64,000 nt of DNA, taken from NCBI RefSeq assembly GCF_010667575.1, contig NZ_JAABNT010000003.1, positions 124,001 through 188,000 of the forward strand. Direction: 5' to 3'. A program made the position numbers and the translations under genes. Numbering within the stretch: the first letter of the stretch is position 1; every line of letters begins with the position of its first letter. The notes below the pieces were generated by a model. That model saw only the letters and a program-made list of their open reading frames with translations, made no database searches and was not told the origin of the DNA. Source of the stretch: Sulfitobacter sediminilitoris (lineage in GTDB: Bacteria; Pseudomonadota; Alphaproteobacteria; Rhodobacterales; Rhodobacteraceae). Below, one piece after another: positions 1 to 64,000 of this stretch.

Positions 1-874
1 CGGACGCGGTCCACTGCATGCGTTCAGCACCGGCCAGCGGGTCCATCGATGCCATAAGACCACCGGCAAGACCGGCATACATGCCTGAAATCACAAAGAC
101 CGCCAGCGTGTAGGGACGTGTGTTCAGGCCGGTATAGTTCATCCGCTGTTGGTTGGATTTCACCGCCCGCAGCATCAGGCCGAAAGGCGAGCGGAAGATG
201 CGGATCGCAACGTAGAACGACAACAGCATCACCACGGCGCAAACGTAGTAGCCGAACGAGAAGGTAAAGAGCCATCCGCCAACCTCAAGGTTGAAGACTG
301 ACCGCATTTCCAACCCGAAAAGGTTGGTCAGCGGGATGGAACCGTCCGGCGTGGCCGAAATGCCAAGCACCCGTGGATCATCAAGCGCAAGCTGCAACCC
401 TGTTTCCCCATTGGTGATAGGTGTCCCCACGAAGCGCCCAATCAGATCAGAATAGGCGATCGCGAACATCATTTGCGCAAAGGCCAGTGTCAGGATCGAA
501 AAGTAGATGCCGGAACGCCGTAGGCTGATGTATCCGATGATCAGGGCAAAGACACCGGCAACGATGACCGAGAGGACGATGGCGGGAATGATGTTCATGC
601 TGAGCAGCTTGAACATCCAGACCGCACCGTAGGAGCCAAGCCCAAGGAAGGCCGCGTGTCCAAAGCTGAGGTATCCCGTCAAGCCGAACAGCAGGTTAAA
701 TCCAATGGCGAAGATGCCGAAGATCACGAACCGCTGCATCAGGTCGGGATAGCCGGCATTGAACTGTGCCATCGCTGATCCGTCCGGGAAGGGGTTGAGG
801 AGGAAAGGTGCCGCAAGTGCCAGAACGGCAACCACGATGAAGAGGCGGGAATCGTGTTTTTTCAATCCGAACAT
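1..874 (-). CDS. livM: branched-chain amino acid ABC transporter permease LivM (3' end outside window)
   Basis: Inner-membrane permease subunit of a branched-chain amino acid (HAAT family) ABC importer. About 291 residues are visible, read from an ATG at 872-874 on the minus strand; the gene runs off the left edge. The translation has many hydrophobic segments and the conserved LivM stretch [20 protein letters not shown] ribosome binding site (GGAGGA) lies inside the last codons of livH, and only 3 bases separate the two genes, so they are co-translated. The order binding protein, LivH, LivM fits this transporter class; the ATPase subunits are presumably further left. Substrate cannot be read from the sequence: amino acids, urea, amides or short organic acids all use this family. 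Confidence 0.9.
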
Positions 875-877
875 GGT

Positions 878-1906
878 TTATTCCTCCATCACACCTTTGC
901 GGCCCATCAGGCCTCGGGGGCGTGTCAGCAAGATGACAATTGCGACCACGTAGATGATGATCTGGTCGATACCGGGCAGGATGTTCTTGACCTCGTTCAT
1001 GGAGGCGAGGCTTTCAAGGATGCCAAGCATGAAGCCCGCCAGCACCGCACCGGGCAATGAGCCCATGCCGCCGACGACCACAACCACGAAGCTGAGAACA
1101 AGAAAATCCATTCCCATATGATAATTGGGTGAGTTGATGGGCGCATACATGACGCCCGCAAGTCCAGCGACGGCAGCCGCGATACCGAACATGATGGTAA
1201 AGCGCCGGTCGATGTCGATGCCCAGCAGGCCAACGGTTTCCCGGTCCGCCATGCCAGCGCGGACAACCATGCCGAAGGTGGTGAACTGCAAGAAGGCAAA
1301 TACCGCCCCGATGATGACCGCCGAGAAGGCGAAATAGACCAGCCGCCAGTACGGGTAGGCCAGCGATGTGTCCAAGCCCAGCAGAGGACCGAAATCAAAG
1401 CTGCCAACGAAGGCGGCAGGGGCGGGCGTTGGAATGGGGTTGGCACCGTAGAAGTACTTGATCACTTCCTGCAACACGATGGCCAGACCAAAGGTCACGA
1501 GGATCTGATCGGCATGAGGGCGCTTGTAGAAATGCTTGATCAGGCCGCGTTCCATAACAAAGCCCACGATCAGCATTACCGGAATGGCAAGCAGGATCGC
1601 CAGGGGCACTGACCAGTCAATGATCGCGGCGCCCACCTCCGGGCCGAACCAGCTCTCTACGTATGGGGTCTTGATCTTGAGCGGATTGCCCAAAAAGTCC
1701 TTTTGGGTTTCCGAGAGTGTTTCAGTGCTCAGCGTCAGAATGCGCTGAACGGTAACGGAGCAGAACGCACCAATCATGAAAAGCGCGCCGTGGGCAAAGT
1801 TTACAACCCCCAGCGTGCCAAAGATCAGCGTCAGACCAAGGGCGATCAACGCGTAAGCGGATCCCTTGTCCAAGCCGTTCAGGAATTGAAGAATGATTGC
1901 GTCCAT
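878..1906 (-). CDS. livH: branched-chain amino acid ABC transporter permease LivH
   Basis: First permease subunit of the importer, about 342 residues, with alternating hydrophobic helices and the LivH hallmark near the N-terminus (LGLTLIFGTLGVVNFAHGAL), plus the ABC-coupling EAA-like region RAGMADRETVGLLGIDI. I place the start at 1906 (MDAIILQ), because AGAAGGTGGG sits just upstream; a start six codons earlier lacks such a site. It lies between the binding protein and livM in one minus-strand operon and is separated from the binding-protein gene by a strong stem-loop. Family assignment is secure; substrate is unknown. Confidence 0.93.
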   Translation of the reverse strand: MDAIILQFLNGLDKGSAYALIALGLTLIFGTLGVVNFAHGALFMIGAFCSVTVQRILTLSTETLSETQKDFLGNPLKIKTPYVESWFGPEVGAAIIDWSVPLAILLAIPVMLIVGFVMERGLIKHFYKRPHADQILVTFGLAIVLQEVIKYFYGANPIPTPAPAAFVGSFDFGPLLGLDTSLAYPYWRLVYFAFSAVIIGAVFAFLQFTTFGMVVRAGMADRETVGLLGIDIDRRFTIMFGIAAAVAGLAGVMYAPINSPNYHMGMDFLVLSFVVVVVGGMGSLPGAVLAGFMLGILESLASMNEVKNILPGIDQIIIYVVAIVILLTRPRGLMGRKGVMEE

Positions 1907-1967
1907 GGTTCCCACCTTCTGCAATGTATCGCCGCGCTGCCGAAAAAGGCCGCGCGTGTTGTCTTGT

Positions 1968-1999
1968 GACGGGGCCCATCAAAACTGATGCGCCCCGTC
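1968..1999. other. intercistronic stem-loop between binding protein and livH
   Basis: Seen directly: arms GACGGGGC and GCCCCGTC, then a single-base internal mismatch (C/C), inner arms CATCA and TGATG, and a 4-base loop. No T-run follows on the minus strand, so it is not a classical terminator. Known for ABC operons: such hairpins after the binding-protein gene protect its mRNA 3' end and limit read-through, giving excess binding protein over permease. That role here is inferred. Confidence 0.7.
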
Positions 2000-2018
2000 G
2001 TCTTAACAGAGTTCTGGC

Positions 2019-3365
2019 TTATGCGCCGGGGTTACAGGACCCAAGCTGACCGCCAGCGAACATTGGGTGATCTGGCTCGTAGGTCACCTGCTCAACCGGC
2101 GTCACTTCGACGATTTCGAGCGTGTCATATTCGCTGGATGGGTTTTCCTTACCCTTCATGACCAGCACGTCCTTGAAGCACTGGTGATCGTCGGCGCGGT
2201 ACAGGGTTGGACCGTTGCCCATGCCGTCGAATTCAAAGCCTTCGAGGGCCTCGACAACCGCACATGGGTTGAACGAACCGGCGCGCTCGACCGCATCCGC
2301 ATAGAGCAGCGTCTGCACGTAGCATGTGTGCGCGGAGTTGGAGGGTGGACGGCCGTACTTTTCACCGAAGGATTTGGTGAACGCCTTGGAGCCCTCATCC
2401 TGCAGCTGCCAGTTCCAGTTCATGGAGCCGATCACGCCTTCCACGTTCTTGCCCGCACCTGCGGCCATCAGTTCGGAATACAGTGGAACGACGATCTCGA
2501 ACTTCTTGCCGTTCACTTCCTTGTCCAGAAGGCCGAACTGAACCGCGTTGGTCAGCGAGTTCACCATGTTTCCGCCGTAGTGGTTCAGAACCAGTACGTC
2601 CGCACCGGAGTTCAGAACAGGCGCGATGTAGGAAGAGAAGTCCGTGGACGCGAGTGGCGTCAGCACGTTGTTGACGGTTTCCCAGCCCATGGCTTCGGTC
2701 GCGGCAGCGATGGATTCCTGCTGCGTCCAGCCCCATGTGTAGTCAGCTGTCAGATGATACGCGCGACGGTCAGAACCGTAGGCGTTGTTCAGCACGGGTG
2801 CCAGTGCCGCAGCGGACATGTAACCGTTAAAGAAGTGGCGGAAACCATTGGCTTTTTTGTCTTTGCCTGTGGTGTCATTGGAGTGTGTCAGACCCGCCAT
2901 GAAGATGACGCCAGCCTCTTGGCACAGACCCTGAACAGCAACGGCCACACCGGAGGACGACCCACCGTTGATCATGATCGCGCCGTCTTTTTCAATCATC
3001 GCTTTTGCGGAAGCACGCGCCGCGTCAGACTTTGTCTGCGTGTCGCCTGTAACAAACTCGACCTTCTTGCCAAGGATGCCGTTTCCTTTCAGCGCCTTGG
3101 AGCTGAAGGTGTTCAGCATGCCGCCGTCGCCTTCACCGTTCAGGTGCTGAACAGCCAGTTCCTGCGCGCGCAGCTCGTCCAGACCCTCTTCGGCGTAGGG
3201 GCCGGTCTGGGGCACGTTAAAGCCCAGCGTTACGGTTGAACCTGTTGGCGCGTTGGTAAAGCCAGAATGGCCGTCGGCACGCAGATATGTTGGCAGCGCA
3301 AGACCGGCGCTGGCGACAGCACCCGTTTTGATCAGACCACGGCGTGTCAGTTTCGAAAATGACAT
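2019..3365 (-). CDS. Tat-exported ABC transporter substrate-binding protein
   Basis: Periplasmic binding protein of 448 residues, type I periplasmic-binding fold (Peripla_BP_6/LivJ-like). The N-terminus SFSKLTRRGLIKTGAVASAG has a twin-arginine motif followed by a hydrophobic stretch, so export is probably by the Tat route. The mature part holds the family pattern (VTLGFNVPQTGPYAEEG, then INGGSSSGVAVAVQ, where ligand-contacting serines are expected). AGGA lies upstream of the ATG. It is the first gene of the livH-livM operon and is divergent from the XRE regulator at 3.6 kb. Ligand unknown; linkage to a short-chain acyl type regulator and a symporter-kinase hints at a small organic acid (inference). 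Confidence 0.9.
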   Translation of the reverse strand: MSFSKLTRRGLIKTGAVASAGLALPTYLRADGHSGFTNAPTGSTVTLGFNVPQTGPYAEEGLDELRAQELAVQHLNGEGDGGMLNTFSSKALKGNGILGKKVEFVTGDTQTKSDAARASAKAMIEKDGAIMINGGSSSGVAVAVQGLCQEAGVIFMAGLTHSNDTTGKDKKANGFRHFFNGYMSAAALAPVLNNAYGSDRRAYHLTADYTWGWTQQESIAAATEAMGWETVNNVLTPLASTDFSSYIAPVLNSGADVLVLNHYGGNMVNSLTNAVQFGLLDKEVNGKKFEIVVPLYSELMAAGAGKNVEGVIGSMNWNWQLQDEGSKAFTKSFGEKYGRPPSNSAHTCYVQTLLYADAVERAGSFNPCAVVEALEGFEFDGMGNGPTLYRADDHQCFKDVLVMKGKENPSSEYDTLEIVEVTPVEQVTYEPDHPMFAGGQLGSCNPGA

Positions 3366-3415
3366 GAATTCCTCCCGGATTGTAAATTCGCTAGCCCTTC
3401 CTCCAAGGACTCACG

Positions 3416-3427
3416 GCACAATTGTGC
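3416..3427. promoter_or_regulatory. 12-bp perfect palindrome upstream of the binding-protein gene
   Basis: GCACAATTGTGC is a perfect palindrome about 50 bases upstream of the ABC binding-protein start, within the divergent region shared with the XRE regulator. The position fits an operator or activator site. The cognate protein is not known from sequence. Confidence 0.4.
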
Positions 3428-3521
3428 AAAGCCAGTATCATCCGTGTTGCGAAAACCTTTCAATAACCCCCTTGATAACCACACTTATTTTGTAAATATC
3501 TTCGCAAGGATTCTTAATGTG

Positions 3522-3534
3522 ATGTAAATTACAT
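3522..3534. promoter_or_regulatory. 13-bp palindrome upstream of the XRE regulator
   Basis: ATGTAA-A-TTACAT is a perfect odd palindrome about 57 bases upstream of the regulator start, in the A+T-rich part of the divergent intergenic region. It could be an autoregulatory site or serve both promoters. Binding by the neighbouring regulator is inference only. Confidence 0.4.
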
Positions 3535-3590
3535 GATGTTGCAGCGCAGAAACGCGTTGATAACACGCGAAAATGCAAGGACTGCATGCC

Positions 3591-4889
3591 ATGGCACGCG
3601 AAGCACTTACCGGGAGCCGCATCCGCGAGCGGCGCGTTATGGCCGGTCTCAAGCAGGCGGATCTTGCACGCGAGATCGGAATATCGGCCAGCTACCTCAA
3701 TCTGATCGAACACAACCGCCGCAGAATCGGCGGTAAGTTGCTGTTGAACATCGCAGCTTCGCTTGAAGTAGAGCCGCAGGCGCTGACCGAAGGGGCCGAG
3801 GCGGCCCTGATCGCCTCGTTGCGCGAAGCTGCGGATCAGGCGGGTCTGTCGGGGCCCGAAGCGGACCGGGCGGATGAGTTCGCAGGACGTTTCCCCGGCT
3901 GGGCCGACGTGCTGGCGGGCACCCGCAAAAGGGTGGTCGCGCTGGAGCAGACAGTCGAGGCGCTGACAGACCGGCTGGCACATGATCCGCATCTGGCGGC
4001 ATCCATGCACGAGTTGCTCTCGACGGCCGCCGCGATCCGGTCCACCGCTGCAATCCTTGCTGAAACTGAAACACTGCAACCGGAATGGCGTGACCGCTTT
4101 CATGCCAATATCCATGAAGACAGCCGCCGGTTGTCAGATAGTGCCCAAGCTCTTGTCTCCTATTTTGATTCCAATGATGACGCGGCAGATGCGGCAAGTT
4201 CTCCCCAGGAAGAGGTCGAGGCGTTTCTGTCGGCGCATGATTTCAGTTTCGATGTGTTGGAACGCGATGGCACGGACGACCGTGTGATCGCTGACATGGT
4301 TGAACAGGCACCCGAACTCGTATCGCAAGCTGCGCGGCACATTGCCGGCGTCGTGCTGCGTCAGGTCGCCGAGGATGCGGCCCGGCTGAGCCTGACGCGG
4401 CTGCGCAGCGCGATTGCGGACACCGGGAATACAGACCCCTTGGCACTGGCGGCGGCCTTGCGCTGCCCGATGCCCTGCCTGCTGCGCCGACTGGCGGCGC
4501 TGCCTGAACTGGGCGCGGGCCTCGTGGTATGCGACCGCTCCGGCACTGTGATCTTTCGAAAGTCTGTCGAAGGGTTCACGGTGCCACGTCACGGGTCGTG
4601 CTGCCCGCTATGGCCGCTGTTTGCCGTATTGGGGCAACCCGGACTGGTGGTGACCAGCCGGGTCAACCAACTGGGACGGGCGCAGGCGCAGTTTGAATGC
4701 TTCGCCACCTGCGAGGCAATCTCGAGCGCCCAGTACAACACGCCACCGCTGGTGCAGTCGGTGATGTTGCTGCTGCCAGCCGACGCCGGGGCGGCATCTG
4801 GGATGGAGGTCGGCTCGACCTGTCGTGTCTGCCCGCAAGACAATTGCCGGGCTCGGCGCGAGCCGTCGATCCTGAGCGCTGGCGTCTGA
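3591..4889 (+). CDS. XRE-family regulator, short-chain acyl-CoA regulator (ScfR/DUF2083) type
   Basis: Transcription factor of about 432 residues. An N-terminal helix-turn-helix occupies roughly residues 6-60 (SRIRERRVMAGLKQADLARE, then SASYLNLIEHNRRRIGG). A long helical middle follows, then a C-terminal DUF2083-like region ending in a cysteine cluster (CRVCPQDNCRARRE). Members of this family (RamB, PccR and relatives) control acetate, propionate or glyoxylate metabolism by sensing short-chain acyl-CoAs. I chose the ATG at 3591 because AAGGA lies 10 bases upstream; an ATG at 3573 has no site. It is divergent from the ABC importer and followed by a response regulator and a symporter-kinase, suggesting one solute-sensing locus. 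Effector is not known. Confidence 0.85.
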   Translation: MAREALTGSRIRERRVMAGLKQADLAREIGISASYLNLIEHNRRRIGGKLLLNIAASLEVEPQALTEGAEAALIASLREAADQAGLSGPEADRADEFAGRFPGWADVLAGTRKRVVALEQTVEALTDRLAHDPHLAASMHELLSTAAAIRSTAAILAETETLQPEWRDRFHANIHEDSRRLSDSAQALVSYFDSNDDAADAASSPQEEVEAFLSAHDFSFDVLERDGTDDRVIADMVEQAPELVSQAARHIAGVVLRQVAEDAARLSLTRLRSAIADTGNTDPLALAAALRCPMPCLLRRLAALPELGAGLVVCDRSGTVIFRKSVEGFTVPRHGSCCPLWPLFAVLGQPGLVVTSRVNQLGRAQAQFECFATCEAISSAQYNTPPLVQSVMLLLPADAGAASGMEVGSTCRVCPQDNCRARREPSILSAGV

Positions 4890-5002
4890 TCCAAGATCAG
4901 CTTTTGACAGGTCACCCGTTCCAGTGCATCTTTGCGGCTACTGCGCCACGGACCGCGTCAGACGGGACGGACGCAACAGTACGGGGGGAGGACACGCTGC
5001 AG

Positions 5003-5368
5003 ATGAGCAAACGTGTTGTACTTGTTGAGGATGAGCTGAACATCGCAGAAGCCATCCGTTTCTTGCTGTCCAACGAAGGTTGGCGGGTCGAAACGCTTGC
5101 CAATGGCTCAAACGCGGTCGAGGTGATCCGGAAAGCCGCGCCTGATCTGGTGATGCTCGACGTCATGCTGCCGGGAAAGAGCGGCTTTGAAATTCTGCAT
5201 GACCTGCGTGCTGATCCTGATCTCGAAACCCTGCCTGTGTTGATGCTGACGGCCCGCGGCCAAAGCCGTGACCGCGAGATGGCCGAGAAAGCAGGGGTGA
5301 GCCGGTTCATGACCAAGCCGTTTTCCAATGCCGAGATGCTTGATGCCGTGCGCGAATTGACCAGCTGA
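5003..5368 (+). CDS. single-domain response regulator (receiver domain only)
   Basis: CheY-like receiver of 121 residues with no output domain. Acidic pocket VEDE near residues 8-11, phosphoacceptor Asp53 in MLDVMLPGKSG, Thr83 in LMLTARG and Lys105 in MTKPFS are all present, so it should accept phosphate. The start at 5003 matches the usual beginning MSKRVVLVEDE; longer in-frame extensions upstream lack receiver homology. It lies 113 bases after the XRE regulator and just ahead of a small membrane protein and the symporter-histidine kinase, its likely partner. With no DNA-binding part it must act by protein contact, perhaps on the XRE regulator (inference). Confidence 0.9.
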   Translation: MSKRVVLVEDELNIAEAIRFLLSNEGWRVETLANGSNAVEVIRKAAPDLVMLDVMLPGKSGFEILHDLRADPDLETLPVLMLTARGQSRDREMAEKAGVSRFMTKPFSNAEMLDAVRELTS

Positions 5369-5385
5369 GAGACGGAGCCAATGCC

Positions 5386-5676
5386 ATGCCCGATGGCCCC
5401 CTTTTCCTAGAACGCCAAAGCTATCGTCAGCGCCGCCTCATGGATGCCGTGCGGCTCCTGCCAGTCTTGGGCCTGTTGCTTTGGATGGTGCCGTTGGCCT
5501 GGCCGTTGGCGCAATCGGGGGGTGAGGGCGCACAGGACCCGGTGCCGATGAGTGTCGCCCTGAAATATCTATTCGGCGTCTGGGGTGCCTTGGTGCTGAC
5601 CAGCTGGTTGCTGTGGCGGCGCACCGCGACAGTCGCAGCTCCCGCTGACCCGGCCGATCCACATGCGTCTGACTGA
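5386..5676 (+). CDS. small two-helix membrane protein preceding the symporter-kinase
   Basis: A 96-residue protein with two predicted membrane helices (about 22-42 and 59-76), a charged N-terminus (RQSYRQRRLMDAVR) and a Pro/Ala/Asp-rich tail. Its stop overlaps the next start by one base (TGATG), so translation is coupled to the symporter-kinase. Known parallel: many solute:sodium symporters are preceded by a small two-helix subunit (DUF4212 type). I infer an equivalent accessory role from position and topology; no clear sequence family is recognised. Confidence 0.75.
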   Translation: MPDGPLFLERQSYRQRRLMDAVRLLPVLGLLLWMVPLAWPLAQSGGEGAQDPVPMSVALKYLFGVWGALVLTSWLLWRRTATVAAPADPADPHASD

Positions 5677-8399
5677 TGGTTGCACTTAATCAACTTGTCC
5701 TGGTCTGCCTGGCCTATGTCGTCTTCCTTTTCGGTGTGGCGTTTCTGGCCGAACGGGCGGCGCTAAGAGGGCGTGGCGGGGCGCTGTTACGCTCTCCGAT
5801 TGTCTATACGCTCTCTTTGTCGATCTATTGTACAGCGTGGACCTTCTATGGCGCCGTTGGCTATGCCGCGCGGTCCGGTCTGGAATATCTCACGATCTAT
5901 CTTGGCCCGTCGCTGGTGATGATTGGCTGGTGGTGGGGGCTGCGCCGCCTGGTGCGGATCGGGCGCAGCCAGCGCGTGACATCCATCGCGGACCTGATCT
6001 CGTCCCGGTACGGAAAATCGAATGTGCTTGCCATCGCCGTGACGCTGATGGCGGTGATCGGTGTCACGCCATATATCGCGCTGCAACTGCAGTCTGTAGT
6101 GCTGTCGCTTTCGATCTTTGCTGCACCGGAGATGGGGGCTGATCAGTCGGAAAGTGGCTTTAGTGCAGCCAAGGCCGCGTTCTGGGTCGCTGCGGGACTG
6201 GCGGTCTTTACCGTGCTTTTCGGCACCCGCAATCTCAACGTGAACGAGCGTCACCACGGTGTTGTCATCGCCGTTGCGGTGGAGGCGGTGGTAAAACTGG
6301 TGGCCTTGCTGGCCGTTGGAATCTTCGTTGTCTGGGGGCTGGCCGGAGGCATGGGACAGACGCTTGCGCGCATTGACGCTGCCGAAATAGGGGCATGGGA
6401 CGTGCAGGGCAGTCGCTGGGTTGCACTGACAATGCTGTCTGCTGCGGCGTTCCTGTGCTTGCCACGCATGTTTCAGGTGATGGTGGTCGAAAATGATGAT
6501 GAACGGCATTTGCAGATCGCCTCGTGGGCCTTTCCGGCCTACCTGATGTTGATGAGCCTGTTCGTGGTGCCAATTGCCGTTGTCGGGTTGGATGTATTGC
6601 CTGCCGGTTCCAACCCCGATCTGTTCGTGCTCAGCCTGCCCTTGAGCCAGAACCAGAATGGTCTGGCCATGTTGTCATTCCTTGGTGGCTTTTCATCGGC
6701 CACATCAATGGTGATTGTCGCAACGCTTGCGCTGAGTACGATGGTCAGCAACCATATTGTCATGCCTGTTTGGCTGGCCGTTAGGCAAGGTGGGGCCACG
6801 CAATCAGGCGACGTGCGCAGCGTGGTGATCCGCGCGCGCCGATTGTCGATCCTTTTCATTATCTCGCTTGGGTTCTTCTATTACCGCGCATCGGGTGGCA
6901 GTGGCGCGTTGGCGGCCATTGGCACCATCAGCTTTGGCGGTGTGGCGCAGTTCCTGCCGGCACTTATGGGCGGAATCTTCTGGCGCGGGGCCACGCGGTT
7001 GGGCGCACTTTGCGGTCTGGGGACGGGTTTTGCCCTCTGGTTCTTTACGATGCTGCTGCCCAGCTTTGGCGTTGATGCCGCCCTGTCAAAGGAGGTTTTC
7101 GAGCAGGGCTTGATGGGGCTTAGCTGGCTCCGGCCGCACGCGTTGTTCGGAATTGAGGGGTTGGACCCCACCGTGCATGCGGTGGTCTGGAGCCTTGCCC
7201 TGAACACGCTTGTCTTCCTCTTCGTATCGATTTTTACCTTTCCGGATCCTATTGAACGGCTTCAGGGTGCCCAGTTTGTCAATGTGCTTGAGCATGGAGC
7301 ACCTACGCGCGGTTGGACGGCCTCTGTGGCGGGCAGTGAAGACCTTATGATCATGTCACAGCGTATCCTGGGTGCATCAGAGGCGCAGGCGTTCTTTCGT
7401 GCCGAAGCGAAGGCGCAGGGTTTGGCCGGTCATCTGCCGGAACCGACACCAACCTTTGTGCAGGGATTGGAGCGTGAACTTGCGGCCTCCGTCGGGGCCG
7501 CAACGGCCCATGCGATGGTCAGCCAGATTGTTGGCGGGACCTCCGTGTCCGTGCAGGACCTGCTTGCCGTCGCTGACGAATCCGCCCAGATGCTGGAATA
7601 CTCCAGCCAGCTTGAGCTGAAGTCCCGAGAGCTTTCGGAAACAGCAGCCCAGCTAAGAGCCGCGAATGAGAAGCTGACCCAGCTGTCGCTCCAAAAGGAT
7701 GCCTTCCTGAGTCAGATCAGCCACGAATTGCGCACGCCCATGACGTCAATCCGGTCTTTCTCGGAAATTTTGCGCGATGCCGGCGCGATGGAAGAGGCCG
7801 ACAAGACGCGCTATGCGTCCATCATCCACTCCGAAACTATCCGTTTGACGCGGTTGCTGGACGATCTGTTGGACCTGTCTGTCTTGGAAAACGGTCAGGT
7901 TTCTCTGCATCTGGGGCAAGAACCCTTGTACTCCGTCCTTGATCGCGCCCTCACAACTTCTTTGGCAGGGGCAGAACGTGCCATGCAGGTGGAGATCACG
8001 CCTGGTGCCGAAAACGTGGTGCTGAACACTGATCTTGATCGATTAGTGCAGGTTTTCATAAACCTGATCAGCAACGCGCAAAAATACTGCCACGCAGATA
8101 TCCCAAAGCTTATCATCACACCCCAGATCACCGAACGGGGTCTGAGCATCGATTTTGTGGACAACGGAGAAGGGATCGCGACGGATGAACACGCGGTCAT
8201 CTTTGAGAAATTCTATCGTGTGACAGGCGCGCAGGGTGAGGGGGCAGGGCTTGGCCTTGCCATCTGTCAGGAAATCATGGCCCGGCTTGGGGGTCAGATT
8301 GCCTATCTCAAGGGGCGCAGCGGAGCGGCGTTTCGGGTGTCTCTGCCAAACGCTGCATTGGATGACAGCCCGCGCGCCAAGGCCACGGCAGCCTCGTAA
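5676..8399 (+). CDS. sodium:solute symporter-histidine kinase hybrid
   Basis: A 907-residue protein joining a transporter to a sensor kinase. Residues about 1-540 form an SSF-type multi-helix domain (for example ITSIADLISSRYGKSNVLAI region and GGFSSATSMVIVATLALSTM). A helical linker follows (about 560-680, ending in the coiled stretch ELSETAAQLRAANEKLTQLS). The HisKA domain has the phosphorylated His683 in ISHELRTPMTSIRSF, and the ATPase domain has N (INLISNAQKY), G1 (DNGEGI) and G2 (GAGLGLAIC) boxes. Family precedent is CbrA-type kinases, which couple solute transport to signalling. It is translationally coupled to the upstream small protein; the receiver protein at 5.0 kb is the obvious phosphate acceptor. 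Solute unknown. Confidence 0.92.
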   Translation: MVALNQLVLVCLAYVVFLFGVAFLAERAALRGRGGALLRSPIVYTLSLSIYCTAWTFYGAVGYAARSGLEYLTIYLGPSLVMIGWWWGLRRLVRIGRSQRVTSIADLISSRYGKSNVLAIAVTLMAVIGVTPYIALQLQSVVLSLSIFAAPEMGADQSESGFSAAKAAFWVAAGLAVFTVLFGTRNLNVNERHHGVVIAVAVEAVVKLVALLAVGIFVVWGLAGGMGQTLARIDAAEIGAWDVQGSRWVALTMLSAAAFLCLPRMFQVMVVENDDERHLQIASWAFPAYLMLMSLFVVPIAVVGLDVLPAGSNPDLFVLSLPLSQNQNGLAMLSFLGGFSSATSMVIVATLALSTMVSNHIVMPVWLAVRQGGATQSGDVRSVVIRARRLSILFIISLGFFYYRASGGSGALAAIGTISFGGVAQFLPALMGGIFWRGATRLGALCGLGTGFALWFFTMLLPSFGVDAALSKEVFEQGLMGLSWLRPHALFGIEGLDPTVHAVVWSLALNTLVFLFVSIFTFPDPIERLQGAQFVNVLEHGAPTRGWTASVAGSEDLMIMSQRILGASEAQAFFRAEAKAQGLAGHLPEPTPTFVQGLERELAASVGAATAHAMVSQIVGGTSVSVQDLLAVADESAQMLEYSSQLELKSRELSETAAQLRAANEKLTQLSLQKDAFLSQISHELRTPMTSIRSFSEILRDAGAMEEADKTRYASIIHSETIRLTRLLDDLLDLSVLENGQVSLHLGQEPLYSVLDRALTTSLAGAERAMQVEITPGAENVVLNTDLDRLVQVFINLISNAQKYCHADIPKLIITPQITERGLSIDFVDNGEGIATDEHAVIFEKFYRVTGAQGEGAGLGLAICQEIMARLGGQIAYLKGRSGAAFRVSLPNAALDDSPRAKATAAS

Positions 8400-8493
8400 A
8401 GGATTGGATATAAAGGCTCTGGTAACCTGAATTGCGGTATGGCTTGGCCCTAGACCCGCAATGGCGGGGGCAAGTAGGGGATCAGATCGCGTT

Positions 8494-9714
8494 ATGACCG
8501 CGCCCGACACGTCGGCCCACGGGGACGTGGGCACAGGCGGCACCATTATCCACCGCAAGGCGCAGGTGGGAAAGGCAGAGCATCAGGCGCGCGCAATGTC
8601 GCTGGCCAAAGCGCTGCGGCTCACGCTTGCGCGGGTGTCGGATGATCTGTTCGATATGTCGATGGCCGTGATTGGCGTGCGGACCGAAAAATGTGCGGGC
8701 GACGATCTGAGTGGCAAACTGTCGGATCCCGGATTGCTGATGTTGCTGGACGGACCGGCGCGTTCCCGTGCTGCAGCGGTGTTTGACCCCACTCTGGTCG
8801 GCGCATTGATCCAACAACAGACCATGGGCAAGGTTCTGAAAGACACTGGTGACAGCGACCGCGCTATGACCCCAACGGATGCAGCCGTCTGTGCGCCCTT
8901 TCTGAACGCGGTGCTGGAACGGGCCGCCCCGTTGCCGCAAGATATCGATGACCAGCGGCTGATCGCCGGATACAGATTTGGCGCTTGGGTCGAAGATGCA
9001 CGGGTCTTGGGCATGACGCTTGACGCGGCTGACTACCAGATTGTTCAACTGCAGCTCGACATCGCGGGTGGGCTGCGCCAGGGCCGCCTGTTGCTGTGCA
9101 TGCCTCAGGCGGAGGCTTTGTCTGAAACTCTGGATGCCCCTTCGTCAATCGAAAGCGGCATGCAAGGTGCTGCCGTTCAGCAACCTTCGGAAATCCTTTC
9201 CGAAACAGTTCAAAACCTGAAGGCTGAGCTTCGGATCAGTCTGGCTCAACTCAAGATGCCCCTGCGCGCGGTTGGTGCACTGGAGGTCGGTAGCATGATC
9301 GATATCGGCGCGGTCAGGTTCGACAGCGTTTGTGTTCAGACCATCACTGGACAGACATTGCGCCGTGGCACCCTTGGCCAGCTTGAGGGGATGCGCGCGG
9401 TTCAGGTAAACCTCCCGCCGCAGGTCAATATGAACCTGAAACGTCGCGCCACCGATCGCGAAGAAATGGATCTGCCTGTCGTCAATCAACCCTATGGCAC
9501 TGCAAGTGACAGCCCCAGCGCCTCCGCCTCTTCCGCCTTGGCGGAGTTGCCGGAGATGGCTTCAGCCCCGCAACCAGAGACCTCCGATGCCATTTCTGAT
9601 CTGCCGGATCTACCTGACCTTCCGGATCTCCCCGATCTGCTGGACTTACCCGACATGTCAGACCTGCCTGATTTTGATGATGACGTCGCCTTGCCAGACT
9701 TGAGTGTTGGTTAG
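8494..9714 (+). CDS. FliM/FliN-family (SpoA-like) protein with Leu-Pro-Asp repeat tail
   Basis: Protein of about 406 residues. The N-terminal two thirds resemble the middle domain of flagellar switch proteins (MSLAKALRLTLARVSDDLFD; GALIQQQTMGKV). The C-terminal third has a SpoA-like region (AVGALEVGSMIDIGAVRFDS, then GQTLRRGTLGQLEGM). The last 40 residues are a low-complexity acidic tail built from Leu-Pro-Asp units. I take ATG 8494; an ATG at 8461 is also in frame, and neither has an ideal ribosome site. No other flagellar gene is in the window, so a motor-switch role is inferred from family only. Confidence 0.7.
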   Translation: MTAPDTSAHGDVGTGGTIIHRKAQVGKAEHQARAMSLAKALRLTLARVSDDLFDMSMAVIGVRTEKCAGDDLSGKLSDPGLLMLLDGPARSRAAAVFDPTLVGALIQQQTMGKVLKDTGDSDRAMTPTDAAVCAPFLNAVLERAAPLPQDIDDQRLIAGYRFGAWVEDARVLGMTLDAADYQIVQLQLDIAGGLRQGRLLLCMPQAEALSETLDAPSSIESGMQGAAVQQPSEILSETVQNLKAELRISLAQLKMPLRAVGALEVGSMIDIGAVRFDSVCVQTITGQTLRRGTLGQLEGMRAVQVNLPPQVNMNLKRRATDREEMDLPVVNQPYGTASDSPSASASSALAELPEMASAPQPETSDAISDLPDLPDLPDLPDLLDLPDMSDLPDFDDDVALPDLSVG

Positions 9715-9719
9715 GTGTT

Positions 9720-10142
9720 TCAGCTGAAGGGACGGTCGAGAACGTGCCGGATGTTGCTGATGTCATAGCCGCCCGCACGTGCCGCAGAAACGATTTCGTC
9801 TGCGCTCATTTTTCCTGCCTGTCCCAGGGCCCAGGCGATGGTAGACCGTGTGCCAGACGCGCAATAGGCAAGGACAACATCGTCTGTATCCGCTCCCAAG
9901 GCACGATTTTTCGCGATCACTTCGGGCACCATCGTCTGGTGCGTCAAAGGTTGCTCAGCAAACGCGATACCCGCTGCCTCGGCGGCAGTGCGGATCGCCT
10001 GTGCGGAATGACTGGGCGGGACTTCGCCGTCGGGACGGTTGCACAGAATACGGGTGATCCCCGCGTCGCGCAGGTCTTCCATGTCGCCCGGATCGATCTG
10101 CGGGCTGACGTTATAGCGGGGGGTAAGTTGTCGTATGTTCAT
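9720..10142 (-). CDS. TIGR01244-family sulfur transferase/phosphatase-like protein (DUF442)
   Basis: A 140-residue cytosolic protein of the dual-specificity phosphatase-like fold. The catalytic loop C-x5-R is intact (YCASGTRSTIAWA), with an upstream NRPDGE and a QPLTH segment typical of TIGR01244/DUF442 proteins (the Blh N-terminal domain family linked to sulfide metabolism and biofilm). It is a single gene, convergent with the FliM-like gene, with only 5 bases between the stops. Whether it moves sulfur or removes phosphate is not settled for the family. The start MNIRQL at 10142 is the only reasonable one. Confidence 0.85.
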   Translation of the reverse strand: MNIRQLTPRYNVSPQIDPGDMEDLRDAGITRILCNRPDGEVPPSHSAQAIRTAAEAAGIAFAEQPLTHQTMVPEVIAKNRALGADTDDVVLAYCASGTRSTIAWALGQAGKMSADEIVSAARAGGYDISNIRHVLDRPFS

Positions 10143-10225
10143 GCGGCAGACTTACGAAAGCGCCACAAGCCTGTCCAGCGATTGCGACGGCGCACAATGG
10201 ACAAAAGGCAGTCTGTGCCGCCTGC

Positions 10226-10465
10226 TTAGGCGATAAAGATGCCCACGATGACCAGCATCAGGCCAATGACGGACAGAAATAGTGCACCAAGGTTCAACGG
10301 TAGGGCGGATTGCAGCACCTTGCGCATCTCATCATCGTTCAGCTTTGCGCGCTTGGCCTTGCTGACCCGCAGAATGCACCACACAAGCCCTACAAGCCCA
10401 AGCAGCGAGATCGCGGCACCAGACCAGATGATGATCGAGGCAAAGGATGAACTGTCGTTTTCCAT
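10226..10465 (-). CDS. small two-helix membrane protein
   Basis: A 79-residue protein with predicted membrane helices at about 10-32 and 56-78, joined by a basic, charged loop (VSKAKRAKLNDDEMRK). The start at 10465 (MENDSSSFAS) gives a compact protein; an upstream extension reads as low-quality sequence. It is divergent from gapR. I do not recognise the family beyond noting that such short membrane proteins are common in Rhodobacteraceae. Function unknown. Confidence 0.65.
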   Translation of the reverse strand: MENDSSSFASIIIWSGAAISLLGLVGLVWCILRVSKAKRAKLNDDEMRKVLQSALPLNLGALFLSVIGLMLVIVGIFIA

Positions 10466-10573
10466 GCGCGCAGGGCTACGCCAATCCGAAGTCCTGAGCA
10501 AGGGCGGCTTGCAGGCGCTTTGCAGCACGGGTAGTCAGACGGAACCTCCACCTTCAACAACAGGACTGCACTG

Positions 10574-10858
10574 ATGAGCGATGCCGCCACAAAGCCCGAA
10601 GTCATCGAAACCCAGGGTGATGCCACGTACCGCGTCACGGCCAATGAACTGCGCCAGTTCGTTGAGCGGATAGAACGTCTGGACGCCGAGAAAAAAGACC
10701 TGGCCGAGCAGCAAAAAGAGGTCATGGCAGAGGCTAAGGCACGCGGCTACGACACCAAGGTGCTGCGCAAAGTGATCGCGCTGCGCAAGCGCGATGCCGA
10801 TGATATCGCAGAAGAAGAAGCGGTCCTTGAGATGTACAAGGAAGCTTTGGGCATGTGA
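10574..10858 (+). CDS. gapR: GapR nucleoid-associated protein (DUF2312)
   Basis: A 94-residue DUF2312 protein matching the family length. The motif VTANELRQFVERIERLDAEK opens the coiled-coil, and the basic segment ARGYDTKVLRKVIALRKRD is the conserved DNA-contact and dimer region. In Caulobacter GapR tracks overtwisted DNA ahead of replication and transcription forks and aids topoisomerases; it is essential or near-essential. The gene stands alone between a divergent small membrane protein and tig. The ATG at 10574 closely follows the divergent promoter region. Assignment by motif is confident. Confidence 0.92.
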   Translation: MSDAATKPEVIETQGDATYRVTANELRQFVERIERLDAEKKDLAEQQKEVMAEAKARGYDTKVLRKVIALRKRDADDIAEEEAVLEMYKEALGM

Positions 10859-10965
10859 TGCGGGTCAGCATTGTTCAGCGTGGTCTAATGGCCCCTGAAT
10901 AATAGGCCCTGAAACCCCCCCTTGCACCTTGGGGCGCACCCCAATAGAAGGATGCAAATTTTCCC

Positions 10966-10984
10966 CCGCGCGGGTCCCGCGCGG
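10966..10984. promoter_or_regulatory. GC-rich palindrome in the tig leader
   Basis: CCGCGCGGG-T-CCCGCGCGG is a perfect 9-bp inverted repeat around one base, ending 20 bases before the tig start; a second hairpin (TTGGGG-CGCA-CCCCAA, 10929-10944) precedes it. As RNA it would form a very stable hairpin close to the ribosome site of tig. A role in translation or in ending gapR read-through is possible; no long T-run follows. Confidence 0.5.
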
Positions 10985-11004
10985 CTTATTTCTATGGAGC
11001 ACAC

Positions 11005-12339
11005 ATGCAGGTCAACGAGACGCTGAACGAAGGTCTGAAACGCGGCTACGCGATCACCGTGACAGCCGCCGAACTGGACGCGAAGGTCAACGAGAAACTG
11101 GCCGAGGCCCAGCCCGAAGTAGAGATGAAGGGCTTTCGCAAGGGCAAAGTCCCAATGGCGCTGCTGAAAAAGCAGTTTGGCCAGCGCGTGATGGGCGAAG
11201 CGATGCAGGAAAGCATCGATGGTGCGATGTCCGAGCACTTTGAGAAATCCGGCGACCGGCCTGCGATGCAGCCCGAGGTCAAGATGACCAATGAGGACTG
11301 GAAGGAAGGCGACGACGTCGAGGTCACCATGACCTACGAAGCGCTGCCGGAAATTCCTGAGCTGGATATGTCCAAGATCAAACTGGAAAAGATGGTCGTC
11401 AAGGCGGACGATGCCGCGATTGACGAGGCGTTGGCCAATCTGGCCGAGAACGCGCAGGACTTCAAAGCCCGCAAGAAGGGCTCCAAGGCCAAGGATGGCG
11501 ATCAGGTCGTCATGGATTTCGTCGGCAAGGTCGACGGCGAAGCCTTCGAAGGCGGCTCTGCCGAGGACTTTCCGCTGGTGCTGGGTTCAGGCAACTTCAT
11601 CCCCGGTTTCGAAGAGCAACTGGTTGGTGTGAAAGCCGGTGAAGAAAAGGCGGTAACGGTCACGTTCCCCGAGGAATACCAAGCCGAGCATCTGGCTGGT
11701 AAAGAGGCGACCTTTGACTGCACCGTTAAAGAGGTGAAAGAGCCTGTCGCCGCCGAGATCAACGATGAACTGGCAACAAAGTTCGGTGCCGAAGACCTCG
11801 CCGCGCTCAAGGCTCAGATCGCGGAACGCCTCGAAGCAGAATATGCCGGTGCGTCGCGTGCCGTGATGAAGCGTGGCTTGCTGGATGAGCTGGACAAGAT
11901 GGTTGATTTTGAACTGCCACCGTCGCTGGTTGAGGCTGAGGCGGGTCAGATCGCGCACCAGCTGTGGCACGAGGACAACCCTGATGTTCAGGGCCATGAC
12001 CACCCGGAAATCGAGACCACGGACGAGCACACCAAGCTGGCGACACGCCGCGTGCGTCTGGGCCTTTTGCTGGCTGAAATCGGTCAGAAGGCGGAAGTCG
12101 AGGTTTCTGACGCCGAAATGACGCAAGCCATCATGAATCAGGCCCGTCAGTACCCCGGCCAGGAACGCCAGTTCTTTGAGTTCGTTCAGCAGAACCAGCA
12201 GATGCAGCAGCAGCTGCGCGCACCGCTGTTTGAAGACAAGGTTGTGGACCACATCGCTGAGCAGGCGAAAGTGTCGGAGAAAGAAGTGTCCAAGGATGAG
12301 CTTCAAAAGGCCGTCGAGGCGCTGGAAGACGCTGAGTAA
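11005..12339 (+). CDS. tig: trigger factor, ribosome-associated chaperone
   Basis: Trigger factor of 444 residues, the normal length. The ribosome-binding signature GFRKGKVP is at about residues 43-50 in the N-terminal domain. An FKBP-type prolyl isomerase domain covers about 150-245 ([40 protein letters not shown]). A long helical C-terminal domain forms the chaperone cradle. It meets nascent chains at the ribosome exit. Start ATG 11005 gives the usual [13 protein letters not shown] beginning. A strong terminator follows. In many bacteria tig precedes clpP-clpX-lon; here the next gene is an opposed Ca/Na exchanger. Confidence 0.97.
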
Positions 12340-12364
12340 GACATACCACAGGGTAGTCATGAAG

Positions 12365-12391
12365 GCCGCGCCATCGGGCGCGGCTTTTTTT
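12365..12391 (+). terminator. intrinsic terminator of tig
   Basis: Stem GCCGCGCC / GGCGCGGC with a 4-base loop ATCG followed by seven T. It sits between the convergent ends of tig and the Ca/Na exchanger; the T-run touches the exchanger stop. Confidence 0.93.
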
Positions 12392-13325
12392 ATGCCGTTA
12401 TGACCAGATAGACGCTGTAGCAAACAAAGAGCAACAACAAGACGGCGCCTTCGCCTCTGCCGATGCGCCATCCGCTGCGCGCAAAGACGGCCAGCAGTAT
12501 TGCGGACCCCAGCATTACCCAGACATCCGCGTCTGCAAAACGCGCGGGAACACTCAGCGGCTTGAGCGCAGCGGTGACGCCCAGAATGCCCAGAATGTTA
12601 AAGATGTTGCTGCCGATGATGTTGCCGATGGCCAAACCGGTCTGGCCCCGTCGCGCCGCTGACATAGAGGTCACCAATTCCGGCAAAGAGGTACCGACGG
12701 CAACGATGGTAAGGCCGATAACGGCTTCGCTGACCTCAAACGTCCGGGCCAGATTTGTGGCGCCGGCGATCAGCATCCGCGCAGAAATAATTGTGAGAAC
12801 CAGACCGCCCAGAATCGCAAGTACACTGACAAATGTGGGTTGGCTCTTTGCCGGGGCCGGAATGTCCCGTTCAACCGGGGCACTGCGCACGAAAATCAGG
12901 AGAGAGGTCACATAGGCAAGCAATAGCACCAAAAAGGAAACGCCGACGGCGCGGGAAAGCGCGTCCAGCAGGATCACAGCTACCAGCAGCAGGCTTGCTG
13001 CGATCATCACGGCACCATCGCGTTTCAGTACACTTGCGGCCACGGAAAGCGGGGCAAGTAGCGCTGTCAGACCAAGGATCAGCAGTATGTTCGCAATGTT
13101 GCTGCCGACAACGTTCCCAATCGCGATGCCTGGTGATCCGGCCAGCGCCGCCTGCACGCTGGTCACAAGTTCTGGCATAGAGGTGCCAAATCCGACAAGT
13201 GTCAGTCCGATAACCAAAGGCGACACGCGCAAACGTTGCGCTACCTCAATTGCCCCCCTGACCAGATAGTCACCGCCAAGGATCAACCCGCCGAAACCAG
13301 CAAGGATGAGAAGAAAGACTATCAC
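12390..13325 (-). CDS. calcium/sodium antiporter (YrbG/CaCA family)
   Basis: Inner-membrane cation/Ca2+ exchanger of 311 residues with about ten hydrophobic segments. Two inverted repeats each carry the ion-binding alpha motif: GFGTSMPELVTS at about residues 45-56 and AVGTSLPELVTSM near 210, with matching GNVVGSNIANI and GNIIGSNIFNI segments. These glutamate-containing motifs bind Na+ and Ca2+ in the family. It is a single gene convergent with tig. K+ dependence, as in eukaryotic NCKX relatives, cannot be judged from sequence. Confidence 0.93.
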   Translation of the reverse strand: MIVFLLILAGFGGLILGGDYLVRGAIEVAQRLRVSPLVIGLTLVGFGTSMPELVTSVQAALAGSPGIAIGNVVGSNIANILLILGLTALLAPLSVAASVLKRDGAVMIAASLLLVAVILLDALSRAVGVSFLVLLLAYVTSLLIFVRSAPVERDIPAPAKSQPTFVSVLAILGGLVLTIISARMLIAGATNLARTFEVSEAVIGLTIVAVGTSLPELVTSMSAARRGQTGLAIGNIIGSNIFNILGILGVTAALKPLSVPARFADADVWVMLGSAILLAVFARSGWRIGRGEGAVLLLLFVCYSVYLVITA

Positions 13326-13518
13326 GACGGACCCCTTCGCTGTCGTGTGCGCACATCAAGCCTCTGATGCCTGCCCAGCATAGTTGAGATCGGTATGCGG
13401 TGCATGCCCTTCAAGCCACACGAACGAAAATTTCCGCCAACAGCGGCGATGAACCACCACTTGGTGAGATTGGTCGCAGGCTGACAGGCGCCATGAGAAC
13501 CGGAACATACCAATCAGT

Positions 13519-13989
13519 TCAGCCTTCGCGCAAACCCGTTTCGACCAGCAGTCCACGCCGCTTCGCTTCATAGTAATAGCCACGGGCGTACCAGCTGATC
13601 GCAGTGCCGTGGTCACCGTCAGATAACAGCCACGCACCACGCAGGTATTTCAGCGCATATTCAAGGTTCGTGTCGGCATCCAGCAGATCGGCGGGCTGGC
13701 CTTGAAATCCCATGGACCGTGCGGTTGCGGGTAAAATCTGGAACAATCCGTAATAGGGCCCATTGCGCGCATTGGGGTTATGCGTGCTTTCGCGAATGGC
13801 GAGGCGGTGAACAAGCGGGCGGGGCAGATCGTAATGGTCTGCCCAATAATTGATCTTGGTCCGCAACTGGGGCGTTTCGTTTGGGTAGAGAGGTGGCTCG
13901 ACGTTAACAGTGGAGGACGGCGACGCAGTGCAGGCAGCAAGGCTCGCTGCGGCCAGCAGAATAACGAAACAGCGCAGGTATCGGTACAT
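13519..13989 (-). CDS. lytic transglycosylase SLT-domain lipoprotein
   Basis: Envelope lipoprotein of 156 residues. The signal peptide YRYLRCFVILLAAASLAAC ends in a lipobox with the lipidated Cys. The SLT lysozyme-like domain follows, with the catalytic Glu in LAIRESTHNPNARNG and the family segment YYGLFQILPATARSMGF, then the WYARGYYYEAKR end. It should cut peptidoglycan between MurNAc and GlcNAc. I chose the start at 13989 because it begins the signal peptide and has AGAGG upstream. The region 13326-13518 between this gene and the exchanger shows no gene. Confidence 0.88.
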   Translation of the reverse strand: MYRYLRCFVILLAAASLAACTASPSSTVNVEPPLYPNETPQLRTKINYWADHYDLPRPLVHRLAIRESTHNPNARNGPYYGLFQILPATARSMGFQGQPADLLDADTNLEYALKYLRGAWLLSDGDHGTAISWYARGYYYEAKRRGLLVETGLREG

Positions 13990-14198
13990 GTTGACCTCTG
14001 AGACAGACATCCTTTGAAAGGCATGCACGAGAGGCAAGGACGCTTCAACAGCGGTTGCTTTCGGCGGCTGAGTTCCGCGTATCAATATTCTGGTCGGTTG
14101 ATGAGATTTCACACGCAGCGGGTTGCACCTGCCCTTAAGATGGTTCTTTGATAAAGATCCAGCGCCGCAAATGGACCCGTCAAGGGAGTGTCTTATCC

Positions 14199-15146
14199 GT
14201 GCCGCACGATCACGGCCACCACCACATCGATCCTGAATCCGGTGACCGGCGGGTCTCTATTGCGGTCTGGGCAAATGCGGTTCTGACGGTTGCGCAGGTC
14301 GTCGGGGGCATACTGTCGGGGAGCATGGCTCTCATTGCGGACGCACTCCACAATTTCTCGGATATGGCGTCGCTCGTTATCGCGTTTGCCGCACGAAAAA
14401 TCGCAAGAAGACCGGCAGATGCCCGAATGACCTTTGGTTACGGCCGCATCGAAATTGTCGCGGCACTGATCAATTATACAACGCTAATCCTTGTCGGGTT
14501 TTACCTGATTTATGAAGGTGCGATGAGGCTGATTGACCCGCCGGAGGTTATGGGTTGGACCGTTGTTCTAATTGGGTTTGTGGCCCTCGCGGTTGATACT
14601 TTGACCGCAGTGCTGACCTATTCGATGCAGAAAGAGGGGGCCAATATCCGCGCCCTTTTCCTGCACAATCTGTCGGATGTCATGGGGTCTATCGCTGTCA
14701 TTGTCGGCGGGACGCTGATTATTCTATTTGATATGCGCTGGGTCGATCCGGCCATCACCATCGGCATCGCCGTCTATATCCTCTACCTTGCCATGACAGA
14801 GATCGGTGGCCCGATCAGGACGCTCATGCTGGGCAGCCCGCCAGATATTCAAGGTGCCGAGGTGGTCGCGGCAATGTGCAGCGTTCAAGGGGTTCGCGAT
14901 GTGCATCACGTACACTTGTGGCAGATGCAAGAGCATGAGGCAGCGATTGATTGCCATGTGGTTCTGTCAAAGGAGGCCTGGCAGCGGATCGAATCCATCA
15001 AGGCCGATATCAAAACGCGCCTCAAAGATCGGTTCGGCATTGCCCATTCCAGTCTTGAGTTTGAACATGAGGAGTGCGCGCATCAGAACGCGGATCTTTA
15101 TGGGCACGGTAATTCTGGAATGCGCGCTCGCTCGGATATCAATTGA
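14199..15146 (+). CDS. cation diffusion facilitator, divalent metal exporter
   Basis: Inner-membrane metal/proton antiporter of the CDF family, about 315 residues. It has a short His-rich N-terminus (PHDHGHHHID), six membrane helices, the metal-binding ADALHNFSDMASL and FLHNLSDVMGS motifs in helices 2 and 5, and a cytoplasmic dimerisation domain (GVRDVHHVHLWQMQEHEAAI). The His/Asp sites suggest Zn2+ (ZitB/CzcD-like). I prefer a GTG start at 14199 because AAGGGAG lies 10 bases upstream; an ATG at 14148 would add 17 atypical residues. It is a single gene, divergent from the transglycosylase. Confidence 0.9.
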   Translation: MPHDHGHHHIDPESGDRRVSIAVWANAVLTVAQVVGGILSGSMALIADALHNFSDMASLVIAFAARKIARRPADARMTFGYGRIEIVAALINYTTLILVGFYLIYEGAMRLIDPPEVMGWTVVLIGFVALAVDTLTAVLTYSMQKEGANIRALFLHNLSDVMGSIAVIVGGTLIILFDMRWVDPAITIGIAVYILYLAMTEIGGPIRTLMLGSPPDIQGAEVVAAMCSVQGVRDVHHVHLWQMQEHEAAIDCHVVLSKEAWQRIESIKADIKTRLKDRFGIAHSSLEFEHEECAHQNADLYGHGNSGMRARSDIN

Positions 15147-15289
15147 AGGAACGAGGGCAAGCGTTCTCTGATTGGATGCAAAAACCAGAAGGCGAAGTGA
15201 AAAGGTACGATGGGTCTGGCGTAGCGGCAATGGGAGCAAACCGCATCTTCGTTTCATGCTGAAGCAATCAGACAAGGCCCCAAATAAGA

Positions 15290-15314
15290 AACGCCGCGCT
15301 TAAAGCGCGGCGTT
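15290..15314 (-). terminator. intrinsic terminator of the rpsF-rpsR-rplI operon
   Basis: Read on the minus strand: stem AACGCCGCGC / GCGCGGCGTT with a 5-base loop, followed by TCTTATTT. It lies about 28 bases after the rplI stop. Confidence 0.85.
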
Positions 15315-15341
15315 CTGAATTTCTCGTATCGGACAGAAGGC

Positions 15342-15986
15342 TTAGTTTCCTGCTGTATCTTCCTGATCGCCCGAAGCGCCTTCTTCGATGACCTCTTCGA
15401 CGGTCTCGGCCAGTGCTTCGTCCTCGGACGCAGCGGCACCGATGTCCTCAAAGAGTTCAGCGATTTCAAAGTCTGCTGCGGCTTCTTCCTCTGCGGCCAG
15501 TTCCTGAATGGACTTGCCGGAGGCCTGAAGCTCAGCTTCTTCGGCCGAACGCGCAACGTTCAGCTGGATTGTTGCGTCCACTTCGGGGTGCAGAACGATC
15601 TGTACGTCGTGCAGGCCTAGTTCCTTGATAGGGGCAGACAGAACAACTTGCTTGCGGTCTACAGTGAAACCGCCTGCGGTTGTCGCCTCAGCGGCGTCGC
15701 GGGTGGTGACGGAGCCGTAGAGCGCACCTGCGTCGGACGCAGAGCGAATCACGATGAACTGCTGACCGTTCAGGGTCTCAGCCATCTTGTCGGCTTCTTT
15801 CTTGGTCTCAAGGTTGTCGGCCTCAAGCTGCGCTTTGCGCGCCTCGAAAGCATCGACATTGGCCTTGGACGCAGACAGCGCCTTGCCCTGCGGCAGCAGG
15901 AAGTTGCGGGCGTAGCCGGGCTTGACCTCGACGACTTCGCCCATCTGGCCCAGCTTGGCCACACGTTCCAGAAGGATAACTTGCAT
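15342..15986 (-). CDS. rplI: 50S ribosomal protein L9 with extended acidic tail
   Basis: Large-subunit protein L9, 214 residues against about 150 in most bacteria. The N-terminal rRNA-binding domain is typical ([31 protein letters not shown]), joined by the long helix to the C-terminal domain ([20 protein letters not shown]). The extra 60 residues are strongly acidic ([20 protein letters not shown] and onward). Extended L9 tails are known in Rhodobacterales. Third gene of the rpsF-rpsR-rplI operon, 11 bases after rpsR, with GGAG before the ATG. Confidence 0.97.
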
Positions 15987-15997
15987 GTGCTTTCTCC

Positions 15998-16225
15998 TTA
16001 CTTGACGGCGTAGGGCAGCAGGGCGAGGAAGCGAGCGCGTTTGATGGCACGGGCCAGTTCACGCTGCTTTTTCGCGGATACCGCGGTGATACGGGAAGGA
16101 ACGATCTTGCCACGCTCAGAGATGTAGCGTTGCAGCAGACGTGTGTCCTTGTAGTCGATCGCAGGTGCGTTATCGCCCGAGAAGGGGCAGACCTTGCGAC
16201 GGCGAAAAAATGGTTTTGATGCCAT
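15998..16225 (-). CDS. rpsR: 30S ribosomal protein S18
   Basis: Small-subunit protein S18, 75 residues. The family core is present: [52 protein letters not shown]18 pairs with S6 on the platform of the 30S subunit. It is the middle gene of the operon, between rpsF and rplI, with short spacers. Confidence 0.98.
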
Positions 16226-16254
16226 GGTTTAGGTTCCTATCTTCAAGCGTTAGA

Positions 16255-16608
16255 TCAGCGGCGCTCACGGCGCTCAGGCCGTTCGTCACGCTTTTGCATC
16301 TGGACGGATGGCAGCTCTTTGTGCTCATCCACTTTGATGGTCAGAACGCGCATCACATCGTCATGCAGACGCATCAGGCGCTCCATCTCCTGCACGGCAG
16401 GGGCCGGTGCATCGGAACGCATGTAGGCATAGTGGCCCTTGCGGTTCTTGTTGATCTTGTAGGCCATCGTCTTGACGCCCCAGTACTCGTGGTCGACCAT
16501 CTTGCCGCCGTTGTCCGCAAGGACGGTACCGAAGTGTTCGATAAGGCCTTCTGCTTGCGTGTTGGACAGGTCCTGACGCGCAATCATCACATGCTCATAA
16601 AGTGGCAT
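16255..16608 (-). CDS. rpsF: 30S ribosomal protein S6
   Basis: Small-subunit protein S6, 117 residues. Core motifs: PLYEHVMIARQDLSN, WGVKTMAYKINKNRKGHYAY, and a basic C-terminal tail rich in Arg (KRDERPERRERR). I use the ATG at 16608: AGGAG lies 5 bases upstream, whereas a GTG two codons earlier overlaps that site. First gene of the ribosomal operon; in many bacteria an S6:S18 complex represses this operon through its leader. Confidence 0.97.
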   Translation of the reverse strand: MPLYEHVMIARQDLSNTQAEGLIEHFGTVLADNGGKMVDHEYWGVKTMAYKINKNRKGHYAYMRSDAPAPAVQEMERLMRLHDDVMRVLTIKVDEHKELPSVQMQKRDERPERRERR

Positions 16609-17027
16609 GGGCACTCCTATTTATGTCAAGGCGCATTTCATAGGCAGGGCAATATCCCTTTGCGGCCCCACCACGAGAGACTGCGCGGTTCAACGTCTGT
16701 GCAAAGGAAGCTGCCGTATACACGGTTTGGCGCGCGGGGCAAGGGGCGGTGGGCTGCATTCCCGTCGATCCTTATCTTTGTCGCGATCCCCAAGCCATTT
16801 TGATCGTTCTAATGGTGCTAGACACCCCGGCTTTCCGGATCGCGGCAGTCGCGCAGGTGTTTGAGAGATCAACGTTGAAAACATCCATATTCAACCATGT
16901 GGTGAGGTGAACAACCGGCACGTGAACGCCCTGACATGGTCCTGTCCGTGCCGCTGCTCCGCCCCGTTTTGGTCGTTTTTATGGATCAACAATTAACCAA
17001 GAAAATGACGACCGAGGGAATAATACA
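16609..17027. promoter_or_regulatory. intergenic region: rpsF promoter and leader, then upstream region of a membrane-protein gene
   Basis: On the minus strand a plausible sigma-70 promoter for rpsF is TTGCCC (16737-16742) and TATACG (16715-16720) with a 16-base spacer. The transcript would carry a leader of about 100 bases, containing a potential GGGC...GCCC hairpin and a CCG-containing segment, where an S6:S18-binding leader would be expected. The remaining 16743-17027 has no convincing gene; GAGGGA lies 9 bases before the plus-strand gene at 17028. Confidence 0.55.
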
Positions 17028-17522
17028 ATGACCGCAGTATTGACTGATCTGGATCAGAATACCCACATGAGCGAACCCGTGCGTATGGCCGATGGGGGTC
17101 GAATGATCATCCGGGGTGTCCAACGGTTGATGGGGGTCTCTCTTGCTTTGGCAGCCGTCGGGCTTTGGTTCGCGCCGGGTTCATCTTGGGACAGTGATGT
17201 GATGCTGTTCAAGCTTATCTTGTCGCTCACGGCAGCGTTCGCCTGCTTTGGCCTGATCACAATCAGCCAAAGGCCCCCACCTCCCGAAGTTGAGATCGAC
17301 ACGATCCGTCGCGAAGTGCGTCTGGTCCGTCGTGCACGCGGTGCCGCACCAGTCATCTTGCAGCAGTGCGGTTTCGATAAGCTTTCCTATGCAGAAAAGG
17401 TCGGGTCGATTGTGAGGCTTTGGGATAAAAGTGGCGTCTTTCTCGCCGAAGTGTCCCTGACAGACCCCAAAGCGCTTTCGAGCCTCGTGGCTGGTCTGCG
17501 CGACGAAGGCAAGCTCGCCTGA
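17028..17522 (+). CDS. conserved membrane protein of unknown function
   Basis: A 164-residue protein. The N-terminal 30 residues are soluble; two membrane helices follow at about 39-55 and 62-80. A basic stretch (EIDTIRREVRLVRRARGAAP) leads into a C-terminal domain of mixed strands ending FLAEVSLTDPKALSSLVAGL. The layout suggests a membrane anchor with a small cytoplasmic, PH-like beta-rich domain, but I do not recognise the family. It is a single gene with AGGGA before the ATG and a strong terminator after it. Confidence 0.7.
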   Translation: MTAVLTDLDQNTHMSEPVRMADGGRMIIRGVQRLMGVSLALAAVGLWFAPGSSWDSDVMLFKLILSLTAAFACFGLITISQRPPPPEVEIDTIRREVRLVRRARGAAPVILQQCGFDKLSYAEKVGSIVRLWDKSGVFLAEVSLTDPKALSSLVAGLRDEGKLA

Positions 17523-17545
17523 GACGATTCACATTCCCGTTGTTC

Positions 17546-17580
17546 TAAGCGCGTTGGCGAAAGCTAGCGCGCTTATTTTT
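17546..17580 (+). terminator. intrinsic terminator after the 17.0-kb gene
   Basis: Stem TAAGCGCG / CGCGCTTA, extended inward around a GAAA tetraloop, followed by TTTTT. It separates the membrane-protein gene from yceI. Confidence 0.85.
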
Positions 17581-17695
17581 CATATTTTCAGCAAGTTGTT
17601 CAAAAACGCGCAGACCCTGTTTGTGTCTGTCGGATTGCCAAAACATCGGTTCAATCCAATTTAGGCAATTCAAATCATTCACAGGAGCAACAATA

Positions 17696-18277
17696 ATGAA
17701 AAATCTTACGTTCGCCGCCGTACTGGCCCTTGGTACCACAGCCGCATTCGCCGCCGAGGCGCCCGCCGAAAGATTCGTGCTGGATTCCAGCCACTCGCAG
17801 GTTGTCTTTAACTATGAGCACCTCGGGTTCTCAACGACCTACGGCATGTTCTCCGGTTTTGAAGGTGAGATCATGTACGATGCGAAAGCTCCGGCGAACT
17901 CTTCTGTGAGTGTCTCCATGCCTGTGATGTCCATGTTCACCGGTTGGGAACAGCGCGAGGCACACTTCATGTCAGGCGATTTCTTTGGTGCGGAGTAGGG
18001 TGACATGGTGACCTTCACGTCTACAAGCATCGAAGTCACAGGCGATGATACAGCACTGATCACCGGCGATCTGACCATGAACGACGTCACCAAGTCCGTC
18101 GTGCTAAATGCAAAGCTGAACAAGACAGGCGATCACCCGATGGCGGGCAAGCCATGGCTTGGTTTTGATGCCACAACCACACTGACACGGTCCGATTTCA
18201 ATCTTGGTGCATTCGCACCAGCCGTCAGTGACGAGGTCAATGTGATGATCTCGCTTGAGGCGATGAAAGCCGACTAA
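17696..18277 (+). pseudogene. yceI-family periplasmic protein gene interrupted by an in-frame TAG
   Basis: A YceI-type lipid-binding beta-barrel gene of normal total length (194 codons) with ACAGGAGC before the ATG and a signal peptide (KNLTFAAVLALGTTAAFAA). The family pattern is continuous: FVLDSSHSQVVFNYEHLGFS, then GWEQREAHFMSGDFFGAE, a TAG at 17996-17998, and in the same frame GDMVTFTSTSIEVTGDDTAL to the end. The stop falls inside the conserved DFF..E(x)GD region, so one base (for example GAG or AAG to TAG) has ended the protein at 100 residues. No frameshift is needed. It is either a young pseudogene, a strain-specific loss or a sequencing error. A b561-YceI fusion lies opposite. Confidence 0.88.
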
Positions 18278-18302
18278 GACGAGCAACAAAAACTTTCCCA
18301 GA

Positions 18303-18331
18303 AAGCCCGCCTGATCAAGGCGGGCTTTTTT
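18303..18331 (+). terminator. intrinsic terminator of yceI
   Basis: Stem AAGCCCGCC / GGCGGGCTT with a 7-base loop and a T-run. It lies between convergent genes; the T-run reaches the stop of the b561 fusion gene. Confidence 0.9.
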
Positions 18332-19542
18332 CATGAGCCGGTGTCTTGCGCATCCCGGACCGCTGTCAGCCTGATCGCGACCTGCACGGCGAAGGCAAGG
18401 CTTGCTTCGTCGCCGACGTTATCGCCAATGCCAAAGTCCCTCCGGTCCAGCGTGATGTCCGCCCGCATTTCCGCCTCGTCCCCATCCAGTGCGAGGTTGA
18501 AGGGCAGCGTCAGGGGAACGGATTTGTCCTTGATCCGCAATTTGCCAACCGATTCATACCCATCGGAGCCGTGACGGATGATCCCGTCGTAGATCGCCGT
18601 GGCATAGGTCGCGGCATCGAAGAAATCCGCGCCCATGGCCTGTTGGGTGACTGATCCCAGGGTCAGAGAGGGGATGGCAATTGTTGTCGTCACAGAACCC
18701 ACCTCACCGACCGGAATCTTCTCATCAAAGGAGATGGCTGACGTCCATTCGGCAAAACTGCCCGTGACAGCACTGCCGAACTGGGTGACGGTGATCTCAA
18801 TAGTGCCTTCCTGCACGGTCCAGTCAGAAATGACTTCTTCAAGTGCAACATCGGCAATGGGTTCCTTTTCGGAATTCAGGGCAAGCCCGGCACCAATTCC
18901 GATCGCCAAAAGCCAGACAGCGATGGCGCTCAGCAGCGGCTTTGCGGAATGGTGTTGAGGTGGGATATGGGCGACTGCGCCACTGCCGGGAAGCATGCGG
19001 CGCAAGGTGGAATCGCGGTCAACAAAGTGATGCTTTAGCGCGCCCGCGATATGAAGCAGTAGGGCCAGGACCAACACTTTGGTTGCGGTCCAGTGCAGCG
19101 CAGAAAAGAAATGCTCAACCCCCACCGATTTCGGCACCAGCGGCAGACCCTGTCCGAAAGGCCACCAGATCGGCGCGAAACCCGCTGCCGCCGCATGCGA
19201 AATCCATCCCGATAGCGGCACGATCACCAACGCGCCGTAAAGCAGCCAATGCACAAGTTCTGCTGCGAAACTTTCCAGCTTCTTTTCTGAGTTGAGCAAT
19301 CCGGGCTTGGGTTGAACCACTGCCCACAGGATACGGGCAAGGGCCACGAAAAACGCGGTCACACCAAGTGTTTTGTGCAGAGAGAACAGCCACGCCTTTT
19401 GGGCTAGCTGCGCATCCGTTTCGTAGGGTAGCTGATTGGCGTACCAGCCCAATGGGATCAGTGTCAGGATCAGCAGGGCGGTCAACCAGTGAAAGGTTTT
19501 GGCTATCCCGCCATAGCTTTGTGCGGTGTTGGTTAATGCCAT
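18331..19542 (-). CDS. cytochrome b561-YceI fusion protein
   Basis: A 403-residue inner-membrane protein. Residues about 1-190 are a four-helix diheme cytochrome b561: histidines in GGIAKTFHWLTALLI, FSLHKTLGV, ELVHWLLYG and LLLHIAGALKHHF. A further helix (about 215-233) leads to a periplasmic YceI domain (about 240-403: WTVQEGTIEITVTQFGSAV; LDRRDFGIGDNVGDEAS). Start 19542 (MALTNTAQSYGG) has GAGGAG upstream. Separate cybB and yceI genes are commonly neighbours, so the fusion links quinone-level electron transfer with a periplasmic isoprenoid-type carrier. It opposes a stand-alone, broken yceI. Confidence 0.9.
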   Translation of the reverse strand: MALTNTAQSYGGIAKTFHWLTALLILTLIPLGWYANQLPYETDAQLAQKAWLFSLHKTLGVTAFFVALARILWAVVQPKPGLLNSEKKLESFAAELVHWLLYGALVIVPLSGWISHAAAAGFAPIWWPFGQGLPLVPKSVGVEHFFSALHWTATKVLVLALLLHIAGALKHHFVDRDSTLRRMLPGSGAVAHIPPQHHSAKPLLSAIAVWLLAIGIGAGLALNSEKEPIADVALEEVISDWTVQEGTIEITVTQFGSAVTGSFAEWTSAISFDEKIPVGEVGSVTTTIAIPSLTLGSVTQQAMGADFFDAATYATAIYDGIIRHGSDGYESVGKLRIKDKSVPLTLPFNLALDGDEAEMRADITLDRRDFGIGDNVGDEASLAFAVQVAIRLTAVRDAQDTGS

Positions 19543-19683
19543 TTTCTGCTCCTCAACTTTTCTCTGCTCAAGATAACGCCGCAAGCGCATTGGGCAATCT
19601 TCGTGGATGCACAGCATTCGTGCAGGCTTGTTCGCAGGCAATGTGCAGGCTAGACCAGCGCAAAGACTTCAGGGGGGACCACT

Positions 19684-20616
19684 ATGAGCATCGCATTCGT
19701 ATTTCCCGGACAGGGCGCACAGACCATTGGCATGGGCAAGGCGTTGGCCGACGCCTATCCGGCTGCGAAAGCGGTCTTTGACGAGGTAGATGATGCCTTG
19801 GGCCAGAAACTCTCAACGCTGATCTGGGATGGCGAGATTGAAGAACTGACCCTGACAGAGAATGCGCAACCTGCGCTGATGGCCACATCGCTGGCTGCGA
19901 TGGCGGCCCTTAAGGCCGAGGGGATCGGGCTGGAACGCGCGTCGTTCGTGGCGGGGCATTCGCTGGGGGAATATTCTGCGCTTTGTGCGGCAGGCACGCT
20001 GTCTCTGGCTGATACGGCCCGTTTGCTGCGCATTCGCGGCAAGGCGATGCAGGCGGCGGTTCCGGTGGGTGAAGGTGCGATGGCTGCGGTTCTGGGGCTG
20101 GATGCCGAGGCAGCGGATAAGGTGGCGCAGGACGCCGCCCAGGGCGATGTGTGCCAGCTGGCAAATGAGAACGATCCGACGCAAAATGTGCTGTCAGGTA
20201 GCAAGTCCGCGATTGACCGGGCCGTGGTGCTGGCCAAAGAGGCCGGGGCCAAGCGGGCGCTGCCATTGCCAGTGTCGGCGCCCTTCCATTGTGCGCTCAT
20301 GCAGCCCGCAGCAGATGAAATGGCGCGTGCATTGGGTGAGGTCGACATGGCGGATCCATCCGTGCCGCTGGTTGCCAATGTCTTGGCCGAATGCGTGACG
20401 GATGCAGGCCGCATTCGCGATCTGCTGGTTGAGCAGGTGACGGGGCGCGTGCGCTGGCGGTCGTCGGTCGAATGGATGGCGGGCCAGGGGGTCACTGAAT
20501 TTTGGGAAATCGGCGCGGGCAAGGCGCTGTCGGGTATGATCAGGCGGATCGCCAAGGAAAGCACCTGCCGTGCTGTAGGCACACCAGAGGACGTCGCGGC
20601 AATCGTTGCGGGCTGA
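19684..20616 (+). CDS. fabD: malonyl-CoA:ACP transacylase
   Basis: FabD, 310 residues, transfers malonyl from CoA to ACP to feed fatty-acid elongation. Visible: FVFPGQGAQTIGMGK at the start, the nucleophile Ser93 in VAGHSLGEYSALCAAG, the catalytic His in VSAPFHCALM and the C-terminal EIGAGKALSGMIRR. It begins the cluster fabD-fabG-acpP-(GNAT)-fabF on the plus strand, 41 bases ahead of fabG. Confidence 0.97.
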   Translation: MSIAFVFPGQGAQTIGMGKALADAYPAAKAVFDEVDDALGQKLSTLIWDGEIEELTLTENAQPALMATSLAAMAALKAEGIGLERASFVAGHSLGEYSALCAAGTLSLADTARLLRIRGKAMQAAVPVGEGAMAAVLGLDAEAADKVAQDAAQGDVCQLANENDPTQNVLSGSKSAIDRAVVLAKEAGAKRALPLPVSAPFHCALMQPAADEMARALGEVDMADPSVPLVANVLAECVTDAGRIRDLLVEQVTGRVRWRSSVEWMAGQGVTEFWEIGAGKALSGMIRRIAKESTCRAVGTPEDVAAIVAG

Positions 20617-20657
20617 CCTTTGGCAAACGCTGGAAATAAACGGATAAGGATGAATTG

Positions 20658-21395
20658 ATGTTTGATCTGACAGGGAAAAACGCACTTGTGACAGGTGCGT
20701 CCGGTGGCATCGGCGCGGATATTGCGCGGCAGTTGCATGCGCAGGGCGCGACGGTTGGTTTGTCGGGCACAAGAGAAGCGCCGCTTGAGGCCTTGAAGGC
20801 CGAGCTCGGCGATCGCGCGCATGTGCTGCCCTGCAACCTGAGCGACCTTGAAGCCGTTGATGCGCTGCCCAAGCAGGCGGCCGAGGCGATGGGAACTGTA
20901 GATATTCTGGTCAATAACGCAGGAATTACCCGCGATAATCTGTTCATGCGTATGTCGGACGACGAATGGCAATCTGTGCTGAATGTGAACCTCACCGCAA
21001 CATTCAAGCTGTGCAAGGGTGTGATGCGCGGCATGATGAAGGCGCGCTGGGGCCGGATCGTGAATATCTCATCCATCGTTGGGGCGACCGGCAATCCGGG
21101 TCAGGCAAACTATGCGGCAAGCAAGGCGGGTATGGTGGGCATGTCGAAATCGCTGGCTTATGAGGTCGCCAGCCGTGGCATTACGGTAAACGTGGTCGCG
21201 CCGGGTTTCATTGCGACGGCGATGACGGATAAGCTGAACGACGATCAGAAGGCTGGAATCATGGGGCAAATTCCCGCGGGCCGCATGGGCGAGCCGGGGG
21301 AAATCGCCAGTGCTGTCGTGTATCTGGCCAGCACCGAGGCGGCTTACGTGACGGGAGCGACCTTGCACGTCAACGGCGGCATGGCCATGTTGTAA
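20658..21395 (+). CDS. fabG: 3-oxoacyl-ACP reductase
   Basis: FabG, 245 residues, NADPH-dependent reduction of 3-oxoacyl-ACP. Short-chain dehydrogenase motifs are all present: cofactor loop TGASGGIG, NNAGITRDNL, catalytic Ser in NISSIVGATGN and YxxxK in YAASKAGMVGMSKS, and the C-terminal ASTEAAYVTGATLHVNGG. ATG 20658 follows AAGGATG. Between its stop and acpP is a 199-base spacer that probably holds an acpP promoter. Confidence 0.97.
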   Translation: MFDLTGKNALVTGASGGIGADIARQLHAQGATVGLSGTREAPLEALKAELGDRAHVLPCNLSDLEAVDALPKQAAEAMGTVDILVNNAGITRDNLFMRMSDDEWQSVLNVNLTATFKLCKGVMRGMMKARWGRIVNISSIVGATGNPGQANYAASKAGMVGMSKSLAYEVASRGITVNVVAPGFIATAMTDKLNDDQKAGIMGQIPAGRMGEPGEIASAVVYLASTEAAYVTGATLHVNGGMAML

Positions 21396-21594
21396 AGCGG
21401 TTCCCATACCCGTTTGCGCAATGCCTTGCATGTGCTAAAGGGGGCGCAGAATCAAATCCGGGGGTGCTTGATTGGACCCTTGCCCTTGTGCCATCAGGGG
21501 AAAGAGCCGCCCCATCCGGGGCAATCTCCAACTGCCTGAGATTGGGCGTGCGGACAGTAAAGGGGCCTGAGTGCCCGAAAAGTGAGGACTTATT

Positions 21595-21828
21595 ATGAGC
21601 GACGTCGCAGACCGCGTGAAAAAGATCGTTGTAGAACACCTGGGTGTGGAAGAGGATAAAGTGACCGAGAATGCGTCGTTCATCGACGATCTGGGCGCTG
21701 ACAGCCTTGACACAGTTGAGCTGGTGATGGCGTTCGAAGAAGAGTTCGGCATCGAGATCCCTGACGACGCGGCCGAGAACATCCAGACTTTCGGCGATGC
21801 GGTGAAGTTCATCAAAGAAGCTTCTTAA
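21595..21828 (+). CDS. acpP: acyl carrier protein
   Basis: Acidic 77-residue carrier for acyl chains. The phosphopantetheine attachment Ser37 lies in [20 protein letters not shown]. Length and composition match AcpP. GTGAGGA lies before the ATG. Located between fabG and fabF in the usual fatty-acid cluster and followed by its own terminator, which fits the high expression needed for this protein. Confidence 0.98.
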
Positions 21829-21869
21829 GTCCTTGGGGCTACGGCCCTTTCGGCAACAAAATTCCTGAG

Positions 21870-21904
21870 ACGGCGTTGTTCCAAGCGGAATGACGCCGTT
21901 TTTT
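21870..21904 (+). terminator. intrinsic terminator of acpP
   Basis: Stem ACGGCGT / ACGCCGT with an inner TTCC / GGAA pairing across a 2-base bulge and loop AAGC, followed by a run of T. Confidence 0.9.
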
Positions 21905-21995
21905 ATTCTGCTTTGTTAATCCAGGGTTGCTCATCGTCGACGGTCTTCGCAAGGTGTGGAAAAACGCCGTAAGTAATGCGTGAAGGCAGTGCCCC

Positions 21996-22529
21996 ATGTC
22001 CCGGACAATTCCAACGATCAACACGTCCCGATTGACGCTGCGCGCCATGCGCGCCGAGGACTTTCCACGCTTTGCCCAGATCTGGGCCACGCCAGAGGTC
22101 GTTGAACACATATCGGGCGGACCACGCACCAAGGCGCATTCGTGGGATGTCTTCCTGCGCAACGCGGGTCACTGGCAAATCAGCGGATTCGGTCAGTGGG
22201 CGATCCAGCCGCATGGTCTGCGGGAAATGGCCGGTCAGGCGGGTTTCTTTTTCGGCTCGCGCGGGTTGGGTGAGGATTTTGATCCTTTTCCCGAATCGGG
22301 TTGGGTGGTGGCGCCAGAGGCTCAGGGCAAAGGGCTAGGCCTCGATGCAGTGCAAGCGGCGCATGATTGGTTTGACCGGGTCATTGCCGGGCGCACGGTT
22401 TGTATCATCACACCTGAGAACGCCGCGTCTCTGAGAATTGCGAGGGCGCTTGGATATAGCCTGATGCGGGAGGCGGAGATGGGGGACGACGTGGTGTATC
22501 TTATGACACGCAAAGGGCCTCCTGCCTGA
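21996..22529 (+). CDS. GNAT family N-acetyltransferase
   Basis: A 177-residue acetyl-CoA dependent acyltransferase of the RimJ/RimL-like type. It starts with TSRLTLRAMRAEDFPRFAQI, has a central GFGQWAIQPHGLREMAGQAG strand region and the acetyl-CoA loop VVAPEAQGKGLGLDAVQA. It sits between acpP and fabF in the same direction but is separated from acpP by a terminator, so it is likely a passenger. Substrate (protein N-terminus or small molecule) is unknown. Confidence 0.85.
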   Translation: MSRTIPTINTSRLTLRAMRAEDFPRFAQIWATPEVVEHISGGPRTKAHSWDVFLRNAGHWQISGFGQWAIQPHGLREMAGQAGFFFGSRGLGEDFDPFPESGWVVAPEAQGKGLGLDAVQAAHDWFDRVIAGRTVCIITPENAASLRIARALGYSLMREAEMGDDVVYLMTRKGPPA

Positions 22530-22609
22530 CGGCAAGCCGTGACCTGAAGTCTTGAACAAATACACTTCAGCAGGGTATAGGCGATCAAAGCGAATTGAGG
22601 GGCAGTTTC

Positions 22610-23866
22610 ATGCGCAGAGTGGTCGTGACAGGTTTGGGGTTGGTGACACCCCTTGCGGACGGAGTCGAGGAAAGCTGGAGCCGTATTCTGGACGGGCAAT
22701 CCGGTGCAGGGCCAATCACCGGGTTTGATGCCAGCAATCTGGTGACGCAATACGCGTGTGAAGTGCCCCTTGGGGACGGGTCGGACGGCACTTTTGATGC
22801 GGCCAAGTACATGGAGCCGAAAGAACAGCGCAAGGTAGATACCTTTATCCTTTTCGGCATGGCGGCGGCGCAGCAGGCGGTCGAAGACGCGGGCTGGATG
22901 CCCGAGGACCGTGAAAGCCTTGAGCGGACAGGTGTTCTGATCGGGTCCGGTATCGGCGGTCTGAACTCAATCGCAAACACGGCGATCATGATGAAGGAAA
23001 AGGGCCCCCGCCGGGTGAGCCCGTTCTTTGTGCCAGGCGCGTTGATCAACCTGATCTCAGGTCAGGTGTCGATCCGCTACGGCTTCCGCGGGCCAAACCA
23101 TTCGGTTGTAACGGCCTGTTCAACCGGCGCACATGCGATTGGTGACGCCTCGCGCTTGATCCAGCATGGGGACGCAGATGTGATGATTGCAGGTGGCGCT
23201 GAGGCGGCTATTTGCGAGATTGGTATTGCCGGGTTCAACGCCTGTAAGGCGTTGAGCACCAAGCGGGCCGATGATCCTCAGAAAGCGTCTCGTCCTTACG
23301 ACGCTGATCGCGACGGCTTCGTGATGGGTGAAGGCGCGGGCATTGTAGTTCTGGAGGAATACGAGCACGCCAAGGCGCGCGGCGCGAAGATTTATGCCGA
23401 GGTGATTGGCTATGGCTTGTCCGGGGATGCCTATCACATCACGGCACCGTCCGAGGATGGTGAGGGCGGTGAGCGGTCGATGCGCAACGCGCTGCGAAAT
23501 GCCGGCAAGGAGCCCAAGGACATCGATTACATCAACGCGCATGGCACCTCGACCATGGCGGATGTCATAGAACTGGGCGCCGTGGAACGCATGATGGGCG
23601 AGCACGCGGGCAAGGTGACGATGTCGTCGACGAAATCAGCCACGGGCCACCTTCTGGGCGCGGCTGGCGCGATTGAGGCGATTTTCTCGATCCTGGCGAT
23701 ACGCGATCAGGTGGCGCCGCCCACGATCAATCTGGACAACCCGGCTGTTGAGACAGCCATTGATCTGGCCCCGAACAAGGCTGTGAAGCGCGAGATCAAC
23801 GTCGCGCTGAGCAACTCTTTCGGCTTTGGCGGGACCAACGCGAGCGTTCTGTTCGGAAAGGTATAA
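22610..23866 (+). CDS. fabF: 3-oxoacyl-ACP synthase II
   Basis: FabF, 418 residues, condenses acyl-ACP with malonyl-ACP. Catalytic triad: Cys in VTACSTGAHAIGDASR, His in NAHGTSTMADVIE and His in KSATGHLLGAAGAIE; C-terminal NSFGFGGTNASVLF. I use ATG 22610 (MRRVVVTGLGLVTPL), with GAGGGG upstream. It is followed after three bases by mltG, so the two are probably co-transcribed. Confidence 0.97.
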   Translation: MRRVVVTGLGLVTPLADGVEESWSRILDGQSGAGPITGFDASNLVTQYACEVPLGDGSDGTFDAAKYMEPKEQRKVDTFILFGMAAAQQAVEDAGWMPEDRESLERTGVLIGSGIGGLNSIANTAIMMKEKGPRRVSPFFVPGALINLISGQVSIRYGFRGPNHSVVTACSTGAHAIGDASRLIQHGDADVMIAGGAEAAICEIGIAGFNACKALSTKRADDPQKASRPYDADRDGFVMGEGAGIVVLEEYEHAKARGAKIYAEVIGYGLSGDAYHITAPSEDGEGGERSMRNALRNAGKEPKDIDYINAHGTSTMADVIELGAVERMMGEHAGKVTMSSTKSATGHLLGAAGAIEAIFSILAIRDQVAPPTINLDNPAVETAIDLAPNKAVKREINVALSNSFGFGGTNASVLFGKV

Positions 23867-23869
23867 GCG

Positions 23870-25054
23870 ATGTGGCGGCATATTGCCTCGAACGCGGTGA
23901 CTTTTCTGGTTGTGGCGCTGTTCATGCTGGGCGGAGTGATCCTGTGGGGACAGAACCAGTACACCGCTGAGGGGCCGCTGGATCAGGCGATATGTTTACA
24001 GGTCAAGCCCGGCTCAAACATGCGGCGGGTCTCAAGTGATCTGGCGGATCAGGGCGCGGTGAGTTCGGCGACGATCTTTCGGATCGGGGCGGATTACGAG
24101 GACAAGACACAAGCGTTGAAGGCGGGCAGCTTTCTGGTGCAGCCGGGTTCGTCGATGTCCGAGATCGTGGATACGATCACGCGGGGCGGGGCCAGCACAT
24201 GCGGCACCGAAGTTGTGTACCGCATTGGGGTGAACCGGGTGTCGGTACAGGTTCGCGAGTTGGATCCGGCGACAAGTCGTTTTGTTGAACGGGCTGAGTT
24301 CCAGCCGGGCGAAGACGAAACGCCCGCGATTTACGCGGAAAAGAAGCAGCAGGCCGATACGCGGTACCGTATTGCGCTGGCCGAGGGAGTGACCAGCTGG
24401 CAGGTGGTTGAATCGCTGAAAGCGATGGATGTGCTGGAAGGTGATGCGGGCGACGTGCCACCCGAGGGGGCGCTGGCACCGGACAGCTATGAGGTGCGGC
24501 CGGGAGACGACCGGGCGGCAGTGATTGCCCGGATGCGCGAAGCGCAGGAACGTCTGGTTGCCGAGGCGTGGGAAGCGCGTGATCCTGATCTGCCGATCAA
24601 GAGCCCGGAGGATTTGCTGACGCTGGCCTCCATTGTTGAAAAAGAGACCGGAGTGGCTGAAGAGCGCGGGCAGGTGGCCAGCGTTTTCGTGAACCGGTTG
24701 AACCAAGGCATGCGGCTGCAGACGGACCCCACTGTTATTTACGGGATCACCAAGGGTCAGGGTGTGCTGGGTCGCGGCCTTCGGCGGTCAGAGTTGCGGG
24801 CTGAGACACCGTGGAACACCTATGTCATTGCCGGACTGCCGCCCACGCCCATTGCCAATCCGGGGCGTGCAAGCCTGATGGCAGCAGCGCAGCCGGACGA
24901 GACCGATTATATTTTCTTTGTGGCCGATGGTACCGGAGGGCACGCCTTTGCCGTGACCTTGGCGGAGCACAACGAGAACGTCGCGCGCTGGCGACAGATC
25001 GAAGCGGAGCGCGGTGCAGAGGCGGCGGGGAACGCATCAACCGGTGGGAATTGA
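23870..25054 (+). CDS. mltG: endolytic murein transglycosylase MltG
   Basis: A 394-residue inner-membrane enzyme that cuts nascent glycan strands and sets their length. One N-terminal membrane helix (about 7-27), then the YceG domain: VKPGSNMRRVSSDLADQGAV, the catalytic Glu region LASIVEKETGVAEERGQVAS, and the family segment LQTDPTVIYGITKGQG, NTYVIAGLPPTPIANPG. It follows fabF by three bases. It is the last gene before the GTA remnant, which starts about 235 bases downstream. Confidence 0.95.
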   Translation: MWRHIASNAVTFLVVALFMLGGVILWGQNQYTAEGPLDQAICLQVKPGSNMRRVSSDLADQGAVSSATIFRIGADYEDKTQALKAGSFLVQPGSSMSEIVDTITRGGASTCGTEVVYRIGVNRVSVQVRELDPATSRFVERAEFQPGEDETPAIYAEKKQQADTRYRIALAEGVTSWQVVESLKAMDVLEGDAGDVPPEGALAPDSYEVRPGDDRAAVIARMREAQERLVAEAWEARDPDLPIKSPEDLLTLASIVEKETGVAEERGQVASVFVNRLNQGMRLQTDPTVIYGITKGQGVLGRGLRRSELRAETPWNTYVIAGLPPTPIANPGRASLMAAAQPDETDYIFFVADGTGGHAFAVTLAEHNENVARWRQIEAERGAEAAGNASTGGN

Positions 25055-25074
25055 TTTCATTGGATAAAGGTCGT

Positions 25075-25092
25075 CTGTCCCCGCGGGGACAG
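25075..25092. promoter_or_regulatory. 18-bp perfect palindrome between mltG and the GTA remnant
   Basis: CTGTCCCCGCGGGGACAG is perfectly self-complementary and lies 21 bases after the mltG stop and about 65 bases upstream of the -35 element of the GTA-remnant promoter. No T-run follows, so it is not an ordinary terminator. It could be an operator or an mRNA 3' hairpin for mltG; neither is shown. Confidence 0.5.
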
Positions 25093-25155
25093 GTGTTTAC
25101 CATAAATTCATGAATGATCGCACGGTGTTATAGGGTTTTGTTAACCCTCTTTTTC

Positions 25156-25184
25156 TTGACTTTTCGCACGGTCTGAAGTATACA
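25156..25184 (+). promoter_or_regulatory. near-consensus sigma-70 promoter upstream of the GTA remnant
   Basis: TTGACT at 25156-25161 and TATACA at 25179-25184 with an exact 17-base spacer, in an A+T-rich stretch. Predicted start is near 25190. A terminator-like hairpin follows within 60 bases, before the first GTA gene. Confidence 0.75.
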
Positions 25185-25211
25185 TTTTGACATGCTAGAG
25201 GACGTGGGCGA

Positions 25212-25246
25212 GCGGCTTCGGGAATGATCCCGGATGCCGCTTTTTT
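25212..25246 (+). terminator. early intrinsic terminator/attenuator before GTA g1
   Basis: Stem GCGGC / GCCGC with an inner GGGA / TCCC pairing and loop ATGA, followed by six T (25241-25246). From the promoter at 25156 it would yield an RNA of about 57 bases, or act as an attenuator for the downstream genes. Confidence 0.7.
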
Positions 25247-25288
25247 CATGCCTGGTCGGTCGGGGGACCATACGAAAGGTATGAGTCA

Positions 25289-25633
25289 ATGATGACCGTG
25301 ACCCAAGAGCAAGACACACAACGGGGGCAGGAGATCCTTGATACCCTGAGTGATCAGATCACCGCCCTTAGGCGCGAGATCGAGGACATGATCGAACAAG
25401 CTCAGTCCGGAGAGACGACAACGGAAACCGACGCCAAGAAGGTCGTGCAGAGGCTGCGCGATCTGGTTGGGCAATATGTCAAAGCGGAGATTTATCTCAA
25501 TGAGTGCAAGAGCAAGCAAGCTGGAGTCGCACAAGGGGGATATGCCCTTGATCTGGACAGAGCGCGGGTTGAGATCGGGTGCAAGCTGGATCGCCTCCGC
25601 CGATGCGGCCGTCCAAGAGCAGTTCCTGAATGA
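25289..25633 (+). CDS. putative GTA g1 protein (small terminase-like)
   Basis: A 114-residue helical, charged protein. The N-terminal half is coiled-coil-like ([38 protein letters not shown]), and the C-terminus has GGYALDLDRARVEIGCKLDR followed by a basic end. Its last 92 bases overlap the terminase start in another frame. In Rhodobacterales GTA clusters a short g1 gene lies just before and touching the large terminase g2, and g1 of Rhodobacter capsulatus acts as the small terminase. I assign it by position, size and helical character, not by clear sequence match. AAAGG lies 9 bases before ATG 25289; an ATG at the next codon is equally possible. Confidence 0.6.
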   Translation: MMTVTQEQDTQRGQEILDTLSDQITALRREIEDMIEQAQSGETTTETDAKKVVQRLRDLVGQYVKAEIYLNECKSKQAGVAQGGYALDLDRARVEIGCKLDRLRRCGRPRAVPE

Positions 25634-28016
25634 GTTGGATGAGGGAGAGCTGCTGGCTCTTCCTTACTTATTCGATTTCTGGGCGATGGACCATCAGTTG
25701 CCGCCGGAGGGGTCGTGGCGGACGTGGGTTGTGCTGGGAGGTCGCGGTGCGGGCAAGACACGCGCTGGGGCCGAGTGGGTTCGATCAATGGTTGAAGGCG
25801 CGAAGCCGCTTGATCCGGGAGCCTGCACGCGCGTGGCACTGGTGGGAGAGACGATTGAACAGGTCCGCGAGGTGATGGTGTTCGGTGACAGTGGTGTGCT
25901 GGCGTGCTCTCCGGAGGATCGACGGCCTGTTTGGGAGTCTGGGCGCAAACGTCTGGTCTGGCCGAATGGGTCGATTGCGACCATTCACACCGCGCATGAT
26001 CCTGAGGGGCTTCGGGGGCCCCAGTTTGACGCCGCGTGGGTGGATGAATATGGATGCGCTGCAGTCAACAAGGGAACAAATCAGCCCAACAAGTTCCTCG
26101 ACTGGAAGAGCTCTGAAAGCAGGCTGCCTTATTACTCGACCGGTGCGCGCGATGAGCTGATGCAGTTGCAGTATCTCCGGGCGATGTCCGAGTATTGGAA
26201 CGATCCTGGGCACAATCCTCTTTCACCGGAGTACGATGGTCGGATGCTGGACATGAGCCGTGCGTTCGTCTGGGCCTTTGACACACGGCCTTATCCGTTT
26301 TTTCCCAACAACGTGACCAAGTGGAGTGATGGGGACAACTATACCCGTGGCCATTGGATCAACGGGCGCACAGCGGGGCGGTCGCTTGCATCGGTTGTCG
26401 GCGAGATTTGCAGGCGAGCCGGCTTGGTCAATTTCAGAACTGAAGGGCTTTATGGGTATGTTCGCGGCTATGCTGTAGAACAGGTGACGGACGCGCGCGC
26501 GGCTTTGCAGCCCTTGATGATCCGATATGGATTTGACGCGATTGAGCGTGACGGGGTGCTGCAGTTTCGCATGCGCGATGGGGTCAAAGCAGTGACGCTG
26601 GATCCTGAAAGGCTTGCCGTGACATCAGAGCTTGACGGCACCGCAGAGCAGGTTCGCGAGGCAGATGCCGAAGTGTCTGGGCGTATGAGATTGCGGTTTG
26701 TGCAGGCCGACGCGGACTTTGACGTCATTGCAGAAGAAGCTGTGTTGGCCGATGAGGCAACACATGCGGTGTCGGGCTCAGAGGTTAATATCGCCCTCAC
26801 TCGCGGAGAGGGACGTCAAATTGCCGAGCGGTGGCTGACAGAGGCGCGGGTTGCGCGTGATACTGTGCGACTGGCCTTGCCTCCGTCACAAATCGCGCTG
26901 GGCGCGGGGGATGTTTTTGAATTGCCGGGGGATGCCAACGAAGGCCCGGCCTTATACCGGATCGACCGCGTTGAGCAGTCAGACGTTCAACTGCTCGAAG
27001 GGGTGAGGATTGAGCCGCAGGTCTATGACCTCGCTGATATTTACGATGAAGTAGTTCAGGCAAGACTATTTGTGGCCCCGGTGCCGGTGCTGTCCCACTT
27101 CATGGATTTGCCGCTTTTGCGTGGGGATGAAGTTCCGCATGCGCCACATCTAGCTGCAACAGCGCAACCCTGGCCGGGGCCGGTTGCGGTGTTTCAGTCC
27201 AGTACGGATGCAAACTATGAATTAAGTAAGGTCATTGGCACGCGTTCGACCGTGGGGATAACGCGCACCAGTTTGCCCGCGGCTCGCGCCGGCGTCATCG
27301 ACCGAGGAGATGTTCTTGAGGTTGAGCTGGTCAGTGGCAGCTTGTCGTCTGTCAGTGAAGAGGCACTTCTGAGTGGGGCCAACATGGCTGCAATCGGCGA
27401 CGGCAGTTATGACAAATGGGAGGTGTTCCAGTTTGCCGAAGCGGAACTGGTCGCGCCGCGTACCTATTGGTTGAAGACGCGGTTGCGGGGTCAGGCGGGG
27501 TCAGATGGGTTGATGCCGGGCAGCTGGCCCAGCGGGTCTTCATTCGTCCTGCTGGACGGCACGCCATCGCAGCTTGATTTGAGCCCGAATTTGCGCCGGG
27601 TCGCGCAGAATTTTCGGATAGGACCGGCTCGCCGGGGATATGACGACCCATCGTATCGTCACAGGATAGTGGCGTTTGATGGAAATGGGTTGCGGCCTTA
27701 TGTGCCGTGTCATTTGCGCTTTCGGGAAACGGCTACCGGCGACTATGAATTGGACTGGATCAGGCGAACCCGGATTGATGGTGATGGATGGGAAACGCCA
27801 GAAGTTCCTTTGGGCGAAGAAAGCGAAAGCTACGTTGTGCGCGTGATGCAGAATGGCGCCGTCTTGCGTGAGGAGATGGTGGCGCATCCCTCGTTTCACT
27901 ACTCCGCAGCGATGCAGGCGAGTGATAACCTTGCGAGCCCGTTCGACGTAGCAGTGGCGCAAGTATCAGCAACATATGGGACCGGACCTTTTCAAACTGT
28001 TCGAATTGCTGAGTAG
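25542..28016 (+). CDS. GTA remnant: terminase large-subunit ATPase part fused in frame to the C-terminal half of g15 tail protein
   Basis: One open frame of about 824 residues made of two GTA proteins. Residues 1-169 are the N-terminal part of large terminase g2: LPPEGSWRTWVVLGGRGAGKT holds Walker A (GGRGAGKT, residues 66-73), then RVALVGETIEQVREVMV, LRGPQFDAAWVDE with Walker B. Straight after WVDE (about 26043-26054) the sequence becomes the C-terminal part of g15, the large TIM-barrel-like tail protein: YGCAAVNKGTNQPNKFLDWK, then YYSTGARDELMQLQYLRAMS, FVWAFDTRPYPFFPNN, and on to the usual C-terminus. Missing are the terminase nuclease, portal, protease, capsid and all other tail genes, about a dozen in an intact cluster. 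Reading continues for 655 g15-derived residues without a stop. An alternative start is ATG 25500. It cannot make particles as it stands. Confidence 0.88.
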   Translation: MPLIWTERGLRSGASWIASADAAVQEQFLNELDEGELLALPYLFDFWAMDHQLPPEGSWRTWVVLGGRGAGKTRAGAEWVRSMVEGAKPLDPGACTRVALVGETIEQVREVMVFGDSGVLACSPEDRRPVWESGRKRLVWPNGSIATIHTAHDPEGLRGPQFDAAWVDEYGCAAVNKGTNQPNKFLDWKSSESRLPYYSTGARDELMQLQYLRAMSEYWNDPGHNPLSPEYDGRMLDMSRAFVWAFDTRPYPFFPNNVTKWSDGDNYTRGHWINGRTAGRSLASVVGEICRRAGLVNFRTEGLYGYVRGYAVEQVTDARAALQPLMIRYGFDAIERDGVLQFRMRDGVKAVTLDPERLAVTSELDGTAEQVREADAEVSGRMRLRFVQADADFDVIAEEAVLADEATHAVSGSEVNIALTRGEGRQIAERWLTEARVARDTVRLALPPSQIALGAGDVFELPGDANEGPALYRIDRVEQSDVQLLEGVRIEPQVYDLADIYDEVVQARLFVAPVPVLSHFMDLPLLRGDEVPHAPHLAATAQPWPGPVAVFQSSTDANYELSKVIGTRSTVGITRTSLPAARAGVIDRGDVLEVELVSGSLSSVSEEALLSGANMAAIGDGSYDKWEVFQFAEAELVAPRTYWLKTRLRGQAGSDGLMPGSWPSGSSFVLLDGTPSQLDLSPNLRRVAQNFRIGPARRGYDDPSYRHRIVAFDGNGLRPYVPCHLRFRETATGDYELDWIRRTRIDGDGWETPEVPLGEESESYVVRVMQNGAVLREEMVAHPSFHYSAAMQASDNLASPFDVAVAQVSATYGTGPFQTVRIAE

Positions 28017-28309
28017 TGAGACCGGTCTTTCACAGCGATCTTACTGCTGCCGCAAGAGCATTGTTGTTTGCCCCCCGCAGAGGGAGGGAGGAGCTTTGTC
28101 GGATGATGCTGCGCGAAGCGGAGTGGGCGGATCGATTTACGCAAAGATTGGGTAAAGTGCATCCGGTATGGGGCAATGGAACTTTGTCTGACGCGGCATC
28201 TCGCAGACCCTTGGCGTTTGAGGTGCCACTTGATGATCCAGAGTACTGCGCATGTCTGGCACTTGTCTTGTTGCATCTCAGCCATCGGCCCCGCAGTTTT
28301 CACATGTAA
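28016..28309 (+). CDS. small conserved protein following GTA g15
   Basis: A 97-residue protein read from a GTG that overlaps the g15 stop by one base (TAGTG). Features: RALLFAPRRGREELCRMMLR, a Glu/Asp-rich helix EAEWADRFTQRLGKVHP, WGNGTLSDAA, and a C-terminal LDDPEYCACLALVLLHL. As I recall, similar small genes lie between g15 and cysE in related Rhodobacterales; that and the coupling to g15 support it being real. Function unknown. Confidence 0.65.
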   Translation: MRPVFHSDLTAAARALLFAPRRGREELCRMMLREAEWADRFTQRLGKVHPVWGNGTLSDAASRRPLAFEVPLDDPEYCACLALVLLHLSHRPRSFHM

Positions 28310-28411
28310 GTTTTGCTGACACATCGATAGCAGAAATATGCTGCATCACGGCTTTGCGTTTGGCACAAAGGCCCTAGATAGGCTAGGACGTGCACAGCAA
28401 AGGACGTGGAT

Positions 28412-29224
28412 ATGGCTGAACTTCGCAGAAAAATCGCTACGGTTGATCCGGTTTGGGACCGTATTCAGAGGGAAGCCGAACAGGCTGTGCAGGATGAACC
28501 GCTGATCGGCGGCTTTGTGCATGCCTGTATCCTGCATCACAAATCGATCGAAAAAGCTCTGTCTTATCGGATCGCGGCCAAGCTTGCGTCAAACGAGATG
28601 TCGATGGTCGTCGTGCGGGAGATGGTGGAAGAAGCCTATGCGGACAACCCCTCTTTGGTAGAAGCGGCGCGTGCTGACCTTGTCGCGATTTATGAGCGTG
28701 ATCCGGCCTGCCACAGGTTTCTGCAACCGATCCTCTATTTCAAAGGCTATCAGGCTGTGCAGGCCTACCGTGTGGCGCATCATCTCTGGGTGCATGGGCG
28801 TCAGGATCTGGCTTACTTCGTCCAGATGCGGGTGAGCGAGATTTTTGGCGTCGATATTCATCCCGGAGCTGTCATTGGCAAAGGGATCATGATCGACCAC
28901 GCGCATTCCATCGTCATCGGTGAAACGGCTGTAGTCGGCGATAACGTGTCGATGCTGCATTCGGTTACTCTGGGCGGTACCGGCAAGGAAGAAGAGGATC
29001 GGCATCCCAAAATTGAGGACGGTGTGCTGATCGGTGCGGGCGCCAAGGTGCTGGGTAACATTCGGGTGGGACACTGCAGCCGCATCGCTGCAGGCTCCGT
29101 CGTGTTGGAGGAAGTGCCGCCGTGCAAGACGGTGGCTGGTATTCCGGCGCGCATTGTTGGAGAGGCGGGCTGTGAGCAGCCAGCAATCTCGATGAACCAC
29201 ATGCTTGGGCCTTGGAAAGAATAG
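28412..29224 (+). CDS. cysE: serine O-acetyltransferase
   Basis: CysE, 270 residues, acetylates L-serine with acetyl-CoA to start cysteine synthesis. N-terminal helical domain (DPVWDRIQREAEQAVQDEPL), then the left-handed beta-helix of hexapeptide repeats (FGVDIHPGAVIGKGIMIDHA; GETAVVGDNVSMLHSVTLGG), with catalytic His in DHAHSIVIGE and the GTGKEEEDRHPKI loop. ATG 28412 has AAAGGA 7 bases upstream. It is the classic downstream neighbour of GTA clusters in Rhodobacterales, which anchors the interpretation of the remnant before it. Confidence 0.97.
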   Translation: MAELRRKIATVDPVWDRIQREAEQAVQDEPLIGGFVHACILHHKSIEKALSYRIAAKLASNEMSMVVVREMVEEAYADNPSLVEAARADLVAIYERDPACHRFLQPILYFKGYQAVQAYRVAHHLWVHGRQDLAYFVQMRVSEIFGVDIHPGAVIGKGIMIDHAHSIVIGETAVVGDNVSMLHSVTLGGTGKEEEDRHPKIEDGVLIGAGAKVLGNIRVGHCSRIAAGSVVLEEVPPCKTVAGIPARIVGEAGCEQPAISMNHMLGPWKE

Positions 29225-29244
29225 TCCTAAAGTTGAATTGAAAG

Positions 29245-29273
29245 AAAAGGCCGGGAAAATCCCGGCCTTTTTT
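29245..29273. terminator. bidirectional terminator between cysE and pdhC
   Basis: Stem AAAAGGCCGGGA / TCCCGGCCTTTT around AAA, with T on one side and A on the other, so it serves both convergent genes. Confidence 0.92.
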
Positions 29274-29303
29274 ATTGGATTAAGCTTTGCCGCAAAACGT
29301 CCG

Positions 29304-30644
29304 TCAGGCGAGCATCGTCATCGGTGCTTCAAGGTTGTCCTTGATCGCGGAAAGCAACTGAGCGCCTAGCGCGCCGTCGATTACCCGGTGATCGACCGAC
29401 AATGTCACTGACATCACAGTGGCGACGCTGATTTCTCCCTCGGCGTTCACAACCGGTTTCTTGACCCCTGCGCCAACGGCAAGGATTGCGCCGTGCGGCG
29501 GATTGATCACTGCGTCGAAATTGTCGATGCCGAACATCCCCAGATTCGAGATGGCAAAGCTACCGCCCTGATATTCATGCGGCGCAAGTTTGCGGTCGCG
29601 GGCGCGGGTCGCGAGGTCTTTCATCTCGGCTGATAGCGCGGAAAGCGATTTCATCTCCGCGTCCTTCAGGACCGGTGTGAACAGACCTCCTTCGATCGCG
29701 ACGGCGACGGCCACATCCGATGGGGTCAATTTAAGCATCCGGTCGCCTGCCCAGACGGCATTGGCCTCGGGCACCTGCTGTAGCGCCAAGGCACAGGCCT
29801 TGATGATGAAATCATTCACCGACAATTTCACGCCGCGCGGCTCCAGCTGCTTATTCAACTGGGAACGGAAGGCCATCAGCGCATCCAGATGGATGTCGCG
29901 GCGCAGGTAGAAATGCGGGATGGTCTGCTTGGCTTCGGTCAGGCGGCCGGCGATGGTCTTGCGCATACCATCAAGCTTGATCTCTTCGTAGTCGCGACCT
30001 TCGTACATCTTGAGCACGGCATCGGTGGACGGTCCAGCAGCCACTGCCGGCGCGGCTGCCTTTGGCGCTTCGCTCGTTGCGGTGGCCTCTGCGGCCTTTG
30101 CAGGCGTGTCCGACTTGCTCAGCCCCTCGACATCAGCTTTCACGATCCGCCCTCTGGGCCCGGAGCCTTTGATCTGGCTGAGGTCCAAGCCCTTGTCCGC
30201 CGCTATGCGACGGGCGAGGGGGGAGGCAAAAATGCGCTTTCCATCTGCACCCTGTGGGGCAGCGGGAGCGGGCGATGCCTCTGTCTCGCCGCGACCATAT
30301 CCGGCCGCAGGGGCAGTTTTGTCGGAGGCCTCTGCGGGCGCCGCGTTTGAGGACGCTGGTTCTTTGGGCGCGCTGACATCACCAATGTCGTCAGCGCTTT
30401 CACCGTCTTCCAGCAGCACTGCAATGGGAGAGTTGACCTTGACCCCTTCGGTGCCTTCTTGGATCAGGATTTTGCCAATGACACCTTCGTCCACGGCTTC
30501 GAACTCCATGGTCGCCTTGTCGGTCTCGATCTCGCACATCACATCGCCGGAACTGACGGTATCGCCTTCTTTGACCAGCCATTTGGCCAGTGTGCCTTCT
30601 TCCATGGTGGGCGAGAGGGCGGGCATGAGGATTTCTGTGGGCAT
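29304..30644 (-). CDS. pdhC: pyruvate dehydrogenase complex E2, dihydrolipoamide acetyltransferase
   Basis: E2 core of the PDH complex, 446 residues. One lipoyl domain (about 1-80; lipoylated Lys in [17 protein letters not shown]), an Ala/Pro-rich linker, a peripheral subunit-binding domain ([20 protein letters not shown]), a second linker, and the catalytic domain with [20 protein letters not shown] and the HxxxDG motif in [15 protein letters not shown]. It moves acetyl from lipoamide to CoA. Last gene of pdhA-pdhB-pdhC, 12 bases after pdhB. Confidence 0.97.
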
Positions 30645-30656
30645 CTTGTCCGCTCC

Positions 30657-32036
30657 TTACTTATAGGTGACTTTTTTCACAGCTTCGATGACCTCATCAG
30701 TGGTCACAAGCGCATGTTTTTCAAGGTTCGCCGCGTAGGGCATCGGAACATCCTTGCCCGTGCAGTTGATCACAGGCGCGTCGAGGTAATCGAACGCCTC
30801 CTGCATCACCACGGACGAGATGTAGTTGCCAACCGACCCTTGCGGCCAGCCTTCCTCAACCGTGACCAGACGATTGGTCTTCATCACCGATTTGATGATG
30901 GCACCCGTGTCCATTGGACGGATCGTGCGCAGATCGATAACCTCGGCGCTGATACCCTCTTCTGCCAGCTTTTCAGCGGCTTGAAGCGCATAGCTCATCC
31001 CGATGCCAAAGCTCACGATTGTGACATCCTCGCCTTCGCGCCATGTGCGTGCCTTGCCGAATGGAACGGTGTAATCGTCAAGGTCTGGTACGTCGAATGA
31101 CCTGCCGTAAAGGATTTCGTTCTCAAGGAAGATGACCGGGTTCGGGTCGCGGATCGCCGTTTTCATCAGACCTTTGTAGTCGGACGCAGAGTACGGCATC
31201 GCAACCTTTAGACCGGGGATCTGCATGTACCACGCGGCGTAATCCTGAGAGTGCTGTGCACCGACGCGGGCGGCAGCACCGTTGGGGCCACGGAAAACCA
31301 TTGGCGCGCCCATCTGACCGCCCGACATATAAAGCGTCTTGGCCGCCGAGTTGATGATGTGGTCAATCGCCTGCATCGCGAAGTTGAAGGTCATGAACTC
31401 CACGATGGGGCGCAGACCGCCAAAAGCAGCACCCACACCGATGCCCGCAAACCCGTGTTCGGTGATGGGGGTGTCAATCACGCGCTTGGGGCCAAACTCA
31501 TCAAGCATGCCTTGGGTGATCTTGTAGGCACCTTGGTATTCAGCCACCTCTTCGCCCATGACGAAAACATTCTCGTCGCGGCGCATTTCCTCGGCCATGC
31601 CGTCGCGCAGGGCCTCGCGGACCGTCTGTTGCTTGAGCGTGGTGCCCTCGGGCCAGTCGGGCGAGGTGTCCACCTTGGGTTCCGGGTGCTCCATCGCGGC
31701 TGCCGGGGCGGTCTCTGAGGATTGCTCCTTGTCGGCGGGGACGGGAGCGGAGGCAGGCTCGGATTTGGCGGTCTCGATGTCGGAGGCATCTTCGCCTTCC
31801 TCCAGCAAGATCGCGATAGGCGTGTTCACCTTGACGCCTTCGGTACCTTCCTCGATGAGGATCTTGCCGACGATGCCTTCGTCTACGGCTTCGAACTCCA
31901 TCGTCGCCTTGTCGGTTTCAATCTCGGCCATGATGTCACCGGAATTGACGGTATCGCCTTCCTTGACCAGCCATTTGGCAAGCGTGCCTTCTTCCATTGT
32001 TGGCGAGAGAGCGGGCATGAGAATTTCGGTCGCCAT
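30657..32036 (-). CDS. pdhB: pyruvate dehydrogenase E1 beta with N-terminal lipoyl domain
   Basis: E1 beta of 459 residues. Unlike most E1 beta subunits it begins with a complete lipoyl domain ([20 protein letters not shown]; lipoyl Lys in [10 protein letters not shown]) and an acidic/Ala-rich linker to about residue 135, then the transketolase-like domain ([60 protein letters not shown]). This arrangement is known in alphaproteobacteria. The lipoyl domain is almost the same as that of pdhC. ATG 32036 follows GGAGG; 3 bases separate it from the pdhA stop. Confidence 0.97.
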
Positions 32037-32039
32037 CAA

Positions 32040-33050
32040 TCAGGCCTCCTGCGGTACTTCGGTTGCGTAGATATCGGTCCAGAGCTCATCCAAACTGGGC
32101 TCGGGGCTGTCCTTGGCGAAATCTGCGCTTTCGTTAACGATTTTCTTGATGTCCTTGTCGATGGCCTTCAGGTCATCCTCGGTCGCGTGCTTGCCCTGCA
32201 ACAGCATGTTGCGCACTGCTTCGATGGGGTCACGTTCATCGCGCATCTTCTGGACTTCCTCGCGGGTCCGGTACTTGGCCGGATCGGACATCGAATGGCC
32301 GCGGTAGCGGTAGGTTTTGATCTCTAGAATGTAGGGGCCCTTGCCCGAGCGGCAGTGCGCGACCGCCGTTTCGCCTGCAGCCTTCACGGCGAGAACGTCC
32401 ATGCCATCGACTGCTTCGCCGGGAATGCCGAACGCTTTGCCACGCTCCCAGATCTCAGCCGAGGAGGTAGAGCGTTGCTGGGACGTGCCCATGGCGTATT
32501 GGTTGTTCTCGATCACGAAGATGCAGGGCAGCTGCCACAGGGCGGCCATATTGAATGTCTCGTACACCTGACCCTGGTTCGCCGCCCCGTCACCGAAGTA
32601 GGTGAAGGTAACGCGACCGTTTTCCTTGTATTTGTCTGCAAAGGCCAGACCTGCACCCAGCGGCACCTGTGCGGCGACGATCCCGTGGCCACCGTAGAAA
32701 TGCTTCTCTTTCGAGAACATGTGCATGGAGCCGCCTTTGCCCTTGGAATAACCGCCCTCGCGGCCCGTGAGCTCGGCCATCACGCCATTGGGGTCCATGC
32801 CACAAGCCAGCATGTGGCCGTGATCGCGATAGGAGGTGATGCGCTTGTCGCCTTCTTCGGCTGCCGCCTCAAGGCCCACAACAACAGCTTCCTGTCCGAT
32901 GTACAGGTGGCAGAAACCGCCAATCAGCCCCATACCATATAGCTGACCTGCTTTTTCCTCAAACCGTCGGATCAGCAGCATGTCCTTGTAATAAGCCTTC
33001 AGCTCATCGGCCGAGACGTTGGGTTTCTTGGTGGTCTTCTTTGCCGCCAT
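32040..33050 (-). CDS. pdhA: pyruvate dehydrogenase E1 alpha
   Basis: E1 alpha, 336 residues, thiamine-diphosphate enzyme that decarboxylates pyruvate. ThDP motif GDGAANQGQVYETFNMAALW to ENN, the region GLIGGFCHLYIGQEAVVVGL, and the regulatory-loop equivalent YRYRGHSMSDPAKYRTREEV are visible. First gene of the pdhABC operon. An inverted repeat at 33089-33110, about 40 bases upstream, is shared with the lpdA promoter and probably controls the operon. Confidence 0.97.
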   Translation of the reverse strand: MAAKKTTKKPNVSADELKAYYKDMLLIRRFEEKAGQLYGMGLIGGFCHLYIGQEAVVVGLEAAAEEGDKRITSYRDHGHMLACGMDPNGVMAELTGREGGYSKGKGGSMHMFSKEKHFYGGHGIVAAQVPLGAGLAFADKYKENGRVTFTYFGDGAANQGQVYETFNMAALWQLPCIFVIENNQYAMGTSQQRSTSSAEIWERGKAFGIPGEAVDGMDVLAVKAAGETAVAHCRSGKGPYILEIKTYRYRGHSMSDPAKYRTREEVQKMRDERDPIEAVRNMLLQGKHATEDDLKAIDKDIKKIVNESADFAKDSPEPSLDELWTDIYATEVPQEA

Positions 33051-33088
33051 GGGGCGTGTCCTCCGTCAGCGCGTCGTTACGTGCACAA

Positions 33089-33110
33089 GATAGTTTAGTG
33101 TTAAACTATC
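33089..33110. promoter_or_regulatory. inverted-repeat operator of the pdhABC operon
   Basis: GATAGTTTA-N4-TAAACTATC: perfect 9-bp arms with a 4-base spacer, 39 bases upstream of pdhA. The core TAGTTTA-N4-TAAACTA recurs exactly in front of lpdA. Length and symmetry fit a dimeric repressor or activator; the protein is not in the window. Confidence 0.75.
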
Positions 33111-33232
33111 TATTATCGGATTCGTTGACCAAAGGGTAGGGGCAAACAGAAACCAGCGTCGTGCGAAGGAGACTAGCGCAGCTTTTGATATGAAACATCG
33201 ATCTGGAACAGGTGTCCCAAAACAATCCTGCC

Positions 33233-33532
33233 TCAGCGGATGACGATTTCGTCTGCGCGAACCATACCCAAAACACGCCGCACCTGTTCATCAAGCAGGT
33301 CAAGGTCAAGATAATCATCCGACATGCGCTTGGTCAGGTTTTCCATCCGGGCAACTTCTGTGCGGACTTCGGCCAACTGACTGCGCAGTTGCTGGCTTTC
33401 CGCGACAATCTCAGCCCGGCGAAACAGCCCAAAATCACCCTGTACGGCGGCAAAGGTGAAATACAGGCTTAGCGCGAAGGCGATTGCAAAAAACAGCAAT
33501 GTGCCAAAGGCGGGGCGTGCGGTGCGGGTCAT
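33233..33532 (-). CDS. ftsB: septum formation initiator FtsB/DivIC
   Basis: A 99-residue bitopic membrane protein: N-terminal helix (PAFGTLLFFAIAFALSLYFT), then a periplasmic coiled coil (SQQLRSQLAEVRTEVARMEN) and the end DYLDLDLLDEQVRRVLGMV typical of FtsB-like proteins in alphaproteobacteria. It joins FtsL and FtsQ in the divisome. It lies upstream of pdhA on the same strand, an order often seen in this class, with about 180 bases between. Confidence 0.88.
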   Translation of the reverse strand: MTRTARPAFGTLLFFAIAFALSLYFTFAAVQGDFGLFRRAEIVAESQQLRSQLAEVRTEVARMENLTKRMSDDYLDLDLLDEQVRRVLGMVRADEIVIR

Positions 33533-33664
33533 CTGGTCTGCCTCAGATCGTCTCTTGGTGGACGTGACAAGACTATGACACAGGTGATTCGCTCTGTGAA
33601 TCCCAAATCGGGTTAAAAGCCATCTTTTTAAGGATTTCTGATCCCGCGTGACAAATCCGCAGGT

Positions 33665-34867
33665 TCAGAGTGGCACGCCCTCCAAGGCAGCGACGCCGGG
33701 CAGTGTCTTGCCCTCCATCCATTCAAGAAACGCGCCGCCGGCTGTCGAAATATACGAAAAGTCTTCGGCCACACCGGCCTTGTTAAGCGCGGCAACCGTA
33801 TCACCCCCGCCAGCGACCGAGATCAGCGCGCCGTCTTTGGTGCGCTGCGCGGCAATGCGGGCAGCCGCCACTGTGGCGGTATCAAAGGGGGCGATTTCAA
33901 ACGCGCCCATGGGACCGTTCCAGATCAGTGTTTTCAACCCCTCGAAGGCCTTGCTGACCGTTTCGATGCTGGCGGGACCTGCATCCAAAACCATCTCGTC
34001 AGCTTCCAGCTTGGTATTAGGGCCAAGACGTTTTACGTCATGCGCTGTCCCTGCCGCGAATTCCCTGGCGACAAGCCCGTCTTCGGGCAGAATAACGCGA
34101 CAGCCAGCCTTCTCAGCCTGTGCGAGAATATCGTGGGCGGTATCAAAAAAGTCGGGTTCTGAAAGTGACGCGCCAAGGTCAGCACCCAGCGCGCCCAGAA
34201 AGGTGTTCGCCATGCCGCCGCCGATCACCAGCGTATCGAGGCGGTTCACGAGGTTCTCTAGGAGCGCGATCTTGGTGGAAACCTTGGCGCCACCCACGAC
34301 AGCACCGACTGGGCGCTCAGGCTTGGCCAAAGCGGCTTCAAGCGCGCTCAGTTCCGCCTCCATCAAGCGGCCTGCACAGGATGGCATCAGCCTCGCGATT
34401 CCTTCGGTTGACGCATGTGCGCGGTGTGCGGCGGAAAAGGCGTCATTGCAGTAGACATCGCCCAGGCCCGCAAGGCGCGCTGCGAAATCAGGGTCATTGC
34501 TTTCTTCGCCGGGATAGAAACGGATATTCTCCAGCAGGATCACATCGGCGGCCTCTGCCTCTGCGGTCAGGTTTTCCGCGCCTTCAAGTGTTTCGACCAG
34601 CACCACCTTCAGGTCCAAAGCATCCCGCAGCGCGGGCAACACCTGTCCAAGGCTCATGTCTAAGTTTACCTTGCCCTTGGGCCGTCCGAAATGCGCCAGC
34701 AACATGGGCTTGCCACCTTTGGCGATAATGTCGCGAACCGTGGGCACAATTCGCTCGATCCGTGTTGCGTCGGTAACGCGGCCATTCTCGACAGGGACAT
34801 TGATATCCACCCGGACCAGCACCCGCTTGCCCTCAAGATTCATGTCGTCCAGCGTTTTCCAGCTCAT
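33665..34867 (-). CDS. pgk: phosphoglycerate kinase
   Basis: Glycolytic/gluconeogenic kinase, 400 residues, between 1,3-bisphosphoglycerate and 3-phosphoglycerate. N-domain: [40 protein letters not shown]-domain: [32 protein letters not shown] and [11 protein letters not shown]. Start 34867 (MSWKTLDDM) has AAAGGA upstream. It is divergent from two cyclophilin genes. Confidence 0.97.
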
Positions 34868-34993
34868 CCCGCGTCCTTTCCCGATCTGTTCGATGGGTGT
34901 TTTGCCTTTCTGGCCCGAATGGTCAATGCACGCGCTTGGCAATTGCGCCCATCCCCCCTAGGTAGAGGCAAATCAAGTTCAAAGGAGCACGGC

Positions 34994-35500
34994 ATGGCCG
35001 AGATTAAAGACCCTGAAAACACCATCCTGATGGAACTCAAAGGTGGTACCGTCACAATCCAACTGCTACCCGACGTCGCACCAAAGCATGTTGAGCGCAT
35101 GAAGGAGCTGGCCCGCGCTGGCAAATACGACAACGTGGCATTCCACAGGGTTATCGACGGTTTCATGGCACAGACCGGCGATGTGGAGCATGGCAACATG
35201 GAAGACGGATTTAACCTGCGCATGGCTGGTACAGGTGGGTCCGATCTGGACAACGTACCTGCGGAATTTTCCAAGGTACCGCATGCGCGCGGGTCTTTGG
35301 GCGCGGCACGGTCGGCCAATCCTGACAGCGCGAACAGCCAGTTTTTCATCAACTTCAAAGACAATGATTTCCTGAACGGACAATACACTGTCTATGGTCA
35401 GGTTATCGAAGGGATGGAGCATGTCGACGCTATCACCCGCGGCGAGCCGCCTGCCGAGCCGGATCGCATGATCAGCGTCAAGGTCGCTGCCGATGCGTAA
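34994..35500 (+). CDS. cytosolic peptidyl-prolyl cis-trans isomerase (cyclophilin)
   Basis: Cyclophilin of 168 residues with no signal peptide. Active-site segments: FHRVIDGFMAQTGDVEHGN, GSLGAARSANPDSANSQFFI, and NGQYTVYGQVIEGMEHVD. ATG 34994 is preceded by AAAGGAGC; longer upstream frames are not conserved. Its end overlaps the start of the next cyclophilin gene by 8 bases, so a cytosolic and an exported isomerase are translated together. Confidence 0.95.
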   Translation: MAEIKDPENTILMELKGGTVTIQLLPDVAPKHVERMKELARAGKYDNVAFHRVIDGFMAQTGDVEHGNMEDGFNLRMAGTGGSDLDNVPAEFSKVPHARGSLGAARSANPDSANSQFFINFKDNDFLNGQYTVYGQVIEGMEHVDAITRGEPPAEPDRMISVKVAADA

Positions 35501-36050
35501 GGCGTTCATCGCAGGCGGTCTTTTCGCCGTTCTCGTCGGATCATCCGCCGCTGCCAGCGGTCTTGAGATCGAAGTTGCAGGTGAGGCCAACGGTACGGTC
35601 AAGATCGACCTGTTCGAGGATGTCGCCCCGCAGCACGTTGAGCGCATCACAACGCTGGCCGAGCAGGGCGCCTACGATGGTGTGGTGTTTCACCGCGTGA
35701 TCGAAGGCTTTATGGCACAGACCGGCGACGTTGAGTTTGGCAAGGAAGGTGCAGACATGCGCCGCGCTGGCATGGGCGGCTCAAACTTGCCCGACGTGCC
35801 TGCGGAATTCTCAGACATTCCTTTTGACAAAGGTGTCGTGGGTATGGCTCGTTCGCAGAACCCAGACTCTGCCAACAGCCAGTTCTTTATTATGTTTGAT
35901 GCCGGATATTTCCTGAATGGCCAGTACACGGTTGTCGGAAAAGTCACCGAGGGACAGGAAGTCGTGGACAGCATCAAGCTGGGGACGGGCGGGAACGGCG
36001 CTGTTGTTGGTCAACCTGACGTGATGAAATCTGTCACCGTGACGGAATAA
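35493..36050 (+). CDS. exported peptidyl-prolyl cis-trans isomerase (cyclophilin)
   Basis: Cyclophilin of 185 residues with an N-terminal signal peptide (RKAFIAGGLFAVLVGSSAAA), so it probably acts in the periplasm. Core motifs: VFHRVIEGFMAQTGDVEFGK, GMARSQNPDSANSQFFIMF, NGQYTVVGKVTEGQEVVD. It is a paralogue of the gene it overlaps and likely arose by tandem duplication. A strong terminator follows. Confidence 0.95.
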   Translation: MRKAFIAGGLFAVLVGSSAAASGLEIEVAGEANGTVKIDLFEDVAPQHVERITTLAEQGAYDGVVFHRVIEGFMAQTGDVEFGKEGADMRRAGMGGSNLPDVPAEFSDIPFDKGVVGMARSQNPDSANSQFFIMFDAGYFLNGQYTVVGKVTEGQEVVDSIKLGTGGNGAVVGQPDVMKSVTVTE

Positions 36051-36081
36051 TTCCGCCGATCAAGGCATGAGCGAAATTCGA

Positions 36082-36112
36082 AAAGGGCGCGTTGGAAAAC
36101 GCGCCCTTTCTT
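36082..36112 (+). terminator. terminator of the cyclophilin pair
   Basis: Stem AAAGGGCGCGTT / AACGCGCCCTTT with loop GGAA, followed by TCTTGTT. Confidence 0.88.
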
Positions 36113-36144
36113 GTTGCCTGACAGATGGTTTGTCGCTGCCAATG

Positions 36145-36178
36145 AAAAAGGCACCGCCACGATGTGGCGATGCCTTTT
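36145..36178 (-). terminator. terminator of the M23 peptidase-bactofilin operon
   Basis: On the minus strand: AAAAGGCA and CGCCAC pair with GTGGCG and TGCCTTTTT across a one-base mismatch and a 3-base loop, ending in five T. Confidence 0.85.
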
Positions 36179-36200
36179 CCGAATTGGATTTGAGCAGCGC

Positions 36201-36716
36201 TTACTCGGCTGCCGGATTTGCCTTGGCTGCCGGTGCAGATTTCGCGCCGGGGTTCAATGGATCGTCCTGACGCTGTACGGAGCCTTCGAAGTGTGCGCCG
36301 CTCTCGATAGCGATGGTCTTGTGGATGATGTCACCCTCGACCCGCGCGGTTGAGGTCAGCCGCACTTTCAGCCCGCGCACGCGACCCACGATACGGCCGT
36401 TGATGACAACGTCATCCGCAATCACTTCGCCTTTGATCGTGGCGGACTCGCCGATGGTCAGCAGATGCGCGCGGATGTCGCCCTCTACCGTACCTTCAAC
36501 CTGAATATCGCCAGTTGTTTTCATGTTGCCCGTAACGTGCAGATCCGCCGACAAAAGCGAGGCTGGTGGCTTCGCTTTCGGCGCAGAAGCCTTGAACTCA
36601 CTGGGTGAAGAAGGCGTGCTGGTCTGAGGTGCGGAGGAGGCGGGTGTCGCAGGCTTGGCGGCGGCCTCTGAATCTTTGTTTGGGGCGGGATCGTTGATTT
36701 TGCTTTTAGAAAACAT
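36201..36716 (-). CDS. bactofilin (polymer-forming cytoskeletal protein)
   Basis: A 171-residue bactofilin. The beta-helical core is flanked by low-complexity Ala/Pro/Ser tails: SADLHVTGNMKTTGDIQVEG, VEGDIRAHLLTIGESATIKG, EVIADDVVINGRIVGRVRG. Bactofilins form non-polar filaments that localise peptidoglycan enzymes. Its start overlaps the M23 peptidase end by 11 bases, a pairing widely seen and consistent with the filament positioning the hydrolase. Confidence 0.95.
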   Translation of the reverse strand: MFSKSKINDPAPNKDSEAAAKPATPASSAPQTSTPSSPSEFKASAPKAKPPASLLSADLHVTGNMKTTGDIQVEGTVEGDIRAHLLTIGESATIKGEVIADDVVINGRIVGRVRGLKVRLTSTARVEGDIIHKTIAIESGAHFEGSVQRQDDPLNPGAKSAPAAKANPAAE

Positions 36717-38034
36717 CGTTTGCTGCCTTGATATAGATCATCGGGTTCACGGCCTTGCCACCTACACGCACTTCGTAATGCAGATGTACGCCGGTTACGC
36801 GTCCAGAGGCTCCCATATCACCGATTCTCTGACCGCGCGATACCCTTTGTCCGACTTTCACGCGAAGTTTTGACAAGTGGGCGTAGCGGGTTTCGATGCC
36901 GAATTCATGCTGAATTTTGACAAGCCTACCATATCCTGATTGCCAGCCTGCATGCACCACAACACCGTCCGCTGTCGCGTAGAGTGGTGTGCCAAGCCCG
37001 GCCGCGAAATCAACACCGGAATGCATCCGCCGACCGCCTGTTTTCGGGTCGCGGCGATAGCCGAACTTCGACGTAAAGCGGAAGGCGTTTTTGACAGGAT
37101 TCGCAAATGGCGCTTTCTCGGCGGCGATGCGGTACAGATTGAGCCGGTCCATCTGGTTCAGCAAACGGTTGGCGCGCATCGTATCAACGCTGGGTTCCTC
37201 ACCACGTGTGGAAAAGCTAAGCGGGGCAAGGGGCCCACCTTGCCCGGAATAGCCGCGGCGCACGGTTTCAAGAATACGGTCCGTTGGCATACCTGCGTTC
37301 CGGAACATCTTGTCCAGCGGAGCAACCGAAACGGTCATTGCTTCTTCGAGCTGGCGGAAGATGGCGTCGTTCTGGTCGCGCATCAAGGCGATTTCCTGGC
37401 TCATCCTGTCCGCTTCAAGCAGGGCGTCCTGCGCATCTGCGACGACCTGGTCACGTTCCTTCGCTGTACGCTCCAGCGCTTCAGCCAGAAATCCAAGCGG
37501 GGCTGAACTGGCCGCGGTCTGGATTACGCCACCGCCACCATTCTCAATTTCACCTTGCAGCGTCGCCAGTTGCCGGCGCGCGGTTTCGCGGTCTTTCATC
37601 GTGGCACGCAGGGTATTCTGGATAACGTCGATCCCTGTCTCAAGCTCGCGGCGCCGGGTCTCGGACTGCAAGAGCTCGGACTGCATAATAGAAATCTGTG
37701 TCAGCGCGGCATTAAAACGTTCCTGCGCGGCAAGCGCTTCTTCAGCGCGCTGATCGCGTTGGGCGGACAGATCATTGAGACGCGCCTGATATGTGCGTTG
37801 GTCCCGTTTGGCTTGTTCGCGGAAATTGCCCGACCCAATACTGTCCATAAGGATGATTGCCGTTGCGACAATGGCCCAGGCCACGAGTGCAGCACTGCCT
37901 GCAAATGCAATAATCTGCGTTCCGGGCCGCAGACGGATGAAACGAGTATCTGTGTCAGATTTGAGAAAGACGCGGCGTTCCGGGAAATAATGTTCCAAAA
38001 CTGCATGGATTTTGATGGCGAGCCTTGTGCGCAC
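36706..38034 (-). CDS. M23 metallopeptidase with coiled-coil region (bactofilin partner)
   Basis: A 442-residue membrane-anchored peptidoglycan endopeptidase. One helix near residues 41-65, a long periplasmic coiled coil (about 75-230), a linker, and a C-terminal LytM/M23 domain: zinc ligands in RRMHSGVDFAAGLG and HLHYEV, with YGRLVKIQHEFGIETRYAHL between. The N-terminal region resembles DUF5930, found on such peptidases in Rhodobacteraceae. Co-transcribed and overlapping with the bactofilin. Confidence 0.94.
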   Translation of the reverse strand: MRTRLAIKIHAVLEHYFPERRVFLKSDTDTRFIRLRPGTQIIAFAGSAALVAWAIVATAIILMDSIGSGNFREQAKRDQRTYQARLNDLSAQRDQRAEEALAAQERFNAALTQISIMQSELLQSETRRRELETGIDVIQNTLRATMKDRETARRQLATLQGEIENGGGGVIQTAASSAPLGFLAEALERTAKERDQVVADAQDALLEADRMSQEIALMRDQNDAIFRQLEEAMTVSVAPLDKMFRNAGMPTDRILETVRRGYSGQGGPLAPLSFSTRGEEPSVDTMRANRLLNQMDRLNLYRIAAEKAPFANPVKNAFRFTSKFGYRRDPKTGGRRMHSGVDFAAGLGTPLYATADGVVVHAGWQSGYGRLVKIQHEFGIETRYAHLSKLRVKVGQRVSRGQRIGDMGASGRVTGVHLHYEVRVGGKAVNPMIYIKAANDVF

Positions 38035-38241
38035 GTCGTCTACCTCTTTAACCGTCCCGTTACTTGTACCCTGTCTACCGGCACATTTTGGTTAGGTTTC
38101 CTTACCTAAGCGGGTTCAAGCGGGCAAGTCCGTTGACCGGTGCCTCTCCGTTAAAACGGCAGAATAACGCGGATGGGCAAAAATCCGCCGATACCAATGC
38201 CTTGGGTTGCGTGGTTCACGCTACAACCAATTCGCGTGGAT

Positions 38242-39054
38242 TTAGCGGGATTGCGCCGCAAGCGGCCAGTAAAAATCCGGCGGAATGCCGGCCTCGGCAC
38301 GTTTTTCCTCGTTGAATGGTGGTTTCAGGTCACCGTGGAAGTAATGCCGAACCAGAGCGTGAAAGCGTTCTTTGGGGTCTTCATCGTATCTGCCACACAG
38401 GAAGTGGAACCATTTGCTGCCGTAAGCGACATGCGCAACTTCCTCGGCATAGATCGTCTCAAGCGCGGCCACGGCGCTGTCGGCCTTGGCTTGTTTGAAG
38501 ATCTTGATCATGCCCGGTGTCACGTCCAGACCGCGTGCCTCAAGAACCATGGGCACGACAGCAAGCCGCCCCATCAGGTCGTCCACCGTATCCTCTGCCG
38601 CCCGCCACATGCCTGCGTGCGCGGGCAGGGCGCCGTAGAAACTGCCCAACTCTTCAAGGCAATCACACATCAGATTGAAGTGCTTCGATTCCTCATCGGC
38701 GGCCTTTACCCAATCATCATAAAAGCCCATCGGCATAGGCGTATCTGTATAGCGGGCGATCACATCCCAATGCAGATCAACGGCATTCAGCTCGATATGC
38801 GCGACAGCATGCAGCAGCGCGATGCGCCCCTCAGGCGTGCCCGGGCGGCGACGCGGCACGTCGCGTGGGCTCAACAACTCGGGGGCTGCGGGGCGGGCAG
38901 GATGAAGCGGTGGGTCCGCCCGGCCAATCGCTGGGGTCTCGCCTGCCGCGCGGGCCGCCTGCCACTGGGCTGCGAAACGCCGCGACAGCGCGGTCTTTTC
39001 GCGCCCATCAGCGCAACGCAGCACCGCCTCGGCCATTTCTGCAAGCGGGATCAC
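38242..39054 (-). CDS. DUF455 ferritin-like protein
   Basis: A 270-residue DUF455 protein with a ferritin-like four-helix region. Paired acidic/His motifs suggest a di-metal site: HAVAHIELNAVDLHWDVIAR, DEESKHFNLMCDCLEELGSF and YAEEVAHVAYGSKWFHFL. The reaction is unknown. It probably starts with GTG at 39054, overlapping the bcp stop (GTGA), so it is coupled to the peroxiredoxin gene; a link to peroxide or tRNA-modification type chemistry is only speculation. Confidence 0.9.
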   Translation of the reverse strand: MIPLAEMAEAVLRCADGREKTALSRRFAAQWQAARAAGETPAIGRADPPLHPARPAAPELLSPRDVPRRRPGTPEGRIALLHAVAHIELNAVDLHWDVIARYTDTPMPMGFYDDWVKAADEESKHFNLMCDCLEELGSFYGALPAHAGMWRAAEDTVDDLMGRLAVVPMVLEARGLDVTPGMIKIFKQAKADSAVAALETIYAEEVAHVAYGSKWFHFLCGRYDEDPKERFHALVRHYFHGDLKPPFNEEKRAEAGIPPDFYWPLAAQSR

Positions 39055-39512
39055 AGGGCGCGCACCGCCTCAAGCACCGCTTCGACGTGCCCCGGCACCT
39101 TCACTTTGCGCCAGACCTGCGCGATCTTGCCATCGGCGTCGATGAGATATGTTGCACGCTCGATCCCCATGGATTTTTTGCCGTACATGTTCTTTTCGAC
39201 CCAGACGCCATACGCCTCTGTCACCGTGCCTTCTTCGTCAGACAAAAGCGGCACCGTCAGGTCATGTTTGGCGGTGAATTTGTCGTGCTTGGCCATAGTA
39301 TCGCGTGAAATGCCAAAGACCTTTGCGCCGACCGCTTCAAAATCGCGAAGGCTTTCCGAAAAGCCGATACTTTCCTTGGTGCAGCCCGGCGTGTCATCGC
39401 GCGGATAGAAAAACAACACAACGGGCGTGCCTTTCAATTTGCTCAGCGTAACATCGCCGCCGCCGGTCACGGGCAAGGTAAAGTCTGGTGCAGGATCAGA
39501 GGTATCTGGCAT
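39051..39512 (-). CDS. bcp: thioredoxin-dependent peroxiredoxin, BCP/PrxQ type
   Basis: Peroxiredoxin of 153 residues that reduces peroxides. The peroxidatic Cys is in FFYPRDDTPGCTKESIGFSE. The resolving Cys found five residues later in Escherichia coli BCP is replaced (TKESIG rather than TKEAC), so it is of the 1-Cys or atypical kind, as in many alphaproteobacterial members. Further motifs: VFGISRDTMAKHDKF and LLSDEEGTVTEAYGVW. Operon with the DUF455 gene. Confidence 0.94.
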   Translation of the reverse strand: MPDTSDPAPDFTLPVTGGGDVTLSKLKGTPVVLFFYPRDDTPGCTKESIGFSESLRDFEAVGAKVFGISRDTMAKHDKFTAKHDLTVPLLSDEEGTVTEAYGVWVEKNMYGKKSMGIERATYLIDADGKIAQVWRKVKVPGHVEAVLEAVRAL

Positions 39513-39608
39513 GGTTCACGTCTCTTTCACTTGGAAGCTGGTTTGTGGCCTGACATATTAGCCCGGTAAGGGCCAGCGCCAAGACCCTGAAACGCAACCG
39601 GACCGATA

Positions 39609-42600
39609 ATGAACAAAGCCCCGGCATCCCGGCCCGAAAAACCAACCGCCAAAACCCGCAGGCGGGTTCTGGGCAAAAGCGTGATGTGGACGCTGAACGC
39701 GGTCCTTGCCATGACCACGGTCGCGGTCCTGTTGGCGGGTGGGTCGGTTTTCTATCTCAAGCGCAATCCGCTGACCGCACCCGAATGGGCGCAATCCATG
39801 ATCGAAGACCGCCTCGCCGAAGTGCTGCCGCAGGCACGCGTTAGCTTTGGCGAGATGAGCTTTGTCATGGATGAGGGCTGGCGGCCCCGCATGCGCCTCA
39901 GGGAAGTAGCCGTGCGTGCCGCGTCGGGCGGCGAGATCATCAGTTTCAACGAAGTGCAGGCGACGTTTTCGACGCGCGCGCTGGCGCAACGGCAAATTCA
40001 ACCCCGCGAGATTGCCTTGTCCGGCATCGTGGCCCGATTGAAGCGAGAGAGCGATGGCCGTGTGTCGCTGCAGACCGGGGCCAGCGGCCTTGCCCCCCAG
40101 CGGGAGGCGGCAACCCTGCCTGAATTGATCGGACAACTGGACGAGGTGTTGACCAGTCCTGCTTTGGGCGCCTTGCGGAATATTGATTTGCGTGCGCTGA
40201 CCCTGCGCTTCGAAGACGTGAGTTCTGAACGCGCATGGACGGTGGACGGGGGCCGTTTGCGGCTGACCCGGAACGGCACGGACCTGACCCTTGGGGCTGA
40301 CCTTGCCGTCCTCAGCGGTGGGTCGGGCGTCGCCACGCTTTCCGCGAACTACACCAGTCAGATCGGGGAGACCGCTGCTGATTTCGGTGTGACCTTTGAC
40401 GATCTGCCTGCCGGTGACATTGCGGCACAGGGGCCAGCATTCGCCTGGCTTGGTGTTTTGCAGGCGCCCATCTCCGGGTCTGTCCGCTCTGGCTTGAAAT
40501 CGGATGGCCGGTTTGAGCCGATTGCCGCCACGCTTCAAATCGGCGCTGGCGCAGTTCAGCCCAACCCCGGCACGTCTCCGATTCCTTTTGACGGGGCGCG
40601 TAGCTATTTCAGCTATGACCCGGCAGAAAAACTCTTGCGGTTCGATGAATTGTCCGTCCGCAGCAAGTGGATTGCCGGACAGGCCACCGGGACCGCGGTC
40701 CTTGGTATCGATCCCGATGATCGAAGGCTGCGCGATCTTGTTGGGCAGATCAGGCTTGAGAACCTCGCAGCCAATCCAAGCGAACTGTATCATGAACCCA
40801 TCAAGATCGCGTCTGCGGATGTGGACTTCCGTCTCCAACTTGACCCTTTCCGGGTCACTCTTGGCCGGGGGCAGATCAGCGATCAGGGCCAGACACTGCT
40901 GGTGAACGGAGAGGTGGTTGCCGATCCCGAAGGATGGCGGCTGGCACTGGACGGACGGATGGATGCGCTGGCCCCTGACAGGTTGCTGGCGCTTTGGCCG
41001 GAACGCGCGGCCACAAACACCCGGCGCTGGCTGGATGAGAACCTGAAGGCGGGCGAGATCCACAGCATAGACGTAGCCCTGCGCCGCGCGCCTGACAGGG
41101 CACCCCAAACCTACCTTGCCTTTGACTATGATAAGGCCACCGTGCGCTATTCCAAAACGCTGCCACTGGTCACCGAGGGGCGGGGGCATTTCAGCCTGGC
41201 CGAAAACCGCATGGTGGTCTCGCTTGATGCAGGCAAGGTCACACCGCCCGAAGGCGGACCAATTTCGATGACAGGGTCTTCTTTTATCATCCCGGATGTC
41301 ACCGCCAAGGAAGGCACGCCAGCCGTTGTGCGCCTGCAGGCGCGGTCCAGCATTGTATCAGCCCTGTCGCTGCTAAACATGCCGCCACTCTCTGTCATGG
41401 ACAAAGCCAAACTGCCAGTTGCACTGGCGGACGGCAAGGCGGTGATGTCAGCAACGTTGGCGATGGCCTTGGAACCGGGTACCAAGCCCAAGGTTGATTT
41501 TCACGCAGAAGGCGATCTGCTTTCGCTGACATCCGATGTGTTGGTAAAGGACCGTCAGATTGTGGCAGACCGTTTGCAACTTGCCGCACAAAATGACCTG
41601 CTTGAACTAAAGGGGTCAGGGACGATTGATAATGTTCCCTTTGACATGACGCTCAATCAGCCGCTCGGTCCGGGTGCGGCCCCCGGAACTCTGCTGGGCC
41701 AGATCACCCTGTCTGAAACGGCGCTGCAAACCTTTGGGGTGACCCTGCCTTCTGGTTCCGTTGCCGGAGAGGGACAGGCCGAGATGGAGGTCACGCTTGC
41801 ACGCGGGGCGCCCCCTGCCTTTGACCTGCGCTCTGATTTGAGAGGGATTCGTGTCTCAGTCCCGCAGGTCTCATGGTCAAAATCCGCTCGTCAGACCGGC
41901 CAACTCCGGGTCGCGGGAAGCTTTGGCGCGGTGCCGCAAATCGACACGCTAGAGATATCTGGACCGGGGTTAAGCGCCTCTGGTTCAGTGCGTCTCAACG
42001 ACGACCGCACACTTGAGCGCGTGCGCTTTGACCGTGTTGAGGTGGGCAATTGGCTGAATGTCCCGCTAGATCTTGTCGGTAGGGGGGCGGGCCGTCCGCT
42101 TCAGGTTGTTCTGCGCGGGGGGCGTCTGGACCTGCGCCGCGCCGAATTCGGCAAAGGGCCACCGACGACCGGCGCCCCACCGATGGAGGTCGCGCTGGAC
42201 AGGTTGCAAATCACCGACACCATCGCTCTGACGAATATGCGGGGGCGCTTTGACACCGCAGCCGGCCTTGATGGAAGCTTTGACGCGCAGTTGAACGGCG
42301 CGGCCGCTGTGCAGGGTCGGGTCGTGCCACAAGACGGGCGCAGTGCCGTTCGGTTGATATCTTCTGATGCGGGTGACGTGCTGCGTGCCGCGGGGCTGCT
42401 GCGGCAGGTTGTGGGCGGTGACCTTGCCCTTGTCCTGCTGCCGATTGGGTCGGGCGGTGCCTTTGACGGACGTCTGACAGTAGAAGGTGTGACCATCCGC
42501 GATGCACCGGGCATTGCGGCGCTGCTGAATGCCGTTTCTGTCGTCGGGCTGATCAATGAGTTGAACGGCGACGGCATCTATTTTGATGACGTTGAAGCAA

Positions 42601-42995
42601 TTTTTCGCCTGACCCCAAATCAACTAACGTTAACCGAGGCAAGCGCTGTGGGGGCGTCCATGGGCCTCTCGATGGATGGGACCTATGCGCTCGACACGGG
42701 CCAGATCAGGATGCAAGGGGTGATCAGCCCGGTCTATCTGCTCAATGCCATCGGCTCGATCCTGACCCGCAAGGGCGAAGGGTTGATCGGATTCAACTAC
42801 ACGCTGAGAGGGTCAGCGAAAGAGCCGAAAGTCGGGGTCAACCCTCTGTCCGCACTCACTCCGGCGATGTTCCGCGAGATTTTCCGCGCACCTCCGCCGG
42901 AATTGCCCGAAGTGGACGGGGTCAAGGAAAGCACTGTGCCCCAAGCCGCGCCCAAGCCAAAAAGACCCGTTGCTCGCACCTATGAGGGACGCTAA
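39609..42995 (+). CDS. large AsmA/YhdP-like envelope protein (DUF3971)
   Basis: An 1128-residue protein anchored by one N-terminal helix (about 26-50), with a very long beta-rich periplasmic part. N-terminal features: [20 protein letters not shown] and [20 protein letters not shown]. The C-terminal AsmA-like region has [20 protein letters not shown], then [20 protein letters not shown]. TamB/YhdP-type proteins form hydrophobic grooves moving phospholipid to the outer membrane; this is inferred by family. It is divergent from bcp and followed by queA after 10 bases. Confidence 0.88.
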
Positions 42996-43005
42996 AGCGC
43001 GGCCC

Positions 43006-44070
43006 ATGAAGCTCTCTGATTTTGATTTTAATCTGCCCGAACGGCTGATAGCGACGCGGCCTGCGGTGCCGCGTTCATCGGCCCGGTTGCTCGTGGCCGA
43101 AGGTGATACCATTCACGACCAGCATGTCACAGATCTGGTGGACTGGCTGCGCCCCGTTGACCGGCTGGTGCTGAATGACACCCGTGTGATTCCTGCCCGC
43201 CTTTTTGGCGTGCGAAATCGTGACAGTGCGCAGGGCGCGGTCACCGCGAAGATCGAGGTCACATTGCTAGAACCGCGCGGAGACGGAACCTGGGCAGCGC
43301 TGATCAAACCTCTGCGGAAGGTGAAAATCGGCGAAGTGGTGGTCTTTAGCGATGCGCTTTCCGCAACGCTGGAAGGGACGAACGAAGGGCAGGGGCATTT
43401 GCGCTTCAATTGTACAGGGGATGATTTCGATGCGGCGCTGAACGCGGCAGGCGCCATGCCCTTGCCGCCCTACATCGCTGCCAAACGCCCTGCCGACGCC
43501 CAGGACAAGACCGACTACCAGACTGTTTGGGCCAAGAACAAAGGGGCCGTCGCGGCCCCCACGGCATCGTTGCACTTTGATGAACCCCTTCTCAAGGCGC
43601 TGGCCGACAAGGGGGTGACGTTCACCTACGTGACACTGCACGTCGGGGCGGGGACGTTCCTGCCGGTCAAGGTGGATGATATCTCAGACCACAAGATGCA
43701 TGCGGAATGGGGATCGGTCAGCGAAACCGCGGCGTCAGAAATCGCGGCCACCAAGGCGTCAGGCGGGCGGGTGATCCCTGTCGGCACGACGGCATTGCGC
43801 CTGATCGAGACAGCGGGCCGCGAGGGAAGCATCAAACCGTGGGAAGGCGATACGGACATCTTCATCACGCCGGGCTTCGACTTCAAAGTCGCCGATGCGC
43901 TGATGACCAACTTCCATTTGCCCAAGTCTACCTTGATGATGCTCGTGTCCGCCCTGATGGGGGCCGACCGGATCAAGAAGATCTACGCACATGCCATTGT
44001 GCATGAATATCGCTTTTTTTCCTACGGCGATGCCTCTCTTTTAATACCTATGTCGCAAAACTCTCACTGA
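43006..44070 (+). CDS. queA: S-adenosylmethionine:tRNA ribosyltransferase-isomerase
   Basis: QueA, 354 residues, makes epoxyqueuosine in tRNA from preQ1. Family segments: [97 protein letters not shown] use ATG 43006 (MKLSDFDF); an ATG at 42982 inside the previous gene would add eight residues. The partner tgt is not in the window. Confidence 0.96.
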
Positions 44071-44153
44071 ACGCGCACAAATGTCGCTCAAGGGCCTGAC
44101 GTCCCGAACCAAGAGGTTCAGGCAGGGGTCAGCCGAGCCAAGGAGCCACGATC

Positions 44154-45413
44154 ATGATTCAGGTACTTTCAAGCGCGTGGGCGCTTTTGCTCGGCATGGG
44201 CCTTTTGATGGTCGGCAACGGCATGCAGGGTACGCTGCTGGGTATCCGGGGGGCCATCGAAGACTTCTCGACGTTTGAGATGTCGATCGTCATGTCGGCC
44301 TATTTCGTGGGCTTTCTGGGTGGCTCTCGTCTTGCGCCTGGAATGATCCGGCGCGTCGGTCACGTGCGCGTTTTCGCGGCACTGGCATCGCTGATTTCCG
44401 CTGTGATGATCCTTTATCCGACATTCCCCAACATCATTGTCTGGTCGTTTGGTCGCGTGTTGATCGGGTTTTGCTTTTCTGCCGTGTACGTGGTCGCGGA
44501 AAGCTGGCTCAACAACGCGGCGGACAACTCGAACCGGGGGCAGGCGCTGTCGCTTTATATGATTGTGCAGACACTCGGAATCGTGATCGCGCAGGCGCTG
44601 CTGCTGACCGCGGATCCTTCGGGTTTTGTGCTCTTTGTCATTCCTTCGGTGTTGGTCAGCGTCGCGATCACGCCCATCTTGTTGTCGATCACACCAACGC
44701 CAGCTTTTGATACGACCAAACCGATGAGCCTTAAGGAGCTTGTGAATTTCTCGCCTCTCGGCTCGGTCGGTATGGCGATTGTGGGCGGTATTTTCGCCGC
44801 TCAGTTTGGCATGTCGTCGGTCTATGGGGCCGAGGCGGGGTTGAGCGTGGCGCAGATTTCGATCTTCGTTTCGTCCTTTTTTGTCGGCGCGATCATTCTG
44901 CAATATCCAATCGGATGGCTCTCGGACCGGATCGATCGGCGTCAACTGGTGATCGCGGTTTGCTTTGTCGGTGTCATGGCCTCGATGCTGGGGTTCTTCC
45001 TGGGCGCTGATTTCAACCTTCTGTTGGTTTCGGCCTTTATCCTTGGGGGTATGCTCAACCCGCTGTATTCGCTGCTTATCGCTCACACGAATGATTTTCT
45101 TGAGCATGAAGACATGGCTGCGGCGTCAAGCGGACTGATTTTCATCAACGGTCTTGGGGCAGTGATGGGCCCGGTTGTCGTTGGTTGGATGATGGGCACA
45201 GACATGGGGCCGCCAGCCTTTTACCTTTATACTGCGGTGCTTTTCGGTGTCCTGATGGCTTACGCAATTTACCGTGCAACGCAGCGTGCCGCGCTGCCTG
45301 CTGACGAAACCGGCAGCTATGTGCCGATCTATCCTACAGCAACAGCGACAGCGGTTGAATATGCACAGGAAATCGCCATAGAAGCCGATCAAGAAAGCGA
45401 TGAGAGTGTGTGA
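44154..45413 (+). CDS. MFS transporter (YcaD-like)
   Basis: A 419-residue major facilitator with twelve hydrophobic segments and an acidic C-terminal tail. It has an MFS loop-2 equivalent (GGSRLAPGMIRRVGHVRVFA) and a loop-8 motif (GWLSDRIDRRQLVIAVCFVG). The sequence style (FGRVLIGFCFSAVYVVAESW, then NNAADNSNRGQALSLYMIV) resembles YcaD-type transporters with an unknown substrate. AAGGAG lies before the ATG. It follows queA by 83 bases. Confidence 0.87.
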   Translation: MIQVLSSAWALLLGMGLLMVGNGMQGTLLGIRGAIEDFSTFEMSIVMSAYFVGFLGGSRLAPGMIRRVGHVRVFAALASLISAVMILYPTFPNIIVWSFGRVLIGFCFSAVYVVAESWLNNAADNSNRGQALSLYMIVQTLGIVIAQALLLTADPSGFVLFVIPSVLVSVAITPILLSITPTPAFDTTKPMSLKELVNFSPLGSVGMAIVGGIFAAQFGMSSVYGAEAGLSVAQISIFVSSFFVGAIILQYPIGWLSDRIDRRQLVIAVCFVGVMASMLGFFLGADFNLLLVSAFILGGMLNPLYSLLIAHTNDFLEHEDMAAASSGLIFINGLGAVMGPVVVGWMMGTDMGPPAFYLYTAVLFGVLMAYAIYRATQRAALPADETGSYVPIYPTATATAVEYAQEIAIEADQESDESV

Positions 45414-45516
45414 TCCACGCAACCATGTCGGTTTTGATACAAAACGTGAATGGGCAGGGGCGCAAAAATGCCCTTAACCTGAACGGGTTGAGTGCCAAAG
45501 GTCAAAGGAACGTAAC

Positions 45517-46104
45517 ATGACAGGCCCGCAAGAAGTTCTCGAATTCTGGCTTGATGAAATTGGCCCGAAGGGCTGGTATGAGACCAGCGAAGAACTGGAT
45601 GCCACCATCCGGGAAAAGTTCCTTGAGACATGGGAAATGGCCTGCGACGGCAAGTTTTCACTTTGGCTCACGTATCCGTCCGGGGCGCTTGCCTATATTA
45701 TCCTTATGGATGAATTCCCGCGAAACATGTTCCGCGGTGAAGGCAAGGCATTCTCGAGCGACCGCGCCGCACTGGCTGCGGCCAAATCCGCGATTGAGCG
45801 AGGTTGGGACCTGCGTATCGATGAACCTGCGCGGCAGTTCTTTTACCTGCCTTTGATGCATTCGGAAAACCTCTGTGATCAGGACCGTTGTGTACGCTTG
45901 ATGTGCGAGCGGATGCCGCAATCTCGTGAGAGCAACTTGCTGCACGCCAGAGCGCACCGCGAAGTCATTCGTCGGTTTGGCCGTTTTCCCTATCGCAACG
46001 ATGCGCTGTCGCGCAATGATACGCCCGGCGAGAAAGACTTTATTGCCAGCGGCGGATACGGATCAACCGTGCGCGCGCTTCAAGCTGGCGTGAAGGCCGC
46101 CTGA
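45517..46104 (+). CDS. DUF924 family protein
   Basis: A 195-residue DUF924 protein with a helical, TPR-like fold. Family landmarks: EVLEFWLDEIGPKGWYETSE, IILMDEFPRNMFRGEGKAF, QFFYLPLMHSENLCDQDRCV and FGRFPYRNDALSR. Biochemical role is not established. AAAGGA precedes the ATG. It is a single gene between an MFS transporter and a tiny membrane protein. Confidence 0.88.
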   Translation: MTGPQEVLEFWLDEIGPKGWYETSEELDATIREKFLETWEMACDGKFSLWLTYPSGALAYIILMDEFPRNMFRGEGKAFSSDRAALAAAKSAIERGWDLRIDEPARQFFYLPLMHSENLCDQDRCVRLMCERMPQSRESNLLHARAHREVIRRFGRFPYRNDALSRNDTPGEKDFIASGGYGSTVRALQAGVKAA

Positions 46105-46164
46105 GCAGGGAACGAATTTCACTGATCCAGCGTTTCTTCCGTTAACAGACGAAAGGAAATCGCT

Positions 46165-46365
46165 ATGAAAAGCGCAATTATCGCGACCATTTCGCTTGGC
46201 GTCATTCTGGGCGGCAGCATTCTCTTGAGCCTGACCCAAATTTGGCCGGCACCCTCGGCAATACCAGCGCAAGGGTTGCTGTGGTTAATCCCGGTGTCAT
46301 ATTTTCTGATGCTGGCTGGCGCGGGTGGCTTGGCCTGGGGCCTGATCAAGAAACACAGACAGTGA
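46165..46365 (+). CDS. small two-helix membrane protein
   Basis: A 66-residue protein with helices at about 4-24 and 38-61 and a basic end (KKHRQ). AAAGGA stands 8 bases before the ATG, supporting translation. No family recognised. It lies upstream of lpdA but on the far side of the lpdA operator. Confidence 0.6.
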   Translation: MKSAIIATISLGVILGGSILLSLTQIWPAPSAIPAQGLLWLIPVSYFLMLAGAGGLAWGLIKKHRQ

Positions 46366-46411
46366 TGCAGCTTGATCTGCGTCAACGTCGTGGTTGTGGC
46401 GTCTGGATATG

Positions 46412-46429
46412 TAGTTTAATGGTAAACTA
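46412..46429. promoter_or_regulatory. inverted-repeat operator upstream of lpdA
   Basis: TAGTTTA-N4-TAAACTA, 32 bases upstream of the lpdA start. Arms and spacer length are the same as the core of the pdhA operator at 33089-33110. Confidence 0.75.
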
Positions 46430-46461
46430 AATTTCCAACGCCCATCCGCGAGGTGCATTCC

Positions 46462-47856
46462 ATGGCTGCAAAATCCTTTGATCTGGTTGTAATCGGGGCG
46501 GGGCCGGGCGGCTATGTTGCAGCAATCAGGGGCGCGCAGCTTGGCATGAGCGTCGCCATTGTGGAGCGCGAGCATCTGGGCGGCATCTGCCTGAACTGGG
46601 GCTGCATCCCGACCAAGGCGCTATTGCGGTCGTCGGAAGTGTTCCATCTGATGCACCGTGCCAAGGAATTCGGTTTGAAGGCCGACGGCATAGGCTACGA
46701 TCTGGATGCGGTGGTAAAACGGTCCCGCAAGGTGGCCGGCCAGTTGTCGGGCGGGATTGGTCATCTGATGAAAAAGAACAAGGTGACCGTTGTCATGGGC
46801 GAGGCGAAGATCGCTGCCAAGGGCAAGGTATCCGTCAAAACGGATAAGGGCACCGAAGAACTGACAGCCAAAAACATCATTCTGGCCACCGGCGCACGGG
46901 CACGCGAACTGCCGGGACTAGAGGCGGATGGCAAGTTGGTCTGGACGTATAAACACGCGTTGCAACCTGCGCATATGCCGAAAAAGCTCCTCGTCATCGG
47001 ATCGGGTGCGATCGGTATCGAATTCGCCAGTTTCTACAACACCTTGGGTGCGGATACGACCGTGGTCGAGGTGATGGACCGCGTGCTGCCCGTTGAGGAC
47101 GCCGAGATCAGCGCTTTTGCCAAGAAAGCGTTTGAAAAGCAGGGCATGAAAATCATGCAGAAGGCGATGGTCAAGCAGCTGGACCGTGCCAAGGACAAGG
47201 TGACCGCGCATATCGAAGTGGGCGGCAAGGTTGAGAAGCACGAGTTTGACACGGTGATTTCCGCCGTCGGCATCGTGGGCAACGTTGAAAACCTCGGGCT
47301 GGAAGAACTGGGGGTCAAGATCGACCGCACCCATGTTGTGACGGATGAGTACTGTCGTACCGGCGTTGATGGTCTTTATGCCATTGGCGACATCGCGGGC
47401 GCGCCGTGGTTGGCGCACAAGGCCAGCCATGAGGGCGTCATGGTCGCCGACCTGATCGCGGGCAAACACGCCCATCCAGTCAAGCCCGAGTCAATCGCCG
47501 GCTGTACTTATTGCCACCCGCAGGTGGCGAGCGTCGGATATACCGAGGCGAAGGCAAAGGAATTGGGTTATGACATCAAGGTCGGTCGTTTTCCTTTCAT
47601 CGGTAACGGCAAGGCCATCGCACTTGGCGAAGAGAGCGGGATGATCAAGACGATCTTCGACGCCAAGACAGGCGAGCTTTTGGGCGCGCATATGGTCGGG
47701 GCAGAGGTGACCGAACTGATCCAGGGCTATGTCGTGGGCCGTCAGTTGGAGACGACCGAAGAAGACCTGATGAACACTGTCTTCCCGCACCCGACCCTCA
47801 GCGAGATGATGCACGAAGCGGTGCTTGATGCATATGGGCGCGTCATTCACATGTGA
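46462..47856 (+). CDS. lpdA: dihydrolipoyl dehydrogenase (E3)
   Basis: Flavoprotein of 464 residues that reoxidises dihydrolipoamide with NAD. FAD motif VIGAGPGGYVAAIRGAQLG, redox disulfide in GGICLNWGCIPTKALL, NAD motif VIGSGAIGIEFASFYNTLG, second FAD motif GLYAIGDIAGAPWLAHKA, and the catalytic His-Glu pair in FPHPTLSEMMHEAVLDAYG. ATG 46462 follows GAGGTG. The shared operator with pdhABC suggests this copy serves the pyruvate dehydrogenase complex. Confidence 0.97.
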   Translation: MAAKSFDLVVIGAGPGGYVAAIRGAQLGMSVAIVEREHLGGICLNWGCIPTKALLRSSEVFHLMHRAKEFGLKADGIGYDLDAVVKRSRKVAGQLSGGIGHLMKKNKVTVVMGEAKIAAKGKVSVKTDKGTEELTAKNIILATGARARELPGLEADGKLVWTYKHALQPAHMPKKLLVIGSGAIGIEFASFYNTLGADTTVVEVMDRVLPVEDAEISAFAKKAFEKQGMKIMQKAMVKQLDRAKDKVTAHIEVGGKVEKHEFDTVISAVGIVGNVENLGLEELGVKIDRTHVVTDEYCRTGVDGLYAIGDIAGAPWLAHKASHEGVMVADLIAGKHAHPVKPESIAGCTYCHPQVASVGYTEAKAKELGYDIKVGRFPFIGNGKAIALGEESGMIKTIFDAKTGELLGAHMVGAEVTELIQGYVVGRQLETTEEDLMNTVFPHPTLSEMMHEAVLDAYGRVIHM

Positions 47857-48161
47857 TCTGTCGCGCGGCAGGCGTGATCCAAAGGACGCGGCTTGGGCGC
47901 GACGACATGCTTGGTGCGTGTTGCACTGTGAGCCCCTTGATGAAGGGCCGCGTTCTGGATGAAAGCATTCTGCTGTCTGCTGAGAAGGTGTTCAGGGCGC
48001 GATGCGTCCTGAACGACCTTGATCAAGTGTGTGGGGCGAGTCGGACCGGCCTCAAGGACAGGCCAATCAAAGATTGGTCGCTGCGCGATCCTTGACCCCG
48101 ATCCGAATCGCGAGAGCGATGGCAACTGGACGGTGCGTCACGGCGCTGCCATATAGGGTCT
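47857..48161. other. intergenic region with clustered, partly exclusive hairpins
   Basis: No convincing gene in about 305 bases. Three stem-loops occur in a row: GTTCAGG (47990-47996) with CCTGAAC (48008-48014); GGCCT (48048-48052) with AGGCC (48060-48064); and GGCCAATC (48061-48068) with GATTGGTC (48072-48079). The last two share GGCC and cannot form together. The region precedes the methyltransferase-MFS pair. Confidence 0.4.
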
Positions 48162-48725
48162 ATGGTCAGTCTCAACCGTGTCGTCATGCAGCCCTCCAGC
48201 CGCCGAATGATCAATGCCCTTGGTCCGCAAGAGCTTGATGTCGCTGAGATTTCCGGAAAATGGGGCGCAAGGTTCGAGTTCAAGAGCTATACGCAGTACC
48301 GCTATCCCGCCTATGACATCTGCGCAGGCCCGATCCGGGATCAGGACAGCGGTGAAATGTTGAAATTTGACCTTGTTCTTGCCAATCAGGTTTGGGAGCA
48401 TCTCGACCGCCCCTACGCCGCCACGCGCAATGTCTATGCCATGTTGCGCCCCGGCGGATATTTCTGGCTTGCAGTGCCGTTTTTTGCCCCCTTGCACGCT
48501 GCGCCGCAGGACTGTTCGCGTTGGAGCGCGCGAGGACTGAAGAACCTGCTGATCGAAGGCGGTTTTGACGAAGAAGCCATCCATGCTGAGCAATGGGGCA
48601 ACCGACATGTCGCATTACGTAACCTCGAAGAGGTTTGGCCGCCTGTCTATGACCCGGAAAACGACAATATCAAGAATGACCCTGAGATGCCCATTTGTGC
48701 CTGGGCTTTGGCGCAGAAGGTCTGA
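48162..48725 (+). CDS. class I SAM-dependent methyltransferase-like protein
   Basis: A 187-residue protein with part of the Methyltransf_11 pattern: DLVLANQVWEHLDRPYAATR, YAMLRPGGYFWLAVPFF and CSRWSARGLKNLLIEGGF. The glycine-rich SAM loop is degenerate (VAEISGKWGARFEF), so activity is uncertain. Its stop is 3 bases before the next MFS gene, implying an operon. Substrate unknown. Confidence 0.78.
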   Translation: MVSLNRVVMQPSSRRMINALGPQELDVAEISGKWGARFEFKSYTQYRYPAYDICAGPIRDQDSGEMLKFDLVLANQVWEHLDRPYAATRNVYAMLRPGGYFWLAVPFFAPLHAAPQDCSRWSARGLKNLLIEGGFDEEAIHAEQWGNRHVALRNLEEVWPPVYDPENDNIKNDPEMPICAWALAQKV

Positions 48726-48728
48726 GGT

Positions 48729-49880
48729 GTGGCACGGACGCCCTTCGGGCTGATCCTGTTGCTTTGGGGGGCTGGGTTGGGGGCCGCGGCGCAATACGGC
48801 AAGGTTTCGGTCATCTTTGACCTGCTGCCTGACGCCTATCCGGACGCAGGAGCTGCGGTCGGCTGGATCGTATCGTTGGTCGGATTTGTTGGCATTATCT
48901 TCGGCGTCATGGCCGGGCTGGTGGTGGCGCGGATCCGGTATCGGCGGGCCTTGCTAGGCGCGCTGTGGGCGGGTGCGGCTGTGTCATGTTTGCAGGCGTT
49001 GTTGCCGCCTTTGTCGTGGATGTTGTTTGCAAGAGTGATTGAAGGGGCCTCGCATCTGGCCATCGTCGTGGCGGCGCCCACGCTGATTGCGCAACTCAGC
49101 GCTGAAAAGGATCGCGGGCTGACGTTGACCTTGTGGGGAACGTTTTTTGGCGTTGCCTTCGCCATTCTCGCCTTTGCAGGACGTCCACTTGCGCTGAGCC
49201 TCGGTCTGCCCGCCTTGTTTCTCGCCCATGGCGCCTACATGGCGGTTTTCGCCATGATCCTCAGCGCGCGGTTGCGGGCCTTGCCGGACGAAGGGCCGCA
49301 GCCCCCGTTCTCGGTGCCGCAAATCCTGCGCGATCATGGGACAATCTACCGCTCTCCCTTCATATCGGCGCCTGCTGCGGGTTGGCTGTTTTATACGTTC
49401 AGCTTCGTGTCGATCCTCACCGTTCTGCCGCCCTATATTGATCCAGCCATTCGCGCCACGATCATGACCGCAATGCCGTTGATGAGCATCGCTGTCTCAA
49501 TGACATTTGGCGTTCTGTTGTTGCGTACGTTGTCAGCGGTCCAGGTCGTGATGACAGGTTTCGGGCTTTCGGCGTTGTGTATGGTTTGGCTATGGTGGTC
49601 TCCAGGCGCGCCGCTGGCCTGTCTCGCATTGGCCGGGGCGATGGGACTGATCCAGGGGGCCAGCTTTGCCGCAGTTCCTCAGCTTAATGCCACGCCTGCC
49701 ACACAGGCGCAGGCAAATGGCGCGATGGCGCAGATGGGCAACATTGGCAACACCTTGGGAACACCGGTGATGGCCTTTGGTCTGATCCACGCTGGATACA
49801 ACACATTGCCGGTTCTGGCTGGAATGGCTTTCGTCCTTGGCTTGACCTTGCATCTTGTTCTGGCCCGATTGCGCGACTAA
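48729..49880 (+). CDS. MFS transporter
   Basis: A 383-residue major facilitator with about twelve membrane segments, read from GTG 48729 directly after the methyltransferase. Landmarks: LLLWGAGLGAAAQYGKVSVI, ARVIEGASHLAIVVAAPTLI, and the second half GASFAAVPQLNATPATQAQA with NGAMAQMGNIGNTLGTPVMA. No substrate can be deduced. Together with the methyltransferase it could modify and export one compound (inference). Confidence 0.85.
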   Translation: MARTPFGLILLLWGAGLGAAAQYGKVSVIFDLLPDAYPDAGAAVGWIVSLVGFVGIIFGVMAGLVVARIRYRRALLGALWAGAAVSCLQALLPPLSWMLFARVIEGASHLAIVVAAPTLIAQLSAEKDRGLTLTLWGTFFGVAFAILAFAGRPLALSLGLPALFLAHGAYMAVFAMILSARLRALPDEGPQPPFSVPQILRDHGTIYRSPFISAPAAGWLFYTFSFVSILTVLPPYIDPAIRATIMTAMPLMSIAVSMTFGVLLLRTLSAVQVVMTGFGLSALCMVWLWWSPGAPLACLALAGAMGLIQGASFAAVPQLNATPATQAQANGAMAQMGNIGNTLGTPVMAFGLIHAGYNTLPVLAGMAFVLGLTLHLVLARLRD

Positions 49881-49966
49881 TTGCGCTGTTTACCTTTTGT
49901 TCTTATATTTGAGTTGGAGAATCCGCCGCCGCCACCTATGTGGGAGGAGGTGAATAGGGGTGTGTC

Positions 49967-52828
<2,862 letters not shown>

Positions 52829-53709
52829 CGGAGATACAATTGCAGGGCTGGCTGAGCGTTCTGCGCTTCAGATGCAAGCGGCGACAACGTTTCTGGCACA
52901 TCTGATCGCGTTCCGCACGTAATCTGCGGGCCAGATCAGCACGGAAATCGAGGTTGGGCATAAGGTGTCTGCTGGTGGATCGGGCCGCGTCGACAGCCCT
53001 TCGGGCCTGCGGTGTGTCCCGCAGCATGGGCCAAAGCAAAACCTGCACCGCCCGGTGCGGCGGCTGCAGAAGCATCTGCTGATGCTCCACCGGTCGAGAT
53101 GGCACAGCAGACTTGCAGCGTGAGGAAGGAAACGTCGGGTGTGATCGTCAAAACCTGTACGGATATTTTGCCGCCGCCTTCAAAATCGTTCAGGTATCGG
53201 CTCATGCTGCGGCGGAACGTAGCCGCATCCCGTCGCCAATTCGCAAGGCCCTCAAAGAAACGGGAAATGCCTTGCGGTGTCACCAGTCGGTTCAATTGAT
53301 CATGCCTTCGTTTCAGCCGTCTTGTAGTTAAGGCATTGGGCAGGTCGGCGCCGCCTGCCGCTGCGATAACCCGGTGGATTGGGTGCCTGCGTTGATCAAA
53401 TGCCATTCCCAGCGGCCAAAGCTGGAGCGGAACAGTCCCACAGCGGGCATCCAGATGCGCTGGCATACTTCGCCGACAAGGCGCTGCATCAGGGTGTTCG
53501 CCTCATTTCCTTCAAGGGTAACAAGTTGGCCGCTAATCTCTACGGTAACAGTGATGGAATCCTCCAAAGAAACGAATTGTTCGTTCAAAAAATTCTTGGG
53601 TGGGCCAGAGTGATGAAAATAATTGGATCCGGCGTGCGGAAAATACTGCACCTGACAATGAGATGGGGCCAGAATGTCGCAGGCTTAAGAGGAGGCGTTG
53701 ATTTCTCGA
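52829..53709. other. gene-poor region after uvrA, possibly decayed coding sequence
   Basis: About 880 bases without a recognisable gene. On the minus strand one open frame (53328-53651, 107 codons) has a plausible stretch ISGQLVTLEGNEANTLMQRL; another (within 52936-53466) has ISRFFEGLANWRRDAATFRR. They are in different frames, match no family I know, and lack good ribosome sites. This pattern suggests remnants of one or two genes broken by frameshifts, but chance open frames in GC-rich DNA remain possible. Confidence 0.4.
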
Positions 53710-55044
53710 CTAAGGCGCCGACAGGCACAGGTCGATCAGGTGCGAAAGTTCGGACGCAGAAAGGCTGTCAAATCGGGTACTGAGATCTGCGATCTCATCC
53801 GCGCGTGCCGACCCAAGGACTGGGTCAGCAAACAGATGAAATTTATCCAGAATTTCGGTGTCTGACAGTGGTTGATCGTTGTCGCCTTTGGGCGTCCGTG
53901 GAGCGTCTTCGAAGCTGCGTCCGTCCTTGGTGTGAAGCGTCACTTGCGCCCAGCGTTTGCCCTGCGAAATTTCTGTAAAATGTGGGTCATCAATCAGGCG
54001 TATACAGTCGCTGACGCGTTGAATGTCGGGATCGCTGAGCGTTGCAGCAGCCAGTTCCGGCACACCAATTTGGCCGCGCACAATCATGGTGGCGACAGGA
54101 AAGGCAATTCCGTAGGCAAACTCATCCGGCGTCGCAGGGCGGTGCCCTGCAAGGCGTGTTGCATTGTGAAACGTGGTGATGTCGACGCCCGCCACGTCAT
54201 GGTGGGTCAGATCATGCTGTGCCATCAGATGCGCCACGGCGTCGATACTGGGGTGCGCCCAGCGACAACATGGATAGGCCTTGTAGCTGGTATCTTCAAC
54301 CGTGCGCCACGCGGTGCCAAGGTCAGCCCAAAACTCAGGGGCCTGTTCGCAGGTCAGGGCAGGCGCACCGGTAAACCCTTCGCGTGCAAGATAGGCGGCG
54401 ACGATGCCGGATGGCGCGCCCCAGCCGACGCCATCCCGCACATTTGTGGGGAAGTCGATGCAGCGCATCATCTGGCTTCGGGGGCCATGATACTCACCAA
54501 TTCCGGCCGCCTCGCGTATGATGTCACTTTCGCAGCCGAGCATACGCGCGGTCGCCGTGGCGACCCCCACAGCGGTCCACGCCCCTGAGGTGTGATAGTC
54601 GGGGCAGGTCGCGTGCTGGGCCAGCCCCGCCCGGCAGGAGACCTCGTAGGCAACAGCAAGGTGCGCGGCGAAGGCTGCACCGGTCATCGGGCCTGTGACC
54701 TCTGCCATGGCAAGAAGGGCGGGAAATACGGCCGACCCAGCATGTCCCTTGCAAGGCGAGGTGGTGTCGTGGGCGTCAACCGCATCGACAGTGAACGCCC
54801 CGGCCATGGCAGCCCCGGCTGGTGAAAGCGGCGTCCCATCCATCAGGATGCGTGCAGAACCCGCATCGGTGGGGCCAAACATCGCCTTGGCGCCGCGTCT
54901 TGCGCGATCAGCCATCTCGGTGGTCGAGGCCACGGCGGCAACGCCCATGGTATCGAGAAATGACCGCCGCAGCACCCAAAGCAGATCTTCTGGCAGATCG
55001 TCGTAGGTCAGGTCGGCTGCGAATGCGTCAAAGGGGGGCGGCAT
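53710..55044 (-). CDS. MmgE/PrpD family protein
   Basis: A 444-residue member of the MmgE/PrpD (2-methylcitrate dehydratase-like) family. Typical segments: LPEDLLWVLRRSFLDTMGVA, AVDAHDTTSPCKGHAGSAVF, AVAYEVSCRAGLAQHATCPD, HTSGAWTAVGVATATARMLG and KAYPCCRWAHPSIDAVAHL. Relatives dehydrate 2-methylcitrate or act on other hydroxy acids; no prp genes are nearby, so the substrate is open. GGAG lies before ATG 55044. Single gene. Confidence 0.9.
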   Translation of the reverse strand: MPPPFDAFAADLTYDDLPEDLLWVLRRSFLDTMGVAAVASTTEMADRARRGAKAMFGPTDAGSARILMDGTPLSPAGAAMAGAFTVDAVDAHDTTSPCKGHAGSAVFPALLAMAEVTGPMTGAAFAAHLAVAYEVSCRAGLAQHATCPDYHTSGAWTAVGVATATARMLGCESDIIREAAGIGEYHGPRSQMMRCIDFPTNVRDGVGWGAPSGIVAAYLAREGFTGAPALTCEQAPEFWADLGTAWRTVEDTSYKAYPCCRWAHPSIDAVAHLMAQHDLTHHDVAGVDITTFHNATRLAGHRPATPDEFAYGIAFPVATMIVRGQIGVPELAAATLSDPDIQRVSDCIRLIDDPHFTEISQGKRWAQVTLHTKDGRSFEDAPRTPKGDNDQPLSDTEILDKFHLFADPVLGSARADEIADLSTRFDSLSASELSHLIDLCLSAP

Positions 55045-55231
55045 GGTACAGGCTCCAGATTGGCTGACCTCAGCCTAACCCCCTTTGCCCTGCTGAAATG
55101 CCGGTTTGCGACCTGACTGGTCGTGAAATTCCGGAAAATTGGAGCGCGGTAAGTAGTGCGGGGTCAGAATGCCGCATTTGCCGTTGTTCAGAAGCGCCTA
55201 TCTACACCACAGCAACAAGAGGATCCCTGAA

Positions 55232-55486
55232 ATGACCACTGTAACCACCGATACCGTCCCCTCGCGTCTGGGAGAGATGCTGGCTGCTCAACGTCTTGAC
55301 GCAGCCCTGAAAGCCAAACGGTTGACCAGAACGCTTGAATTTCGCGTGGTTGCGTTGCTGTTGGTCTTGCTGGCCGTCTGGGGCTTAGCGATTGCGGCTT
55401 TCGGCTACCCCGCGCTCATCCTCCCGGTCCTGGCAATGGTTCCGACGATGTTCCTCATTCTATTGCTGATCACCGTCGGAAAATAG
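55232..55486 (+). CDS. small membrane protein of unknown function
   Basis: An 84-residue protein: soluble charged N-terminus (LGEMLAAQRLDAALKAKRLT) and two hydrophobic helices (about 39-58 and 61-81). AGAGGA precedes the ATG. It ends 3 bases from the end of mmsB on the other strand. No family recognised. Confidence 0.65.
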   Translation: MTTVTTDTVPSRLGEMLAAQRLDAALKAKRLTRTLEFRVVALLLVLLAVWGLAIAAFGYPALILPVLAMVPTMFLILLLITVGK

Positions 55487-55489
55487 GCT

Positions 55490-56371
55490 TCAGTCCCTGC
55501 CTCGCGCGGCAAAACGTGGCAGCATGGCCGAGAAGTCCCGGCCTTTACCGTCTTCTTCCTCGACAAACTGTCGGTACAGTTCCAGTGCCCGCGCGCCCAT
55601 CGGTGTGTCCGCATCTACCAGTTCAGCGGCCTGCTGGCTGAGGCCTAGATCTTTGAGCATCAGTTCAGCCGCAAAGCCCGGTTTGTAATCGTTGTCAGCT
55701 GGCGATTCCGGACCGACGCCGGGCGCGGGGCAGTAGGCGTTCATGGACCACGAATAGCCCGATGACGTGCTGACGACGTCAAACATCTTCTGCCGGTCGA
55801 GGCCAAGCTTGTCGGCCAGCGCAAAAGCTTCGCAAGTCGCAATCATCGTGGCGCCAAGGATCATGTTGTTGCAGATTTTCGCGGCCTGCCCGGCACCTGC
55901 GTCACCGCAATGCACCGCCTTTTGGCCCATGATGTCGAACAGCGGTTCAGCCTTGGCGAATGCAGCGGCCGAGCCACCTGCCATGAATGTTAGCGTCCCT
56001 GCCGCAGCACCGCCAATGCCGCCGGAGACCGGAGCATCAACTGCAAGAAGTCCCGCGTTTTCAGCGGCTTCCGCCGTGTTGCGGGCGCTTTCGACGTCCA
56101 CGGTAGAGCAATCGATGAACAGCGCGCCAACTTTCATGTGCTGGATTGCCTCGGCAGCGACCTGCCGTAGGATTGAGCCGTTGGGCAGCATTGTGATGAC
56201 CACATCGGCACCGGACACGCAGCCTGCTATGTCTTTGGTTTGGGTGACGCCATCGGCAGTGGTGCCAGCGACATCAAAGCCGCGCACGCTGTGTCCTGCT
56301 TTTGCGAGATTTGCAGCCATGGGCGCGCCCATGTTGCCCAGTCCAATGAAGCCGATGGTTAGGGTGCTCAT
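55490..56371 (-). CDS. mmsB: 3-hydroxyisobutyrate dehydrogenase
   Basis: NAD-dependent enzyme of 293 residues that oxidises 3-hydroxyisobutyrate to methylmalonate semialdehyde in valine breakdown. Cofactor motif FIGLGNMGAPMAANLAKAG, substrate motif VDAPVSGGIGGAAAGTLTFM and the catalytic Lys in GAGQAAKICNNMILGATM. It overlaps the upstream hydrolase gene by 4 bases, the last gene of the minus-strand valine operon. Confidence 0.95.
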   Translation of the reverse strand: MSTLTIGFIGLGNMGAPMAANLAKAGHSVRGFDVAGTTADGVTQTKDIAGCVSGADVVITMLPNGSILRQVAAEAIQHMKVGALFIDCSTVDVESARNTAEAAENAGLLAVDAPVSGGIGGAAAGTLTFMAGGSAAAFAKAEPLFDIMGQKAVHCGDAGAGQAAKICNNMILGATMIATCEAFALADKLGLDRQKMFDVVSTSSGYSWSMNAYCPAPGVGPESPADNDYKPGFAAELMLKDLGLSQQAAELVDADTPMGARALELYRQFVEEEDGKGRDFSAMLPRFAARGRD

Positions 56372-57414
56372 GGGGTAGTCTCCTGAAGTTTAGGGGCGTC
56401 TGGGCCAAGAGGTTGCAGCATTTTTGAGACCGCGGCCAGAGGAACGTCCTGATCCGCGTATTGCCACTGGGGATTGCGATCCTTGTCGATGATGGCGGCG
56501 CGGATTCCTTCAAGAAAGTCGCCATGCTCCATCGCGCGGAAAGTAAACCGGTATTCAAGGTCGAGCGCCTTTTCCAGCGTCAACGACGGGCCGCGCAGGC
56601 GGTGCATGATCTCGACCGTGCAGGCCATCGACAGAGGAGAGTTGCGGCTGGTCTTTTTTAGAGCCTCGGCGGCAAAGTCACTGCCGTCTGTCTTGAGCAA
56701 AGTCAGGATATCACCAAGCCGCTCGCCAGCGAAAAGAGCATTGATCTTGTCCAGTTGGCCTTCCAACGTGCCTGTGTCGGACTGTTCCGCAGATTGGGTC
56801 ACCCCTTCGATGCTGCCAGTGGCCTCAAGCTCCGCTATCAGATTTGTCCACTTTAACTCTGGAATGTAGTGATCTGCAAATCCAGCATAAATTGCGTCTG
56901 CTGCATTCATCCTTGTCCCAGTTATCCCCAGGTATTCCCCAAGGCGTCCGGGGGCAAGCGCAAGCATTAATGAGCCGCCCACATCCGGGACAAGCCCAAT
57001 GCTGCATTCAGGCATAGCGATCTGGCTGCTTTCGCCCACAACACGGTGCGACCCGTGGCATCCGATTCCGACACCGCCACCCATGGTGAAGCCCTGCAGG
57101 AAGGACACGACAGGCTTTGGGTAGCCAAAGATCTTGTGGTTCAGGCGGTATTCATCGGCCCAAAACTTCCGGCCATAGCCATAATCACCCTTGGTGCCGG
57201 TGGCGTAGAGCTCTGCAATATCGCCACCGGAACAGAAGGCGCGGTCGCCTTCTGCGTCGATCACGATGATCTGCACTGTATCGTCCGCCCGCCACGCATC
57301 GAAGGCCTTTTCAATGGCAAGGCACATCTCGTAGGTCATCGCGTTCAGCGCCTGTGGCCGGGTCAGGGTAATGCGGCCGGCACGACCGGCTATGCGGATA
57401 TCGATATCGCTCAT
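56368..57414 (-). CDS. 3-hydroxyisobutyryl-CoA hydrolase (enoyl-CoA hydratase family)
   Basis: A 348-residue crotonase-fold hydrolase releasing CoA from 3-hydroxyisobutyryl-CoA. Oxyanion-hole segments FCSGGDIAELYATG and GFTMGGGVGIGCHGSHRV; catalytic acid region AMPECSIGLVPDVGGSLML, which matches the hydrolase subgroup rather than hydratases. The length, longer than a simple hydratase, also fits. Overlaps acyl-CoA dehydrogenase and mmsB by 4 bases on each side. Confidence 0.93.
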   Translation of the reverse strand: MSDIDIRIAGRAGRITLTRPQALNAMTYEMCLAIEKAFDAWRADDTVQIIVIDAEGDRAFCSGGDIAELYATGTKGDYGYGRKFWADEYRLNHKIFGYPKPVVSFLQGFTMGGGVGIGCHGSHRVVGESSQIAMPECSIGLVPDVGGSLMLALAPGRLGEYLGITGTRMNAADAIYAGFADHYIPELKWTNLIAELEATGSIEGVTQSAEQSDTGTLEGQLDKINALFAGERLGDILTLLKTDGSDFAAEALKKTSRNSPLSMACTVEIMHRLRGPSLTLEKALDLEYRFTFRAMEHGDFLEGIRAAIIDKDRNPQWQYADQDVPLAAVSKMLQPLGPDAPKLQETTP

Positions 57415-58553
57415 CTGTTTTTTAGCATGTCACGTGACACGATCACGCGCATGACCTCATTGGTGCCTTCAAGGATCTGGTGAACGCGCAGATCGCGGAC
57501 GAGTTTTTCAATACCATAGTCAGCAAGATAGCCATAACCGCCGTGCAATTGGAGGCATTGATCCACGACCTTGCTGCCAGTCTCTGTGACAAACTTCTTG
57601 GCCATCGCGCAGAATTTGGTGGCGTCGTGGGCACCGTTGTCCAGTTTCCAGGCGGCTTGGCGCAAGAACGTGCGCGCGGCCTGTAATTCGATCTCCATGT
57701 CAGCGAGGCGGAATTGAAGCCCCTGAAACTGGTCAATTGACTGACCAAAGGCCTTGCGTTCGCCCATGTAGTTCAACGTCTGTGTCAGCGCGATCTGCGC
57801 AGCACCCAAAGAACAGGCGGCGATGTTGAGGCGACCGCCGTCAAGGCCAATCATCGCATATTTGAAACCTTTGCCCTCTTCTCCCACCAGATTTCCTGAT
57901 GGTATGTTGCAATTGTCAAATTGAACTTGCGCCGTTGGCTGGCTGCGCCAGCCCATTTTGTCTTCCAATCCGCCGAATGACAGACCGTCGGTCCCGGCTT
58001 CAACATAGACGCATGAGACGCCTGCGGCCCCTTCGTCCGAGGTGCGCACCATTGAGACGTAGGCATCCGAATACCCGCCGCCGGAGATGAACGATTTGGT
58101 CCCGGTGAGGCTATAGCCTTCATTGGTACGTTCCGCGCGGGTTTTGAGGGCCGCCGCGTCAGAGCCGGAACCGGGTTCGGTCAGACAGTAGCTGAGCACC
58201 GTGTTCATGGCGATGACGTCGTCCATGACCCGCGATTTGAGGTCGTCGCTGGCGAAGTTGTCGATCATCTTTGCGCACATGTTGTGGATCGACAGGAAGG
58301 CAGCGACCGAAGGGCAAGCCATGGAGAGCGCTTCGAACACCAGCGTGGCGTCCAGCCGCGAAAGACCGGTGCCGCCTGAGTCTTCTGAGACGTAAAGGCC
58401 GCCAAATCCAAGCTCAGCCACCTTGGGCCAAAAATCCTTGGGGATCGTGCCTGCTTTTTCCCAATCGCGGGCGAAGGGCGCAATATGTTCCTGCCCAAAG
58501 GCATAGGCCATATCAAAGATGGCCGTCTGCTCTTCGCTGAGCGCAAAATCCAT
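57411..58553 (-). CDS. acyl-CoA dehydrogenase, probably isobutyryl-CoA dehydrogenase
   Basis: FAD enzyme of 380 residues. Family motifs: YCLTEPGSGSDAAALKTRAE, GTKSFISGGGYSDAYVSMV, and the C-terminal LHGGYGYLADYGIEKLVRDL followed by QILEGTNEVMRVIVSRDML. Placement ahead of the 3-hydroxyisobutyryl-CoA hydrolase and mmsB points to isobutyryl-CoA as substrate (valine pathway). ATG 58553 has GGAGG upstream; an extension of five codons lacks one. Confidence 0.93.
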   Translation of the reverse strand: MDFALSEEQTAIFDMAYAFGQEHIAPFARDWEKAGTIPKDFWPKVAELGFGGLYVSEDSGGTGLSRLDATLVFEALSMACPSVAAFLSIHNMCAKMIDNFASDDLKSRVMDDVIAMNTVLSYCLTEPGSGSDAAALKTRAERTNEGYSLTGTKSFISGGGYSDAYVSMVRTSDEGAAGVSCVYVEAGTDGLSFGGLEDKMGWRSQPTAQVQFDNCNIPSGNLVGEEGKGFKYAMIGLDGGRLNIAACSLGAAQIALTQTLNYMGERKAFGQSIDQFQGLQFRLADMEIELQAARTFLRQAAWKLDNGAHDATKFCAMAKKFVTETGSKVVDQCLQLHGGYGYLADYGIEKLVRDLRVHQILEGTNEVMRVIVSRDMLKNR

Positions 58554-58635
58554 GGTTTCCTCCCCCAATGCACCTTTATTGAACGTCTGTTAAATTCCAA
58601 TCTTTGCAGGAGTTTTGCAAGGGGCAAAGAAAGGC

Positions 58636-59742
58636 TCAGAGGTCCGCGTTGAATTCCTCGATCAGGTGTTTAACCACAGCTTCGCCCTTGTTTTCCGTGG
58701 CGCTGTCAAAGACCTCACGCTGCCTACTGGAACTGGTGCCGCCTGACACCACCTCGCGCAGACGGACGATGTCATCAAGGCATCCCAGTGCTTCTGCGTC
58801 TTCGGCCAGAAGGGTGATCATTTCGTCCAGAAGGTCGTCAAAGGGTCTGATCTTGCGTTCGCCAAAGTCGATCAGTCCTTCGGTCACGCCATACCTTTGC
58901 GCGCGCCAGCGGTTTTCAGAGATCAGGAAACGGTCGTACTGACGCCAGCGCAGGTTGCGGTCACGCAGTCGTACCAGCATGCGCACAAGCGATTGCGTCA
59001 GGCCAGCAAGGGCTAGGGCATGTTCCATGCGGGGCTGAACATCGCAGATGCGAGATTCAAGGGTCGGGTAGTGGTCAGAGGGGCGCAGATCCCACCAAAT
59101 CTTGGTCGTGTCTTCTATAACGCCAAGGTCAATCAGTGTTCCGGTGGTACGCTTGTATTCGTCCCAACTGTTAAACATCGGCGGCAGACCGGTCCGAGGC
59201 AGGTTGTCGAAAACGCTGAGGCGGTAAGAGGCGAGGCCGGTATCATCGCCCTGCCAAAAAGGAGAGGAGGATGAAAGCGCCAGAAGGTGCGGCAGGAAGT
59301 ATGCCAGCTGTGGCATGAGATCGATGCGCAGGGCATTGTCATTCAGGCCGACATGGACGTGCATGCCGCAAATCAGCATGCGACGGGCGACGCCCATCAA
59401 TTCGCGTTCCAGTTGGGAATAGCGATCTTTTTCCGTGAAATGCTGGTCTTTCCAGTCCGAAAACGGGTGGCAGGAGACGGCGATGGGGGCAAGGTTATGC
59501 TTTTTCGCCTCCGTCGCGATGCAGGCGCGCAAGCGGCGCAGATCTTCGCGGGCGTCGGCCACAGTTTCGCAGACCTTTGTGCCGATCTCGATTTGGCATT
59601 GGAGGAACTCGGGGCTGACCTGATCTTGCAGCTGCTTCTTGCAGGCGTCCATCAGCGCGTCAGGCGCTGCACTAAGCTCGTAACTGTCGAGGTCAACAAG
59701 GAGGTATTCTTCCTCAATGCCGATGGTGAAGCTTTCTTGCAT
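58636..59742 (-). CDS. carboxylate-amine ligase, YbdK/GCS2 family
   Basis: A 368-residue ATP-grasp-like member of glutamate-cysteine ligase family 2. Motifs: [60 protein letters not shown] and [20 protein letters not shown]. YbdK-type enzymes show weak gamma-glutamylcysteine ligase activity; natural substrate is unknown. Start 59742 has GGAG 5 bases upstream; an ATG three codons earlier does not. It lies between mmsA and the acyl-CoA dehydrogenase, on the same strand. A stem-loop (GGTGGGC / GCCCACC, 59804-59822) separates it from mmsA. Confidence 0.92.
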
Positions 59743-59830
59743 GGTCTCCATCCCTGTCGGCCCCGACGGGAAGGCAGGTTGCCGATCCGACGGGGTGCTG
59801 TGGGGTGGGCTTAACGCCCACCTGTGGAGC

Positions 59831-61330
59831 TTACTCCATCACGGGAATGGAAAATTCGCCACCCTCTTTGATACCCGAAGGCCAGCGGGCCGTGACAGTC
59901 TTTGTGCGCGTATAGAACTTGAACGCGTCCGGTCCGTGCTGGTTCAGGTCACCAAAGACGGATTTCTTCCAGCCGCCGAAGGTGTGGTAGGCCAGCGGCA
60001 CCGGGATCGGTACGTTGATACCCACCATGCCGATGTTGATCCGGTTGGCAAAATCGCGCGCCGCGTCGCCGTCACGGGTAAAGATCGCGGTGCCATTACC
60101 GTATTCGTGGTCCATGGCAAGGCCCAAAGCCTCTTCATAGCTTTGCGCACGCACACAGGTCAGGACAGGCCCAAAGATTTCCTGCTTGTAGATGTCCATG
60201 TCCTTGGTCGCGCGATCAAAGAGGTGGGGTCCGACAAAGAAGCCGTCTTCGTAGCCCTGCAGTTTGAAGTCGCGGCCATCTACGACCAACTCTGCACCTT
60301 GATCCACGCCCGTTTGTATCAGACGTTCGATGTTGGCTTTTGCGGCCGCTGTCACGACAGGGCCGTAATCCACGTCATTGCCAGAGGTGTAGGGGCCGAC
60401 TTTCAGCTTTTCGATGCGCGGGACCAGTTTTTCGATCAGACGGTCTGCGGTATCATCCCCGACGGGAACAGCCACGGAGATCGCCATGCAGCGTTCGCCT
60501 GCCGCACCGTAGCCAGCGCCAACCAGCGCGTCGGCAGCCTGATCCATGTCCGCGTCTGGCATGATGATCATGTGGTTCTTGGCGCCACCAAAGCACTGCA
60601 CGCGCTTACCTTGCGCACAGCCCGTGCCGTAAATGTACTCGGCGATAGGCGTGGACCCAACAAAGCCCACGGATTGAATCACATCGTTATAAAGGATCGC
60701 ATCAACCGCTTCCTTGTCGCCGTTCACAACCTGCAGAATCCCCTTGGGCAGGCCTGCTTCCTCGGCCAGTTCGGCCAGCATCAAAGGCACTGACGGATCG
60801 CGTTCGGATGGCTTGAGGATAAAGGCGTTGCCGCAGGCAATGGCGGGAGCAAACATCCACATTGGGATCATGGCTGGAAAGTTAAAGGGGGTGATCCCTG
60901 CGGTCACACCCAGTGCCTGACGCATGGAATACATATCGATGCCGGGACCGGCTGAATCGGTGTATTCGCCTTTCAGCAGCTGCGGCGCGCCGATGCAGTA
61001 TTCGACAACTTCAAGGCCACGCTGCACGTCACCGGCGGCATCTGGCAGCGTCTTGCCGTGTTCACGGGACAGTGCTTCGGCCAGCTTGTCCATGTCGCGG
61101 TTCAGAAGGTCCACCAGCTTCATCAGAACCCGCGCCCGGCGCTGCGGGTTGGTGGCGGCCCATGCGGGCTGGGCGGCCTGCGCGTATTCAACAGCCTTTT
61201 CAAGCTCTTCCTTTGAGGCGAGCGGGCATTTCGCCTGCACTTCGCCCGTTGCGGGGTTCATGACGTCTGCGAAACGGCCCGACGTGCCTTTGACGTGTGC
61301 GCCATTCATGTAGTGAGTAAGTTCTTGCAT
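59831..61330 (-). CDS. mmsA: methylmalonate-semialdehyde dehydrogenase (CoA-acylating)
   Basis: Aldehyde dehydrogenase-fold enzyme of 499 residues forming propionyl-CoA from methylmalonate semialdehyde. Landmarks: [38 protein letters not shown], the MmsA segment [20 protein letters not shown], catalytic Cys in [17 protein letters not shown], and C-terminal [12 protein letters not shown]. Start 61330 ([13 protein letters not shown]) has GGAGG upstream. It is divergent from a LysR regulator, with paired inverted repeats between the two genes. Confidence 0.96.
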
Positions 61331-61362
61331 GGGATCCTCCATTGATTTGCGCGCAGTTTAGT

Positions 61363-61378
61363 CTTGCAAAAAGGCAAG
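61363..61378. promoter_or_regulatory. inverted repeat in the mmsA-lysR divergent region, mmsA side
   Basis: CTTGC-N6-GCAAG. It lies about 35 bases upstream of mmsA and 15 bases from the second repeat. It fits a secondary LysR-type site; inference from position. Confidence 0.45.
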
Positions 61379-61393
61379 GCAAAGGGGCAAGTA

Positions 61394-61410
61394 TGCAAAT
61401 TGGCTTTGCA
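61394..61410. promoter_or_regulatory. LysR-type box in the mmsA-lysR divergent region, regulator side
   Basis: TGCAAA-N5-TTTGCA, a perfect inverted repeat of the T-N11-A LysR type in a 104-base divergent promoter, 24 bases ahead of the regulator start, where autoregulatory binding is common. Confidence 0.6.
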
Positions 61411-61434
61411 CTTTTGTGGCTATGAGGGGGCGGG

Positions 61435-62331
61435 ATGGAACATAATTGGGACGACCTGCGCCTGTTCCTCGCAGTTGCACGGGAACAGAGCCTGTCGGCG
61501 GCAGGCAAACTCTTGCGGCTGGATCCAGCGACGCTGGGGCGGCGGGTAGGGCGGTTGGAGAAGGCGCTGGAAACGGTGCTCTTCGTGAAATCGCCTCAGG
61601 GCTATGCGCTGACAGAAGCCGGTGCGCGGCTGATGGAACGTGCCGAGGCGGCAGAGCAGGCGATGCGGCTGGCCACGGCAGGGGTGGCCGCGCCAAGTGA
61701 CAGGCTCACCGGACAAATCAGGATCGGGGCGCCTGACGGGAGCGCAAATTTTCTACTGCCACAGGTTTGCGCGCGTATCGGGATTGAGCATCCGGGCTTG
61801 GATATTCAAATTGTGGCCTTGCCGCGCGTCTTTAACCTATCCCGGCGAGAGGCAGACATGGCCATCGCTGTCAGCGCACCGGACACCGGGCGGCTGATGG
61901 TGCAGAAAGTGACGGATTATCATCTGCATCTTGCGGCTGCATCGGAATATCTGGCCCGGAATGATCCAATCGCGACAGTGGCGGATCTGAAAGCCCACAG
62001 GATCGTGGGTTACATTCCAGACATGATCTTTGACCGCGAGCTTGATTACCTCGCTGACCTTGGCCTCGCGCGCGTAAGTCTTGCCTCAAATTCCGTGTCC
62101 GTTCAGGGCCACATGATCCAGCAGGGCGGCGGCGTGGGGGTGGTGCATGACTTTGCGCTGCCGTTTTTACCAGGGGTTCAGCGGATATTGACGGGCGAGG
62201 TCCACCTCAAGCGGGCGTTCTATTTGATCCGTCATGCGGACGACCGACGCAACCAAAGGCTCAGGCAGTTTGCGGAACTCCTAAGCGGTGCCTTGCGCAG
62301 TGAAGTGGCAAGACTGGAGGCAAAAGCTTGA
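61435..62331 (+). CDS. LysR-family transcriptional regulator of mmsA
   Basis: A 298-residue LysR regulator. N-terminal winged helix (about 4-62): WDDLRLFLAVAREQSLSAAG and LDPATLGRRVGRLEKALETV. The C-terminal effector domain begins about residue 90 (LTGQIRIGAPDGSANFLLPQ). It is divergent from mmsA with two inverted repeats between, so it most likely controls mmsA and itself. Effector unknown; a valine-pathway intermediate is the natural guess. Confidence 0.92.
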   Translation: MEHNWDDLRLFLAVAREQSLSAAGKLLRLDPATLGRRVGRLEKALETVLFVKSPQGYALTEAGARLMERAEAAEQAMRLATAGVAAPSDRLTGQIRIGAPDGSANFLLPQVCARIGIEHPGLDIQIVALPRVFNLSRREADMAIAVSAPDTGRLMVQKVTDYHLHLAAASEYLARNDPIATVADLKAHRIVGYIPDMIFDRELDYLADLGLARVSLASNSVSVQGHMIQQGGGVGVVHDFALPFLPGVQRILTGEVHLKRAFYLIRHADDRRNQRLRQFAELLSGALRSEVARLEAKA

Positions 62332-62391
62332 CACAAATACCCTTTTCGGCCGACGCTGATTTTACGGGGAATGCTCACAGGGAGGGCTGCG

Positions 62392-62826
62392 ATGCTGGTA
62401 TCACAAATTCTGAAGTCAAAATCCGAGGACGTCGTGGTCACTGTACCGCCGGGGATGCTGATATCCGATGCGGCCAAGATGCTGTCGGAAAAGCGGATCG
62501 GAACCTTGGTGATATCGGCAGACGGTAAGAAGGCAATGGGCATCCTGTCAGAACGTGACATCGTGCGCGAGCTTGGCAATCAGGGTGCAGCGGTGCTGAG
62601 CCTGAGCGTGGACAAGCTGATGACCAGCAAGCTGGTGACCTGCAGCCGCGATGATCGCGCAGACGAAATCCTGCAAAAGATGACCGAAGGCCGGTTCCGC
62701 CACATGCCCGTTGTAGAAGACGGCACACTGGTTGGAATTGTGACCCTTGGCGATGTGGTCAAAGCACGCCTGACCGAGCTTTCTATGGAGAAAAATGCCC
62801 TTGAAGGCATGATTATGGGCCACTAA
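62392..62826 (+). CDS. tandem CBS-domain protein
   Basis: A 144-residue protein made of two CBS motifs: ISDAAKMLSEKRIGTLVIS with GILSERDIVRELGNQG, then ADEILQKMTEGRFRHMPVVE with GIVTLGDVVKARLTEL. CBS pairs bind adenine nucleotides and sense energy state. ATG 62392 follows AGGGAGG. It stands just upstream of coaD with 67 bases between. No catalytic domain is attached, so its partner is unknown. Confidence 0.92.
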   Translation: MLVSQILKSKSEDVVVTVPPGMLISDAAKMLSEKRIGTLVISADGKKAMGILSERDIVRELGNQGAAVLSLSVDKLMTSKLVTCSRDDRADEILQKMTEGRFRHMPVVEDGTLVGIVTLGDVVKARLTELSMEKNALEGMIMGH

Positions 62827-62893
62827 CCCGGTTGCACCTGCCGGCAAGCCATGTTTGCTTGCGCCATATCTTGAATCCACGTCTGGAAGCTTC

Positions 62894-63418
62894 ATGCGCA
62901 TTGGCCTTTATCCCGGCACCTTTGATCCGATCACGCTTGGACATATCGACATTATTCGCCGCGCAACCACGCTTGTGGACAAGCTGGTCATCGGTGTCGC
63001 GATCAACCGGGACAAGGGCCCGTTGTTTTCGCTTGAAGAGCGTGTTGAGATGCTGGAGGCGGAATGCGCGGGGTTAAGTAAGGCCACTGGCGTTGAAATC
63101 GTTGCGCACCCTTTTGAGAACCTTCTGATCGACTGTGCACGCGATGTGGGGGCGCAGATCATCGTGCGCGGCCTGCGTGCCGTGGCAGATTTTGAGTACG
63201 AGTACCAAATGGTCGGGATGAATCGTCAGCTTGATAAATCGATCGAGACCGTGTTCCTGATGGCCGAGGCACAGCATCAGGCGATTGCCAGCAAGCTGGT
63301 CAAGGAAATAGCGCGGCTGGATGGCGACGTGAGCAAATTCGTCACGCCGCTTGTGAATGAAAAGCTGCTGGAAAAGCTGGGCAAGGCCTTACCCGACGAA
63401 TTGCCTAACCCAGCCTGA
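62894..63418 (+). CDS. coaD: phosphopantetheine adenylyltransferase
   Basis: CoaD, 174 residues, forms dephospho-CoA from 4'-phosphopantetheine and ATP. Nucleotidyl-transferase motif RIGLYPGTFDPITLGHIDII, substrate region IIVRGLRAVADFEYEYQMVG and the C-terminal LVKEIARLDGDVSKFVTPLV. ATG 62894 gives the standard MRIGLYPG start. It converges with gap at the right edge, with 6 bases between stops. Confidence 0.96.
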   Translation: MRIGLYPGTFDPITLGHIDIIRRATTLVDKLVIGVAINRDKGPLFSLEERVEMLEAECAGLSKATGVEIVAHPFENLLIDCARDVGAQIIVRGLRAVADFEYEYQMVGMNRQLDKSIETVFLMAEAQHQAIASKLVKEIARLDGDVSKFVTPLVNEKLLEKLGKALPDELPNPA

Positions 63419-63424
63419 GCGCGG

Positions 63425-64000
63425 CTAGAGCATCGATCCCATCACCCGCGCGACGTCAAGCATGCGGTTCGAGAACGCCCATTCATTATCATACCAGGCC
63501 AACACCCGGACAAGGTTGCCCTGCTGGATAGACGTTTGATCACAGGCATGGATGGCAGAGCGGGGGTCATGGTTGAAATCCATTGAGACGAGCTTGCGAT
63601 CCGTCACGCCCAGAATACCATTGAGCGGGCCTTCTGCTGCCGCACGCATTGCGTCGTTGACCTCGTCTTGGGTGGTGTTCTTCAAGGTTTCGACCACCAG
63701 ATCGACGCAGGACACGTTCGGGACGGGGACGCGGACAGCAGTACCCGTAATCAGCCCGTCAAGATGCGGCAGCACCACGCCAAGCGTATCTGCGGCCCCG
63801 GTGGTGGTTGGGATCATCGACATGGCTGCGGCGCGGGCGCGGTACAGATCGTCATGTGCGCGGTCATGAACTGGCTGGGTTCCGGTGTAGCTGTGCACCG
63901 TTGTCATATGGCCTCGGATAATTCCGAAGCCCTCGTGCAGGACATGCGCCACGGGGACAAGGCAGTTGGTGGTGCAGGACGCGTTGCTGATGATCTGGTC
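63425..64000 (-). CDS. gap: glyceraldehyde-3-phosphate dehydrogenase, C-terminal part
   Basis: C-terminal 191 residues of GAPDH; the gene continues past the right edge. The catalytic Cys is visible in SNASCTTNCLVPVAHVL, the active-site His in MTTVHSYTGTQ, then TGAADTLGVVLPHLDG, NVSCVDLVVETLKNTTQDEV and the end WYDNEWAFSNRMLDVARVM. The frame is open to base 64000, so the partial gene extends beyond the internal ATG at 63952. The enzyme works next to pgk (34 kb) in central carbon flow. Confidence 0.96.
   Translation of the reverse strand, partial: DQIISNASCTTNCLVPVAHVLHEGFGIIRGHMTTVHSYTGTQPVHDRAHDDLYRARAAAMSMIPTTTGAADTLGVVLPHLDGLITGTAVRVPVPNVSCVDLVVETLKNTTQDEVNDAMRAAAEGPLNGILGVTDRKLVSMDFNHDPRSAIHACDQTSIQQGNLVRVLAWYDNEWAFSNRMLDVARVMGSML

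Follow-up and report, generated by a model that had tools for sequence, protein, structure and literature searches.

The question raised by this locus is how the terminase gene g2 of a gene transfer agent (GTA) came to continue, within a single open frame, into the tail-protein gene g15, and why the same two codons, which lie 11.4 kb apart and have no DNA sequence in common, have been joined in unrelated lineages. The window, which is the whole 64,000-nucleotide stretch of a Sulfitobacter sediminilitoris contig that was analysed, carries the chimeric gene at 25467..28016 (+) between mltG (23870..25054, +) and cysE (28406..29224, +), the conserved left and right flanks of the GTA locus, both of which were identified by open reading frame (ORF) and synteny. 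The first-pass annotation of this DNA had described a GTA cluster adjoining cysE, and the arrangement of mltG upstream and cysE downstream is indeed that of an RcGTA-like locus.

The chimeric gene, composed of the N-terminal half of g2 and the C-terminal half of g15 (megatron), was identified by its ORF, by Pfam and NCBIfam matches, and by the same junction in other genomes, and the fusion in the window is real. Its start codon is uncertain (TTG at 25467, ATG at 25500 or ATG at 25542). The Walker A motif GGRGAGKT is located at 25737..25760 (+) and the junction, W-V-D-E-Y-G-C, at 26037..26057 (+), with the common Glu codon at 26046-26048. Following the Walker B motif, which ends in AAWVDE at that Glu codon, the frame of 25467-28016 runs stop-free into YGCAAVNKGTNQPNKF. 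Residues 1 to approximately 194 correspond to the start of g2 through Walker B, and the C-terminal half of g15 begins with the Glu codon at 26046. Pfam analysis placed Terminase_6N at residues 89-195 (profile positions 2-105 of 215) and GTA_TIM at residues 185-280 (204-299 of 299), and also found the Phage-tail_3 and Rcc01698_C domains. The GTA_megatron profile (NF048004, NCBIfam) matched with an E-value of 3e-233 over positions 640-1298 of 1299, and the score of 777 bits is below the curated cut-off of 800 for the whole protein. The in-frame chimera that had been proposed is thus confirmed by the stop-free frame and by profile matches to both parents; g15 sequence does follow Walker B as had been claimed, with the correction that g15 is represented by its C-terminal half alone.

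Both Walker A and Walker B, by which TerL is recognised, are present in the chimera. Terminase_6C, the RNase-H-like nuclease, was absent from it by Pfam, and its ATPase domain is incomplete, with Terminase_6N stopping at position 105; the g2 gene of the intact cluster in genome G008 (G-numbers designate the individual genomes compared) has a complete ATPase domain and Terminase_6C. A hybrid fold, in which the Walker-B strand is replaced by a strand of the TIM domain, was considered and is unsupported, because the AlphaFold2 model, built from a 27-row alignment with a mean pLDDT of 56 and values below 50 at residues 161-221, contains no confident fold across the junction. Compared with megatron (g15/Rcc01698) as described in PMC7296036, the chimera keeps, as judged by profile position, the central (hub) domain, the fibre-binding domain and the C-terminal end of the peripheral domain. 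The terminase P-loop half stands in place of the iris, the adhesin-like domain and the bulk of the peripheral domain.

The surroundings of the chimera are those of a GTA locus. At the position of the GTA small terminase lies a g1-like ORF of 114 aa (25289..25633, +), recognised as an ORF and by tblastn in relatives; family searches with it gave no convincing match. It was matched by tblastn in 11 of the 19 fused loci identified in this study, including the window, and all 19 have some stop-to-stop frame of 70 codons or more that ends at the g1 position, which alone is weak evidence. The GTA leader upstream of g1 was recognisable by alignment in all four fused and in 13 intact Sulfitobacter loci. 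It contains a promoter-like element, TTGACT-17 nt-TATACA (25156..25184, +), and an inverted repeat followed by T6 (25212..25246, +), which is terminator-like and has similar counterparts in relatives; both were noted in the sequence or the Sulfitobacter leader alignment, and neither was listed by a stricter scan. TTGAC occurs at the promoter-like position in 16 of the 17 aligned leaders (4 fused, 13 intact), G010 being the one without it. Downstream of the chimera is a DUF7742 ORF (28016..28309, +; ORF, Pfam and synteny), the usual neighbour of g15, and the order of flanking genes is as usual around the fused loci.

The two points joined in the chimera were located in 83 unfused loci in which both are present. 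They lie 10.8-12.4 kb apart in 82 of these loci, and 11.1-11.7 kb apart in 77; the exception, G088, has a different deletion of its own. These distances bear out the earlier proposal of one internal deletion. The segment missing at fused loci is approximately 11.4 kb, from the end of g2 through the first half of g15, and since g15 is present only as its C-terminal half, the deletion also removed approximately 640 residues from the start of g15, two thirds of the TIM domain among them. In comparison with an RcGTA-type g1-g15 cluster, the window therefore has the same mltG-cysE locus, g1 position, g2 N-terminal half, g15 C-terminal half, DUF7742 gene and leader, and differs in having lost the C-terminal part of g2 with the nuclease, the portal, protease, capsid and tail genes, and the N-terminal half of g15. 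The complete or near-complete portal, protease, capsid, tail and hub set of an RcGTA-like agent is absent from the locus.

The missing genes were not found elsewhere in the genome. In the window genome, the terminase family PF03237 matched at the chimera only and the megatron profile at positions 640-1298 only. Neither the N-terminal half of g15 nor a GTA-type capsid was found in any of the 19 fused genomes, that of the window included, and the same search found both in the intact controls G008, G067 and G461. Capsid-family proteins with 28-36% identity in fused G154, G228, G422 and G176 were taken for prophage. Relocation of the missing genes is ruled out for the g15 N-terminal half and the capsid, the two parts searched, and a second GTA cluster, for which a check had been advised, is not indicated in the window genome by any other PF03237 match, g15 N-terminal half or GTA-type capsid.

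A query of 117 residues spanning the junction was used to search for further cases, and essentially full-length matches were counted. Of 62 Sulfitobacter genomes 4 had the junction, as had at least 17 of 394 genomes of the family (a sample from 393 genera), where fusions of weaker similarity may lie outside the count; the two sets have two genomes in common, and together they contain at least 19 fused genomes in at least 16 genera. G068 and G318, whose matches begin left of the junction and whose clusters are full-length, were left out of the count. Every one of these 19 fused loci has the join W-[VLASC]-D-E-[YFLIMT]-G-C at zero offset, and third codon positions are free to vary. The recurrent junction is a firm pattern. 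The same hybrid with the same amino acid join in scattered relatives of other genera makes a one-off accident an insufficient explanation, and the suggestion that the event was recent and private to this strain is not supported.

In a class-wide sample of 385 genomes, the junction occurred only in two genus members already counted; among the approximately 380 genomes from outside the family, 101 matched some part of the query and none matched across the join. The junction was also missing from named records, namely 16 matching ones from plasmids, 148 from phages and seven loci of a bacterial genome scan, and the two matches to the junction pattern in IMG/VR were both to unrelated DNA, so that no phage, plasmid or IMG/VR residence of the fusion was found. 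A terminase-megatron fusion was not found among the top-ranked titles of a literature search, and word searches of PMC9836097, PMC7947584, PMC10883770 and PMC6821227 gave no mention of a fusion.

The explanation that we prefer, at a probability of roughly 0.4, is that the GTA locus of the Rhodobacteraceae collapses repeatedly by independent deletion and that one working chimera survives. The number of origins was assessed with trees from 110 loci. The g15-half tree had 108 rows (G007 and Salipiger, in which the start of the g15 half is missing, were omitted), the g2-half tree had 103 (G007, G454, G226, G122, G116, G445 and G097, in which the end of the g2 half is missing, were omitted), and the tree of the flanking genes cysE, mltG, fabF and pdhC had 83. 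On the g15-half tree, fused genes were placed beside intact genes of their own lineage, with 13 changes between fused and intact labels, at least nine of which are forced by strongly supported branches; the flanking-gene tree also had 13 changes, at least seven of them forced. The g2-half tree had 16 changes with only one forced, and this short half alone therefore cannot rule out a single origin. Constraining the 19 fused genomes to one clade cost 1303 log units on the g15 half (AU p = 4.75e-7, quick LG+G4 tree), and a single clade is rejected for that half. The four Sulfitobacter fusions account for four label changes on both the g15-half and flanking-gene trees, on which fused G075 and intact G067 are sisters with 100% support and the fused sister genera G163 and G301 group together.

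The DNA adjacent to the junction resembles that of local intact relatives. Fused G154 agrees with intact G461 at all 35 bases preceding the Glu codon. Over the 9 bases directly before that codon, fused G075 has the sequence of intact G020, and fused G000 that of intact G032; the base next to the codon already distinguishes G075 from its sister G067. For 16 fused loci, mismatch to the nearest intact relative was set against that of 70 intact control pairs. Within 30 bp of the junction it was 0.83 and 0.91 times the control on the left and 1.16 and 1.10 times on the right, and ratios beyond 30 bp were 1.06-1.37, with the peak at 30-60 bp on the left. None of 814 alignment columns tested contained a fused-specific residue past Bonferroni correction. 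The lack of fused-specific residues and of clearly raised mismatch near the junction gives no sign of an imported core, and a core from a common donor is likewise unsupported by the local identities.

A competing possibility is a single origin of the fused allele in the Rhodobacteraceae. The allele would since have persisted as a producer/non-producer polymorphism, or have passed from species to species, and recombination with intact relatives would have overwritten the flank on either side as far as the junction. GTA particles carry fragments of about 4 kb, and they could drive such overwriting in one direction, because these fragments are too short to restore the cluster. An ancient allele would account for a codon-exact junction that was absent outside the family in the class sample (n = 385) and for its similar frequency in the genus and the family. 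Outside Sulfitobacter, moreover, the fused label is clustered on the g15-half tree (9 changes versus 13.4 when shuffled, with 2 of 300 shuffles as low). On the flanking-gene tree it is not (10 versus 10.7, 132 of 300 as low), and this combination suggests that some fusions may be common by descent. The missing common core at the 16 loci, the identity of G154 with intact G461, the unclustered flanking-gene tree and the lack of fused-specific residues all speak against a single ancient origin, which we consider doubtful. Repeated deletion is favoured instead by the zero-offset junction in every fused locus, the forced label changes, the AU rejection and the sister relationship of G075 to an intact genome, together with the local DNA near the junction.

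The DNA at the breakpoints offers little to guide such deletions. In 82 intact clusters, the exact run common to the g2 and g15 breakpoints averages approximately 3 nt, and the similarity of the breakpoints is equalled by a median of 1-4% of g2/g15 position pairs, although single clusters do better. A microhomology or repeat hotspot is not supported by this similarity ranking, and the short DNA match proposed in the first-pass annotation was not substantiated. Neither breakpoint has below-average synonymous variation (94th and 77th percentile in the 82 clusters), and a conserved att-like site is not supported, as codon variation at conserved residues is undiminished at either breakpoint. The Glu codon begins with GA at the g2 site of all 83 unfused loci, and the g15 site has this GA in 82 of the 83, the exception being a stop in G026. 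A reciprocal junction of the g15 N-terminal and g2 C-terminal parts was absent from the other 329 of 331 loci, and its two pattern matches in IMG/VR were to unrelated DNA without a GTA gene.

An enzyme that cuts or recombines at the conserved W-x-D-E of g2 and W-F-T-E of g15, with exchange at the common GA and tolerance of synonymous changes, would explain exactness, recurrence, scatter and local flanks without selection, with the fused isolates descending from cells in which the segment was excised. Homing endonucleases tolerate synonymous changes, and the nearly invariant GA at both sites agrees with such an activity. The undiminished synonymous variation, the unremarkable similarity between the two sites and the failure to find the reciprocal junction in IMG/VR or in the other loci make site-specific excision unlikely.

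Four clusters that collapsed at other points provide a comparison: G088 is joined from g2 to g15 elsewhere, G007 from g12 to g15, G080 from the capsid gene to g15 at a contig end, and Salipiger marinus from the portal gene to g15. Stops are present in the joined or remaining genes of G088, G080 and Salipiger marinus, and in G007 g12 and an open g15 fragment are in separate frames. All four are therefore broken or split, versus 2 of the 18 complete fused loci (Fisher p = 0.002, or 0.008 without G007, whose g15 fragment is open), a test of cases met by chance with no census behind them. Within Sulfitobacter, the common junction was found in four of the six collapsed clusters (G007 and G080 differ), several genomes being too fragmented to judge.

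The chimera is open in 16 of the 18 loci whose contig spans the whole gene (G223, in which the contig end cuts the chimera, was left out); the broken ones are G014, with a frameshift, and G397, with a late nonsense codon. Walker A and W-x-D-E are conserved in all 19, and the chimera looks kept. A neutral model predicts approximately 7 stops at 0.1 substitutions per site. Many of the fusions are possibly so young that an open frame says little. Pairwise dN/dS (YN00) was measurable for part of the pairs only, with dS near saturation in most; the g2 half gave an omega of 0.013 for the fused-intact pair G075-G067 and of 0.05 for the intact pair G067-G020, and the g15 half gave 0.10 and 0.07-0.11, respectively. 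In the 12 of 13 triplets that were testable, the nonsynonymous share was not clearly elevated on any fused branch; borderline values, both in the g15 half, came from G328 (p = 0.05) and from G075 when set beside G020 and G033 (p = 0.10), and in one triplet the nonsynonymous excess was on the intact branch (G085). At columns invariant in intact rows, fused forms keep approximately 98-99% of residues. Their deviation at conserved columns is about twice that of held-out intact forms (1.8 versus 0.9% and 3.2 versus 1.6%), which suggests that constraint is partly relaxed. As to whether the chimera is a pseudogene, the signs are mixed: 16 frames of 18 are open, and the deviation is doubled yet below 4%. 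The idea that the chimera was retained for some use gains support from the open frames and from pairwise dN/dS like that of intact pairs where it was measurable; the role at the cell surface or in immunity that had been suggested is a conjecture.

The age of the fusions was also considered through PF10983, which we take to be the GTA tail fibre family. It was absent from the window genome and from fused G014, and present in all eight intact Sulfitobacter tested (G008, G067, G032, G085, G073, G022, G010 and G020), in collapsed G007, and, as an unlinked gene, in fused G075 and G084. In fused G397, G224, G228, G462, G301, G163, G328 and G422 it follows the chimera directly as an open frame, and it is missing from fused G221 and G176 and from the related intact G323 and G197. 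With 2 of the 23 intact genomes tested elsewhere thus devoid of it, PF10983 is not a clean clock.

Mostly recent, neutral losses, leaving young and functionless chimeras that are open for lack of decay time, would fit the distribution scattered over the tips of the trees, the intact-like dN/dS, the one frameshift and one nonsense codon among 18 loci, and the PF10983 gene retained in G075 and G084. We regard this as improbable: it leaves the one exact junction unaccounted for, the chimera is open in the window genome, which has no PF10983 (although the marker is not clean), G163 and G301 are both fused and open at near-saturated dS, and collapses of other types are broken or split. An artefact of assembly or sequence collection, which could be suspected because biology offers no easy account of a join that recurs at one protein position with no signal in the DNA, and because all fused loci came from one genome collection with no named record carrying the junction, is very improbable given that the 19 genomes come from different assemblies, some near-complete (G014 is one 4.19 Mb contig, G188 has three contigs and G462 six), so that the assembly collapse raised as a possible refutation is insufficient alone, that the junction residue and codons vary naturally between lineages within the usual flanking order, and that two fused loci show decay.

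Under repeated deletion with survival of a working chimera, rare illegitimate deletions would strike the GTA cluster everywhere, and each collapse would abolish particle production and yield a non-producer freed of the cost of lysis. Only the deletion that produces a working chimera would survive for long, and other deletions would decay. The open frames compared with the broken other collapses, the kept motifs, the intact-like omega and the kept leader favour this reading. The product, combining the terminase P-loop half with the megatron hub and fibre-binding part and still encoded in the GTA locus, may be a soluble ATP-binding protein with a baseplate fibre-binding part; it might, as a guess, serve as a decoy or a brake on GTA traffic. 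The chimera would then be a remnant protein of a non-producing locus under selection, possibly acting on that traffic. Against this explanation, selection on the protein hardly accounts for a junction that is never off by one residue, and the low pLDDT at the junction, the lack of a fused-specific residue and the doubled deviation at conserved columns also count against it. Selection explains the open frames but not the missing near-miss junctions, an ancient allele explains the exactness but not the local flanks, and a site-specific enzyme explains both exactness and local flanks, yet has no visible site.

Decayed or lost GTA clusters have been discussed as cheater lineages, and non-producing cheaters are expected, in the part of PMC10883770 consulted. 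The fused loci resemble these clusters in that no particle is possible and the loss is scattered across lineages, and they differ from the pseudogenisation and loss without fusion described in that part in having a mostly open chimera with one codon-exact junction. The persistence of GTA genes although producers lyse is an open question, and the non-producers that are expected are poorly known. A recurrent, molecularly identical non-producer form provides a countable marker for any genome or metagenome, and it makes the producer/non-producer idea testable through strain frequencies. More tentatively, the GTA locus may have a second stable state across the Rhodobacteraceae, in which a codon-exact chimera, either re-formed or maintained as a trans-species polymorphism, would be a working protein in non-producers, for example to receive or resist GTA particles.

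Gene transfer agent (GTA) loci that had collapsed at points other than the common g2-g15 junction all ended in the 3' part of g15, the megatron gene, which was joined to the capsid gene in L092 of G080 (locus positions 5758-6900), to the portal gene in the Salipiger marinus locus L034 (10004-13707), to g2 at another point in L147 of G088 (11461-15511), and to g12 in L045 of G007 (4287-6868). Stops or separate frames were present in each of these four loci. Besides its collapsed cluster, the genome G088 carried a second g15 that includes the N-terminal half. This copy lies in an open frame of 1316 codons, and a gene of PF10983, the family of the GTA tail fibre, is found nearby (C1:2470343-2472280 and C1:2468010-2468270).

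Frameshifts or stops were also found in g15 of three further genomes: G002 (L075) and G018 (L090), whose clusters were otherwise full-length, and G031 (L015), in which the damaged gene sits on a 4 kb contig. All three, from the window's own genus, are examples of a GTA decaying with no deletion. In G026 (L081), g15 has a stop codon in precisely the place of the Glu codon that is the joining point of the fusions, and the cluster is full-length apart from this stop.

The GTA leader at window positions 25100-25290 is conserved, and the same leader was found in 16 Sulfitobacter relatives. It contains TTGAC, except in G010, together with the block GCTAG and a GC-rich inverted repeat that runs into a stretch of T, which suggests a putative terminator upstream of g1. 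Such a terminator-like leader is reminiscent of the anti-termination control reported for the Caulobacter GTA (PMC11150451).
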